IMG/VR virus record: IMGVR_UViG_3300047174_000304
Location: 1 to 44,097 of that record
Source: a virus
DNA length: 44,097 nucleotides
Strand: one strand, 5' to 3'
Shown: in pieces, positions 1-44,097 of the stretch
Position numbering within the stretch: position 1 is the first letter of the stretch
How the letters are laid out: every line of letters starts with the position of its first letter
Translations under genes and position numbers: made by a program
Notes under the pieces: generated by a model
Seen by the model: only the letters and a program-made list of their open reading frames with translations
The model's database searches: none
Told to the model about the DNA's origin: nothing

Positions 1-372
1 GAAACATCCCGCCCAGACCAGGCCGCCCAGCGCTGCAACCAGGTAGGCGTACCGCGCGGGTCTAGCGGTCGCGGGCGCCTTAGGCTCGGCCTTTGTCTTT
101 ATCTTTGCGGCTTTAGGTGAACGCTTGACGTCACGCGCCCGCGAATCGGGCCGATTCCGCAAAGGCGGTTGATCGAAGTCGGTATCGGGCGGGGACATGT
201 CGGCGGTCGCCGTATCCAGCAGGGCGTGCGTCGGCAAAGGCGCGGTGGGCGCAGACGCATGCGGCGAAGGCCCGGCGCCAAGATCGGCGTGCGTTGAGCC
301 GCGACCCAGCCCGGTAGGATCGTAAGGGTCGATCCCCGAAAGGTTCAACGGTTTTACCTGCCGCTTGGTCAT
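1..372 (-). CDS. N-terminal part of an unrecognised host membrane protein (runs off the window)
   Basis: This open frame starts at an ATG at 372-370 and stays open to base 1, so only the first 124 codons are visible. It begins MTKRQVKPLNLSGIDPYD. About 100 residues rich in Pro, Ala and Asp follow, then a Lys/Pro/Ala-rich basic stretch (KAAKIKTKAEPKAPATARP). The visible part ends in a hydrophobic segment (YAYLVAALGGLVWAGCF) that looks like the start of a transmembrane helix. A long cytoplasmic, disordered N-terminus ahead of a membrane helix fits a polarity or envelope protein, and TipN-like proteins of Caulobacterales have this layout. That is only a guess, because the diagnostic C-terminal part is missing. 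It is most likely host DNA, since it lies on the far side of the tRNA used for integration. Confidence 0.6.
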   Translation of the reverse strand, partial: MTKRQVKPLNLSGIDPYDPTGLGRGSTHADLGAGPSPHASAPTAPLPTHALLDTATADMSPPDTDFDQPPLRNRPDSRARDVKRSPKAAKIKTKAEPKAPATARPARYAYLVAALGGLVWAGCF

Positions 373-610
373 AAACATGTGCAGCCTGCAGCGGTGCGGA
401 CCGGGATAGACGCGAATTCCCCGCCGACTCTTCGCGTTGGAGGCGAAAAGGTATAGCGGGACGACGCTTTACGCAAAGCCGTGAATCGCCGCACCGATCC
501 GGCCCCGGCGGTAGCCATCTGTTTGGAGGTGAAAGGGATGGCGTCGGGGCGTAGTGCGGCGCGTCTTGACGTGCTAAGCGGGCCTGAGGCGTCGGCGACG
601 CTTGGCGTAA

Positions 611-687
611 GGGTGCTTAGCTCAGCTGGATAGAGCATCTGCCTTCTAAGCAGAGGGTCGCAGGTTCGAGTCCTGCAGTGCCCGCCA
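611..687 (+). tRNA. tRNA-Arg (anticodon TCT)
   Basis: The sequence folds as a complete tRNA. The acceptor GGGTGCT pairs with AGTGCCC (two G-T wobbles), the D-arm is TAGCTCAGCTGGATAGAGCA, and the anticodon stem TCTGC/GCAGA encloses the loop CTTCTAA, giving anticodon TCT for arginine AGA codons. The T-arm is GCAGG TTCGAGT CCTGC, followed by discriminator G and an encoded CCA. The gene is intact although the prophage lies directly downstream. This is the usual outcome when a P4-type integrase recombines in the 3' part of a tRNA and restores it. Confidence 0.95.
645..687 (+). other. Probable left attachment site (attL) inside the tRNA 3' half
   Basis: Inference. The integrase at the other end of the window belongs to a family that usually recombines in tRNA 3' ends, and all phage genes lie downstream of this tRNA. 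The attL core should therefore be part of the anticodon-loop to CCA segment. The matching attR copy is expected to the right of base 44097 and cannot be seen, so the exact core limits are unknown. Confidence 0.45.
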
Positions 688-987
688 TTTTCTGATGACA
701 ACCATCTGTAAAGCCTCAGGGTTTCTTCTATGAGCAGCTCTAGACCCTAACTTCTACCCTAAAAGCGCGAGGCGCTTGAATGGCAAGTAAAGCGCTTCGC
801 GTTGGAGATGCTGCTGCAGGGGCTATCCAGAAGCGAGGAAGTTCCTGCTGACCCGATCAGGGGCGAGCGGGGTAGCCAGTTGCCGCGGTGGCTTCTGACC
901 CAGCTGTTGCGGGTGCTGATCGCGCGCGAGGAGAGCGCATGAACGCCCTCTTGACTCGACCGCTACCGTTCTCATCCTGTTCCGCCC
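688..987. other. Left prophage end: no convincing gene, short repeats
   Basis: These 300 bases hold no well-supported gene apart from a doubtful 44-codon frame (808-942). Two direct copies of ACCCTAA lie at 744-750 and 756-762, exactly 12 bp apart. A perfect inverted repeat AAGCGC-GAG-GCGCTT spans 763-777, and a partial echo (AAAGCGCTTCGCG) follows at about 790-802. Short repeats this close to an attachment site could be arm-type sites for the integrase or excisionase, but that is inference. Confidence 0.35.
808..942 (+). CDS. Doubtful 44-residue ORF at the prophage left end
   Basis: An ATG at 808 opens a frame that ends at TGA 940-942. The same frame is open back to 763 without an ATG, and that upstream part also reads like protein (KREALEWQVKRFALE). 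The C-terminal part (RWLLTQLLRVLIAREESA) could form an amphipathic helix. GGAG lies only two bases before the ATG, too close for a normal ribosome site. It may be the relic 3' end of a gene cut by integration or recombination. No family is recognised. Confidence 0.2.
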   Translation: MLLQGLSRSEEVPADPIRGERGSQLPRWLLTQLLRVLIAREESA

Positions 988-1284
988 ATGGAAATCATCA
1001 CCCCGCGCGCCATCCACGACACCGGCGCCCAACTCACCGTATGGTGCACGCCCTGCCGCCAGGGTCGGCTTGTCAGGATCGACCTTAAAGCCTGGGGCCA
1101 TATTTGGGATCGCGAGATCGCCGAACTTTGGGTCAGGCCCGGCTTTCGGTGCTCTAGGTGTGGTGCGGCAGCCGGCACGCTCACCGTCCAGAGGATCATG
1201 CACAGGGGCGGCGCAATGGAGACGATGTTGGACCTGTCCCGAAACGCAAAGAGCCCCGCCACCCTTTCGGATGACGGGGCCTAA
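988..1284 (+). CDS. Small zinc-ribbon protein, function unknown
   Basis: This 98-residue protein has two CxxC knuckles, VWCTPCRQG near residue 19 and FRCSRCGAAAG near residue 53, the pattern of a small treble-clef or zinc-ribbon fold. Proteins with this spacing are common unnamed products in alphaproteobacterial prophages and genomes. It is the leftmost clear phage gene and is transcribed toward the late operon, so the two units converge. Its last ten codons lie inside the late-operon terminator hairpin. There is no good ribosome site before ATG 988 and no earlier start in frame after the stop at 952, so the start is uncertain. DNA or RNA binding is possible but not shown. Confidence 0.6.
   Translation: MEIITPRAIHDTGAQLTVWCTPCRQGRLVRIDLKAWGHIWDREIAELWVRPGFRCSRCGAAAGTLTVQRIMHRGGAMETMLDLSRNAKSPATLSDDGA
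1241..1280 (-). terminator. Rho-independent terminator of the leftward late operon
   Basis: On the minus strand the sequence reads GCCCCGTCATCC-GAAA-GGGTGGCGGGGC, an uninterrupted 12-bp stem (two G-U pairs in RNA) closed by a GAAA tetraloop. The T-rich tail TCTTTGCGTTTC follows. It lies just past the last minus-strand gene (ends 1329) and inside the 3' end of the converging plus-strand gene. On the plus strand no T-run follows, so it should act mainly on leftward transcripts. Confidence 0.8.
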
Positions 1285-1309
1285 CCTCAAGCCTAAGCGA
1301 GGCGATAGC

Positions 1310-1323
1310 CGGGGATAATCCCG
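1310..1323. promoter_or_regulatory. Isolated copy of the CI-type operator
   Basis: CGGGGATAATCCCG here is identical over 14 bp to the site directly before the CI-like repressor gene (38296-38309). Neither strand shows a good -35 box at the right distance. The site sits between the late terminator and the last late gene, not in front of a gene. Repressor binding away from a promoter would resemble the stoperators of mycobacteriophage L5. That role is inference; the sequence identity is seen directly. Confidence 0.5.
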
Positions 1324-1328
1324 CCCGG

Positions 1329-1628
1329 TCAGGCGGTCGGTTCGGTACTGGCTTCCGTTGCGGTCAGGACTTCGGCGCCAAGTTCCACCGCGCTGGTCAG
1401 TGCGGCGTCTTCGGCGGTGACCTGGCCGTTCGTGGTGATCGTTACCGGCGCTTCGTTGGCCGGCTGCGTCGGGGCCGCGGCGGCAGCGACGGCGGGCGCC
1501 GCGGTGGCCAGGGCCTGGACCACTTCGGCGGAGGTTGTGCCGAAATGCTTCTGGGCGACGGGCTCCAACGCTGTCAGGAGGTCTTGGGCGAGCGCGCCAA
1601 TCAGCGCGGCCGAGAACACGAACTTCAT
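1329..1628 (-). CDS. Ala-rich late protein with N-terminal hydrophobic segment, unknown
   Basis: This 99-residue product starts MKFVFSAALIGALAQDLLTAL, either a weak signal peptide or a short membrane anchor. A very Ala/Thr/Pro-rich middle and an acidic tail follow. A ribosome site GGAGA lies seven bases before the ATG. It is the last gene of the leftward transcription unit, downstream of the endolysin, and is followed by the late terminator. No family is recognised. Its position suggests an accessory lysis or envelope role, as inference only. Confidence 0.6.
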   Translation of the reverse strand: MKFVFSAALIGALAQDLLTALEPVAQKHFGTTSAEVVQALATAAPAVAAAAAPTQPANEAPVTITTNGQVTAEDAALTSAVELGAEVLTATEASTEPTA

Positions 1629-1760
1629 GATGGTTTCTCCGGGAGATTAGCCTGGCCGGGCGCAGGCGTGTTGAGCCGCCGGGCGCTACCCGGTCGGCTG
1701 ACTGCCGATCATCCCGGCTATGGGATCGGCGGTGTTGGGGATGCGCGCGCCGCGCGTGTC

Positions 1761-2423
1761 TCAGCCGCGCCAGATCGCGCCGGCGCGGGCTAGCTGATGC
1801 AGGACATTCTCGATCCCGATCTCGCCGCCGTTGACTATTGTGCGGATGGCGATGGCGGCCTGCTGATCGTCGGCGTGGGCGGCCAGCACGGCGTTGCAGC
1901 CGTGGCGCGCCCAAAAGTCGGCTGCCGTGAGCGCCGCCCCCGCGGGCTGCGCGACCAGGTCGGGTTGCGCCTCATAGGGCTGGCCTAGCCGCTTGCCGGC
2001 GTCGGCATAGGCTTCGCGGCCGGTCAGCTGCAGATACCCGCGACCGCGATAGGTGTAGCCATCCAGCGGTTGGACGTTGCCCATCCGACCGCCATAGACC
2101 TTGCAGGCGATCTTGCAGGGATCGTCACCATAGGATCGAGCAGAAGCCAAAGTCGGGAAATGCGCCGGCCACGTGCTGACCAGCTCGGGCGCCGAATAAT
2201 GCAGGTTCTCTTGCGCGATCATGAAGCCGCCGCTCTCATTGTGCAGGTTCGCCAGCCAATGGCGCACCTGGCGCGGCGTCGTGATCCCATGCGCCTTGGC
2301 GGCTGCGTCCAGATGCGGCGCGATCAGGAGGTGACTGCACGCCTGAGCGAAGACCTGCAGGCGATCTGGCGTGATATCGGCAGGCGCGACGGCGCGCGCC
2401 GCGGCGAGGGGCGTTGTGATCAT
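1761..2423 (-). CDS. Endolysin, glycoside hydrolase family 19 (chitinase-like lysozyme)
   Basis: The 220-residue protein shows the GH19 pattern found in phage endolysins. An early catalytic Glu lies in LANLHNESGGF (near residue 64), and the conserved YRGRGYLQLTGREAY block lies near residue 125. The family hydrolyses glycosidic bonds of peptidoglycan (or chitin), and phages use it to open the cell wall at lysis. No signal peptide is seen, so release would need a holin, and two holin-like genes lie just upstream. CTGGAG is placed well before the ATG. A strong hairpin with a T5 tail stands between this gene and the coiled-coil gene upstream. Confidence 0.88.
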   Translation of the reverse strand: MITTPLAAARAVAPADITPDRLQVFAQACSHLLIAPHLDAAAKAHGITTPRQVRHWLANLHNESGGFMIAQENLHYSAPELVSTWPAHFPTLASARSYGDDPCKIACKVYGGRMGNVQPLDGYTYRGRGYLQLTGREAYADAGKRLGQPYEAQPDLVAQPAGAALTAADFWARHGCNAVLAAHADDQQAAIAIRTIVNGGEIGIENVLHQLARAGAIWRG

Positions 2424-2440
2424 GGCGCGCTCCAGGCATG

Positions 2441-2466
2441 AAAAAGCCCGCTCGGCGGCGGGCGGT
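2441..2466 (-). terminator. Intra-operon hairpin with T-tail before the endolysin
   Basis: Read on the minus strand, GCCCGC-CGCCGA-GCGGGC forms a 6-bp GC stem followed directly by TTTTT. This has the form of an intrinsic terminator, but it lies inside the lysis cassette, only about 18 bases before the endolysin ATG. It may reduce read-through into the endolysin gene or protect an mRNA 3' end. Confidence 0.6.
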
Positions 2467-2471
2467 TTGGA

Positions 2472-2993
2472 TCAAGCTTCGGGCTCGCCCAGAAGGATCG
2501 GCTCGGTACGGCGCGCGGCGGGCGCCGGCATATCGACGCCGGCTACACCAAGCTGGCGCTGAAGGCTGTCCAGCTGCTGTTGGAGCGCCCTCACCTTGCC
2601 GTCGTAGTCGGCGCAGCGGGCTTCGGCCTCTTCGGCGCGCCTCTCCGCCGCCACGGCCCTGCGCTCGGCGTCCACCGCCCGCGCTTCCGCCTTTGCGGCT
2701 TGACTGGCGAGGTCTTGGCGCTCGTCCTGGCGCGCGGCCCTCTCGTCTTTTAACCGCCCATCAAGCTCATTAAGAAGCTTACGGTCCTCTTCTCGGTCAT
2801 CCCGAAGAGATTTTATCTCAGCCTGCAGCGAAGCGATGACCTGGGTTGCTGCGTCCTGGGCAGCCTTGATCATGGCGGCTTGAGAGCCCACCATATCGCT
2901 CTTGCCCTTGTGCCGGGCCGCCATCCATGTCGCCAAGCCGCCCATAGAGGCGCCGATAGCCGTCCCGACAGCGGGCAACCATTCAGGAACCAT
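2472..2993 (-). CDS. Membrane-anchored coiled-coil protein, i-spanin candidate
   Basis: This protein has 173 residues. One hydrophobic segment (WLPAVGTAIGASMGGLATWM, residues 5-24) is followed by about 110 residues of charged heptads rich in Glu, Arg, Lys, Ala and Gln, and then by a Pro-rich tail. A single N-terminal anchor with a long coiled coil, next to holin and endolysin genes, is the layout of inner-membrane spanins (Rz). No lipobox-bearing Rz1-like frame was found inside or beside it, so the spanin role is not secure. A GGAGG ribosome site precedes the ATG. Its start overlaps the 3' end of the upstream membrane protein by 11 bases. Confidence 0.6.
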   Translation of the reverse strand: MVPEWLPAVGTAIGASMGGLATWMAARHKGKSDMVGSQAAMIKAAQDAATQVIASLQAEIKSLRDDREEDRKLLNELDGRLKDERAARQDERQDLASQAAKAEARAVDAERRAVAAERRAEEAEARCADYDGKVRALQQQLDSLQRQLGVAGVDMPAPAARRTEPILLGEPEA

Positions 2994-3273
2994 GACGCTC
3001 CCTCCAAATACGCAGGCAGGAGACGCCGCAAGCCAGGGCGTCGATTACAGCGGACGCGACATGCAAACCGGCCGTCAAAACAGGAAGGTGGAAGCACTCC
3101 GACCCTCTAAGCAGGCTGGCGACGGCGAACATCAGCGCGATTTCGTACCGCTTGCGAAGGTACGTCGGCATGATGAAATCGGTCGTGGTCAGCCCAAGAA
3201 GCGCCGCCAGGATGCAAAGCGATACGCCGGCCACGAAGTCAGCCGGCCCGCAAAGCATTGAGAGCGGGATCAA
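2983..3273 (-). CDS. Small membrane protein, holin candidate
   Basis: This 96-residue protein has two or three hydrophobic stretches: residues 8-30 (PADFVAGVSLCILAALLGL), 44-56 (IALMFAVASLL) and 64-88. They are separated by a short basic loop (YLRKRYE). Size, topology and place in the lysis cassette fit a holin or antiholin. It overlaps both neighbours (ATGA with the upstream 67-residue protein, 11 bases with the coiled-coil protein), so translation is probably coupled. No specific holin family is recognised. Confidence 0.6.
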   Translation of the reverse strand: MIPLSMLCGPADFVAGVSLCILAALLGLTTTDFIMPTYLRKRYEIALMFAVASLLRGSECFHLPVLTAGLHVASAVIDALACGVSCLRIWRERHGS

Positions 3274-3473
3274 GTCTGAGCCTCGGCTTTGGAGGAGCCG
3301 AAATAGTAATCGTAGACGGTGCCGAATTTGCTGATCAGGATGCCGACGATGACCTGAAGGATATCGCGGATCGGCTGGGGCACGGGGAGTGAAAACAGGG
3401 CCATTTCCGTCCCCGCAACCATCACGACGATGGCGCAGGCCAGAAAGGCGCGTGGCGACAAGAAGGTGCGCAT
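3270..3473 (-). CDS. Two-helix membrane protein, holin-like
   Basis: This 67-residue protein has helix one at residues 9-29 (FLACAIVVMVAGTEMALFSL) and helix two at residues 36-52 (DILQVIVGILISKFGTVYDY), ending in YYFGSSKAEAQT. Small two-helix proteins ending in a YYFGSS-type tail occur widely in lysis regions of phages infecting alphaproteobacteria and are usually called holin-like. Its stop overlaps the next start as ATGA. With the 96-residue membrane protein it may form a holin/antiholin pair; which is which cannot be told from sequence. Confidence 0.6.
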   Translation of the reverse strand: MRTFLSPRAFLACAIVVMVAGTEMALFSLPVPQPIRDILQVIVGILISKFGTVYDYYFGSSKAEAQT

Positions 3474-3521
3474 GGCGTGCTCCTATGAAGGCTGAACTGA
3501 AGAAGGTCGCGCGCCGGTGAC

Positions 3522-3797
3522 CTAAGGCGCTGCATTCCCGATCTCGCCGCTCTCGGCTTGCACGGCGGCTTGGTCTGCGGCGAGCTGGTTGGCGTAGGAC
3601 AGGGCGCAGTGGTTTTTCTGGATGCGGGACAGCAGACCGCAGAGGACGCAGCCCCAGCGCTCGCCCTTTAGGCTGGCCACATAGGCTCGGGCGCTGATCG
3701 TACTGTGCGGGTCGCCGAAAAGAAGGGCGTTGCCGAGCTGGTCGATGCCGACAGCGATATTCAGCAGGTATTGGGCGACGGACTTGGGCCGGGTCAT
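3522..3797 (-). CDS. Conserved small phage protein (LLNIAVGIDQLGN motif)
   Basis: The 91-residue protein contains QYLLNIAVGIDQLGNALLFGDP and ends its core in a segment with paired cysteines (CVLCGLLSR) and NHCALSY. Proteins with the I-G-I-D-Q-L-x-N-x-L-L-G-D/G motif sit in late regions of many phages of Gram-negative bacteria without an assigned role. The gene overlaps the upstream exported protein by four bases (ATGA), so it belongs to the same leftward late transcript. Confidence 0.65.
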   Translation of the reverse strand: MTRPKSVAQYLLNIAVGIDQLGNALLFGDPHSTISARAYVASLKGERWGCVLCGLLSRIQKNHCALSYANQLAADQAAVQAESGEIGNAAP

Positions 3798-4333
3798 GGC
3801 GAAGGCGCCTGCCCCGCCAGGATCGCCGTCACGCGGGCCTGGCTGGTGACGATGCCCAGCGTCAGGAACAGGCTGACGGCCGACGCGGTGTCCGGGTCGG
3901 TCAGGTTGATCGTGTCGCCCGGCTGGAGTGCGTTGTACTCCATCATGAAGACCTGCAGCCCCATCAGCGCTTGTTGGCTTGGGGTCGGGCTAGCCATTTG
4001 CGCCGGCGTTAGGGCGTTCGCCTGCGCCATGGCGGCGACGAATACGCCCCGCTCGGTTGAACTTAAAAGGCGGATGAAGCCTAGCTTAGTCACAAGCGTA
4101 TGACCCATCTGCATGGCCGGCTGAGGGTGACTTGCCACATAGGCGGCGTAGGCGGCGCGCGTGCCGGTCTCGTCGTAAGCGCCAGTTGAGGTCAACATCT
4201 GGAAGATGCTCCCGTCGGGCGCGACCATGTAATCGACGGTCGGATTGTAGGACGGAGGGGGCGCCTGCTGCGCAGCCGCTGAGCCGGCCAGCGCGGCAAG
4301 CGCCAAAGCAATGCAAATAGCCGAGCGAATCAT
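3794..4333 (-). CDS. Exported late protein, unknown function
   Basis: This 179-residue protein has a clear signal peptide (MIRSAICIALALAALAGSAAA, likely cut at AAA-QQA). The mature part is soluble-looking, with alternating aromatic and small residues and no cysteine. Start and stop both overlap neighbours by four bases. Exported proteins next to the lysis genes can act on the envelope, but no motif supports a specific task. Confidence 0.6.
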   Translation of the reverse strand: MIRSAICIALALAALAGSAAAQQAPPPSYNPTVDYMVAPDGSIFQMLTSTGAYDETGTRAAYAAYVASHPQPAMQMGHTLVTKLGFIRLLSSTERGVFVAAMAQANALTPAQMASPTPSQQALMGLQVFMMEYNALQPGDTINLTDPDTASAVSLFLTLGIVTSQARVTAILAGQAPSP

Positions 4334-5376
4334 GAGGAGGCCTTATAGCTATCGGCGACGCCGGCGGTGCCGGCTGTTCCTGAGGTGTTGACGAAGACGC
4401 AACCAACCCCGTCGGCCGCACCCACGTTTGCGATGGGAGGCAGGGTAGTCGCGGGGGCGTTGCCGGTGATCGTCGCGGACTCCGTGGCGATGCCGGATCC
4501 GCCGGCCAAGGTCTCATAGATCGTCGCCGTGCCGGAGACGCTGGAATACACCCTGCAGACAAAGACGGTGGACCAAGCTGGGGCGATTCGGTACGTGAAC
4601 GGTGTCGCAGCGCCCGCAGCCACGGACGCCTCACCCACCGTTTCGTTGTAGCCAACATAGCCCGTGGTTGCGCCGATGATGTTGGGGCTTGATGCAAGCA
4701 CGACGCGATTGTTGCCATTGGCGTCTGCTTGGCAATCGACCCGCTCCCCGGTCGTCACGGTCGGCTGTGTGCTGTTATAGACGCAGCCGGTTTTGACCGG
4801 CGAGCCCACGTCCGCGGCGCCAGACGAGACGCTGCCGACGATGATTTCGCGGCCCGCCGTGTCGGTCAGAAGGTCTCTGGCATAGGTCCCGTCCGACCCC
4901 ATGACGCGCGTACCGCCGCCGGTCAGGGCTGATCCCGCTGTCTCGATCCCCTGATACCACCAACCTGTCGCTGCCGTGCCCGTAGCAGCCTGCGCGCCCT
5001 GTGCGCTCGTCACGGATCCGGTGATGGCCGGCAGGCTATAGACATCGACGATCTGGCGCCCGGCCGCATCGGTGAGCAGGTCTCTGGCATAGGTCCCGTC
5101 CGACCCCATGGCCCGAACGCCGCTGCCGGTCAGGGCTGAGCCGGCCGTCTCGATCCCCTGCCAAAACCAGCCGTTGGACGCGCCGCCGGCGTTCTGGGCG
5201 CCCTGATCCACGCCGATGTGCGTGCAGGTCGGGCAACCCTGGATCGTGCTGACCTTGTCCGTTCGCGGCGAGCCGGCGGCCGAGGTCGGCGTGACCGGGC
5301 CAAACTGCGTCTGGGCAAACGCCGGCGCGCCACAGAGCGCCAGCAGCGCCGCAATGAGGATGAGAAGTCTGGTCAT
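4330..5376 (-). CDS. Exported protein with an internal duplication, virion-surface candidate
   Basis: A signal peptide (MTRLLILIAALLALCGAPAFA) opens a 348-residue protein. The same frame is open upstream to 5697, but that part antisenses the neighbouring gene's coding and lacks protein character, so ATG 5376 is preferred. Two near-identical blocks (IETAGSALTG-x-G-x-R-x-MGSDGTYAR followed by DLLTD) lie about 70 residues apart. The C-terminal half is rich in Gly, Thr and Ala with beta-like alternation and includes paired cysteines. It sits between the fibre genes and the lysis cassette. A Sec signal is unusual for a tail fibre, so a secreted or envelope protein is also possible. Confidence 0.6.
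   Translation of the reverse strand: MTRLLILIAALLALCGAPAFAQTQFGPVTPTSAAGSPRTDKVSTIQGCPTCTHIGVDQGAQNAGGASNGWFWQGIETAGSALTGSGVRAMGSDGTYARDLLTDAAGRQIVDVYSLPAITGSVTSAQGAQAATGTAATGWWYQGIETAGSALTGGGTRVMGSDGTYARDLLTDTAGREIIVGSVSSGAADVGSPVKTGCVYNSTQPTVTTGERVDCQADANGNNRVVLASSPNIIGATTGYVGYNETVGEASVAAGAATPFTYRIAPAWSTVFVCRVYSSVSGTATIYETLAGGSGIATESATITGNAPATTLPPIANVGAADGVGCVFVNTSGTAGTAGVADSYKASS
4843..5172. repeat. Two diverged ~120-bp copies inside one gene
   Basis: Bases 4843-4963 and 5052-5172 match over most of their length. The longest shared stretch contains AGGTCTCTGGCATAGGTCCC and runs on into CCCATG, and both copies end near TCTCGATCCCCTG. They keep the reading frame of the exported protein and encode the two GSDGTYARDLLTD blocks. 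This is an in-frame internal duplication, not a mobile element. Confidence 0.75.
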
Positions 5377-5381
5377 GTGAT

Positions 5382-6212
5382 CTAGGCTCCGTTGACCGCG
5401 ACCCAGCTCGTCGCCGCGCCGGTCGAGCCCGGCTCGAGCCAGGCGATGAACGACACGGTTCCGTTCTGGGTCGAAAGCGTGAAGGGGAAGCCGCCGGGGG
5501 ACAGGGTGTCCGATCCGGCGGCCTGGACGCTGATGGCGTTTGTGGCGGAGGCGCCAAATGCGTCGGCGACGACGACGCTCTGCCCTGGCGTCATGGTGGA
5601 CAGGGCTGGCAGGGTCAGGGTGACTGCCGCAGTACTGACGTCGATGGCGTTCTTCGAGTTGATGGCCAGCGTCGCGTTGGCCTTGATCGGGGTCCAAAGC
5701 GTCGCGCCCTGGGCACCCTGCGGGATGACGAAATCGAAGACGGCCGCGCTCGGCGACCCGACATTGGTCACGCTCGCGGCTGATCCCGGCACGCCCGACG
5801 TGACAGTCCCGACGCCCACGGTGGCCGCTTCGCCGTCCACGCCCGGTTGGCCCTGCAGCGAACCGATGTCGATCCAGTTGCCGTTGATCCGCGCGAAGCC
5901 GTGGCCCGCCGACGCGCCCGTTTCGACGATGTAGGCGGACGAATTGGGCGCACCCGGCGGCAGGTCGGCCACGGTATCGACCGTGCCCTTCACCCCGATG
6001 GCCAGGAACTGATTGATGAGCGACTGGACCTGGGTGATCAGGGCGGTGATGTTACTGGCCGTGGCGCCCGTGCTGATTTGCACGTTCCAGCTGTTAAGCG
6101 CGGCCGTCAGGGCGGTCGCAAAGGCGGTCTCGTTCGAGGTGTTCGCTGTGACGCCGGCCAACGCCTCGATCAGTGGCGCGAGCTCGGCCGCGAACGTGGC
6201 GTTATCGATCAT
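5382..6212 (-). CDS. Tail-fibre-like protein
   Basis: The 276-residue protein has a helical N-terminus, then a 'valid-range' type linker (VADLPPGAPNSSAYIV, near residue 84), then GSLQGQPGVDGEAAT. The segment SVTNVGSPSAAVFDFVIPQG near residue 150 is a motif very common in phage tail fibres just before collagen-like or receptor-binding parts. The C-terminal 100 residues form a beta-rich domain. It follows the fibre and assembly genes on the same strand and abuts the 92-residue gene upstream. Adhesion is inferred from these motifs. Confidence 0.65.
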   Translation of the reverse strand: MIDNATFAAELAPLIEALAGVTANTSNETAFATALTAALNSWNVQISTGATASNITALITQVQSLINQFLAIGVKGTVDTVADLPPGAPNSSAYIVETGASAGHGFARINGNWIDIGSLQGQPGVDGEAATVGVGTVTSGVPGSAASVTNVGSPSAAVFDFVIPQGAQGATLWTPIKANATLAINSKNAIDVSTAAVTLTLPALSTMTPGQSVVVADAFGASATNAISVQAAGSDTLSPGGFPFTLSTQNGTVSFIAWLEPGSTGAATSWVAVNGA

Positions 6213-6213
6213 C

Positions 6214-6492
6214 TCAGGCCGCGGCGATCTTGTCGGCCGCGGCGATGGCGTCGGTCAGCATCTGCTCTGTGCTGCCGATCACGTCGGCATGCAGCTTGAA
6301 GACCATGAGGTCCTTGTCGCTCGTCGCGGCGTCGAGCACACCCGTCAGGTCGGCGGCGATTTCGGCGAGGTTCGCGGCCTGCACCTTCGCGAGAACGGCG
6401 CGCAGCATGGTGGCGCGGGGCGCGGCCAAGGCTTTTTCGGCCGCGGCGCGCTGGGCCTTGAGGTCGGCCAAGCTGACGGTTGCATCGGACAC
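6214..6492 (-). CDS. Small helical protein, unknown
   Basis: This 92-residue, Ala-rich, strongly helical protein (MSDATVSLADLKAQRAAAEK at the start) has no cysteines and no membrane segment. It sits directly before the fibre-like gene with a one-base gap, so translation is likely coupled. A small accessory or assembly role for the fibre is plausible from position alone. Confidence 0.55.
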   Translation of the reverse strand: MSDATVSLADLKAQRAAAEKALAAPRATMLRAVLAKVQAANLAEIAADLTGVLDAATSDKDLMVFKLHADVIGSTEQMLTDAIAAADKIAAA

Positions 6493-6542
6493 GGGCGTCT
6501 CCTTGCTGTAAGATTTTTGGAAATTGCTGATGGAGCCGCGCC

Positions 6543-6809
6543 ATGGCGGAGTACGTCGCCCAGACCTTCACGGGTCAGCGCGTCTATACGGACGGGAATA
6601 CCTACGTTGACTGCGACATGCGGGGCTGTGCGCTCGTCTACGGCGGCGGCGAGCCGCCGAAGTTGACCGGCTGCAACCTCCAGGATGTGCATCTGGAGTT
6701 TGACGGGGCCGCGCTGCGGACCGTTTCGTTCATGGGCGCGATCCTGGCGCCCGTGTCGCCGCTAAAGGGCTTGCTGGCGTACCTGCCGGCTCACATCCGG
6801 GGCGGTTAG
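6543..6809 (+). CDS. Plus-strand insert in the late operon, small unknown protein (moron candidate)
   Basis: This 88-residue protein is beta-rich and carries evenly spaced turns (YTDGNTYVDCDMRGCALVYG, TGCNLQDVHLEF). It recalls short pentapeptide- or beta-helix-like proteins found in prophages. It is the only clear plus-strand gene inside the minus-strand structural region and overlaps the 3' end of the next minus gene by four bases. GGAG lies about 7 bases before the ATG. Opposite orientation suggests expression independent of the late operon, the usual sign of a moron that may work in the lysogen. Confidence 0.6.
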   Translation: MAEYVAQTFTGQRVYTDGNTYVDCDMRGCALVYGGGEPPKLTGCNLQDVHLEFDGAALRTVSFMGAILAPVSPLKGLLAYLPAHIRGG

Positions 6810-7303
6810 GCCTTACGATTTTGGCGTCGCGCCGGCGGAGTCGGCGCGCGCTTGATGGCTTCCGGCTCGATAATGCTAGCGATTTCGTCGGCGTCGCCAT
6901 GGCCATAGACGACGACGCAGACGCCGGGGGCGAGTTCTAAATCGATTTGGAGGCTACATCCGATAGAGGCTTCTGGCGCGCCCTTGGCGGGGCTCTCGGG
7001 ATCTAAAGCACTGAGGCCGCGGATGCCATCGGTCTGCATGATGAACGGGAGGCCCTCGCCGTTTTCGACTTCGAACCACTCGGCATCGGCGACCTTATCC
7101 TTGTCGATCATGCCCTTCACGGCTGACACGCTCTCACGAAGCCCGGCGTATCGAATGTGGCCGCTCATAAGATAGTAGATGCCCGACCGGGCGTCCGGAT
7201 TGCTCTCCACGAGCTTTGCCGACGCGCCCTGGATCGCCTTGATCGTTTGCGCCGGAATGATGAGCCTGCGCCCATCAGCGTAGTTGAGCCGAAGCATGGC
7301 CAT
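6806..7303 (-). CDS. Late-region protein, unknown
   Basis: This 165-residue soluble protein is of mixed alpha/beta character and ends in a basic Pro/Arg tail (RAPTPPARRQNRKA). No motif is recognised. It lies between the 65-residue protein and the plus-strand insert, downstream of the long fibre gene, and could be a fibre-associated or accessory protein. Nothing in the sequence decides this. Confidence 0.55.
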   Translation of the reverse strand: MAMLRLNYADGRRLIIPAQTIKAIQGASAKLVESNPDARSGIYYLMSGHIRYAGLRESVSAVKGMIDKDKVADAEWFEVENGEGLPFIMQTDGIRGLSALDPESPAKGAPEASIGCSLQIDLELAPGVCVVVYGHGDADEIASIIEPEAIKRAPTPPARRQNRKA

Positions 7304-7313
7304 CTGAACTGTC

Positions 7314-7511
7314 CTATACGGCGTGGTGAGAAACGAAGGTTTTCGAGGCGAAATCGTAGCGGTGGGTTTGGGCGCTCACCTTCGGGTCGTCCGTGAACGC
7401 GAGCAGGGTGCAGCCGTCCGCCACGCGGATGGCTTCGTGAGCCCGGAAGTGACCGTGCCCCTGCTGGCGGATCGAGCCATCCGCCTCGACCATGACGTGG
7501 TGTACGATCAT
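7314..7511 (-). CDS. 65-residue protein following the long tail fibre
   Basis: ATG 7511-7509 shares its A with the TGA of the long fibre gene (TGATG), which fixes this start and points to translational coupling. The product has several His residues (IVHHVM, QQGHGHFRAHEAIRV) and a YDFASKTFVSHHAV end. Small genes coupled to a fibre gene often encode fibre chaperones, but this one does not match a known chaperone family that I can recognise. Confidence 0.65.
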   Translation of the reverse strand: MIVHHVMVEADGSIRQQGHGHFRAHEAIRVADGCTLLAFTDDPKVSAQTHRYDFASKTFVSHHAV

Positions 7512-9832
7512 CAGTGTGCCGCCGATACAGTAAGTTGGGCGTAAGATAACGTGTTGGTGTTGGTATTGGACGGTATGCCCTGCACCTGGAAATCGTAGGT
7601 GTGAGCCCCGGCGGCAGGCGTGTCCTGGAAGGTGACAGACCAGGGACCGGAGCATTGACCCTGAACGATTATGCTGACCTCGCCTGTGCCCTTGTCATCG
7701 AAGCTGATGTCTTGCGTCGCCGGCACATAGACTGGGTAGCTCATGATCTGGCCGCCGTCGCGAAGCACGACAAGATAAAAATTGAACTCCGCCGAATTGA
7801 GGTTCGATGATCCATTGGCGAAGCCGCCCGAGATCGACGCGGTGACCTGGACTGCGCCCCCGAGCGCATTGACTCCGACAGAAACGAAGTCCTTTGAGCC
7901 GTAGACGTTGTTATAGGCGTTAGTATTGGCGGCATATGCCGTTGTCGTGAACGCCCCAAGAGCGCCCTGCGCCGTGCCGACGCTCCCGTCGATGAGCACA
8001 TTGCCATCAATGATGACGTTGCCTGTCAGCAGGATCGTCCCGGTCGCGCCGGCGGCGACGATAGTGACCGACGCTTGGCCGCCCTGGCTCGTCGCCGCCG
8101 AAAACTGCAGGTAGGCGGTCGTCTGCCCCTGCAAGGTGCTGATCGCGCCGGCCTGCTGGCTGACCGTGGCGCTGACGCCATTGATCGCGGCTTGCAAAGT
8201 CGTCTGGGCCGAAGCAATCGCCTGATTGGTCTGCGCCGCGGTCAGGTAGTTGTTGGTCAGCGTCGCCGAGACGCCATTGATGGACGCCTGAAGCGACGCC
8301 TCCGCCGCGGCGATGGCCTGCGTCGTCTGCGTCGTCGTCATGTAGTTGTTGGTCAGCGTGGCCGAGACGCCGTTGATACTGTTCTGCAAGGTCAGTTGAG
8401 CGGCCGATACCGCCGTCGTGATCGCCCCGTTCGTCTGGACCGTGGTCAGATAGTTGTTCGACAGGTTCGACGAGACGGTGTTGATCGACGCCTGCAGCGT
8501 GGTCTGGGCTTGCGAAACGGCGGTGGAGATCGCCCCATTGACCTGCGTCCCGGTCAGGTAGTTCGCCGAGAGGTTTGAGCTCACCCCGTTAATGCTGTTC
8601 TGGAGCGTGGTCTGGGCCGCCGAGACGGCCGTGGTGATCGCGCCGCTCACCTGCACCGAGGTCATGTAATTGGACGTCAGGTTGGACGAGACGCCGTTGA
8701 TGCTGGCCTGGAGCGAGGTCTGGGCGGCCGTGATCGCCGCGTTCGTCTGAGCCGTGGTGAAATAGTGGGTCGAGAGGTTGGACGAGACGCTGTTGATGCT
8801 CGCTTGAAGCGTGGTCTGCGCCGCAGAGACCGCGGTCGTGATGGCGCCATTGACCTGAACGGAGGTCATGTAGGTGGTGTTCAGGGTCGCCGAGACGCCG
8901 TTGATCGACGCTTGAAGCGCCGATTGGGCGGCGGCAATGGCCTGGTTCGTCTGGGTCGCGGTCAGGTAGTTGTTGGTCAGGGTGGCCGACACGCCATTGA
9001 TCGAGGCCTGAAGCGTCGTCTCGGCCGCCGCTATGGCCTGGTTGGTCTGACTGGCCGTGAGATAGCTGGTGGTCAGCGTCGCCGAGACCGAGGCCGTGGC
9101 GGCTGTCATCTCCTCGATCTGCTGGCTCAGCAGCACGCCGGCCGAATAATAGACGCCGGCGCTGTTCAGCACGAAGCCAGAGCCGTCGGACGTGACCTCG
9201 CCCAAGACCGACATGATGGACACCTGGTCGTCCAGCACGATCTTCTGCTGTTCCACGAACGGACCTATCGGAAGCCCGGCGGTCGTGAAGTTTGCGGCGT
9301 GCTCGGCGAAGAGCTGGCTGGCCTGCTGCAGCGCGCCGTTCAGCGCCGCTTCGGCCGCGTCCTCGAGGGCGTCAGCGTCCAGCACCGCAGAACCGCCGGC
9401 CTGATCAATGGCCTGGGCAGCGGCGTTCGCGGCGTCGGTCGCCTGCTGTATCGATTGCTCATAGCCATCGACCGCCGCCTGGATGGCTGTGATCTGCTGC
9501 TGCGCAACCGCGACCTGCGCCAAGGCCTCCGTAGCGTTGGTCGATGAGGCGCTGACGGTCTCGGCCAGGTCGGCTGGGTCGAAGAGATAGGCTCGCTGGC
9601 TAGGCTGGGCCGATCCCCCTGATCCCGTGACCACGACATCATAGTCGCCGTCGGCCGCCGCGAACCCGAACTGACCCTGGTTGCCCGACGTCGCCGGGTT
9701 GGCGATAGCCTCCCCCGCGTTGTCGAAAAGCGCGGCAAGCGTCTGGGTCCCGGCCAGGAACACCTCGACGGCGGCGCCGGGCAATAGGGCGCCGCTCGCC
9801 TGGTCGCAGGCGTAAAACCGAACAAACTGCAT
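7511..9832 (-). CDS. Long tail fibre with tandem 32/36-residue repeats
   Basis: Start ATG 9832 (MQFVRFYACDQASGALLPGA) is chosen over the upstream in-frame codon at 9889. It begins the usual fibre N-terminal domain, in which residues 1-75 resemble a carboxypeptidase-regulatory-like beta domain. The protein has 773 residues. A helical section follows, then nine imperfect repeats with the pattern VS(A/S)xLxxxY(L/M)TxxQxNxAI and xxLQxSING. A beta-rich C-terminal domain of about 170 residues is the probable receptor-binding part. Repeats with this hydrophobic spacing should form a long trimeric shaft. It lies downstream of the tail-collar protein and upstream of its coupled 65-residue partner. Confidence 0.85.
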   Translation of the reverse strand: MQFVRFYACDQASGALLPGAAVEVFLAGTQTLAALFDNAGEAIANPATSGNQGQFGFAAADGDYDVVVTGSGGSAQPSQRAYLFDPADLAETVSASSTNATEALAQVAVAQQQITAIQAAVDGYEQSIQQATDAANAAAQAIDQAGGSAVLDADALEDAAEAALNGALQQASQLFAEHAANFTTAGLPIGPFVEQQKIVLDDQVSIMSVLGEVTSDGSGFVLNSAGVYYSAGVLLSQQIEEMTAATASVSATLTTSYLTASQTNQAIAAAETTLQASINGVSATLTNNYLTATQTNQAIAAAQSALQASINGVSATLNTTYMTSVQVNGAITTAVSAAQTTLQASINSVSSNLSTHYFTTAQTNAAITAAQTSLQASINGVSSNLTSNYMTSVQVSGAITTAVSAAQTTLQNSINGVSSNLSANYLTGTQVNGAISTAVSQAQTTLQASINTVSSNLSNNYLTTVQTNGAITTAVSAAQLTLQNSINGVSATLTNNYMTTTQTTQAIAAAEASLQASINGVSATLTNNYLTAAQTNQAIASAQTTLQAAINGVSATVSQQAGAISTLQGQTTAYLQFSAATSQGGQASVTIVAAGATGTILLTGNVIIDGNVLIDGSVGTAQGALGAFTTTAYAANTNAYNNVYGSKDFVSVGVNALGGAVQVTASISGGFANGSSNLNSAEFNFYLVVLRDGGQIMSYPVYVPATQDISFDDKGTGEVSIIVQGQCSGPWSVTFQDTPAAGAHTYDFQVQGIPSNTNTNTLSYAQLTVSAAH
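8165..9092. repeat. Nine coding tandem repeats of 96 or 108 bp
   Basis: The units encode 32 residues (units 1, 2, 4, 8, 9) or 36 residues (units 3, 5, 6, 7), counted from each VSA/VSS. The long form carries one extra four-residue insertion in the AI-TTAVSAAQ segment. Units differ by many silent and coding changes, so the array is old and under selection, not a recent slippage product. Confidence 0.85.
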
Positions 9833-9843
9833 TCGCGAACCGC

Positions 9844-10800
9844 CTACGGTGCGACAGGAAGCGTGGCGCTGTAGCCCCGAGCCTGCCACGACAGGCCGGT
9901 GCCGAAGGCGTTCCCGCTGGTCTGGCTGTCATTGACGAAGAAGGTGGCCGTGGTGGTCGTGCCCGACTCAAATTGCGCCGTCGCTGAGCCGACGTTCGAC
10001 CCTGAGGTGTTGGTCACATCGGCATCGGCCCATTGGAACGTGCCCATCGTCACGGGGAAAGTGACGGTGATGGCGCCTTCGGCGGAAATGGCCTGCGCCA
10101 GGACGCCCCAGCATTCGACCTTCCCCGTCTTGGGGTCCCAACTCCACCAGGGGCCCGTAGGGCTCGATATGTTGCCGGATGGCTTTGCGGCGGCCATGGC
10201 GGCCGCCAGCGCCGCCATGTTGGCGATCTTGGTGGTGGCGTCACCCAACGGGGCGGTCGGCGTGGTGGGGAAGTTGCCGCTGCCGTCAAGCGCGAGCGTG
10301 GGCGCGGCAAGCGGCGCCTTGAGCCCTAGCGCCGTGTAGATGTCGGATGCGAGCGTCGCGTCGTCGTTAAGCGCTGTAGCCAATTCGTTGAGGGTGCTGA
10401 GCGCCAGCGGGGCGCCGCCCAACAGCGCCGTGACGGCGGCCTGGATCGCGCCGGCGACGCCGAGCGAGGTCGCGGCCATGGTGTCGTCTGTCCCCGCGAG
10501 GACCTCCGCGGCTGTGGCCAGCTGCACCTTGCCGGCGACCGTATGGGAGGCGGCTGCGACCGCGCTGAGCAGCTGAATGGCCTGAAGCAACTGTCCGCTG
10601 TTGGAACGCGAAGGCGTCAGCCCCGCGCCAGTGACGACGCCCACAAGCTCCTGCTGAAGAAGGTTCAGCCACCAGCCTCTGATGATGGTTGCACCCTGTA
10701 CGCCAGGCGTGCCGTCGGTGAAGAAACCCGGCCCGTCAGGACCAGCGGCCGGCGCCGCCGGTGGCGCAGCCACCGTCGTGATGTCGTCATAAAGCTGCAT
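9844..10800 (-). CDS. Tail fibre / tail-collar protein
   Basis: This protein has 318 residues. Near residue 43 it carries GWWLNLLQQELVGVVTGAGL, followed by a helical section (NSGQLLQAIQLL) that is characteristic of N-terminal parts of phage tail fibres of Mu- and P2-type phages. The segment TVAGKVQLATAAEVLAGTD near residue 88 is the typical 'G-x-V-x-L-A-t-x-x-E' fibre motif. The C-terminal third is beta-rich. It directly follows the gp48-like protein, where Mu-type phages carry their fibre genes, and it probably links fibre to baseplate. Confidence 0.8.
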   Translation of the reverse strand: MQLYDDITTVAAPPAAPAAGPDGPGFFTDGTPGVQGATIIRGWWLNLLQQELVGVVTGAGLTPSRSNSGQLLQAIQLLSAVAAASHTVAGKVQLATAAEVLAGTDDTMAATSLGVAGAIQAAVTALLGGAPLALSTLNELATALNDDATLASDIYTALGLKAPLAAPTLALDGSGNFPTTPTAPLGDATTKIANMAALAAAMAAAKPSGNISSPTGPWWSWDPKTGKVECWGVLAQAISAEGAITVTFPVTMGTFQWADADVTNTSGSNVGSATAQFESGTTTTATFFVNDSQTSGNAFGTGLSWQARGYSATLPVAP

Positions 10801-10807
10801 GAGGGCC

Positions 10808-11344
10808 TCAGGTGGTGAGGAATACGGTTGTTTCGGCGGGCGCGATCGCCTGGATGGCGGTCAGCAGCTCGGCGTTGGTCATCGCACCCGTGTTGACCTG
10901 GACCTCGATGCTCCAGGCGAAGCACCAGGTCGTGCCCTGCAGCGCCTGCCCACACATGCCGATCCCGCACCGAAAGGGCGCATAGGTCTGGATCGCTATC
11001 GTGAACCCGCGCTCTGCCGCGAAGGCGATGAAATCCGCTTTGGACTGGCCTCCGACGGCGATCAGCTGGGCGACCACATTGGCCTGACGCTGCGCTGTGC
11101 TGTCCTCGGCCTGGTCCAGCCCAAGCGACTCCTCCCACTCTGGGAGCAGGCTGACGGCGGTGGCGGGAAACGAGTCGATCAGCAGCCCTTGCGCCGCCGC
11201 GTCAAGGCGCTCGGCCGTGGGCGCGAGTACGCCAAGGACCTGCTGCTGCACGCTGCTCGACTCGGTCGGCCAGACCCGGCCGCGCGGCCGCAGGGCTGAG
11301 AGCGCGGCCGCATAATCCGATGCGGTGTAGAGCGCCCCCGTCAT
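10808..11344 (-). CDS. Baseplate/tail protein, Mu gp48 (YmfQ, DUF2313) family
   Basis: The 178-residue protein begins with a Y-x-x-x-L-x-x-L-x-P-x-G-R-x-W-P pattern (YAAALSALRPRGRVWP). It contains LLPEWEESLGLDQ and a later CGxxMCGxxL-type segment (FRCGIGMCGQAL), all hallmarks of the YmfQ family. In Mu this protein completes the baseplate rim that carries the fibres. It overlaps the gp47-like gene by four bases (ATGA). Confidence 0.88.
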   Translation of the reverse strand: MTGALYTASDYAAALSALRPRGRVWPTESSSVQQQVLGVLAPTAERLDAAAQGLLIDSFPATAVSLLPEWEESLGLDQAEDSTAQRQANVVAQLIAVGGQSKADFIAFAAERGFTIAIQTYAPFRCGIGMCGQALQGTTWCFAWSIEVQVNTGAMTNAELLTAIQAIAPAETTVFLTT

Positions 11345-12516
11345 AGCCAGACGATGTCCGCCAGGGTTGGCAGGGCGCCGAAGTTCGACGCGATATTGCT
11401 GGTGGGCGAGGCCGCGCCGGCGCTCGCCGTCATGGCCTCAATCACATAGCCCGCCGATCCTGAGATCGAGCCGATCGCGGCCTCGATCGCTGAGAGTTCA
11501 ATCACGCCGCCTGTCGTCCGGTCAGGAAGCAAGACGCCGCCGGGCGAGCCGTTAGCCAAAAAGACCGAAGCGACGGCTCCCTGAATGGCGGCCTGGACCG
11601 CCGAACCGGCTTCCGAAAGACCCGTGATCGAGATCGTGATCGTGTTCTGGGTCGGCGCGCAGCCGTAGACGAGCGCATTCACATTGCACTGGGTGAAGAC
11701 ATAGTTGGCGACCGCCAGCTGATCGCCGGTCGCGGCGACATCGCGGGTCTCCGCCGCGGCGACCCCATTGGTTCCCTGAGGAAAGCCGCCGTGCGCCGCC
11801 TCTGCGCTGTCCATCATGAAATAGACGCTGACCGTGCCAGGCCCCATGCCCTGCGGGGCGACCCAGGCGCGCGTGACGCCCGCCACGTCCTCCGCCCAGC
11901 TCGTGTAGTCGGCCACCGATCCGCCCTGCGGCGGCTGCGCATAGGCCTGCAGCATCCGGGCCCGAAAATCAGTGGCCGTCTCCAGGTCGGCCCCGGCGGC
12001 CGTGGCTGACCCTGCGGATCCCTGGGACTGGATTCCCGTCACCGAAGCGCCAAGCACCATGGCCGAGCCGACGGTCGTATTGCCTGCCGCGCCGGTTTCG
12101 GTCGCCACGACCACAGGCGTCGCGACCCCGGCGCCATTGATCGGGGCGTCGGCCGCCGTCGTGAAGGTGAACCCGTCGATCAGGCGCACGACCGACGTCC
12201 CGGCTGGGATTTTATAGCCGGCGTTCGGCGTGCCGGCGAAGTTGACCTGCAGCGCTGCGGCCTGCGGCTGCTTCTGGAAGACGTTCTTCAGCGCCGCCCA
12301 GCCTGCGATGATTTCAAGATCGACCGCCGTGAACGGGGTGGCGTTGAGCGCGATCCGGTCGAGATAGCCGTAATTCCCGTTCGTCAGCCCGGCAAGGACG
12401 TCGGCCAAAATCCCGAGGTTGGAAAACCTCAGAAGCACGCCTGAGGACGTCAGGCTGGCGGCGTCGGACCGAGCCTGCGTGCGCAGCTGGGTGAGCGTCG
12501 GACGAGCGTAGGGCAT
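11341..12516 (-). CDS. Baseplate J-like protein (Mu gp47 family)
   Basis: This 391-residue protein starts with MPYARPTLTQLRTQARSD. The conserved core includes KIPAGTSVVRLIDGFTFTT, AAGNTTVGSAMVL and the ETATDFRARMLQAY segment typical of Baseplate_J (Mu gp47, P2 J). These proteins form the wedge that surrounds the hub and undergo the large shape change at contraction. Position between gp46- and gp48-like genes is exactly as in Mu. Confidence 0.9.
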   Translation of the reverse strand: MPYARPTLTQLRTQARSDAASLTSSGVLLRFSNLGILADVLAGLTNGNYGYLDRIALNATPFTAVDLEIIAGWAALKNVFQKQPQAAALQVNFAGTPNAGYKIPAGTSVVRLIDGFTFTTAADAPINGAGVATPVVVATETGAAGNTTVGSAMVLGASVTGIQSQGSAGSATAAGADLETATDFRARMLQAYAQPPQGGSVADYTSWAEDVAGVTRAWVAPQGMGPGTVSVYFMMDSAEAAHGGFPQGTNGVAAAETRDVAATGDQLAVANYVFTQCNVNALVYGCAPTQNTITISITGLSEAGSAVQAAIQGAVASVFLANGSPGGVLLPDRTTGGVIELSAIEAAIGSISGSAGYVIEAMTASAGAASPTSNIASNFGALPTLADIVWL

Positions 12517-12517
12517 G

Positions 12518-12961
12518 TCAGCTCAAACCCTTCCACGCCCATTGATAGGTGGCCATTACGCTTCCGTCCTGATTGTACAGGGTGGCGACGATGCCCATCG
12601 CGCCCTTGCCGATCCACGAGCAGGCGACGCTCGCGCTGGCGATCACGCCGTCGTCGATCATCCATTGCAGGGCTTCGGTGCAGTAACCTTGGGCGTCGGT
12701 CAGCGTTTTCGGGATCTGCTTGGCGCGGCCGAGCAGCCATAGGCGCGAGCCGATCGGGTATTGCTGGCCGGCGTCGCCCCACCATCCGCGGCGATCGTTC
12801 GTGCCATCGGGGATCACGTCCGAAGGCCCGGCACGGCGGTCGGTGAAGAAGCTGATCAGCACCGATGTTTCCAGATCGTCGCCGCCCTGCAGGTCGCCGG
12901 GAATAATCGCCCAATCGCCATAGCTCGTCTGGGTGTTCCAGAGGGTTGTGATGTCGCCCAT
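12518..12961 (-). CDS. Baseplate wedge protein, Mu gp46 family
   Basis: The 147-residue protein opens with the gp46 pattern (DLQGGDDLETSVLISFFTDRRA) and continues with RRGWWGDAG and GSRLWLLGRAK, which mark the phage GP46 family. The family is structurally related to the T4 gp25/P2 W wedge initiators. It lies one base from the gp47-like gene. Confidence 0.9.
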   Translation of the reverse strand: MGDITTLWNTQTSYGDWAIIPGDLQGGDDLETSVLISFFTDRRAGPSDVIPDGTNDRRGWWGDAGQQYPIGSRLWLLGRAKQIPKTLTDAQGYCTEALQWMIDDGVIASASVACSWIGKGAMGIVATLYNQDGSVMATYQWAWKGLS

Positions 12962-12970
12962 GCCAAGGTC

Positions 12971-13495
12971 CTATTCAGGGATCGGCACGGTCGTCTGCGG
13001 GCCCCCCGAGATGCCGTGGACGTGCTTGACCAGGGACACCTGCGCACCGCCGAAGTTGGCGATCACGTCGCCGGTGACATGCAGGTCGCCTTTGACAGTG
13101 CAGGTGGAGAAGTTCTCGACCAGAACCGGCAGCCCGCCGCCATCGACGTGCAGCGCGTCGCCCGCCAGCCAGACTTTCTGGCCCCGTTGAGAATAGAGCT
13201 GGCTGTCGCCAACGCTGAGCCCGGTTGGCCGACTGGCCTGATGGTTCGTGCCGAGCGCCAGGGTTTGCGTCCGGTCGCCATAGGGCCGCACGACCACGAC
13301 GTCGCTGCCGATGGGCGGGTTGGACGACAAGCCGTACTCCACCACCCGCAGCACATTGTCGGTCGTCGTCGGTGTTCCGTCGGGGCCTACGCGTTCCGTC
13401 ACCTGCAGCTTCTGAATGACCCCGCCATCGTTGACGAAGCTGATGCGCGCGACATTGATCGCGTGCAGCACGCGCGCGACCACTGACCTAGCCAC
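12971..13495 (-). CDS. Baseplate spike/assembly protein, Mu gp45 (gpV-like)
   Basis: This 174-residue protein contains an OB-like N-terminal half (QKLQVTERVG, VEYGLSSNPPIGSDVVVV) and a beta-helical C-terminus. It ends in VKHVHG, the signature region of Mu gp45 and P2 gpV membrane-piercing spikes. The two His residues of such an end bind metal at the spike tip in related proteins. Its start overlaps the hub gene by eight bases. Confidence 0.85.
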   Translation of the reverse strand: MARSVVARVLHAINVARISFVNDGGVIQKLQVTERVGPDGTPTTTDNVLRVVEYGLSSNPPIGSDVVVVRPYGDRTQTLALGTNHQASRPTGLSVGDSQLYSQRGQKVWLAGDALHVDGGGLPVLVENFSTCTVKGDLHVTGDVIANFGGAQVSLVKHVHGISGGPQTTVPIPE

Positions 13496-14615
13496 CCGGG
13501 TTGTTCTCGGTGGAAGCCAGCGGAGCCGGCTGAATTTGGATGGGTTGAGGCGTGAACGCCGCGGCGGGCATCAAAACCACGTCGGCCACCTTCCCTGTTT
13601 CATCGCTGTCCAAAAACGTCACTTCGGAGATCACCAGCTGCGTGGCCGCTGGCAGTCTCAGGCCAGGAAGAGAAACCGGCGCGAGCGTATTGGGCGTCCA
13701 TAGCGTCCCGCCGACGTCACGCCAGCTATCCGCCCTCACGCTGACCGATGTTCCTCGACCCGCCCGACGGGCCGCTTCCCACCGAGCACGTCGCTCTAAT
13801 AGTTCCTGGGAGCCAGAGACCGATTCAGCGATTAGATACTTTATCCTCGACCTCAACACATTGGGATCATAGGCCGTAAAAAAGATGTTTCCGGCGTTCT
13901 CCTGCTCGGTCAGTGGAGCGATGCTGACCATAGCGCAAAGGTATTCGCTGAACCGCTGATCCATCGAATTGACGACGGACCAGGACTGCACGTTCTGGCC
14001 GTACCCGAAGCCGCTGGCCGCCTGCGCCGTGCCAACCTGCGCCAGGACAAGATCTCCGACCTCGTCCTCGTAATAGAGGAGACCGCTGTAGGTGCAGATC
14101 AGGTCGATGATCTCTTGCGCCGTCTCCCCGAGGTTCAGGTTGAACTGAGGAATAGGCGTCGATGGCTGGATGCCGAGGCTGTAGGCCGTGATGCCATAGG
14201 GCTCGGCCAGCTTGGAGGCGATCTGCAGCGCGCTCGAGCCGCTGATCTGCCCCCCGGGATACTGAGCCGAGCAATCGACCAAGTCGGCGCATTTTCCGCG
14301 GCCGACGATGCCCAGCTTGTGGCTACCCGCATCGCCCTGGTCGGTGTCCCGGTCGATGTAGCCGGTGATGACGGTGTCCCGGCCGATCTGGACTGTGCAG
14401 GTTTGACCGGCATAGGCGACGACGGCCGAATTGTCGGTGGGATTGGCGACTGTCAACCCAAGCTCAAAGTCGTTCGTGATGCCTTCGCAGCGCCGCGTGA
14501 TCCGCACATCTGTCCAGCCGGTAACCCCCTGGCCGTTGACCGTCAGCGTGATGGTATCATCGGGCGTAGCCGCGCTGGCCGTGACCGTTATGGGGGCTAC
14601 CGTCGTATCGGTCAT
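13488..14615 (-). CDS. Baseplate hub protein (Mu gp44 / P2 gpD-like)
   Basis: The 375-residue protein has the tail-hub fold indicators: an N-terminal VRITRRCEGITNDFELGLT block, VQIGRDTVITGYID near residue 80, then a GKCADLVDCSA segment. NLNLGETAQEIIDLICTYSG and a C-terminal VADVVLMP strand follow. Mu gp44 and P2 gpD form the trimeric hub on which the spike docks. It lies between the DNA-circularisation protein and the spike, as in Mu. Confidence 0.85.
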   Translation of the reverse strand: MTDTTVAPITVTASAATPDDTITLTVNGQGVTGWTDVRITRRCEGITNDFELGLTVANPTDNSAVVAYAGQTCTVQIGRDTVITGYIDRDTDQGDAGSHKLGIVGRGKCADLVDCSAQYPGGQISGSSALQIASKLAEPYGITAYSLGIQPSTPIPQFNLNLGETAQEIIDLICTYSGLLYYEDEVGDLVLAQVGTAQAASGFGYGQNVQSWSVVNSMDQRFSEYLCAMVSIAPLTEQENAGNIFFTAYDPNVLRSRIKYLIAESVSGSQELLERRARWEAARRAGRGTSVSVRADSWRDVGGTLWTPNTLAPVSLPGLRLPAATQLVISEVTFLDSDETGKVADVVLMPAAAFTPQPIQIQPAPLASTENNPGG

Positions 14616-14616
14616 G

Positions 14617-15900
14617 TCAGGCGGCCAAGGCCTGGAAGCTCGTCGGCATGAACAGGGGGTGCACGGGGTTCGCCTCGGCGATCAGCTGGTCGGCGCGCGT
14701 ACCGTCACCGTACAACTTCTCTGCGAGATAAAGCGCCGGCAGGCTGGCGCCGAAGCCGAAGGTCTTTAGGGCGGCGAGTGCCGCGCCGCGCTTTTGAAGG
14801 TCGGCCACGGCGGCGACCCGAAGCGCCTTGAATGCCTGATAGGTTGCGTCATCCCCCTCATCTCCGGCGATCGTGACCTCATTGTCGATCAGGCCAGTGA
14901 CGGCCATCTGGACCAACGCGGCGTCATCCTGGCTCGACGGCTGGTAGGTGGTCGCCGCGCGGGCCGTAGCCACAACGGCGGCGCGCCGGTAAAGGTCGCT
15001 CACACCTGTCACGGCTCCGAATGGCGCAAAGGCCGCCAAGCCCGAGAGGATGCGAATAGCGTCCGCCGGATCCGCGCAGGCGGCCAGCAAGGCCGCGACG
15101 AGCGCCTGGACATCGGTGGCTGCCTGGGCGGCCGAGATGGTGGTCAGGGCCGCGAAATCCGCAGCCACGACCTTGGCGGCCTGGGTGAGCGTCGCTCGAG
15201 CGGTCGCAGCCGCCGAGACCAGGTCGCTTACCGTCGTGTCGCCCGCATAGACGCTGCCTGAGCCGCTGGAGAGATAGCCACTGTTCCCGCCCGCAAAATA
15301 GCGCCCGTAGGGCCCCGGAAGCTGGCTGGCCAAGTTGGTCAGCGCCGTTGCGTCCTGGCCGCCTGCGGTGACGGCGGCTGACCACTGGGCTGACGCGGAT
15401 GCGCCGGACAGACCCGTGACGCTCGCGACCGTGAAGGCGGTCGCGGCTGCGGCATCGACCAGGACCGCCGCGCTCAGCACCTGCGAAATGGTCGAGGCCG
15501 AGATGCCGAGGAAACTCTGCTGCGTCGACTCGATGAAGTTCAGCTCGATGTCGGCCCGCGTTCCGGCGTCGAGATCGTCGCTGATGGACCAGGCGTCAAC
15601 GCTGACGGTCACCACGCCGTAGGTCGGATGGACCAGTGGACCTGACCCGCTGGCCTCAAGCGCCGCAGTCAGAAGCTGGCGCTGGATGGCCACATCGCCG
15701 CCGCCATACACCACGCTGTTGGAGACGATGAAGCCTCGGATCGTATAGCGCCGCCCGCGCCGACCCATGTCCTCAGGAAACACGCCGTCCTTGCCTGGAT
15801 ACTCGTGGATCGCCTGGCGCCGGCCGCCCTGGGTCGGGCTGGAGCGTACGGCGAAGGGCACGCCGCGAAAGCTGGCGGGGAGAACGTCGGCAATCGCCAT
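14617..15900 (-). CDS. DNA circularisation / tail protein (Mu gp43, gpN family)
   Basis: This 427-residue protein starts ADVLPASFRGVPFAV and shows the conserved N-terminal block GGRRQAIHEYPGKD with GRRGRRYTIRGFIV and VHPTYGVVTVSVD, diagnostic of the DNA_circ_N family. The long Ala-rich middle is helical. Despite the name, these proteins are tail components next to the tape measure and may travel into the cell with the DNA. Place in the Mu order is correct. Confidence 0.88.
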   Translation of the reverse strand: MAIADVLPASFRGVPFAVRSSPTQGGRRQAIHEYPGKDGVFPEDMGRRGRRYTIRGFIVSNSVVYGGGDVAIQRQLLTAALEASGSGPLVHPTYGVVTVSVDAWSISDDLDAGTRADIELNFIESTQQSFLGISASTISQVLSAAVLVDAAAATAFTVASVTGLSGASASAQWSAAVTAGGQDATALTNLASQLPGPYGRYFAGGNSGYLSSGSGSVYAGDTTVSDLVSAAATARATLTQAAKVVAADFAALTTISAAQAATDVQALVAALLAACADPADAIRILSGLAAFAPFGAVTGVSDLYRRAAVVATARAATTYQPSSQDDAALVQMAVTGLIDNEVTIAGDEGDDATYQAFKALRVAAVADLQKRGAALAALKTFGFGASLPALYLAEKLYGDGTRADQLIAEANPVHPLFMPTSFQALAA

Positions 15901-15937
15901 CTAGCCGACCCCCGACGTTGCCCGTTATGGTGGTGAA

Positions 15938-16111
15938 ATGAAAAAGGCGATTGTGCTGACAGCTCTATTGGCGGTCTTTGGACCGGGTCTCGCTATGGCA
16001 GCGAGAGCAGGCGTTAAAGCCCATCGCTACCCACGCTGGCCGGCCCGACCGACACACCGGCGCCGGTTTTTGATTTGGCCGCAACCTTCGCACCCGCCGG
16101 CAAACCAGTGA
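15938..16111 (+). CDS. Possible small exported protein on the opposite strand
   Basis: A 57-residue frame opens at ATG 15938 in the only gap of the tail operon. It begins with a textbook signal sequence (MKKAIVLTALLAVFGPGLAM, cut near AMA-AR). The rest is basic and rich in Pro, Arg and Trp (RYPRWPARPTHRRRFLIWPQ). GGTGA lies three bases before the ATG. Its last 98 bases run antisense through the 3' end of the tape-measure gene, so the C-terminal half may be a shadow. Confidence 0.35.
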   Translation: MKKAIVLTALLAVFGPGLAMAARAGVKAHRYPRWPARPTHRRRFLIWPQPSHPPANQ

Positions 16112-17660
16112 TCTCCAGCGTCACATGTACGGGCGTTTCGTCGGCCGAGCGCTGCACGCGCTGGACATAGTCGCGCGTTTCCTTCGGCAGGTAATGCGGA
16201 TCAGCCAGGAAGGCCTGCTCATCGAACCGGCCGCCATGATCGGCCATGTAGTGGCGCTTGTCCCGATCGACGCGCCCAGGGCCGGCATTGTACGCGGCGG
16301 TGGCGAGCGCTTCGTCACCCTCATAATGGCCCAGCATGTCGCTGAGATACGCGCCGCCCAGCTGCCGGCTGTATCCGGCGTCGTCGCGGTAGCGCTTGCC
16401 GCTCCAAGCAATTCCGTGCTTGCGGGCGACGTCTTCAGCCGTGCCGGGCATGACCTGCATAACGCCGCGCGCGCCCTTGGGGCTCACCTGATCCTGACGC
16501 GAGCGTTCTCCCAGATGCTCGATGCGGGAGGCGAGCGCGCCCAGCGCACCGCCGAAGTGCGCCACCTCACCCGTCGCCCACCGCGTCGTACCAGCCAACG
16601 CGGCGACCCCCGCCGAGGCGGCGCCCGCCACTGTCCTGCCTATGCCCGTTCCAGCCTTGCCGTCCGCTATGTCCCGGCCCGCGGCGTTCGCTGCGTCCAG
16701 ACCAGGCTCCGCCGCTAGGGCCGCTTGGCGATCGATCAGCATACCGGCGCGGCCGGCGAGCTGCTTGCCCAGCACCCCCTTCTGCCAAATCCGGCTGGCG
16801 TCTGCGACGTCTGAGCCGGGCATGACGGCTGCGTGCTTGGCCGCGTCGTCCATCGCCGCCTGCACCGCCGCGCGTCCTTGCCTCAGCATGGGGAGCGCGG
16901 AGCTGACGCCCAAAAGGTCGGCGATGCGCGCCTGTGTCTGCGGATCCTTGTACTGCGGAATCTTGTCGGCCAAGTCTAGCAGTTCGGCGCTGGCGTCCAT
17001 GGAGCCGTCCGGCTTTTGACGCATGCTGAGGCCGAGCTGGTTCATCAGCGCAAGGACGGTGTTGTTCCGACCGTACTTGGCCTCGTGCATATTGGAGGCC
17101 AGGGACCCGAGCGCGCCGGTCGTGTCCTCCTTAGAAACGCCGAACCGCTCACCCGCCGCCTGAAACTTCTGCAGGTCCTCCGTCGTGACGCCAATCCCAG
17201 CGGATAGCCGCGCCAGCTGAGCGCCGCCCTCGGCCCAGCCCGACGCCAACTTCACCGCGCCAGCCGTCAGGGCCGCCACGATGCCGACGGCGCCGCCGGC
17301 GGCCGCCGCTACGCCGCCGATGGCGGCGCCGAGCCCAGAGCCGGACTGCGCCGCCTCACGCATTCCGCTGGCGGCCTTGACGGCCGCCTCGTGAACCTCG
17401 CCTAGGGTCGAGGTGTAGCGGGAGACGCCGGGCGCGACGGAGACCAGTCGTCCCGTGGCGCTCTTAGCCTGGTCCATGGCGCCCTTGACCTGCGCCAAGC
17501 CGGACTTGGATCCCGGCCCGTGCTTCTGGGCCTTCTGCGAGGCGACACCATAGGCCTTCGTCGCCTTGGTGAGGCCGCCCATCTGCTTTTCAGCAGACTT
17601 GACGCCCTTGGCGGTCTCGTCGGTCGCCGTGATCCGATACTTGAAGCGGTTCTCGGCCAT
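16014..17660 (-). CDS. Tape-measure protein with C-terminal lytic transglycosylase (SLT) domain
   Basis: This 548-residue protein sets tail length. ATG 17660 is preferred over GTG 17663 because it shares its A with the stop of the frameshifted chaperone (TGATG). Residues 1-110 are coiled (KGVKSAEKQMGGLTKATKAY), and Gly/Ala-rich hydrophobic stretches lie near residues 110-145 (GLGAAIGGVAAAAGGAVGIV). Residues 375-480 form an SLT domain with SPKGARGVMQVMPGTAEDVA and AYNAGPGRV. Such domains cut peptidoglycan locally during injection. The catalytic Glu is followed by Arg (GERSRQDQVS) where Ser is expected, so activity is uncertain. Confidence 0.88.
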   Translation of the reverse strand: MAENRFKYRITATDETAKGVKSAEKQMGGLTKATKAYGVASQKAQKHGPGSKSGLAQVKGAMDQAKSATGRLVSVAPGVSRYTSTLGEVHEAAVKAASGMREAAQSGSGLGAAIGGVAAAAGGAVGIVAALTAGAVKLASGWAEGGAQLARLSAGIGVTTEDLQKFQAAGERFGVSKEDTTGALGSLASNMHEAKYGRNNTVLALMNQLGLSMRQKPDGSMDASAELLDLADKIPQYKDPQTQARIADLLGVSSALPMLRQGRAAVQAAMDDAAKHAAVMPGSDVADASRIWQKGVLGKQLAGRAGMLIDRQAALAAEPGLDAANAAGRDIADGKAGTGIGRTVAGAASAGVAALAGTTRWATGEVAHFGGALGALASRIEHLGERSRQDQVSPKGARGVMQVMPGTAEDVARKHGIAWSGKRYRDDAGYSRQLGGAYLSDMLGHYEGDEALATAAYNAGPGRVDRDKRHYMADHGGRFDEQAFLADPHYLPKETRDYVQRVQRSADETPVHVTLEITGLPAGAKVAAKSKTGAGVSVGPASVGSDGL

Positions 17661-17806
17661 CACCGCTCCCCATCAGCCATGGCGCCCCACAGCCACCAGA
17701 TGTTCAGCTCAGACCATGGGTGCTCCATGATCTTAGCCGGCGTCGTCGCGTAGCGCCGAGCCAGCGCGTCTATTCGGAGACCCCACCTTTCAGGGCGGGT
17801 TGAAGA
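17660..17806 (-). CDS. Tail-chaperone extension made by -1 frameshift (GT/E'-like)
   Basis: After a -1 shift at 17806-17812 the frame adds 48 residues, beginning SSTRPERWGLRIDALARRYA and continuing TTPAKIMEHPWSELNIWWLW, then GAMADGER. The P-x-x-I-M-x-x-P-W-x-E-L-x-x-W core is the kind of sequence found in the long form of tail assembly chaperones (lambda GT, P2 E+E', Mu gp41/42). Its TGA overlaps the tape-measure ATG. The full fusion, 82 + 48 = 130 residues, would run from 18051 to 17660. This part has no good start of its own. Confidence 0.75.
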   Translation of the reverse strand, partial: SSTRPERWGLRIDALARRYATTPAKIMEHPWSELNIWWLWGAMADGER

Positions 17807-18051
17807 AAACCCGCAATGTAATTGGAGCCCTCCACGAGCTGAGAGGCCGCCATTTGCTCGATGACGGACAAAGGCTGGCCGCTGACCGTCACGACCGCTT
17901 GGATATCGGCGTCTACGCCAGCGAGCTTATCCCATTTTCGCCACTCGGCCGCGGTCGGCTCGCGCAGCGTGATCTGAGTGATCACATCGCCGGCCTTGTT
18001 CTTGATCGGCGTCTTGAATTCGATGACGAGCTCGTCGGGCTGATCGGCCAT
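17770..18051 (-). CDS. Tail assembly chaperone, short form (Mu gp41-like, Phage_TAC_7)
   Basis: ATG 18051 gives 93 residues with the family block VIEFKTPIKNKAGDVITQI followed by TLREPTAAEWRKW. The same frame is open far upstream but there antisenses or overlaps the Z-like gene. Short-form chaperones bind the tape measure and recruit tube protein, and they are made in excess over a frameshifted long form. A G-GGT-TTT slippery heptamer near codon 81 provides that shift here. The gene lies between the Z-like protein and the tape measure, as expected. Confidence 0.85.
   Translation of the reverse strand: MADQPDELVIEFKTPIKNKAGDVITQITLREPTAAEWRKWDKLAGVDADIQAVVTVSGQPLSVIEQMAASQLVEGSNYIAGFLQPALKGGVSE
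17806..17812 (-). promoter_or_regulatory. Slippery heptamer GGGTTTT for -1 frameshifting
   Basis: On the minus strand the zero-frame codons are GCG-GGT-TTT-CTT, so the heptamer is G-GGT-TTT, an exact X-XXY-YYZ match in the correct phase. Both tRNAs can re-pair after a -1 slip (GGG, TTT). It is analogous to lambda's G-GGA-AAG site. The -1 frame is open from here to 17660. Confidence 0.8.
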
Positions 18052-18059
18052 GTGCGGTC

Positions 18060-18803
18060 CTATTTTGCTGTGGCGAGTTCGTGGGCGATGGCCCGCTGCA
18101 GCGCCGAGGCGCCGTATTTGTTCAAACCGACCAGCACGACCTTGTCCGGGTCGAAACGCTTGCGGTAGGTCGGCGCCTTGGGCGTGAAGACCAGGATGGG
18201 CTCGACCTGACCGGGCGCCACCAGCTGGTAGACGCCGAGCGGACGCTTGTTGCCCGTCTTGGACTTGGCGATGAAGTAGTCGGACCGCGCGCCCTTGGCG
18301 ATCAAGCCCTTCTTGGCGAGCCGCCGCTGCGTCTTGTCGGTCATGTTCTGTTGCGGGTCGTTCTGCGCGCCCAGGCGGCTCAGGACCTGCTGGATCTGGC
18401 CACGGCTGATATTGCCGTACTGGTCGAGCTTGGCGCCGCGGCCTGGCACGATGAACTGGCCTCCGGACAGCGCCGAGAGCCTGCGTTCGAGGCGCTTCAT
18501 GCGCCGCGGGCCGCCTTCCATCTGAGGCTGCAGGTACTTCCAAGCCGGCGTGCCCTTCGGTGCGGAATCCCTGATCTCGACCCGAGCCGTGAGCCGGCGT
18601 GGGCTGGCCTTGAGCACATAGAAGGCCTTCAAGGTGAATGGCGTCGGGCGGTCGAAGACCTTTTGCATCTCGCTGACGAGGTCCTGGCGAACGTCGTTCG
18701 CGAGGATGTTCAGGGCGTTCGCGGTCGCGAACGGAATCTGGCGCTCGGTCAGCTTCTTGAACGCCTTCCGCGTCTCCCGGTCATCGACCTTGACCGCGAA
18801 CAC
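18060..18803 (-). CDS. Minor tail protein, lambda gpZ-like candidate
   Basis: The 247-residue basic protein has an N-terminal helix pair (IPFATANALNILANDVRQDL) and then the conserved FDRPTPFTLKAFYVL segment near residue 52. Long Arg/Lys-rich stretches follow (PRRMKRLERRLSALSGGQFI), with a C-terminal KAPTYRKRFDPDKV. This architecture recalls minor tail protein Z and similar tail-completion proteins. Its location between tube and chaperone is not that of a classic Mu gene, so the tail module has been modified. Tail completion is inferred. Confidence 0.6.
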   Translation of the reverse strand: MFAVKVDDRETRKAFKKLTERQIPFATANALNILANDVRQDLVSEMQKVFDRPTPFTLKAFYVLKASPRRLTARVEIRDSAPKGTPAWKYLQPQMEGGPRRMKRLERRLSALSGGQFIVPGRGAKLDQYGNISRGQIQQVLSRLGAQNDPQQNMTDKTQRRLAKKGLIAKGARSDYFIAKSKTGNKRPLGVYQLVAPGQVEPILVFTPKAPTYRKRFDPDKVVLVGLNKYGASALQRAIAHELATAK

Positions 18804-18804
18804 C

Positions 18805-19185
18805 TCAGTTCTCGGTCACGCTGGCGCCGAAGAACTCCAGGTCGAATGTGCCGTCCTCGGTGTTGACCTTGATTGGCTCGCCATTGCGGAACATGCCTTG
18901 GCCGATGATCGTCTTGCCGTTGATGAGTTCGAAGACCACGGACGAGTTCACGCAGGCGTTCAGCGCGGAGATTGACACGGCCGAGCTGTTGCGGCCTTGC
19001 CAGGTCATGGCGCCGCCGACCGGCTTCTCGCTATAGCCTTGAAACCCGTTCTGTCCCTGCAGCGGCTCCCGCATGACGTCGGAGCACTGGTAGTTCCCTT
19101 CGCCCGCAATGTCATAGGTCACGCCGTCGATGGTGACATAGCAGGTGCCGGCCAGCGCATTGGGCGCCGTGGTGTTGGTGGCCAT
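18805..19185 (-). CDS. Tail tube protein (Mu gpM-like)
   Basis: The 126-residue protein contains GTCYVTIDGVTYDIAGEGNY, the family block EKPVGGAMTWQGRNS and a C-terminal VNTEDGTFDLEFFG, all typical of the phage tail tube family (Mu gpM, P2 FII). Hexamers of this protein stack into the inner tube through which DNA passes. It follows the sheath gene with a 14-base gap. Confidence 0.9.
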   Translation of the reverse strand: MATNTTAPNALAGTCYVTIDGVTYDIAGEGNYQCSDVMREPLQGQNGFQGYSEKPVGGAMTWQGRNSSAVSISALNACVNSSVVFELINGKTIIGQGMFRNGEPIKVNTEDGTFDLEFFGASVTEN

Positions 19186-19199
19186 GGATCAGCGCTCCG

Positions 19200-20711
19200 T
19201 TATGACGTCGCCGCCGCAGCCGGCGGCATCAGCATGAATTGGGCGAGCAGCGCGAGGGTGCGCAGGCCGCCGGTGAGGATGGGATCGAAGAGGACGTCCA
19301 CCCGGCTGGGGTTGTTGGCGTTTTGCTGAATTACCAGGCCCGCCGAGAAGTCGGCGACATCCTGGACCAGGCCGGGGCTCATCGACTGGTACAGGGCGAT
19401 CAGGTAGGCGCGGATCGTATTGGGCGTGACAAAATTGGAGCCCGCAGGGATGCGCGTGCCGTTGGCCACCAGTTTGCAGCGCCCGAAGGTGCTGGTCACG
19501 CCGCTCTTCAGGGTCCGCAGGACCGCCATCAGCGTGAACATGGTCTCGACCTGCAGATACGAGTCGTCGGCCGTGCCTTGAGCGTTCTTCTGATACGTCG
19601 TGATCAGGTTCTCGATCTGAACCTGATTGCTCTGGCTGACCGTGAAGGTGCTGATGCCGTCGTAGAGCAGGGTGTTGCGCTCGGGCGGGTCGAACTGCGA
19701 CGCAATCGGCGGCGCGAGCGCGGTGGACAGCGTCAGGGTCTGCAACGGAAGAGCCGGATCGGCGCGGAGGCTGACAGCGGCCGTGCCGGCGATGTCGGCC
19801 GCCCAGATCCAGCTCGGCGTGGGGCTATCATAGAAGCCCATCTCGGTGTTGTGTTGATCGTTCAGGGTTGCGCCGTAGGTGGCCAGCGCGCCGTAAGCCC
19901 CGCGATAGGCGCCGAAGGCGTGGCCGTAGACCTGCGACTGCCAGGACCACCTGCCGTTCACGTCGCCCAGGAAGGACGTCATGGCGGCGAGCGAGGTCGC
20001 ATCGTTGTAGGGCTGCACGATGAAGTCGAACGGTTGGCTCGACAGGTTGGCCAGCGCCGCAGACAGGGTCGGATTGGTGGCCCCGCCCGACATCGGCGTC
20101 AGCGTGACCGTCAGTCCTGCGGGCGTGGTCTGCCCTGCGGACGTCCCCAGATAGTTCAGGCGCAGATCGATGTCGTTCCCGGCCAAGCCCTTGTTCAGCG
20201 CGGTCAGGGCGATCGTGCCGGCGGTGACGGCGCCGGAAACCGGGAAGGTGTTCGCCGCCGCAAGAGCGGCTTCGACAGCCGTCGCCACCTGCGCCGCCGT
20301 CATACCAGCCGTGAGGGCGACCTGCAGCAATTCGCCGGCGATGTAGAGGAAGAGCGTGCCGTTCGCCGTCACGGCGCCCGTGAAAGCGACGGCGCCTGCT
20401 GCGGCAGTCGCGCCGGCGGCGTCGGACAGCGGCAAAAGCCACACCTCCCCGAACGCATCGGCGTCGATATAGGCCTGCGCCATGAGCGCCAGCATGGAGC
20501 CGGCGCCGGCTTTGGCGGCGGCGTCGCCCGAGCCGGAACAGATCACCGGCAGGTTCGGCGTCGCCGTTCCGGCCGCCGTCATCTGGCCGATCACCAGAGC
20601 GCGCTGGGTCTGCTGATTGGTGTTGGCCTGGCTGTTGTTCAGCTCGGCGAAGAACAGCGGGATGCGCAGGTTCGCCGGGATGTTCTGGAAGGGGACCGCA
20701 TAGTCGGCCAT
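19200..20711 (-). CDS. Tail sheath protein (Mu gpL-like)
   Basis: This 503-residue protein begins with MADYAVPFQNIPANLRIPLF, the conserved start of Mu-type sheath proteins. The N-terminal half has an inserted beta domain (GAVTAGTIALTALNKGLAGN). The C-terminal half carries DGISTFTVSQSNQVQIENLI and a YLQVETMFTLMAVLRTLK block that form the conserved sheath core. Its ATG shares a base with the stop of the gp38-like gene (TGATG). Presence of a sheath shows that the virion has a contractile tail. Confidence 0.92.
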   Translation of the reverse strand: MADYAVPFQNIPANLRIPLFFAELNNSQANTNQQTQRALVIGQMTAAGTATPNLPVICSGSGDAAAKAGAGSMLALMAQAYIDADAFGEVWLLPLSDAAGATAAAGAVAFTGAVTANGTLFLYIAGELLQVALTAGMTAAQVATAVEAALAAANTFPVSGAVTAGTIALTALNKGLAGNDIDLRLNYLGTSAGQTTPAGLTVTLTPMSGGATNPTLSAALANLSSQPFDFIVQPYNDATSLAAMTSFLGDVNGRWSWQSQVYGHAFGAYRGAYGALATYGATLNDQHNTEMGFYDSPTPSWIWAADIAGTAAVSLRADPALPLQTLTLSTALAPPIASQFDPPERNTLLYDGISTFTVSQSNQVQIENLITTYQKNAQGTADDSYLQVETMFTLMAVLRTLKSGVTSTFGRCKLVANGTRIPAGSNFVTPNTIRAYLIALYQSMSPGLVQDVADFSAGLVIQQNANNPSRVDVLFDPILTGGLRTLALLAQFMLMPPAAAATS

Positions 20712-20959
20712 CAGGCGTGCTCCTCATGGGGGGCGGCAGGCAATGCGTCGGCGCCGGCGAGCTGCTCGGCCGGCGGGGCGGGATCGGCATCCGTCTGGGC
20801 GGCCTCGGCGACCGGGGGCGCTTCAAGCGTGACGTCGCCGTCGCGCAGGCGCCGATGCCAGAACATGTCGTGCTCGGGCACGGTCAGGCCGTCGGCGGGC
20901 ACGGGACGCCTGGTCACCGGACAGCGCACGCGCCGCCCGTTGACGGGATAAACCAGCAT
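20711..20959 (-). CDS. Mu gp38-like protein (DUF2635)
   Basis: An 82-residue protein starts MLVYPVNGRRVRCPVTRRPV and contains the HDMFWHRRLRDGDV segment typical of DUF2635. It has an Ala/Pro-rich acidic tail. The family always lies just before the Mu-type sheath gene. Its biochemical role is unknown. Confidence 0.85.
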   Translation of the reverse strand: MLVYPVNGRRVRCPVTRRPVPADGLTVPEHDMFWHRRLRDGDVTLEAPPVAEAAQTDADPAPPAEQLAGADALPAAPHEEHA

Positions 20960-20969
20960 GGCCGGCTCC

Positions 20970-21542
20970 TTAGGATTGAGGGATAGAGACGTCGATCCCG
21001 ACCGGCGGGTAGGCTGGGAAGGTGAAATTCATGTCGGTGATCGCAACAGCGGCCGGCGGGCAAAAGGCGTCGGGCCCTTCGTAGAATTCTAGCTCCATCT
21101 CGATGCCGAGTTCGCCGAGGTGACGAGCTCCGCCCGAGTTCAGGCCGAGTTCAGACGCCATGCTGGAAATCTGTTGAATCTGCGTCATCAGTGCCGGGGC
21201 GCCGATCACTGCCACTTCGATCTGGCGCTTCATCAGCAGCAGCGCAGCCTGCACAACACCAGAATTCCCGTCCGAAGCGTCGGCCGGCGCATCGACGCGG
21301 GCCAGCATCCGGATCGTTTCGGTCGTGGTGAACTGCGGCTGGTTGCGGCCGAGACTTTCCTTCTGGCCGCGGGGGCATGAAAGAAAGATCGCCGGATAGT
21401 CGCTCGTACTGCTTGGCCAGTCGCGCGGCTCGTAAACCCGCTGTCCCGCCGCCGTTGGGTAGACGTCTTGGCCGTTCACCTCGATCGGCGTGGTGAGCAG
21501 TGTAGCGATCGTGCCGATCAGCTGATCAACAGTCGTACTCAT
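20970..21542 (-). CDS. Mu gp37-like tail protein (DUF1834)
   Basis: ATG 21542 overlaps the stop of the FII-like gene as ATGA and is preferred to the earlier in-frame codon. The product has 190 residues, with an N-terminal STTVDQLIGTIATLLTT helix and a DYPAIFLSCPRGQKES segment. The C-terminal part is ELEFYEGPDAFCPPAAV. The Mu gp37 family lies between head-tail connectors and sheath and is thought to be a tail terminator, the ring that caps the tail. Confidence 0.75.
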   Translation of the reverse strand: MSTTVDQLIGTIATLLTTPIEVNGQDVYPTAAGQRVYEPRDWPSSTSDYPAIFLSCPRGQKESLGRNQPQFTTTETIRMLARVDAPADASDGNSGVVQAALLLMKRQIEVAVIGAPALMTQIQQISSMASELGLNSGGARHLGELGIEMELEFYEGPDAFCPPAAVAITDMNFTFPAYPPVGIDVSIPQS

Positions 21543-21877
21543 GAGGTGGTCATCAGCACAAGCTTGGCCCACCCGTGGCCGTCCGCTTTCACAGACATCA
21601 CGCGGTAGGTGGTGCTTACGCTCGCGACCGTGACGACGTCGCCCTGGTTTGGCGTCACGCCCGGTGGGAACTGGGCCAATCGAACGCCGAGCACTGGGCT
21701 CATCGTCTGAAACTCCGGCTCAGCGCCTTCTAGGCTCAGCCCGACATACTGATCGTCAAAGACGCCATCGAGTGCGAACTGCGCTCCGCCCTGCGGGGTA
21801 TAGAGAGGCTGCACATTTTCGCCGAACACCCCCGCGGCCATCATGGGCGCGAGGATGTTCTGATCTATGTCGAACAC
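21539..21877 (-). CDS. Head-tail attachment protein (lambda FII-like)
   Basis: The 112-residue protein has an N-terminal FDIDQNILAPMMAAGVFGEN and a beta-barrel-like C-terminus (GDVVTVASVSTTYRVMSVKADG). This matches the Phage_attach family of lambda gpFII, which caps the filled head and joins it to the tail. It is the last gene of the lambda-type head module and overlaps the first Mu-type tail gene by four bases. This is the module junction. Confidence 0.75.
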   Translation of the reverse strand: MFDIDQNILAPMMAAGVFGENVQPLYTPQGGAQFALDGVFDDQYVGLSLEGAEPEFQTMSPVLGVRLAQFPPGVTPNQGDVVTVASVSTTYRVMSVKADGHGWAKLVLMTTS

Positions 21878-21880
21878 GGC

Positions 21881-22114
21881 CTAGCGGCGCTCTGAAGCGA
21901 CCAGGCCGACGCGGGCGCCTTGAGGAAGGGGAGGCGACGGCGCATCGGGATCGGAAAGGAAACCCAGCTTCATCAGGTCGGCGGCGACCTTCTTCGAAAG
22001 CTCGACCTCCTTGCCGGGGCCATAGGACTCGCCGTCGTGGTGCACGGTGCGCCCGTGAGCGACCGTCACCTTGACGATTTCGGACTTGTCGGATGGCTTG
22101 GGAGCATCGGCCAT
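21881..22114 (-). CDS. Small head-region protein, unknown
   Basis: This 77-residue protein has a beta-type core (IVKVTVAHGRTVHHDGESYGPG, then KEVELSKKVAADLMKLGFL) resembling short proteins that carry a modified 'H-D-G' beta hairpin after phage capsid genes. It sits where lambda carries FI. The sequence is too short and variable to assign. Confidence 0.6.
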   Translation of the reverse strand: MADAPKPSDKSEIVKVTVAHGRTVHHDGESYGPGKEVELSKKVAADLMKLGFLSDPDAPSPPLPQGARVGLVASERR

Positions 22115-22116
22115 TG

Positions 22117-23166
22117 TCAGGCTACCTTCACGGCTAGAGACGCATTGACGCGGCTCGGGATGACGAGTGGGGAGGATTGCATCATCAGCAGGCGCTGCGC
22201 GGGGTCTTCTTCGACCCAGGTCTTGGGCGCGTACGCCATGGGTTGGTAGTTGAACTTCGGGTCTATAATCATCCCAAAGGCGCGAGTTCCCATCATGTTG
22301 GGGCCGCTGATTAGGATGTAGCCGTCCTCGAGCAGCGGCTGTTCGACGTCGTTTTCATCGACAAACCACTCATTGTAGAGCCAAAGGCGATACATGCCCC
22401 AGGTGCCCATGAAGACGCCGCCGCGCTGAACCTGAGTGCCGACTGTCAGCGCGTTGCCCTGGTTTTGCAGCACAGGCGCCTGGATCGTGCCGTAGACACC
22501 TGCGCCGTTCTTGAAGAGCGTCCACGCTTTGTTGGTGAAGACGATGTCTGTGGCAGATGCGCCGGAAAGCTGAAGGATTAGCGCCGCCCAGGACGTCAGC
22601 TGGCCGTCGATGACCGTATCGCGGCCTTCGGGATTGAGCTGCGTGCCCCACACGCTCGATCCGGTAAGCACGATCGTCAGACGGGGGTCGCGCCCAAAAT
22701 CCACCAGGGTGGCCGGGAAGCCTTCGCCAACGATGATGACCTGGCCCGTGCTCAGCACCGAGGCCGCCATCCACTCCAGGCGCCGGTCGATCATGTCGAT
22801 CTGATCTTCCATCTCGTACTGGAGGTTGATCATCTCGCGCTCGGCGGCGGTCAGGTCGCCGCCAATCCGCTCGCCGATGGTGCGGCGGATGGGGCGCCGC
22901 AGGTCGGGCGCGCGCTTATCCTTGATGTAGGCCGGCTTGAAGCGGTCGGTCTGGATCGGTCGCGCCTCGACCATTCGGCCGCGGTGCAGGGGCGACACGA
23001 AGGGCGCCATGCGGCGGATGCCGATCTCGACGTCAATGGCGACCTCTTCGGTGTCAGCTTCGACAATGTTGGGAAAGAAGGTGTCCAGCAGGAACTTGGA
23101 CGGGCGCTTCAGGTTGGGAACAACCTGGACCAGCTTTGCGGTGTCGAAAGAGATACTATCGGCCAT
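22117..23166 (-). CDS. Major capsid protein (lambda gpE family)
   Basis: The 349-residue protein matches Phage_cap_E over its length. It contains FLLDTFFPNIVEADTEEVAI near residue 26, then RPIQTDRFKPAYIKDKR, an E-loop/helix region EREMINLQYEMEDQIDMIDR, and a late ILISGPNMMGTRAFG block. This family has the HK97 fold and needs a decoration protein to stabilise the head; that gene lies next to it. AAGGA lies about eight bases before the ATG, and a terminator-like hairpin stands between this gene and the decoration gene. Confidence 0.9.
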   Translation of the reverse strand: MADSISFDTAKLVQVVPNLKRPSKFLLDTFFPNIVEADTEEVAIDVEIGIRRMAPFVSPLHRGRMVEARPIQTDRFKPAYIKDKRAPDLRRPIRRTIGERIGGDLTAAEREMINLQYEMEDQIDMIDRRLEWMAASVLSTGQVIIVGEGFPATLVDFGRDPRLTIVLTGSSVWGTQLNPEGRDTVIDGQLTSWAALILQLSGASATDIVFTNKAWTLFKNGAGVYGTIQAPVLQNQGNALTVGTQVQRGGVFMGTWGMYRLWLYNEWFVDENDVEQPLLEDGYILISGPNMMGTRAFGMIIDPKFNYQPMAYAPKTWVEEDPAQRLLMMQSSPLVIPSRVNASLAVKVA

Positions 23167-23183
23167 GGTGGGGGTTCCTTTGT

Positions 23184-23215
23184 GGGAAAGAAGAACCCCA
23201 CCACAGCGGGGTCTT
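23184..23215 (-). terminator. Terminator-like hairpin before the capsid gene
   Basis: The minus strand reads AAGACCCC-GCTGTGGT-GGGGTTCTT. Its arms pair over eight base pairs with one bulged T, and CTTTCCC follows, giving a T-rich tail. Placed between decoration and capsid genes, it could trim transcripts or protect the 3' end of the upstream mRNA so that product amounts differ. Confidence 0.5.
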
Positions 23216-23238
23216 GGTCATCCTTTGGGGTTGGTGGG

Positions 23239-23937
23239 TCAGTAAGGCGGCGTGCCGCTGATGGAGCTCTTCAGGAAGATTGAAGAGGGGCGCAGCGCCG
23301 CGCGGAGCACGGGAAGCGCCCACGACGGGTCGTAAGTGATCCGGCGTTCGTTGAACTCGCCGGTGAGATATGCGCCGGCCGTCTGAGGCATGGTGGTCGC
23401 CGCGACGGTGTCCAGCAGGATCGCCGACGGGTTTTGAGAGCCGTCGGAGGCTGTCGCGATGCTGGGGCGATAGGTGCCCGTGGCGTCCTCAGTCGTCACG
23501 GTGAAGCTGTCGCCAACGACGAAGGGCGTAGATCCAGCCGGGATCGTGATGTTGAGACCGCTCTGGGAGTAGGCCGCGCCGACGGTAAGGACGGCCAGCG
23601 AATTGCCCTCGGGATCGGTGACCGGGAAGTGGGTCGCGTCTGTGGCGGGACCGATCGCATAGGCCCCGTTGAGTGCGCCAGCAGTGCGGGACACACCCGT
23701 CGGCACACCGTTGCCGGTGTTGGTCGCGCCCGCCAGGACTTCAATGGATTGGACGGAGACCAGGCCGAGGACAGTCCCCCGCACAAGGGTCGTCGGCTGC
23801 GCGCCCGTGGGCAGGCCGACCAGGATCGGCTGGGTCTCGATCGGGAAGTCGCCGGCGATAAGCTGGTCGGACGTATAGAGGTCGTGGGAAATGACGCCCG
23901 GCTGAAACGGGTTATCGCCATAGTTGGTGTAGTTCAT
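23239..23937 (-). CDS. Head decoration protein (lambda gpD-like)
   Basis: This 232-residue protein has the HDPD-type core near residue 45 (GAQPTTLVRGTVLGLVSV) and a C-terminal AILLDTVAATTMPQTAGAYL, followed by TGEFNERRITYD. It is about twice the length of lambda gpD because a Gly/Thr-rich insert of roughly 100 residues (AYAIGPATDATHFPVTDPEG onward) lies between these halves. Trimers of such proteins bind the threefold axes of the expanded head. It lies directly upstream of the capsid gene. Confidence 0.8.
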   Translation of the reverse strand: MNYTNYGDNPFQPGVISHDLYTSDQLIAGDFPIETQPILVGLPTGAQPTTLVRGTVLGLVSVQSIEVLAGATNTGNGVPTGVSRTAGALNGAYAIGPATDATHFPVTDPEGNSLAVLTVGAAYSQSGLNITIPAGSTPFVVGDSFTVTTEDATGTYRPSIATASDGSQNPSAILLDTVAATTMPQTAGAYLTGEFNERRITYDPSWALPVLRAALRPSSIFLKSSISGTPPY

Positions 23938-23976
23938 GACCGGGGCTCCTGGTCTGAAGGGATTGGAAGGACGCGC

Positions 23977-24621
23977 TTACTTCGTGGCGACCGGGCGGAC
24001 CTTGCCGACGGCAGCGGCGACCTGGGCGCCGAAGTCGTCGGTGGAGGCCTTGCCGGCCGGGCCGGCGCCCGGGTTTGGGACGCGCTCGGCGTTCATGCGG
24101 CTGTAGAGGCCGTCGCCGGGCCTACTGGCGGAAGCGGACGGAAGGTGGCCCAGCGTGCCGATGATCGAGGCCGCGCTGGCCTCGGTCGTCGCCAAGAGGT
24201 TTACGGCGGCGGCGACGCGGCCTTCCCCCGCGTTGGTATGACCTAGGACCTTGGTCCAGCGAGAGCGTTCGGCCTTGGTGGCTTTTTTCGCCTCGTCGTC
24301 GTCATCGTCCATGTCGGCCTTGGCCTTCTTGCCCTTAGGCTTGCCTTCCGGCTTCTCTTTTGGCCCCGCGCCGTCGCCTACCTCGCCCGTGCCCTCGCAG
24401 GCCTCGCACTCGTCGCCGTCGTCGTCCTTACCGGTGCCGTCGCATTCGGGGCAATCGGTCTCACCGTCGTCGTCCGTGTCGGACTCCTGGACGGCTTCCT
24501 TGTCGTCCTTCGGCTTCTCTTCGGTCTCTTCCGCCTTGCCCTTGGCGGCCTTGTGGCCACCCATGCCGAGCAGGTGAGCGAACGAGCGCGCAGGAGCGCC
24601 CGCCTTTGCGGTCTTCGCCAT
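23977..24621 (-). CDS. Scaffold-position protein with a DnaJ-type zinc-finger motif
   Basis: The 214-residue protein lies exactly where lambda carries its scaffold (between protease and decoration protein). Residues 31-110 are highly acidic and Lys-rich, as in scaffolds. Inside lie two CxxCxGxG knuckles, CPECDGTG and CEACEGTG, about 11 residues apart, which together form one DnaJ-like zinc centre. The C-terminal helix-rich half (TKVLGHTNAGEGRVAAAVNL) resembles cores of phage scaffold or protease-tail proteins. No J-domain is present. Zinc binding is predicted from motif; a scaffold role from position. Confidence 0.65.
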   Translation of the reverse strand: MAKTAKAGAPARSFAHLLGMGGHKAAKGKAEETEEKPKDDKEAVQESDTDDDGETDCPECDGTGKDDDGDECEACEGTGEVGDGAGPKEKPEGKPKGKKAKADMDDDDDEAKKATKAERSRWTKVLGHTNAGEGRVAAAVNLLATTEASAASIIGTLGHLPSASASRPGDGLYSRMNAERVPNPGAGPAGKASTDDFGAQVAAAVGKVRPVATK

Positions 24622-24643
24622 AGGTAGTCTCCAGGTGTTTGGG

Positions 24644-25543
24644 TTAGGCCACGGTGGCCAGAAGCGCCCGGAATGCTGCGTCCGGGGACATGACTGCGTC
24701 TGCTAGTCCGGCCTCGATGCCGGCGGCGCCCATGTAAGTTGCGGCTTTCTGACCGCGGACCGCTGAGGCGGCGATCCCGCGGTTACGGCCAACCGTGTCG
24801 TGGAGCAAATCGCCCATCGCATCGACCTCTGCCTTGATGGCGGCGAAGGCGTCATCTGTGAGGGCAACTTCGGCGCGAAGGTCGGTCTTCCGATCAGCAC
24901 CCTCGGACGTGATGAAGGTGACCTTTACGCCAGCCTTGGTCAGAGCCTCCGAAAGGTCCGCCCGCATACAGATCGTAGCGTTCGACCCTGTTCCGCCGGT
25001 GCGCGGCGTCACGACCTTGTCAGCGCCACTGGCGAGGACGTAGGCGGCCGAATAAGCCGACTCCGTCAGGATAGACCAGATCGGCTTTGAGCCGCGCCAG
25101 GCGTAGATTTCGTCCACTAGGTCGAAGCAGCCAGCAACCTCGCCACCACCGCTGTCGATGTCCAGCATGACGGCCTTGACGTCATCGTCGGTGATCGCGC
25201 TCAGGAAACTCTGACGAATGCCGTCATAGCCGGTCATACCGCTTGAGGGCCGCAGCGATCCTAGCTTATGCACGAGCGTGCCGCTGATCGGAATGCGCGC
25301 GACAGGACCGATCAGGTCATAGCCATCGTCGGTTCGCACGGTGCGCTTTGAGGCAGTGAACCCTTCGTCGTCATCGTCGTAAAACGCCAGGGTCGAGGGC
25401 GCCACACATTGGCCATCCAGGCGAACGAGCTGCGTGATGCCCAGACGCTCAGCCAGCGCCGCCATCACGACTTCGGCCTTCCGCGGATGGATCGCCAGCG
25501 GCGTGTTGAAAAGGCGCTGCGCCAGGTGCGGAAAGTCGATCAT
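24644..25543 (-). CDS. Head maturation protease, S49 (SppA/lambda gpC-like)
   Basis: The 299-residue protein has the ClpP/SppA crotonase-type fold motifs. AVMLDIDSGGGEVAGCFDLV near residue 120 is the oxyanion region, and ESAYSAAYVLASGADKVV holds the nucleophile Ser near residue 164. The basic partner is expected further on, after the GGTGS turn. The usual GSIGV stretch is changed to GSNATI. Lambda gpC removes scaffold and cuts itself during head maturation. It overlaps the portal gene by four bases and is followed by the scaffold candidate. Confidence 0.88.
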   Translation of the reverse strand: MIDFPHLAQRLFNTPLAIHPRKAEVVMAALAERLGITQLVRLDGQCVAPSTLAFYDDDDEGFTASKRTVRTDDGYDLIGPVARIPISGTLVHKLGSLRPSSGMTGYDGIRQSFLSAITDDDVKAVMLDIDSGGGEVAGCFDLVDEIYAWRGSKPIWSILTESAYSAAYVLASGADKVVTPRTGGTGSNATICMRADLSEALTKAGVKVTFITSEGADRKTDLRAEVALTDDAFAAIKAEVDAMGDLLHDTVGRNRGIAASAVRGQKAATYMGAAGIEAGLADAVMSPDAAFRALLATVA

Positions 25544-27207
25544 TCGGCCTCCGGCTTCTTTGCCGACTCGTTAGCGGGAGCGCCCACCTGCGGAGAGGAA
25601 AGCGGCAGTCCCCGCTTGAGCGTGGCCTGCTGCTCGACCTGCTGCTGGTCCAGTATGTCTTCCCAGTTCTGACCGGACACCTCCGCAACCTCGTCTTCCA
25701 AGGTCGTAAGGTGAGCGCCGAGGCCCATGATGGCGCCCTGACGGTCAGCGACGGGATCGACCCAGCCGCGGCCAGGTCCCAGCCACTTGCACGCCGAATA
25801 GGCCTGCCGGCACTCGATGAAGCGCGGCGCACCGTTGGGCAGGAGGTCGTCCAGCTCGCCGAGCTCCATGATCTCTTCCACAAGGGCGGCGCGGATGGGC
25901 GTTCCGAAGCCTGCGCCGAAGTTGGCGCGGCGTCGGTGGATCGTTTTCCAGGCGTCCAGCAGTGCGGCCCGCATCGACGAATAGTTGGTGTCAGAATAGT
26001 CGCCCGTAACCCACTGAGAGGCCGTGCCGGCCGCCTGGCTGGTGTTGCGCAGGACCGCCTTCTCGAAGTTGGCGAAGTTCGGATTGGGCCGATCAGGGCT
26101 AACCATTTTAAAGGTCTCGCCCGGGTAGGTCTGAGTGATCTGTGTGTTGCCGACCATTGTGCGGCGTTCACGGTGGAAGGCGCTGCGGTCGTCTTGGTAG
26201 GTGCGCATGCCGTCGAGGCCTTCGCCGCCGACGTCTTCGCCCAGCGCTTCCTTCAGCAGGCTTTCGTCGAAGGGGCTCTCGATGATCGCGGCGAAAATGG
26301 CGTTGATCAGAGCGGCGTCCAGCTCAGCGACGTCGTACCGGAAGAGCATCTTCATGCGCTGAAGGACCGACGTGAAGATGCCGTTTCCGCCCCTGTGTTG
26401 GCTGGCTTGGTCAGGCTCGAAATAGTGGACCACTATCGGGCGACCCCAATCGGTCTCACGCGCGATGTACTCCCATGTCACGCTGTCGCCCGCCGCCCAG
26501 TAGTCGTTCATGTGGGCTTTGCGGATGTGGTAACCGACGGCCGCGCCGTACTCGTCCACCTCGACCCCGCCGCGAACGGTGCGCCAGTCGAAACGCTGTT
26601 GCGGGTTGGACAGGCGATCAGGGTCGATCAGCTGAACAGCGGTCGCATACTTGGCGCGGCCAGGGCCTATCCGCTCGGGAAGCCAAGGCAGGATCGCTAA
26701 GGCGTCGTTGTCGATCAGCAGGTGCCGAAACGCCACGCCGAAAATGAGCGGCATCCAGCTGGAGCGCTGTGCGTCGCAGTAACGGCCCGTGTGATCGTCG
26801 GCCCAGTCCCTCCACTTCGCATCCAGCGCTCGCCCGTACTCATCGGCCCACACGGCGTCGAAGGTCCGTATCCCCGAATAGGTCGCGAGCGCCCGATAGT
26901 CGGGTTTGGCGATCGGCCGGAACGTCGCCCCGATGGCGTTGTCCTGAATTCGCGTGATCGTGCCGGACGCCCAGCCATCGTTTCGGGCAAGGTCGCGGGA
27001 CCGGGCGACGATCTGATCGCGGTAGGGATTAAGGTTGACGTCGGCAGAGTTGAGGCTCGGCCGCCATGTCGCGGTATGCTCGCCGTCATAGTCGGCGGCG
27101 TCGTAGGGGACGTTGCGGTTTCCGGCGAGCGCCGACACGCGGTTGACCTGGCGCCGCGCGACGCCCCCGCCGTCATAGGACCTCGGGTCGCGGATGATGC
27201 GAACCAT
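25540..27207 (-). CDS. Portal protein (lambda gpB family)
   Basis: This 555-residue protein fits Phage_portal_2. An early segment RSRDLARNDGWASGTITRIQ, then RPIAKPDYRALA, is followed by a DNDALAILPWLPERIG block near residue 165. GETFKMVSPDRPNPNFANFE lies near residue 370, just before a long helical region (SSMRAALLDAWKTIHRRR). Twelve copies form the ring through which DNA is packaged and to which the tail joins. Its ATG overlaps the gpW-like stop as TAATG. Confidence 0.9.
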   Translation of the reverse strand: MVRIIRDPRSYDGGGVARRQVNRVSALAGNRNVPYDAADYDGEHTATWRPSLNSADVNLNPYRDQIVARSRDLARNDGWASGTITRIQDNAIGATFRPIAKPDYRALATYSGIRTFDAVWADEYGRALDAKWRDWADDHTGRYCDAQRSSWMPLIFGVAFRHLLIDNDALAILPWLPERIGPGRAKYATAVQLIDPDRLSNPQQRFDWRTVRGGVEVDEYGAAVGYHIRKAHMNDYWAAGDSVTWEYIARETDWGRPIVVHYFEPDQASQHRGGNGIFTSVLQRMKMLFRYDVAELDAALINAIFAAIIESPFDESLLKEALGEDVGGEGLDGMRTYQDDRSAFHRERRTMVGNTQITQTYPGETFKMVSPDRPNPNFANFEKAVLRNTSQAAGTASQWVTGDYSDTNYSSMRAALLDAWKTIHRRRANFGAGFGTPIRAALVEEIMELGELDDLLPNGAPRFIECRQAYSACKWLGPGRGWVDPVADRQGAIMGLGAHLTTLEDEVAEVSGQNWEDILDQQQVEQQATLKRGLPLSSPQVGAPANESAKKPEAE

Positions 27208-27455
27208 TATCGGTAGACAAGTCGGATTGGCCGACGGGCGCGGCGGATAATTCCAAGCTCTTGCTGAAGCTGATCGATCATCGCTTTCAGGTTAGGCAGG
27301 GTGGCCCGCGTGAAAGTAACGGTCTTGCCGCCATCGCCTTGCGTGTAGCTGAAGCTCTCACCCAGCGACCCGGTGGAGAGATTGATATGGGCTGCCAGCG
27401 CCTTAGAAAGCGCCGCCTGCTTTTGTGCGATCGTCATTCCGGCGTAGATGCTCAT
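27207..27455 (-). CDS. Head-tail joining protein, gpW family
   Basis: The 82-residue protein has the gpW layout: an N-terminal helix (MTIAQKQAALSKALAAHINL), a beta hairpin (GGKTVTFTRATL) and a second helix (PNLKAMIDQLQQELGI) with a basic end. Lambda gpW stabilises the packaged DNA and is the platform for FII. Placement between large terminase and portal is that of lambda. Confidence 0.88.
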   Translation of the reverse strand: MSIYAGMTIAQKQAALSKALAAHINLSTGSLGESFSYTQGDGGKTVTFTRATLPNLKAMIDQLQQELGIIRRARRPIRLVYR

Positions 27456-27463
27456 ATCGGCTC

Positions 27464-29560
27464 CTACGCCAGTCGGCTAATCCTGCGCGCTCGCCGGGCT
27501 TCTCGGGATTGGTCGGGGTCGCTCGGCTTGGCGGGCGCACCGGGCGCCTGTTTCACACCAGCGATCATCGGACGCGGGATTACAGGGCCGGCTTGAGGCG
27601 CCTCTGGCGTCTTCGCGGCGCCGACCTCGTCAGCACGCCTGTTCAGTCGCAGGTTCATGTACACCAGACCGCAAAGCGCCGCGTAGGCGTAGACGCGACA
27701 ATCGAGCGCCTCGTTTGCTCGTCCAGGCTTCTGAACCCATTTCCGGACAATCCGGCCGCCGATCCGCTCGGGGATCAAGCGCTCAGCCGTCAACTGTTCG
27801 AAGTAGCCGTGATCGTAGTCGGCCGGGAAGTGCATGTAGCCCGGGCCTGGATGCTCGACGTTCAGCGACCCGCTGACAACGTCCTTGGCAGCGTTGACGC
27901 CGATGATGATGGGTCGGAAGGTCCGCTTACTCCGGCTGGTCAGCTTCTTGGTCGGCCAAACGGGCGAGCGCTGACCGTTGATTTCCGATGCGCCTTTGAC
28001 GCCCCATATCTTGCGGCCGAGGCGCTCCTTGACGAAGGAGTAGACGGCCTGCGTGTGGTGACCGCCGGTGTCTATGCAACCGGCAGAGACTTGAAAGGGG
28101 CGTCCGTCGGCGCGGCGCCATGTTCGCTTCAAGAACTCGTCCAGTGCCTTCTGCGTCGCAAGGTCCGAGAACTGCCCCTCGATAACCTCATACTGAAGTG
28201 ACCAAGACTCCTGGTCCCGTCCCCAACCGACCACCTCGATCTCGACGCGGTAGTCTTGCACGTCGGCGCCGACCGTCAGCACGGCGACACCATCCGGCAC
28301 CTCGGCCCCGTACACCTCGCGGCGAGACTTCAGGACGTCGAGCTCAACCTCTTTGCCGCTCTGCACGCGGTAAACTTCGGCGAGCTGCGTGTTGAAAAAC
28401 ACCTGCCGCTTCGCATCATCCTTGCGCGCCGCCAGCCATTTCTTCGCCAGCGCCGGGGGGCCATCCCTCGCGGACCACGGGCTGTAAAGCTTGCCCGCCT
28501 GAAACCCGGCGTGTTCGTTCTCGACCGCCCAGATTCCGCAAGTCTTGCACCTCGCCCGGTGGACGGCATACCGGGGCGCCTGCCACCAGTCCCAAACCGT
28601 CGCGACCGGCGCGTCTACGCCAGCGCGCCAAGCCTGATCGTAAAGGTCGATCGGCTTTTGCACCTCGCCACAACAGGTGAACGGGCGCGTCTGGTGCCAC
28701 TGGATTTGCTTCAGAGCGAGGAGGCGCTGCCCCTCAGACCACGCCGCTCCGCACGCGTCGCAATAAACCGCGGCCGTCTTTGGCTTGTGCTCGCCGTCGG
28801 CGTCCTTCTCCCAGTGGACGTGCTTGAAGAAGTCCAGGAACTGGCGGTGGCCGCAGTGAGGGCAGGGCACAGATGCCTTGCGCCGATCCGAGGCCATGTA
28901 GGAGGCGTTGATCCTGCTCTCGTCTTCGATGGTCGGCGAGCAGACCCGGATGCTGAGCCAGTTGGCTGGGAAGGTGGCCATCCGCTCGTCGCCGATGTCC
29001 AGCGGGTCGCCTTCCGTCAGCGCGGGGTACTTGTCAATTTCGTCATAGGCAACGATCCGCACCGGGCGGCGGGCCAGGTTATCGGGGCTGCCGGCGCCCA
29101 CCAGGGCGAGGAAGCCGCCGGGGAATGCCTTGTAGAGCAGGGTATCGTCAGCTGACCGTGTCTTGCTAGAACCGATCAGGCCCTTCAGGACCGGGGTGGC
29201 CCGGATCAGCGGCTCGATGCGCTCTTTCGAGAACTGGGTTGCCGCGTCCTCTTTGGGCTGCACGAGCAGCATAGGGCAGGGGTCGAGGTGGGCGTGGTAC
29301 CCGAAGACGTTCTCCAGCAGGCTCGTCTTGAGCAGCTGGGTCGCCACCTGGGCCGTAATAATATGGACGCCCGGCTCCGTGGGCGCGAGCATGGGCCCCC
29401 GAGCCACCTCAACTGTGGACGTCCGCCATTTGCCTGACGAACTGCCGGCTTCCTTGGCCAGCTTGCGATATCGATCGGCCCAGTCAGGTATGCTGATCCT
29501 AGGCGGAGGGGTCATCCCCCTGCGGTAGGCCCTCAATAGGCGCGCCCTGGCCGGCGTCAT
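27464..29560 (-). CDS. terL: Terminase large subunit, GpA family
   Basis: From ATG 29560 the protein has 698 residues; in-frame starts also exist at 29602 and 29515. WADRYRKLAKEAGSSSGKWR is the family N-terminus. LLVQPKEDAATQFSKE lies near the ATPase nucleotide-binding region and RIVAYDEIDKYP (near residue 175) is the Walker B. Zinc-type pairs CPHCGH, CDACG and CKTCG occur in the middle. The nuclease part starts at VLTVGADVQDYRVEIEVVGW. GpA-type terminases cut concatemers, usually at cos sites, and drive packaging. The N-terminus overlaps the small subunit gene. Confidence 0.92.
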   Translation of the reverse strand: MTPARARLLRAYRRGMTPPPRISIPDWADRYRKLAKEAGSSSGKWRTSTVEVARGPMLAPTEPGVHIITAQVATQLLKTSLLENVFGYHAHLDPCPMLLVQPKEDAATQFSKERIEPLIRATPVLKGLIGSSKTRSADDTLLYKAFPGGFLALVGAGSPDNLARRPVRIVAYDEIDKYPALTEGDPLDIGDERMATFPANWLSIRVCSPTIEDESRINASYMASDRRKASVPCPHCGHRQFLDFFKHVHWEKDADGEHKPKTAAVYCDACGAAWSEGQRLLALKQIQWHQTRPFTCCGEVQKPIDLYDQAWRAGVDAPVATVWDWWQAPRYAVHRARCKTCGIWAVENEHAGFQAGKLYSPWSARDGPPALAKKWLAARKDDAKRQVFFNTQLAEVYRVQSGKEVELDVLKSRREVYGAEVPDGVAVLTVGADVQDYRVEIEVVGWGRDQESWSLQYEVIEGQFSDLATQKALDEFLKRTWRRADGRPFQVSAGCIDTGGHHTQAVYSFVKERLGRKIWGVKGASEINGQRSPVWPTKKLTSRSKRTFRPIIIGVNAAKDVVSGSLNVEHPGPGYMHFPADYDHGYFEQLTAERLIPERIGGRIVRKWVQKPGRANEALDCRVYAYAALCGLVYMNLRLNRRADEVGAAKTPEAPQAGPVIPRPMIAGVKQAPGAPAKPSDPDQSREARRARRISRLA

Positions 29561-30164
29561 TCTGTTCGGACTCTCCGAGGTCGGCGAGCAACTGGTGGAC
29601 ATGCGCGGAAAGCACCTCCACCAGGCGATCGGTCTCGATGCCCAGCTCCGCAGCCATCAACGGACCCGCACGGGACGGGAAGTTCATCCAGGCTTCGCGT
29701 GTGCCTCGCGCCGCCTCGAATAGGGTTCTCTCGGCCGTCTCCAAATCCACAAGCTCGCCGGCCTCCTTGCGGGCGGCGAGCACATGCTTAAGGGCGAGAG
29801 CGTTCTCCTTCACCGTGGCCGCAGTGGCCGCATCGGCATAGTTGCCAGTCAACAGCTGCGTGACGAACGCGCTGAGCGTGAACACGGTCTGCGGATTGTT
29901 GAGGTCGAGAGTCCCGGTTTCGGGATCAACCGCGATGTCGGGCGCAAGGTTTACGGTTGACGATTTCGGTTGCCGGTTGACGGCTCCAGTTGATGGATCA
30001 GCGAAGCGACCGAGCGCAGCGTGTTGCATGCGCTGATCGGAAGCTTCGACGTGCACCTTTCCGTCGCGCAAAACCAAGCACCCCTTGGTTTCCCACTTCG
30101 CTGCTGCCTGCGGGGATTTCCCGTGAAGTTTGGCGTAGGCGGCCTTCGAAACGAGCGTCGCCAT
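29499..30164 (-). CDS. terS: Terminase small subunit
   Basis: The 221-residue protein has an N-terminal winged-helix-like part (SKAAYAKLHGKSPQAAAKWE, then TKGCLVLRDGKVHVEA) like Nu1-type DNA-binding domains. A linker and a helical C-terminal half (VKENALALKHVLAARKEAGE) follow, probably for oligomerisation and large-subunit contact. AAGGTGG precedes the ATG. It overlaps the large subunit, as usual for lambda-type terminases. Confidence 0.85.
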   Translation of the reverse strand: MATLVSKAAYAKLHGKSPQAAAKWETKGCLVLRDGKVHVEASDQRMQHAALGRFADPSTGAVNRQPKSSTVNLAPDIAVDPETGTLDLNNPQTVFTLSAFVTQLLTGNYADAATAATVKENALALKHVLAARKEAGELVDLETAERTLFEAARGTREAWMNFPSRAGPLMAAELGIETDRLVEVLSAHVHQLLADLGESEQNDAGQGAPIEGLPQGDDPSA

Positions 30165-30275
30165 CTACCACCTTCAACCATCAACCAACTTTTGCGATTC
30201 GTAGCTGCGGTTTGATCGGGGTTCGAACTTTCCCTCGCCGCACCCTCCGGTCAGAAGGACCCTTTGGATACGTCC
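30165..30275. other. Non-coding gap before the terminase genes, possible cos region
   Basis: No credible gene lies in these 111 bases. In lambda-type phages cos lies just upstream of the small terminase gene, so this is a likely place. Short features such as GGTTCGAAC and GGTC-AGAAG-GACC are seen, but no known cos consensus is recognised. The assignment rests on position only. Confidence 0.25.
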
Positions 30276-30485
30276 TCATCGATCGTGGATTGGTGCGGAA
30301 CGGCAGCGTGCCGTCGATGTCACACGCTCCTCTTGGTCGCTCGACGTGACCATGTTCGCAGTGACGCGATTGCACATGATGATGGTCGGTGTGACGATGG
30401 AAAAGCGGCGTGCGACTTGATCTAACCTCCGACGTGCATCGTCGGACATTTCGCCAACAGGTATGATCGCAATGCCTTTGGTCAT
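30276..30485 (-). CDS. Small unknown protein before terminase
   Basis: ATG 30485 overlaps the previous stop as ATGA, which fixes the start (an earlier in-frame codon at 30491 is not needed). The 69-residue protein starts MTKGIAIIPVGEMSDDARRR and stays protein-like through ANMVTSSDQEERV; the last 15 residues are basic. No family is recognised. It is the last gene of the early/middle set before the packaging genes. Confidence 0.5.
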   Translation of the reverse strand: MTKGIAIIPVGEMSDDARRRLDQVARRFSIVTPTIIMCNRVTANMVTSSDQEERVTSTARCRSAPIHDR

Positions 30486-30661
30486 GACCACCTCGTCACG
30501 GCGTGTCGTGGCTCAGCGAGACCACGGTAGTGATCGCGCAGCAAGTAGATTGCGCCGGTCGGCGTACAGGATGCAGCGCGCCTGACTGCCTCACGAAGAG
30601 CTGCATCAGCCTTCGCGACGTCAGCCTGCTCGAAGAGCTTGTCGCGCCGGCAAGCGTCCAC
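30482..30661 (-). CDS. 59-residue helical protein with GTG start
   Basis: A GTG at 30661 opens a frame ending at TGA 30484-30482, which overlaps the next ATG (ATGA). The product, starting with the GTG-initiated MDACRRDKLFEQADVAKADA and later ASCTPTGAIYLLRDHYRGLA, is amphipathic and protein-like, while longer frames on the other strand are not. It starts three bases after the preceding gene. Function unknown. Confidence 0.55.
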   Translation of the reverse strand: MDACRRDKLFEQADVAKADAALREAVRRAASCTPTGAIYLLRDHYRGLAEPRHAVTRWS

Positions 30662-30664
30662 GGC

Positions 30665-30844
30665 TTAATCGTTATTGGGTTGGGTGGTCGCTGGGGGAAG
30701 CGTCTCACCCGACAGCAGAGCCTGGGCCACCGCCTTAGCGAACTCGATGTAGTTCTCGTTCACCAGCAGATCGAAGCCTTTGACCCGGCCGTAAGCATCG
30801 ACATCGACGGCGCGGAGCTGAGCGACGCACTTGAAACCGTCCAT
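30665..30844 (-). CDS. 59-residue acidic protein, unknown
   Basis: ATG 30844 shares its A with the TAA of the upstream gene (TAATG). The product (MDGFKCVAQLRAVDVDAYGR at the start, then VKGFDLLVNENYIEFAKAVA) looks like a small folded domain with a Pro/Thr tail. The overlap and natural composition make it much more likely than the 114-residue plus-strand frame over the same bases. Function unknown. Confidence 0.6.
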   Translation of the reverse strand: MDGFKCVAQLRAVDVDAYGRVKGFDLLVNENYIEFAKAVAQALLSGETLPPATTQPNND

Positions 30845-31158
30845 TAGGCCTCTCCTGCGCTTGGGGACTCGATAGCGCGCCTAGGCTTCACGCCTAACAT
30901 GACGACAAGGCCGCACTGGCGCTCAGGTCCAAGCGGCGCGACGAAGTCGATTTCAGCGACGAAGCGGTCGATTCGGGTATGAAGCGTGGCGTGTGGCTGG
31001 AACCTAGCGCCACGAGCTTGTGCGGTGACCATCGCCGCTGCGCCAAGCGGGCCGACAAGGCGTTCGACGAGCTCAATGGGGATGAATGTGGGGTCTTGAC
31101 AGGGGCGCTCTAGGCGCAACTCCATATCGTTCGGTTTTTGTGCTGGTATTCGGGCCAT
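30844..31158 (-). CDS. 104-residue unknown protein
   Basis: The product is MARIPAQKPNDMELRLERPC at the start, then ELVERLVGPLGAAAMVTAQA and a basic end. It has alternating beta-like segments and no clear motif. It lies three bases downstream of the DUF6456-like gene and overlaps the next start as TAATG, so it is part of one coupled group. Confidence 0.55.
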   Translation of the reverse strand: MARIPAQKPNDMELRLERPCQDPTFIPIELVERLVGPLGAAAMVTAQARGARFQPHATLHTRIDRFVAEIDFVAPLGPERQCGLVVMLGVKPRRAIESPSAGEA

Positions 31159-31161
31159 TTG

Positions 31162-31869
31162 TCAAGCTCTGAACCCAAAGCATCTGGCGAGCAGCCGAGC
31201 CGCCACACGAAGCTCGGTCTCCAGGCTGTTCACGGCGTCCTTCTGGCCTTGCCCAAGGTCGCGCAACGTCACGCCCAAGCCAGCGACCTGATCGAGGAGG
31301 CGGATCATCTGTTCATCGTGGCAAACGGCTTTGCGTGCATCGTCGAGTTCCCAGATCGCCTGCGCGCGGACTTCGGCTTTCGGTCCCATCCCGGCGCCAC
31401 CACCGCCTGCGGCGTTCCAAGACGATCCGGTCGGCCCGGCATGTGCCCGCTCGTACAGGTCGCGATATCGCTCCAGCGCCGCCATCTCGGCCTGGCTCAT
31501 TCGCTTCTTCTGCTTGAGCCAAAGCAAGCCGTCGCGGTTGAGGATGCGCGTGGATCCAGCCCTGTCGGTGTCGACGGTCTCGCCGCGCGCCTGGGCGAGC
31601 GAGATGGTCTCAGCCATGCCGTTGCCGACGACGAGGGCCTCAGCGCGTGCTGTGAGCGCGGCCTCGATGTGCTCGGCCTCAAGCGCCGCGTCTGTGTAGC
31701 GACGCGACAGCCAGTGCTGTTCAGCCTTGCGAAGGCGGCTCATCTGGCCGCAGCCGGGATCTGCTTCGACGAGACAGCGGATCCCCTGCAGACGTGAGCC
31801 GAGATGGTTCTTCAGGAGCGCGACCGCAGCGCTGGGCTTGGCGGTGAGGGTGCTCTGGGCAGTGGACAC
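31162..31869 (-). CDS. DUF6456-like regulator, candidate late-gene control protein
   Basis: A GTG start at 31869 follows GGAGGT with good spacing. The 235-residue protein resembles DUF6456-type alphaproteobacterial proteins. It has GLLWLKQKKRMSQAEMAALE near residue 112, a YRDLYERA helix, a Gly-rich linker, then LLDQVAGLGVTLRDLGQGQK and ETELRVAARLLARCFGF at the end. The last part has the spacing of a helix-turn-helix as found in sigma-like regulators. It lies between replication and packaging genes, where a late-gene activator would be expected. That role is inference. Confidence 0.55.
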   Translation of the reverse strand: MSTAQSTLTAKPSAAVALLKNHLGSRLQGIRCLVEADPGCGQMSRLRKAEQHWLSRRYTDAALEAEHIEAALTARAEALVVGNGMAETISLAQARGETVDTDRAGSTRILNRDGLLWLKQKKRMSQAEMAALERYRDLYERAHAGPTGSSWNAAGGGGAGMGPKAEVRAQAIWELDDARKAVCHDEQMIRLLDQVAGLGVTLRDLGQGQKDAVNSLETELRVAARLLARCFGFRA

Positions 31870-31964
31870 GTCGAAGACCTCCGTCGGAAACCGGGGAGGC
31901 CGAGCCGTCTTCGAGATAAGCCGAGTTCTGTTTACGTTCGTTCACCCGGCAGGGCAAGCTGCCG

Positions 31965-32510
31965 TCAGTCTTCAGGATCGTGATCACGCTCGCGTATCGG
32001 GCCGATGCCGCCTAACGGCTCTCCCAGATTCTGCGAGCCGTGCCATACGGGTTCTGGCTGATATTTTCCCATCTCATGCAAAGACATGACGCCAGACTTC
32101 ATGTCCGACTCCGGAAGGGCTCCCGGGCGATAGCCATAGAGGTCCCGTCGCTGTGCGAGAGCGTGCCTAAAGGTTCTCTGTACGTCTACGAACGCCACGT
32201 TGAGGCCGTGAAGGCTGATCGAGACGAGCCAAGCCGTGAACAGATCGTCCACGTCGAGCCAGTTCTTTTCCATCAAGTGGATTACTGTGTTAGCGACAAT
32301 GCCGTCCTGAGTGCTCCTAACCTCGGCGATCTGCTGCACCGATAGGCTATACAGGTATGGCCTGCCGCGTGTCTCAAGGCCGTACTGGGTGACGCACCAT
32401 TGGCGACCACGCCACCAAACTTCGTCGGGCTCATCCACTGGGATTTCGGAACCAGGCCGATCAGGCTCATCTTCGCTCAAATCCGCCTCCATCGCTCGGC
32501 AAGCCTTCAA
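31965..32510 (-). CDS. Unknown protein following the primase gene
   Basis: The 181-residue protein has an acidic N-terminus (EADLSEDEPDRPGSEIPVDE), a central WWRGRQWCVTQYGLETRGRP and a helical middle (NTVIHLMEKNWLDVDDLFTA). It overlaps the primase gene by four bases (ATGA), so it may serve DNA replication. No family is recognised. Confidence 0.6.
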   Translation of the reverse strand: MKACRAMEADLSEDEPDRPGSEIPVDEPDEVWWRGRQWCVTQYGLETRGRPYLYSLSVQQIAEVRSTQDGIVANTVIHLMEKNWLDVDDLFTAWLVSISLHGLNVAFVDVQRTFRHALAQRRDLYGYRPGALPESDMKSGVMSLHEMGKYQPEPVWHGSQNLGEPLGGIGPIRERDHDPED

Positions 32511-33460
32511 CTCGTCGAGTTATCCATCTGGCTCCAGCCTTTGGTAGATAGCACGTCGTTCCAATCTTGGCCCAGGACCTTCGGCGTCTTCACGATCGTG
32601 GAGAACCCCTTGGCGTTCAGCTTGTGAGCCAGCTCGAAAGCCCTCATCTGACCCACGTAATTCTCGTCGCAGTCCGCGTAGATGAACACCTTAGAAACGC
32701 CCGCCGGCGGTGACCACTTCACCATCATATCGGCGCTGACGACTGCCCAGCACGGCTCGCCGAACAACCTAGTGCACGACAGCGCCGTCTCGATGCCCTC
32801 GGCGATCCCGAGCGTGTCGCCGTGCTTCGCGAGGCGAATTGCACTGCCGTCTGGGATAGACCCCGACATGACCCGCTTAGGCTTCTCCATCTCGGCCTTG
32901 CCGCCCTCATAGGTCAGATAAGTCCGGTGGACGTTCGCCGGCTTGCCGTCGGGATCGGATATGCGAGCCAGCATCGCCGGGTGATAGGTCGGCGGCGCGT
33001 CAGGCCCTTCATGGCAGTACAGGCGCCCAGTCGCGCGCAGGGCGCTGGGGAACTCGGTCAGGCCGACCCGCTTGCCAAGATACAGGCCTGCAGCGGATTC
33101 CGGCGTTATCAGCCGAGCGGCTTCCCACACGCGCTTCATCGCCTTGCGCTTGTCGTCGTCGGACCTGTCCGGCGGACAGCTTTGGACAGGCACGCCATCC
33201 ACCATCGTCTCGATCTCCTTAGCGGTCTGGCGGAAGTCCCAGCCGTTTATTTTCATCACTAGATCGACGCCGTTCCCGGCGCCGCAGCGGGTGCAGAACC
33301 AGCTGCCTGAGCCGTCTTTGTCGTCGAACCGAAAGCGGTCTTTGCCGGCCTGACAGATCGGGCAGGGGCCGTGCTTGTTGCGGAGGAAGGTCGCTGCAAC
33401 GCCGAAGGCCGGCAGAATGCCAGGCCAGCGACCACGGGCGCGTTCATGGATGGGCGTCAT
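32507..33460 (-). CDS. Primase-type protein: zinc ribbon plus Toprim
   Basis: ATG 33460 gives 317 residues and has GGTGG before it; the earlier in-frame GTG is two codons upstream. Residues 28-60 form a P4/CHC2-type zinc ribbon (HGPCPICQAGKDRFRFDD, then WFCTRCGAGNGVD). A central domain of the DUF7146 type follows. From about residue 210 comes a Toprim domain with IAEGIETALSCTRL (acidic Glu) and VFIYADCDEN (DxD). It lacks a helicase part. Together with the separate SF2 helicase it would prime phage replication. Confidence 0.88.
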   Translation of the reverse strand: MTPIHERARGRWPGILPAFGVAATFLRNKHGPCPICQAGKDRFRFDDKDGSGSWFCTRCGAGNGVDLVMKINGWDFRQTAKEIETMVDGVPVQSCPPDRSDDDKRKAMKRVWEAARLITPESAAGLYLGKRVGLTEFPSALRATGRLYCHEGPDAPPTYHPAMLARISDPDGKPANVHRTYLTYEGGKAEMEKPKRVMSGSIPDGSAIRLAKHGDTLGIAEGIETALSCTRLFGEPCWAVVSADMMVKWSPPAGVSKVFIYADCDENYVGQMRAFELAHKLNAKGFSTIVKTPKVLGQDWNDVLSTKGWSQMDNSTS

Positions 33461-34928
33461 GACCACCGTTCGATTTGGCGAAGCGAATGTTCTGTGACCG
33501 GATCCAGGTCTTCACAGCATGGGTCAGGCTCTTGGCCGGCGGCTCGTCGGCGACGCGGCGATCGTTCGGCCAGACGCCGAACTTTTCCTTGTACTTGTAA
33601 GCGACCCAGCCCTCTTTTTTGTGCGTGTCGCTCGCGTATCGGCGCAGCTGGCCGATGAAGGCGCGCTTCTCATCCCAGCCGGCGTCGCGGTTGACCTTCG
33701 CCATGCCCTTGGCCGTCATCTCGATCAGCTCGCCGTCGAGCGTCTTCACGGGCGTGGGCACATGGACCGGCGTAAAGCCGCACGACGGGCACGCCAGCAC
33801 GCGCGACTGACGCACGAACGAGCATTTCGGGCAGTCCTTCGGCTTCTTTTCCACCGGCCTGGATGATCCGGTCGATTTCTTCGCCTTGCCGTCATCCAGC
33901 TTGTCGTGGTGGACGTCGGTGACGAAGCCCAGGTTCAGTGTTGTGTCGCTGTGATCCAGGATCAGGCAGTCGGCCTTGCCGTCCGCAGTCCGCAAGCCAC
34001 GGCCGATGATCTGGACGTACAGACTCTCGGATTTCGTCGGCCGGGCTAGGATCACGCACCGCACGTCCCAATCGACGCCCGTGGTCATTGTGCCGACGTT
34101 GGTCACGACCTTGAGCCGGCCCGCGTGAAATTCGACGGCGATCCGCTTGCGGTCCTCGAGCGAGGTATGGGCGTCGATGTAACCCGTCGGCACACCCGCC
34201 TCGAGGAAACACTGCTGCAGGTGCCGGGCGTGGTTGCAATCGACCGCGAAGCACAAGGTCGGGCGACCTTCGCCGCGCTCCAACCAGGTCGAGACGACGT
34301 CGCCGACGAGCGGGTCCATGGCCTTAGCCAGATCATCCTCGCGGTACTCGCCGGCCACCACCCGAACCTTCGAAAGGTCGGGATGTGACGGCGCGTACAC
34401 CCGGAACGGCGCCAGGAATTTCGCGTCGATCAGCTCCTGCGTCGTCGCGGCGATGATCAAGTCGTCATATGATTTGCCCAATCCCTTCGACCAGGGCGTC
34501 GCGCTCAGGCCGATGAAATGCAGCTTGGGGCAAGCCTTCATCCAGGCGTCGATGACCGTGTAGCGCTGATGCGCCTCGTCCACGATGACGAGGTCGCACG
34601 TCGGCAACGCGCGGCGGGTCAGGGTTTGGACGCTGGCGACCTGCACGGCCCGGTTAGGGTTCGTCATCGTGTGGCTGGCCTGGATGACGCCGATGTCCTG
34701 GATGCCCTCGGCCCAGAAGGCCGCGACGGTCTGGTCGATCAGCGATAGGGCAGGGACGACGAAGACGACGCGGCGGCCCTTCTCCAGCGCCCGTGCGATG
34801 ATCGCCGCCGCCAGCAGCGTCTTGCCGCCACCGGTGGCCATCTGAAGCATGGGGTGCATGCAGCCCCTAGCCAGGGATTGACGCAGGGACAGGAGCGCCT
34901 TGTCCTGATGCGGGCGGAGCGGCCTCAT
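33444..34928 (-). CDS. SF2 DEAD/DEAH-box helicase
   Basis: ATG 34928 overlaps the upstream stop as ATGA and gives 494 residues. Motifs in order: LRPHQDKALLSLRQSL (Q-like), ATGGGKTLLAAAI (Walker A, near residue 33), VIVDEAHQRY (DEAH, near 113), GLSATPW (III), TTGVDWDVRCVI (V), QIIGRGLRT (VI). A C-terminal zinc knuckle pair (CPKCSFVRQSRVLACPSCGF) follows near residue 370. This type occurs in many phages as the replicative or origin-melting helicase. Confidence 0.92.
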   Translation of the reverse strand: MRPLRPHQDKALLSLRQSLARGCMHPMLQMATGGGKTLLAAAIIARALEKGRRVVFVVPALSLIDQTVAAFWAEGIQDIGVIQASHTMTNPNRAVQVASVQTLTRRALPTCDLVIVDEAHQRYTVIDAWMKACPKLHFIGLSATPWSKGLGKSYDDLIIAATTQELIDAKFLAPFRVYAPSHPDLSKVRVVAGEYREDDLAKAMDPLVGDVVSTWLERGEGRPTLCFAVDCNHARHLQQCFLEAGVPTGYIDAHTSLEDRKRIAVEFHAGRLKVVTNVGTMTTGVDWDVRCVILARPTKSESLYVQIIGRGLRTADGKADCLILDHSDTTLNLGFVTDVHHDKLDDGKAKKSTGSSRPVEKKPKDCPKCSFVRQSRVLACPSCGFTPVHVPTPVKTLDGELIEMTAKGMAKVNRDAGWDEKRAFIGQLRRYASDTHKKEGWVAYKYKEKFGVWPNDRRVADEPPAKSLTHAVKTWIRSQNIRFAKSNGGHDAHP

Positions 34929-35506
34929 GCCACCACCTTCAGGTTGCACTCGGGATTTTCGCCCTCGTGTGGGCTAGTGGTGCCTACTGATAGGTCTTTT
35001 TCAAGATTTCCCTTACCTGGATAGGATAGCTCCAGCTTCAGCTTCAGTTTCTGATTAAGCAAAGCCTCTCGGCAAGCCTTAGCCAGCGCTTCCGGTAAGG
35101 CTTCCTGAAAGGCTTTCGCCATGCCTTTTAGAAAGGTATGGCACCGCCATGCCGTAAGCTGCTTCAGGTCACAATCTGGAAGCTTATCGAAAGCCTTTCC
35201 CCAAGCCTTAACGACATTGGGCGACTGCGGGTTATTATACCGAAGGAAATTTGGAAGGCACAAGAAGCGGCCATCGGCATCAAATTCGGCTATGCCTTTG
35301 CGCAAGACTTCGTCAAAGGCTTTCTGAAAGCGCGGCAGTTTCCATCTCATGTCGTCAGCTAAGTTTTGAGCTGTCGTCTTCATCGCCCCAATCATGGTCA
35401 TGTCGTCGTGCGTAAGTAGCAAGAACACGACCATCCTTGCGTCGTCAGATAGCGATATGAACTTGGCGTCGTTCCAGATGCGGGTATCGACTTTGCGGTA
35501 GCTCAT
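34925..35506 (-). CDS. Phage replication initiator-like protein (lambda O / DnaT type position)
   Basis: The 193-residue protein starts MSYRKVDTRIWNDAKFISLS, a winged-helix N-terminus typical of phage replisome-organiser proteins. LPNFLRYNNPQSPNVVKAWG follows near residue 82. The C-terminal third contains four-residue repeats (KAFQ, EALP, EALA, KACR, EALL) and a KLKLKLEL stretch. It lies just before helicase and primase genes. The gene is richer in A+T than its neighbours and holds an iteron-like DNA array, as lambda O holds its origin. Confidence 0.75.
   Translation of the reverse strand: MSYRKVDTRIWNDAKFISLSDDARMVVFLLLTHDDMTMIGAMKTTAQNLADDMRWKLPRFQKAFDEVLRKGIAEFDADGRFLCLPNFLRYNNPQSPNVVKAWGKAFDKLPDCDLKQLTAWRCHTFLKGMAKAFQEALPEALAKACREALLNQKLKLKLELSYPGKGNLEKDLSVGTTSPHEGENPECNLKVVA
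34985..35325. other. Candidate replication origin: 12-bp-spaced repeats plus AT-rich stretch
   Basis: AAGCCTT or its complement AAGGCTT occurs at 35074, 35097, 35109, 35191, 35203 and 35316, with near matches at 35062 (AAGCCTC), 35085 (AGCGCTT) and 35121 (ATGCCTT). From 35062 to 35127 the units follow each other every 11-12 bp. A stretch poor in G+C for this genome (about 34985-35060) lies at one side. Repeats plus an AT-rich element inside a replication gene is the lambda ori layout. The repeats also encode a four-residue protein repeat, so a purely coding origin is possible. Confidence 0.45.
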
Positions 35507-35727
35507 GCCGCTCGCCTGTCTTCGTCCGCATTGGCGGAAACGGTCTCCGCCGCCAGCAGCACCAAGAACGTCGCCGTCGCCGCTGGCCCGATCAGCTGCG
35601 CCAGGCTGCCGGCGATGGTGCGCGCCAGCAGCGCGTAGCCAGCCGCGACATCATCCCCGGCGCGCAGCCGAAAGGCTCCACGCCAGGTCCACCTACGCGC
35701 ATGGCTCACTCGTTGTTCGGGCGTCAT
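35503..35727 (-). CDS. 74-residue unknown protein
   Basis: The product has a basic N-terminus (RVSHARRWTWRGAFRLRAGD) and one hydrophobic stretch (LIGPAATATFLVLLAAETV, residues 44-62) that could be a membrane helix or a buried helix. Both ends overlap neighbours by four bases. Function unknown; it is part of the early replication operon. Confidence 0.55.
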   Translation of the reverse strand: MTPEQRVSHARRWTWRGAFRLRAGDDVAAGYALLARTIAGSLAQLIGPAATATFLVLLAAETVSANADEDRRAA

Positions 35728-35981
35728 GCTGCCTCCGGGCCTTCCGGTGCGCCCAGCTCATCAAGCGTGAGAGCGACCTCGACGATGGTTGACGTGCAAT
35801 CCGCGCCCGCTTCGGCATGGTCCAGCAGGAGCCGCAGCGAGTGGATGCAGAGTGCGCGGGCCTGGACGCGGCCTAGATCAGTAAGCCCAGGAACCACCGC
35901 CGGAGCATCAGCCCCGGCGGCGCCCCGGCTTATCCCTTCGGCGCGGCTCGGCCTGGGGAAACGGTGAACGGTGCCGGTCAT
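35724..35981 (-). CDS. 85-residue unknown protein
   Basis: This acidic protein has a Pro/Ala-rich start (TVHRFPRPSRAEGISRGAAG) and a helical second half (LGRVQARALCIHSLRLLLDH). It overlaps neighbours by ATGA on both sides. No motif is recognised. Confidence 0.55.
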   Translation of the reverse strand: MTGTVHRFPRPSRAEGISRGAAGADAPAVVPGLTDLGRVQARALCIHSLRLLLDHAEAGADCTSTIVEVALTLDELGAPEGPEAA

Positions 35982-36457
35982 GCGACCTCCCGCTTCATGG
36001 GTGTGACGGTTGAGTTTGCCGAGCTCAGCTTTTGGGCGACATCGACGAAGGCGCTAGCGGCCTCTTCGGCCTCGCCCCGCACCTTGGCGATCAGCTTGGG
36101 CGACGCGCCGGGCTGAGCGGCGGCGATGATGTCGGCGCCGAACTCGCCGGCCCGGCGAATAGCGTCCGACCCCGCCGACAAGGCGGCCGAGAGCGGCGCG
36201 GGCTGTTGCGCCGCTTCCTCGATGCGGCGCATGTAGACCTTCAGGAGCGGGGCTTCTGATCCGCCGGCCTTCAGGTAGGCCAGATCGAGCGCGATGCAGT
36301 CCTGAAGGCAGGGGCAGCGGTCCACGTCGGGATCGGACCAATGTCGCACCGCCCGGTCGGTCTTACCCACAGCCTCGGCAGCGCCTTCCCACGTGATCAG
36401 GGCGGCAATGACGGTGATGGCGTGCTCAGGCGTCATCTGTTCGCGTGCCTTGGTCAT
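35978..36457 (-). CDS. Phage regulatory protein, CII-like
   Basis: This protein has 159 residues. The N-terminal helix-turn-helix region (MTPEHAITVIAALITWEGAA, then EAVGKTDRAVRHWSDPDVDR) resembles CII-like phage regulators, which bind DNA and choose between lysis and lysogeny. A Cys pair (RCPCLQDCIALD) and a long helical C-terminus follow. It is the first large gene of the leftward early operon, a usual place for cII. The exact function is inferred from fold and position. Confidence 0.6.
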   Translation of the reverse strand: MTKAREQMTPEHAITVIAALITWEGAAEAVGKTDRAVRHWSDPDVDRCPCLQDCIALDLAYLKAGGSEAPLLKVYMRRIEEAAQQPAPLSAALSAGSDAIRRAGEFGADIIAAAQPGASPKLIAKVRGEAEEAASAFVDVAQKLSSANSTVTPMKREVA

Positions 36458-36522
36458 GCCCAGACTCCGTTCAAAATCGGCCGCCGTTCGAACGCGACGG
36501 CCAAGCTGTCCATCTGCATCAT
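36454..36522 (-). CDS. Possible 22-residue leader peptide before the CII-like gene
   Basis: ATG 36522 opens MMQMDSLAVAFERRPILNG and the frame stops with a TGA that overlaps the CII-like ATG (ATGA). The frame is longer upstream but there runs antisense to a plus-strand gene. There is no strong ribosome site. It may couple translation of the regulator or may be chance. Confidence 0.2.
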   Translation of the reverse strand: MMQMDSLAVAFERRPILNGVWA

Positions 36523-36552
36523 CTGGTCATCACGACCCCGGAGACTGGAGCG

Positions 36553-36756
36553 ATGGCGACAGAGGAACGAGAGCGGCGAACGAATTTGGAGCTGGCGGTA
36601 GACCTGCTCGCCGCAGCCAGGGAGATGACGCAGATCGCCTCCACCCTGCGGGGAGACCGCGCGAACAAGCTGCGCCACTGGGCGGATCGGCTCACCGACC
36701 GCGGCCTGGCGCTGGTGGTGCGCGACATCGAGCGCAACCCGGTCCGGGGTGCGTGA
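36553..36756 (+). CDS. 67-residue helical protein, unknown
   Basis: Start ATG 36553 has GGAG two bases upstream, which is close. The product (MATEERERRTNLELAVDLLA at the start, then HWADRLTDRGLALVVRDIER) is charged, helical and protein-like. It diverges from the CII-like operon, so the roughly 95 bases between them probably hold promoters for both. No family is known to me. Confidence 0.5.
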   Translation: MATEERERRTNLELAVDLLAAAREMTQIASTLRGDRANKLRHWADRLTDRGLALVVRDIERNPVRGA

Positions 36757-36873
36757 GGTGGTTAGCGTGGTAGTGTCCCGGAAGAGACTCGCACCCGCCG
36801 TGGAGGGGGCGTTGCCCACCCCGGTAGGACATGCTCTCGTGGCAGTTGCAACACGAACTAAGGAGCAATGGGT

Positions 36874-37137
36874 ATGGCCGAAACTAAGGTCCCGACGGTC
36901 GAGATCGAGAACATCGAACTTAGGACTGAGCACCAGTTTTATTCGGACAAGTCGCCTCGAATGGCGTTTGCCACCTTCAAGGTTGCCGCTCGTGGAGGCG
37001 ACTCCAAGATGGACTTCATTATCCCCTTTGACCTCGACGTCACGGGCCGTGAAGAGGCGGTCGTCACTATGGCGAGAGCTGAGTTTCATCGCTTTATCCG
37101 CGCCCTTGCGGATCAGACTGAGACTTGGAAGAGCTGA
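36874..37137 (+). CDS. 87-residue unknown protein
   Basis: AAGGAG lies eight bases before ATG 36874, so this start is preferred over ATG 36868, which is only two bases from it. The protein has a beta-rich first half (VEIENIELRTEHQFYSDKSP) and a helical end. Its 3' end overlaps the converging 61-residue gene by 44 bases. Function unknown. Confidence 0.6.
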   Translation: MAETKVPTVEIENIELRTEHQFYSDKSPRMAFATFKVAARGGDSKMDFIIPFDLDVTGREEAVVTMARAEFHRFIRALADQTETWKS

Positions 37138-37279
37138 GGTAGAAGGCGGCGGACGCGAGCACCCGATCAACGGCCCGATGCATCGCAGTCATCCGGCCGA
37201 TCACTTCCAGTTCGCGTCGGTCGATCTCCTCCCGCAAGATTCGGCGCACCTCGCCTTCCTGTTCCGCCGTGAAGCTCAT
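37094..37279 (-). CDS. 61-residue unknown protein
   Basis: AGGAG is placed six bases before the ATG. The product (MSFTAEQEGEVRRILREEID) is an amphipathic helix-rich protein with a Ser-rich tail. It diverges from the 91-residue gene at 37312 and converges with the gene at 36874. Function unknown. Confidence 0.5.
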   Translation of the reverse strand: MSFTAEQEGEVRRILREEIDRRELEVIGRMTAMHRAVDRVLASAAFYLSSSKSQSDPQGRG

Positions 37280-37311
37280 GGTGCGCTCCTATGATGGGAG
37301 AAGGGCAGGGG

Positions 37312-37587
37312 ATGCTGGAGGCCTACCGCGTGGCCATCGACCGGCTGCGGGAGGTGGGCGCCACCGCCGTGGCTGACCGCTTCGAGCTGCGGGCCGCGCG
37401 CCTGGGCAAGCCGGCGCTGCGGCGTCCAGCACTGCCGGCGGCCATTCAGCACGCTATCGACGCGGGCGGCTGTCGGATCGCGGCGAGGCTGGATCCTAAT
37501 CGCGGGGCCATCTGGCTGACCATTGCCGAGGATCAGCATGGCTTGGCAGCGGAGCGGCTGCGGCGGGTGCAGGGGGTGGTGCGGTGA
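37312..37587 (+). CDS. 91-residue unknown protein
   Basis: ATG 37312 is chosen because AGAAGG and GGG precede it at normal distance; ATG 37291 and 37294 are possible. The product is helical, then Arg/Ala-rich, with a beta-like end (RIAARLDPNRGAIWLTIAED). It is divergent from the 61-residue gene. Function unknown. Confidence 0.5.
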   Translation: MLEAYRVAIDRLREVGATAVADRFELRAARLGKPALRRPALPAAIQHAIDAGGCRIAARLDPNRGAIWLTIAEDQHGLAAERLRRVQGVVR

Positions 37588-37684
37588 TGTGTGCTCCATA
37601 TCAGGCGCCCCAGCCGGCTATCGGCTTGTCGGAAGCTATGGGGTCTGTTCCACTCGGGATCGCGAGACCGAGCAGGGAACCGAG

Positions 37685-37906
37685 ATGGCGAATCCTGATT
37701 TCAGCCGAGAGAAGCTCCCCGCCAAGTGCGGCGGCTGCGGCCACGATCTCGGCGCCACGCTTGGTCAGGTCCGCCGAAATCCCGACCTGGTATGCTCCGT
37801 CTGCGGCGAGACGACCCGTATCGACACCCGTCAGGCGGAGGAAGCCTTCAGGTCCGCTGAGAAGCGCCTCAGAGACTTCGCCAAGGGGCTTGGAAAGCGC
37901 CGCTAG
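37685..37906 (+). CDS. 73-residue zinc-ribbon protein
   Basis: The product has CGGCGHDLGATLGQVRRNPD and then VCSVCGE, a pair of CxxC knuckles, followed by an amphipathic helix (AEEAFRSAEKRLRDFAKGLG). Proteins with a C-x-x-C-G-x-x-x-x-x-x-x-G-x-x-R-x-N-P arrangement are frequent small unnamed products in Proteobacteria. A weak AGGGA lies upstream. It converges on the Cro-like gene. A role in nucleic-acid binding is only suggested by the fold. Confidence 0.6.
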   Translation: MANPDFSREKLPAKCGGCGHDLGATLGQVRRNPDLVCSVCGETTRIDTRQAEEAFRSAEKRLRDFAKGLGKRR

Positions 37907-38022
37907 ACGGTGCTGCGTTTCCAATAGGGAGATGCAGGTTGTCTCCCAGGCGTCGATGCCGGCAAGGGACAGCTGCGGGGGAGATTCGCATGGCTCGGCT
38001 TGATGGTGCGGTGAGGAGCACA

Positions 38023-38223
38023 TCAGGCGGCCTCTTGCTCCAGCGCGGCAAGATCGGCCAGCGCGCGCTGCAAGCGCCGAATTCCTACATCGCTCTTCCC
38101 GGAAGCAAGCTCGTCGAGGCGCTTCCCGTCCATAAACAGTTTGGTGGAAAGCGTACTACGCTTGAGGCCGAGGATGCTACATGCCGCGTCACAGCGGCTA
38201 AGAAACGAGCTTACGGGGTCCAT
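38023..38223 (-). CDS. Cro-like small regulator
   Basis: ATG 38223 gives 66 residues. The earlier TTG in frame is part of the -35 box and is rejected. The protein has a helical DNA-binding-type region (FLSRCDAACSILGLKRSTLS) and a SDVGIRRLQRALADLAALEQ end. It faces the CI-like gene across about 90 bases of operators, the classic cI/cro arrangement. The -10 box lies six bases before the ATG, so its mRNA is probably leaderless. Confidence 0.6.
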   Translation of the reverse strand: MDPVSSFLSRCDAACSILGLKRSTLSTKLFMDGKRLDELASGKSDVGIRRLQRALADLAALEQEAA

Positions 38224-38224
38224 T

Positions 38225-38258
38225 CCCCGACTATTCGGGGCATGCCCCGGTTTGTCAA
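38225..38258 (-). promoter_or_regulatory. Leftward promoter of the Cro-like gene with operator in the spacer
   Basis: On the minus strand TTGACA (38258-38253) is followed by 17 bases and AATAGT (38235-38230). The perfect palindrome CGGGGCATGCCCCG (38236-38249) fills the spacer, so bound repressor would block the polymerase. A second inverted repeat, CCCCGACTATTCGGGG (38225-38240), shares one half-site and covers the -10. Start codon follows six bases after the -10. Confidence 0.65.
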
Positions 38259-38276
38259 CCCTGTTCAAAACCCGAC

Positions 38277-38311
38277 TTCACCCCAGCACCTGTTTCGGGG
38301 ATAATCCCGGC
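38277..38311 (+). promoter_or_regulatory. Promoter of the CI-like gene with overlapping operator
   Basis: TTCACC (38277-38282), a 17-base spacer and GATAAT (38300-38305, five of six consensus bases) end six bases before ATG 38312. The operator CGGGGATAATCCCG (38296-38309) covers the -10. The repressor would thus limit its own synthesis, and the message would begin at or next to the start codon. Confidence 0.6.
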
Positions 38312-39013
38312 ATGATAGATACGGCGCGCCTCCAAGAGCGAATGACCGCTCTGAACCTGAACCCTTACTCAGCGGCGAAGCAGGCTGGGCTAGGACCTGA
38401 TTACGTGAGGGATATCCTAAGGGGGCGAGTGAAAAATCCCTCAAGTGGTAAGCTACATGACCTAGCTATAGCGCTGAAGTGCACCTCCGATTACCTTGAG
38501 GGCAAAAACGAAGATGTTGGCGAGCCGCCATTTGACTTCTTCGGACGTACTCGCCTTGCTAACTTGGCCGTTATTGACGTGTTGCAGAACGGTTTCTACC
38601 CACAAAAGGAAAAGCTTAGAGGCAAGAACCGTTTAAAGGTAGCCTCCTACGCTTTTGATAAACCAGAGTGGTTGGAATACGTCTCTGAATCTCAGGTCGG
38701 TGGCGTCATACGAGCTGGAAGCTATGTTCATGTCATCCCGCCAAGCGAATATAAAAATGGGCTTACAAGATTTGTAATAATCGAGCAGCATAAAGAAGCG
38801 GGCGCGCTGCGTCGGAGGCGGATACACGATCTTCAATTCGGGCCCTACGGAGTGGAGTTGTCGCCGAATATTGAGCCGGGGGCCCCGCTGCTTACGTGGG
38901 AAGACCTTCTGAGCGGGGAAAACTACTTCTCAGCGAAAGTGACTGGCTTAGTTATCCGCGCCTACCAGTTCTTCGACGGCGGTGTTGGCGAAGATGATGA
39001 TATCCCATTTTAG
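38312..39013 (+). CDS. CI-like phage repressor, possibly not autocleavable
   Basis: The 233-residue protein has an N-terminal HTH (LNLNPYSAAKQAGLGPDYVR, residues 12-31, with DILRGRVKNPSSGKLHDLAI). The C-terminal half has LexA/CI-like beta organisation (GGVIRAGSYVHVIPP near residue 135). The usual S-M-x-P nucleophile stretch reads SESQVGG and the expected Lys region reads ALRRRRIHD, so the Ser-Lys pair is doubtful. The gene is clearly richer in A+T than the rest of the phage, with codons such as ATA and AAT. The start is fixed by the promoter, because the open frame upstream runs through operators. Confidence 0.75.
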   Translation: MIDTARLQERMTALNLNPYSAAKQAGLGPDYVRDILRGRVKNPSSGKLHDLAIALKCTSDYLEGKNEDVGEPPFDFFGRTRLANLAVIDVLQNGFYPQKEKLRGKNRLKVASYAFDKPEWLEYVSESQVGGVIRAGSYVHVIPPSEYKNGLTRFVIIEQHKEAGALRRRRIHDLQFGPYGVELSPNIEPGAPLLTWEDLLSGENYFSAKVTGLVIRAYQFFDGGVGEDDDIPF

Positions 39014-39066
39014 GGGCACGCCCCGAATTATACGGGTTGACACGGGGTATGCCCCGAACTTAGCTT
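39012..39066 (+). promoter_or_regulatory. Rightward early promoter with two operators
   Basis: TTGACA (39037-39042) is followed by CGGGGTATGCCCCG (39043-39056) inside the spacer and a weak -10, TAGCTT, at 18 bases. A second operator, AGGGGCACGCCCCG (39012-39025), lies 31 bp upstream, about three helical turns, and overlaps the end of the repressor gene. It should drive the accessory/excision operon from 39095. Confidence 0.6.
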
Positions 39067-39094
39067 CTCCATCCCGAGTGGATGGAGCGCCCCG

Positions 39095-39316
39095 ATGCAC
39101 GCCTCACAGATCGAAGACCGAGGCCCTGGCGTCCATCGTGTAGGCCACCCCACCAGCGACTTTTCCATAGCCATGACCCTGATGGTCGGCCTGGCGCAGC
39201 GCGGCCTGTCCTTTGAGCGCATGACGACGGCAGAAGCCGTCTTCCACGAGATCGACCGGCTGTCCGCTCGGGTGATCGAGCTTGAGCGGCACTCCCGCTT
39301 GAAGGTCGTCCGGTGA
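39095..39316 (+). CDS. 73-residue unknown protein, first gene of rightward operon
   Basis: The start has GGAG nine bases upstream and lies about 30 bases after the operator-bearing promoter. The product has a flexible start and two amphipathic helices (FERMTTAEAVFHEIDRLSAR, VIELERHSRLKVV), perhaps a short coiled coil. It is expected to be repressed in the lysogen. Function unknown. Confidence 0.55.
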   Translation: MHASQIEDRGPGVHRVGHPTSDFSIAMTLMVGLAQRGLSFERMTTAEAVFHEIDRLSARVIELERHSRLKVVR

Positions 39317-39393
39317 CGGCGCCCCTTTTGCTCTGGCCGCGTCGCGTCACGGGCCAGAGCCCTGTTCCGACGCATCACACAAGGGAGAAGACC

Positions 39394-40971
39394 ATGCCTG
39401 CAGACTGCACCGCCGCGCCTGAGGCGCTGAACTTGACCGTCTCGAGCACCATCGCCGTCGGGGGCTGGCCGAGCGACGTCGGAGAGGCAGTGGATCGTGC
39501 GGCGTTCGCCGAACGGATCAGGGCAAAGCGCATAGCGGCGCGGGTACCTTACCCCGAGCCCAGCCACAGGCTTCTCCGGTTAGCAATCGACGCGGCCCGT
39601 AAATCCGAAGTGGCTCGCGAGGTTTCGGACATCGCCCACGCCGTCGCTGCCCAATACCGTGATGCTGACGAGGATGAGCTCGACGCGGCTTGGCTGGCCG
39701 ACCTCGAACGGCACGAAGCGGTCTTATCGCAAATTCTCGCCGTACCGGCGCCAACGCCCACCGTCGCGTTCGAGAAGGTCGTCGCCTTCTTCGCCGGACA
39801 GGGCTGCCGTCTCGACGACAACGGTCATCTCACCGGGCCAGACATCGGCGATGAGCCTCTGGCCGAGGCTTTTCGAAGCCTGGCCCGTGACATGAAATCC
39901 TTGGCCCAAGCGTCTGAGGCTCAACTTCATGCTGCAGTCGATGCAACGGCGCCGAATTTCGTGGACATGGAGCGTCGCTGGTTTGAGGCCATGACCGCTG
40001 ACACCGAGGAAGAGGTGAAGGGTGAGACTCTCCCGCTCGTTCACGGCGGAGCCGGTCACATGGACAAGGTCATGCACATCACGCCCTGTCAGACCCTTGC
40101 TGACGCGGTGATCAAGCTGAGGGTGGTGATGCACGAGACAATGGGCCTGTTCAGCTGCGGCGAGGGCGAGTGGCACGAGGACGCCTTGTCGGACATCAAG
40201 GGGCTGCTTGAGCGCACCGTATTGCAATCGTCGAATCCGCCGGTCCATCCAGACGCCGCGATCCTTAATCTAGGTCAGGAGTTCGAGCGGCTGTGGGTCG
40301 ATGAGCGGCGGGCGGCGGTTGCTTATGGCGATGAGCATATCTCAGACGAGGAGTTTGACGCGATATGTAACAGCACGGGCACCATAGCTCGCCAGATCGC
40401 GGCACTGCCAGCGTCTACGCTGGATGGCGTCAAGGTCAAAGCGAGGGTGACCGCTTGGGGACATGACGGCGTGGCCGATCTCATTAAGCCTGACAGCAAT
40501 TACACCGCCGACTGGACCATGACGGCGTTGATGCGCGACCTGCTGTCGGAGCCTCCCGCACCGGTGCCGCATCCCGATGCTGCGATCCTTGAGATCGGGC
40601 GCGAGTTCGACATGCTGGCTGCTGAGGTGGAGGCGTTGGAGGCGGAGGCGAAGCGCATAGGCGAAGAGATATATCCGGGCGGCTTGGGCAGATCGAAGCG
40701 CACGGCCGAAACCGATGACGCGTATTTTGCCCGCCTGCACAGGGTCGAGCGGGCGAGTGGCTACGATGTGGCTTGCGACCGCGCCCAGGAGCGGGCCTGC
40801 CAGATATATGCACTGGAAGATCGCCTATGCGCCCTGCGCGCCACGACGACAGCCGGTTTCATCGTCAAGGCCAAGCTCGCGGCTTGGGAGCATATCCCTG
40901 AGCGGCACGAGAGGGCGGAGCGCAGGTTCACGGCGTCTCTGCTGTGCGACCTGCTCAGCCAGGCCACCTGA
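39394..40971 (+). CDS. 525-residue acidic protein with repeated modules, unknown
   Basis: ATG 39394 has AAGGGAGAAG before it; upstream codons to 39313 are not protein-like. Two C-terminal modules begin with HPDAAILNLGQEFERL (near residue 286) and HPDAAILEIGREFDML (near residue 390). Each ends in a W-x-x-x-x-L-x-x-DLLS-type helix (ADWTMTALMRDLLSE; ERRFTASLLCDLLSQ). The middle has another Leu-rich segment (DAVIKLRVVMHETMGLFSCG). Proteins of this type occur in alphaproteobacterial mobile elements without an assigned role. It is the largest gene of the rightward operon. Confidence 0.65.
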   Translation: MPADCTAAPEALNLTVSSTIAVGGWPSDVGEAVDRAAFAERIRAKRIAARVPYPEPSHRLLRLAIDAARKSEVAREVSDIAHAVAAQYRDADEDELDAAWLADLERHEAVLSQILAVPAPTPTVAFEKVVAFFAGQGCRLDDNGHLTGPDIGDEPLAEAFRSLARDMKSLAQASEAQLHAAVDATAPNFVDMERRWFEAMTADTEEEVKGETLPLVHGGAGHMDKVMHITPCQTLADAVIKLRVVMHETMGLFSCGEGEWHEDALSDIKGLLERTVLQSSNPPVHPDAAILNLGQEFERLWVDERRAAVAYGDEHISDEEFDAICNSTGTIARQIAALPASTLDGVKVKARVTAWGHDGVADLIKPDSNYTADWTMTALMRDLLSEPPAPVPHPDAAILEIGREFDMLAAEVEALEAEAKRIGEEIYPGGLGRSKRTAETDDAYFARLHRVERASGYDVACDRAQERACQIYALEDRLCALRATTTAGFIVKAKLAAWEHIPERHERAERRFTASLLCDLLSQAT

Positions 40972-40973
40972 TC

Positions 40974-41168
40974 ATGGTCCGCACCGTCACAGTCGCGCCG
41001 GCTTCGACGGTGCGGCCGCAAGCTTCGGAGTCGACTCCCGGTTCCCTCCCGCCGGTCGTAGACGTCCGCCAGCCCGATCTGCAGGCTCTCGGGTCCGAAG
41101 AAACGAGCCTGCACCACTCTAGTCGTCCAAAATCGGAGCAGGTTCTCCGCTGGGCAAGGGCACACTGA
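40974..41168 (+). CDS. 64-residue unknown protein
   Basis: ATG 40974 lies two bases after the preceding stop, and its own TGA overlaps the next ATG (TGATG), so it is placed in a coupled chain. The product (MVRTVTVAPASTVRPQASES) is Pro/Ser-rich and probably disordered. The natural role is unknown; the overlaps are the main support. Confidence 0.45.
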   Translation: MVRTVTVAPASTVRPQASESTPGSLPPVVDVRQPDLQALGSEETSLHHSSRPKSEQVLRWARAH

Positions 41169-41359
41169 TGAGCGAGACGTTCGATAATACGGCTGAAGCC
41201 CTGCGTCAGCTCCTGCTGGAGATCTATACGACGGGGCTTCTCTGGGATGACGGCGTGCCTGAAAGCGAGCGCCAGCGACTGCTCGATACGGTTTTGGATG
41301 CCGCTGAAGGGCGCGCGTTCAAGCCTCTAGGCCTGCCGTTTCCTATGCGGGACAGCTAA
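41168..41359 (+). CDS. 63-residue unknown protein
   Basis: ATG 41168 shares its A with the previous TGA. The product (MSETFDNTAEALRQLLLEIY) is acidic and helical with a Pro-rich end. AAGGG lies upstream. Function unknown. Confidence 0.55.
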   Translation: MSETFDNTAEALRQLLLEIYTTGLLWDDGVPESERQRLLDTVLDAAEGRAFKPLGLPFPMRDS

Positions 41360-41361
41360 CC

Positions 41362-41484
41362 ATGACCCGCCCGCGCCCCCGCATCCTATCCACCACCGGC
41401 TGGGCCATCGTCGCTGTGGCCGCCCTGCTTTTCACCGGCCTGGGCATGCTCCTGGCCCACGCGCTGGAGGCGCTGACACGATGA
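41362..41484 (+). CDS. 40-residue single-span membrane protein
   Basis: A short frame fills the gap between two genes. The N-terminus is MTRPRPRILSTTG, then a membrane span WAIVAVAALLFTGLGMLLAH, and then ALEALTR. Its TGA overlaps the ATG of the excisionase-like gene (ATGA). Positive charges before the span predict the N-terminus inside. Single-span miniproteins of this sort are common in phages and can act on host membrane proteins, but no target is suggested here. Confidence 0.6.
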   Translation: MTRPRPRILSTTGWAIVAVAALLFTGLGMLLAHALEALTR

Positions 41485-41735
41485 AACAGACCGACACCTC
41501 CACCGAGGGCGGGCCCAGCTCATATGCCGCGCGCAAGGCCAAGGCGGCCGCACTGAGCGGGCCCGGCGATAAGTTGTCTTACACGGTCGGCGAGGCGGCG
41601 CACGCCGTTGGCATCAGCACCACCACCGTCTGGAGCATGATCCGGGAGGGCCAGATCAAGACGTTCAAGATCGGGTCGCGGACGCTGATCCGCAGGGCGG
41701 AGCTGGAGAGCGTGATCGAGCGGGCGGCTGCCTGA
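41481..41735 (+). CDS. AlpA/excisionase-like MerR-type HTH protein
   Basis: This protein has 84 residues. The HTH_17 block reads SYTVGEAAHAVGISTTTVWS, then MIREGQIKTFKIGSRTLIRR, then AELESVIERAA, the usual pattern of excisionases and AlpA-type regulators. A disordered 30-residue N-terminus precedes it. GGAGG lies ten bases before the ATG. It stands close to the integrase but on the opposite strand and in the operator-controlled operon, so induction would supply it. It could bend att-site DNA or regulate transcription. Confidence 0.75.
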   Translation: MKQTDTSTEGGPSSYAARKAKAAALSGPGDKLSYTVGEAAHAVGISTTTVWSMIREGQIKTFKIGSRTLIRRAELESVIERAAA

Positions 41736-41791
41736 CCGCTGCACAAAAGCCTTAGCGATTAACGTCTCCTTCGCAGCTTGCCCATAAAACC

Positions 41792-41814
41792 GCCGACCAT
41801 TCATGGAGGTCGGC
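41792..41814 (+). promoter_or_regulatory. Hairpin covering a ribosome-binding site
   Basis: GCCGACC (41792-41798) is the exact complement of GGTCGGC (41808-41814), with a nine-base loop. The 3' arm contains most of the Shine-Dalgarno GGAGG (41805-41809) and ends at ATG 41815. The mRNA could fold so that the ribosome site is partly hidden. Confidence 0.5.
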
Positions 41815-42003
41815 ATGGCAGACGAGAATTGCGAAGAGTTGCACGCTCGTGCCGAGATGCTCCACCATGAAGCCCGCCACGGCCGCGAAAAGGCCCGCGA
41901 GCACGGCCCCGGGTGGGACGGCTACACAGACCAAGTCAAAATCGCCAAGCGGGTCGAGGGGATGGCCAAGCACGTCGAAGAGAAGATCGACGAAGAGTGC
42001 TGA
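41815..42003 (+). CDS. 62-residue charged protein, unknown
   Basis: GGAGG is placed six bases before ATG 41815 (an in-frame ATG at 41803 would overlap it). The product (MADENCEELHARAEMLHHEA) is rich in Glu, His and Lys, ends in EEKIDEEC, and is probably one long helix. It is the last gene of the rightward operon. Function unknown. Confidence 0.55.
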   Translation: MADENCEELHARAEMLHHEARHGREKAREHGPGWDGYTDQVKIAKRVEGMAKHVEEKIDEEC

Positions 42004-42094
42004 TCCCCGCCTAATCGCCACCCACGGCGAGGTGCCGGAGGTGGGTTAGTGGCTTAGGCCCATCGCCGGATCGCCCCTGGCCGGAGGCCCTATT

Positions 42095-42517
42095 CTAGGG
42101 GCGCTTGGGAAGCGGCGCGACCGGCGTGGGCTGGAGGTAGATGATGGTTGGCTGCGCCGGTGCGGCGGCTACAGTGGGTGGCGGTGCCTGCACGCGCGCC
42201 GCTCTCGTTTCCAGCCAGCCGAGGCCGCCGATTACAATTGCAATCACCGCAAGCGCCAGACCGATCCCGCCTATGGTGTAGTTGCCGAGGTCCCGCTTTG
42301 TGCCGAGCGTGGGCAGGATTTTCAGGCTTTCCTTGATGTCGCGCAGATCGTCGCGAACGCCGACCATTTGCTCTTCAAGGCGGATGACGCGCGCTTCCAT
42401 ACCGCCAGAGATGCCACCTCCATCACTAAAGTTCAATGAAGGGTCGGCTGGAGAGCCTACCGCTTTCTCGTCAGTCGGCACGGGGCGTAGGTGTGAAGGC
42501 CTATAATTCGTTGCCAA
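42095..42517 (-). CDS. Single-span membrane coiled-coil protein
   Basis: A TTG start at 42517 is supported by a perfect AGGAGGT six bases upstream. The 140-residue product has a flexible N-terminus, a coiled coil (RVIRLEEQMVGVRDDLRDIK, residues 43-68), a membrane span (IGGIGLALAVIAIVIGGLGW) and a Pro-rich C-terminus. Such proteins occur near integrase genes in many prophages; the function is unknown. It overlaps the zinc-ribbon gene by 17 bases. Confidence 0.6.
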   Translation of the reverse strand: MATNYRPSHLRPVPTDEKAVGSPADPSLNFSDGGGISGGMEARVIRLEEQMVGVRDDLRDIKESLKILPTLGTKRDLGNYTIGGIGLALAVIAIVIGGLGWLETRAARVQAPPPTVAAAPAQPTIIYLQPTPVAPLPKRP

Positions 42518-42833
42518 CTTTTACCTCCTGGATCAGCCACTCCTGTATAGTCTTCCAAAAAAAGGTGTGAAGGTGACCGCAGTTGTTGCAAACAACACCC
42601 GCTAAAGGATAAAATCCAAACTGTCTTCGGCTATCTCCCACTACCATATGGATTTGGGTCGCTGTTGATCCATCTTCGGTAACGATGCCGAAATGCTCGT
42701 GATCGCAGAATGAACATCTACTGTTGGAGCTTTTCGCAATTAAGAATCTTCTGAAGTCTGACTCTGACAGAGATAAATTGGCGTGGTTCTCATCTTCGGG
42801 AGTTTGAGGAATAATGGCCGCCTGATCGCTCAT
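42501..42833 (-). CDS. 110-residue zinc-ribbon protein, AT-rich gene
   Basis: ATG 42833 has GGAG eight bases upstream; the open frame to 43007 antisenses the integrase end and is rejected. Two knuckles, CSFCDHEHFG (residue 40) and VCNNCGHLHTFF (residue 81), suggest metal binding. A beta-rich centre (THMV-like: TQIHMVVGDSRRQFGFYPLA) lies between. The gene is distinctly richer in A+T than the tail genes. Located beside the integrase, it may be expressed in the lysogen. Function unknown. Confidence 0.6.
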   Translation of the reverse strand: MSDQAAIIPQTPEDENHANLSLSESDFRRFLIAKSSNSRCSFCDHEHFGIVTEDGSTATQIHMVVGDSRRQFGFYPLAGVVCNNCGHLHTFFWKTIQEWLIQEVKVGNEL

Positions 42834-42879
42834 CGCCCGTCTCCAGCGGCGGGGAGGGCGGTCATCCGTTGATGCACTA

Positions 42880-44097
42880 TCATCCCGCCAGCATGACCAT
42901 GGCGGCCGGCTTGGCGCAATATGTCGCCCAAACGTCCATAAGCTTCCGCCGCTTCTCCAGGGCGTCGCCACGCCGATAAGCCTGCTCCACCGCATTGCCC
43001 ACCGCATGCGCCAGCGCCGCCTCGGTGACCTCCCGCGGAAAGTCGGTCATCTCGCCCGCCCAATCCCGAAACGTGGATCTGAATCCGTGGACAGTCACCT
43101 CTGTGCCGATCCGACGCAGCAGCATCTCCATCCCCATGGTGGATAGGGCGCCCTTCAGGCGTTGACCCAGGAAGACAGGCGCGGTCGGCGCGGTGTAGCG
43201 CGGGCCCAGCTCGGTCGCTCCAGCATGGATAGTTTCAAGGATCTTGAGCGCCCGCGCCGACAGCGGGACGCGATGCTCGACCTTCGCCTTCATCCGGTCG
43301 GCGGGAACCGTCCAGACCTTCGTGGTGAAGTCGATCTCGCTCCACGTGGCGCCGCAAGTCTCGCCGGTCCGGGCCGCTGTCAGGATCGTAAACTCCAGCG
43401 CACGGGCGGCGGTGGCCTCGCGCTTCTGCAGGTCGGCAACGAAAGCGGCGATCTGATCGAAGGGCAGGGCGGTGTGGTGCTTTGCGCCGGCGCGAGCCCG
43501 CCGAGGCAGCAGGACCGCAAGGTGACCTTTCCAGCGAGCCGGGTTGTCCCCTTCGCGCTGTCCGCTTGCCTTGGCCGCATCGAGTACGCGCTCGATCCTG
43601 GCGCGGGTGCGGGACGCGCTCTCAGGGATCGTGGTCCAGATCGGGTTCAGGACAGCCAGGACGTCGTTGGTTGTCACGTCGGTGACGGGGATGTCCTTCA
43701 GGGCCGCTGCATGCTCGCGGAGGGACTTCTTCCATTGGCCCAGGTGCTTTACGTTGGAAAGCTCGCTCTCGACCGTCACCAACACCTTGTCGGCCATTTC
43801 GCCGAAGGTAAGGGCTCGCTCTCGACGGCGCTCCGAATCGCGCTCGTTGATCGGGTTCTTGCCGGCCTGAACCAGCTCTCGCGCCGCTGCGGCCTTTGCG
43901 CGCGCCTTGGCCAGCCCAACGTCGGCGACGGCGCCCAGGCCCATCTGCTTGCGCTTGCCGGCGAGACGGAAGATAAATGTCCAGCGCTTACCCTTTGTAT
44001 CGATCTCAAGGTAGAGGCCGGCGCCGTCGGCGTGGAGGCCGGTCTTCGTCAGCGTAGTGACGGACCGGTGCGACAGGCGGTTGGTGGGTCTCGGCAT
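42880..44097 (-). CDS. int: Tyrosine recombinase (integrase), P4-type with DUF4102 arm-binding domain
   Basis: The 405-residue protein is complete; its ATG is the last codon of the window. Residues 1-85 form the DUF4102 arm-binding domain (GLHADGAGLYLEIDTKGKRW). Residues 95-190 are the SAM-like core-binding domain. The catalytic domain has Arg in TAARTGE (near residue 243), HGFRSTFRDWA for H-x-x-R (near 337), and LAHAVGNAVEQAYRRGD with His (near 362) and the nucleophile Tyr (near 371). All key residues are present. This family uses tRNA genes, consistent with tRNA-Arg at the far end. It is transcribed away from the right attachment site. Confidence 0.93.
   Translation of the reverse strand: MPRPTNRLSHRSVTTLTKTGLHADGAGLYLEIDTKGKRWTFIFRLAGKRKQMGLGAVADVGLAKARAKAAAARELVQAGKNPINERDSERRRERALTFGEMADKVLVTVESELSNVKHLGQWKKSLREHAAALKDIPVTDVTTNDVLAVLNPIWTTIPESASRTRARIERVLDAAKASGQREGDNPARWKGHLAVLLPRRARAGAKHHTALPFDQIAAFVADLQKREATAARALEFTILTAARTGETCGATWSEIDFTTKVWTVPADRMKAKVEHRVPLSARALKILETIHAGATELGPRYTAPTAPVFLGQRLKGALSTMGMEMLLRRIGTEVTVHGFRSTFRDWAGEMTDFPREVTEAALAHAVGNAVEQAYRRGDALEKRRKLMDVWATYCAKPAAMVMLAG

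Follow-up and report, generated by a model that had tools for sequence, protein, structure and literature searches.

The contractile tail module and its chaperone gene

The window analysed here, a stretch of 44,097 nucleotides from the IMG/VR virus record IMGVR_UViG_3300047174_000304, carries a Mu-like contractile tail module on the minus strand, with genes in the order sheath, tube, minor tail protein, chaperone, tape measure with an SLT domain, DNA circularisation and baseplate. The tail sheath (19200..20711; phrog_165, E 1.5e-170) and tail tube (18805..19185; PF10618, E 1.1e-24) genes are followed by that of a minor tail protein (18060-18803; phrog_1924) and, beyond the chaperone, by that of the tape measure protein (16014..17663; phrog_2276 tail length tape measure, PF01464 SLT), for which ATG 17660 and the same-frame GTG 17663 are alternative start candidates. 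The chaperone gene lies between the tube and tape measure genes, and one extra gene, 18060-18803, separates it from the tube. This gene is additional to the arrangement in Mu, SfV, phiNP and BZS1, where the tube adjoins the chaperone; the tube-chaperone gap of the closest relative, locus L008 (about 4385-5170), is of about the same size.

The 0-frame ORF of the chaperone (17770..18051, minus strand) runs from ATG 18051 to TAG 17770 and encodes 93 residues that match PF10109 (Phage_TAC_7, E 5.6e-7) with 30 bits, above the gathering cut-off of 25, as well as the tail protein families phrog_166 and phrog_103. Close to its 3′ end the codons GCG GGT TTT CTT place a GGGTTTT heptamer (17806..17812, minus strand) in the X-XXY-YYZ phase, the only in-phase canonical heptamer across the ten structural genes scanned. 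The -1 frame extension (17660..17806, minus strand) consists of 48 codons (17806-17663, SSTRPERWGLRIDALARRYATTPAKIMEHPWSELNIWWLWGAMADGER) and a TGA stop (17662-17660), both frames being read over the double-coded stretch 17770..17806, and the predicted fusion comprises 82 + 48 = 130 residues. The last base of the TGA, the A at 17660, is also the first of the tape measure ATG (TGATG). A sequence-only reading of this DNA had already proposed an exact GGGTTTT heptamer in the right phase, 48 further open residues yielding a 130-residue fusion, and the overlap of the extension's stop with the tape measure start, and all of these held when we read the window codon by codon.

One sequence would not settle the question of a frameshift, because in-phase heptamers also arise by chance: when the final 25 codons of the chaperone were resampled synonymously with the window's own codon usage, an in-phase heptamer of any kind appeared in 4.8 % of trials, GGGTTTT in 0.8 %, and a heptamer together with a -1 frame open to the 0-frame stop in 3.7 %. 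Taken alone, the heptamer of the window is suggestive only. A perfect inverted repeat (17795-17814; GCGGGTT, 6-nt loop, AACCCGC) encloses the heptamer, and L008 has a similar but shorter one (GGCGGG ... CCCGCC); it may merely reflect the Pro-Ala codons.

Conservation of the slippery site and of the -1 frame

Direct searches with the chaperone sequence alone found no relatives of it. Since the chaperone is too divergent for such searches, loci were collected through the better conserved sheath and tube, a choice that involves no selection for the heptamer. A chaperone profile was then run on 252 sequences, the window among them, and located the gene in 242, of which 204 were non-redundant over the junction. 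An in-phase canonical heptamer lies within the -1-open stretch in 172 of these 204 loci; 76 have GGGTTTT, most of the others TTTTTTN and a few GGGAAAN. Within the last 110 nt of the gene any canonical heptamer was in phase in 143 loci against 15 and 12 in the two other phases, and GGGTTTT in 74 against 0 and 0. The loci are mutually related and these counts are not independent, although relatedness does not explain the contrast between phases. Beyond the 0-frame stop, 203/204 loci have no -1 stop for at least 50 nt (for the -2 frame the number is 100). Of 191 loci, 188 have the -1 stop within 20 nt of a start codon for the tape measure gene. According to the sequence-only reading, a -1 frame interrupted by stops in relatives, or an unconserved site, would count against a frameshift; the figures of 203 open frames, 172 in-phase heptamers and 76 copies of GGGTTTT are the reverse of these.

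The tail tube of L008 is 78 % identical to that of the window, and L008 shares both the GGGTTTT heptamer, placed at the same offset, and the TGATG overlap; its extension likewise has 48 residues and is 52 % identical. Between the two, dN/dS over the extension is 0.33/0.77 = 0.43 in the -1 frame; for the part past the 0-frame stop it is 0.30/0.75 in the -1 frame, while in either other frame dN is the larger of the two. Relatives compared in 41 non-overlapping pairs give an extension dN/dS of 0.16 for the -1 frame, as against 1.68 for the 0 frame. It follows that the extension is a selected protein sequence, kept by purifying selection when read in the -1 frame. An origin of the open -1 frame and its heptamer by chance, through an error of sequencing or from the decay of a gene would fit the 4.8 % of resamplings with an in-phase heptamer, but is contradicted by the arrangement common to L008 and 204 relatives and by the purifying selection on the -1 reading, and we give this explanation almost no weight.

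The extension of the window belongs to a sub-family with L008, L009, L012, L062, L186 and L189 that has the pattern RPxxW...P.E....PWS.LN.WW. The 48 residues alone had no match in Pfam or PHROG, and the extension profile gave no meaningful match to solved structures. In an Azospirillum prophage (L031, 6120-6248) the -1 extension has lost the C-terminal half that is otherwise conserved, as though this copy had decayed.

Is the extension a separate gene?

The extension could be a separate small gene, translated from its own start or by translational coupling, next to which the heptamer would be incidental. Coupled reinitiation is common in phage operons, and the window extension does contain an in-frame ATG at 17728. 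Initiation there would yield a 22-residue peptide, omitting more than half of the extension, and the codon is not conserved, being CTG in L008. An ATG early enough to leave at least 35 codons is present in only 16 of 172 relatives, and any start codon so placed in 48. A separate gene would also leave the phase bias of GGGTTTT unexplained, and we consider it very improbable.

These observations qualify the sequence-only claim that the extension has no start. The region ahead of the tape measure gene is indeed left empty in the eight annotated records that we examined, all of which combine a chaperone gene with a Mu-like sheath match (Mu, SfV, phiNP, BZS1, phiKM1, phiAP1, BgVeeders33 and AH07); the ATG at 17728 is nevertheless present in the window, albeit replaced in L008.

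Direction of the shift and candidate stimulators

The change of frame might instead be brought about by RNA polymerase slipping on a homopolymer run, or by a -2/+1 movement of the ribosome as in Mu, which uses -2 at the same gene (PMC5009743). Transcriptional slippage is unlikely because the run is of only four T in the window, and it is usually of four or six in relatives. A Mu-type -2 frameshift was considered and rejected for the window, where a stop closes the -2 frame four codons past the site; among the 204 relatives it is open for at least 90 nt past the 0-frame stop in 57, against 195 for the -1 frame. Neither route seems at all plausible to us as the source of the extension.

A Shine-Dalgarno-like GGAGG (17829..17833, minus strand) lies 16 nt upstream of the heptamer and is a weak candidate for a stimulator. 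Of 203 loci, 118 have a Shine-Dalgarno-like 4-mer at a distance of 4-18 nt upstream of the slip, where 70.6 would be expected from synonymous resampling, a modest excess that may point to a frameshift stimulator and that we treat as a lead only. A possible 6-bp hairpin beginning 6 nt downstream of the heptamer (17782..17799, minus strand) found no support as a stimulator; its fold has a z of -1.2 in the window and it is not predicted in L008. Over the 172 loci with a heptamer we found no enrichment of downstream folds (mean z -0.65, against -0.72 in the upstream control).

The exact heptamer appears not to be indispensable across the family, because 32 of the 204 relatives lack a canonical heptamer and most of these keep the extension. 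Nineteen loci that keep the -1 extension without a canonical heptamer (L002, L021, L022, L032, L049, L054, L055, L077, L079, L083, L099, L110, L134, L149, L154, L160, L169, L171 and L176) come mostly from Paraburkholderia and relatives and have a two-domain chaperone. All 19 read GGT TTT CAG at the expected place with a C before it (C-GGT-TTT-C); GGT and TTT are minority codons in these loci, with an expected joint frequency of 0.03, the loci again being related and not independent. The C-GGT-TTT-C motif is possibly a non-canonical slip site. That the family uses an upstream Shine-Dalgarno-like stimulator, as in dnaX, and that this sub-clade in addition shifts at C-GGT-TTT-C, where only the A-site tRNA would fully re-pair, is a tentative combination that we hold to be possible but on balance doubtful.

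Proposed mechanism

We read the chaperone of the window as a tail-assembly chaperone of the P2 E/E+E′ type with a -1 ribosomal frameshift, to which we assign a probability of about 0.95, slippage being what we infer from the conserved arrangement described above. Most ribosomes would stay in the 0 frame and produce the 93-residue short form, while a minority would slip back by one base on G-GGU-UUU and continue in the -1 frame, the P-site tRNA-Gly re-pairing from GGU to GGG and the A-site tRNA-Phe from UUU to UUU. The product of slippage would be the 130-residue fusion, its last 48 residues forming an E′/T-type domain. If the two forms work as lambda gpG/gpGT do (PMC5009743), the N-terminal part that they have in common would bind the tape measure protein, and the C-terminal domain, rare because only the fusion carries it, would recruit tail-tube subunits. 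For the phage of the window we infer both the efficiency of slippage and the role in assembly, the latter by analogy with lambda.

Comparison with known tail frameshifts

The conserved tail-gene frameshift was established by Xu, Hendrix and Duda in 2004, according to the papers that cite it (PMC2628397, PMC5009743, PMC3483164), and the window offers one more example of a phage mechanism known for decades, well supported and not a discovery. For the field its value lies in confirmation and in better annotation of a conserved recoding event, as record annotators still miss the extension, which P2 has as a joined gene.

Mu gp41, after which the sequence-only reading had labelled the chaperone, resembles it in the order of genes around sheath, tube, chaperone and tape measure, but shifts by -2 (PMC5009743) and was not recovered by the chaperone profile. 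The likeness in gene order stands, and the proper comparison is with P2 E/E+E′. For phage KS10 (L258, KS10 24400-26600) no frameshift region is reported in its paper (PMC2628397), but an open -2/+1 frame of at least 68 codons spans the 3′ end of the chaperone (about 1000-1205) and terminates where the tape measure begins. To judge from this open frame, a -2 or +1 shift like that of Mu is possible for the KS10 chaperone.

In lambda the slippery site is GGGAAAG, compared with GGGTTTT in the window. The likeness drawn here to lambda gpG/gpGT is one of mechanism, and consists in the position before the tape measure gene and in a -1 slip that yields a minor fusion (PMC5009743). The GGGTTTT heptamer itself has been proposed as the frameshift site of the tape measure chaperone of Burkholderia phage PhiE067 (ORF16/16.1; PMC7266877). 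That protein is longer (204 aa), and we liken the two through the published prediction at exactly this heptamer rather than through sequence.

The closest parallel is P2 gpE/gpE+E′, with which the window shares a PF10109 short form, P2 E being a member of that family, a -1 shift late in the gene and an extension reaching the tape measure gene. P2 E′ is itself a strong member of PF06528 (Phage_P2_GpE). The 48-residue extension of the window alone is undetected by PF06528, but its family is homologous to E′: a profile of 30 extensions aligned to P2 E′ with an hhalign probability of 96.2 (E 2.3e-9), and six of the 30 members matched PF06528. Agreement with P2 E/E′, as put forward from sequence alone, is thus borne out by the homology of the extension family. 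The P2 record NC_001895 annotates the -1 shift as a joined gene, and its site reads GTC GGT TTT TTG, so that GGT TTT occurs in both sites while the heptamer is TTTTTTG in P2, as also predicted for Burkholderia P2-like phages (PMC3091744), and GGGTTTT in the window.
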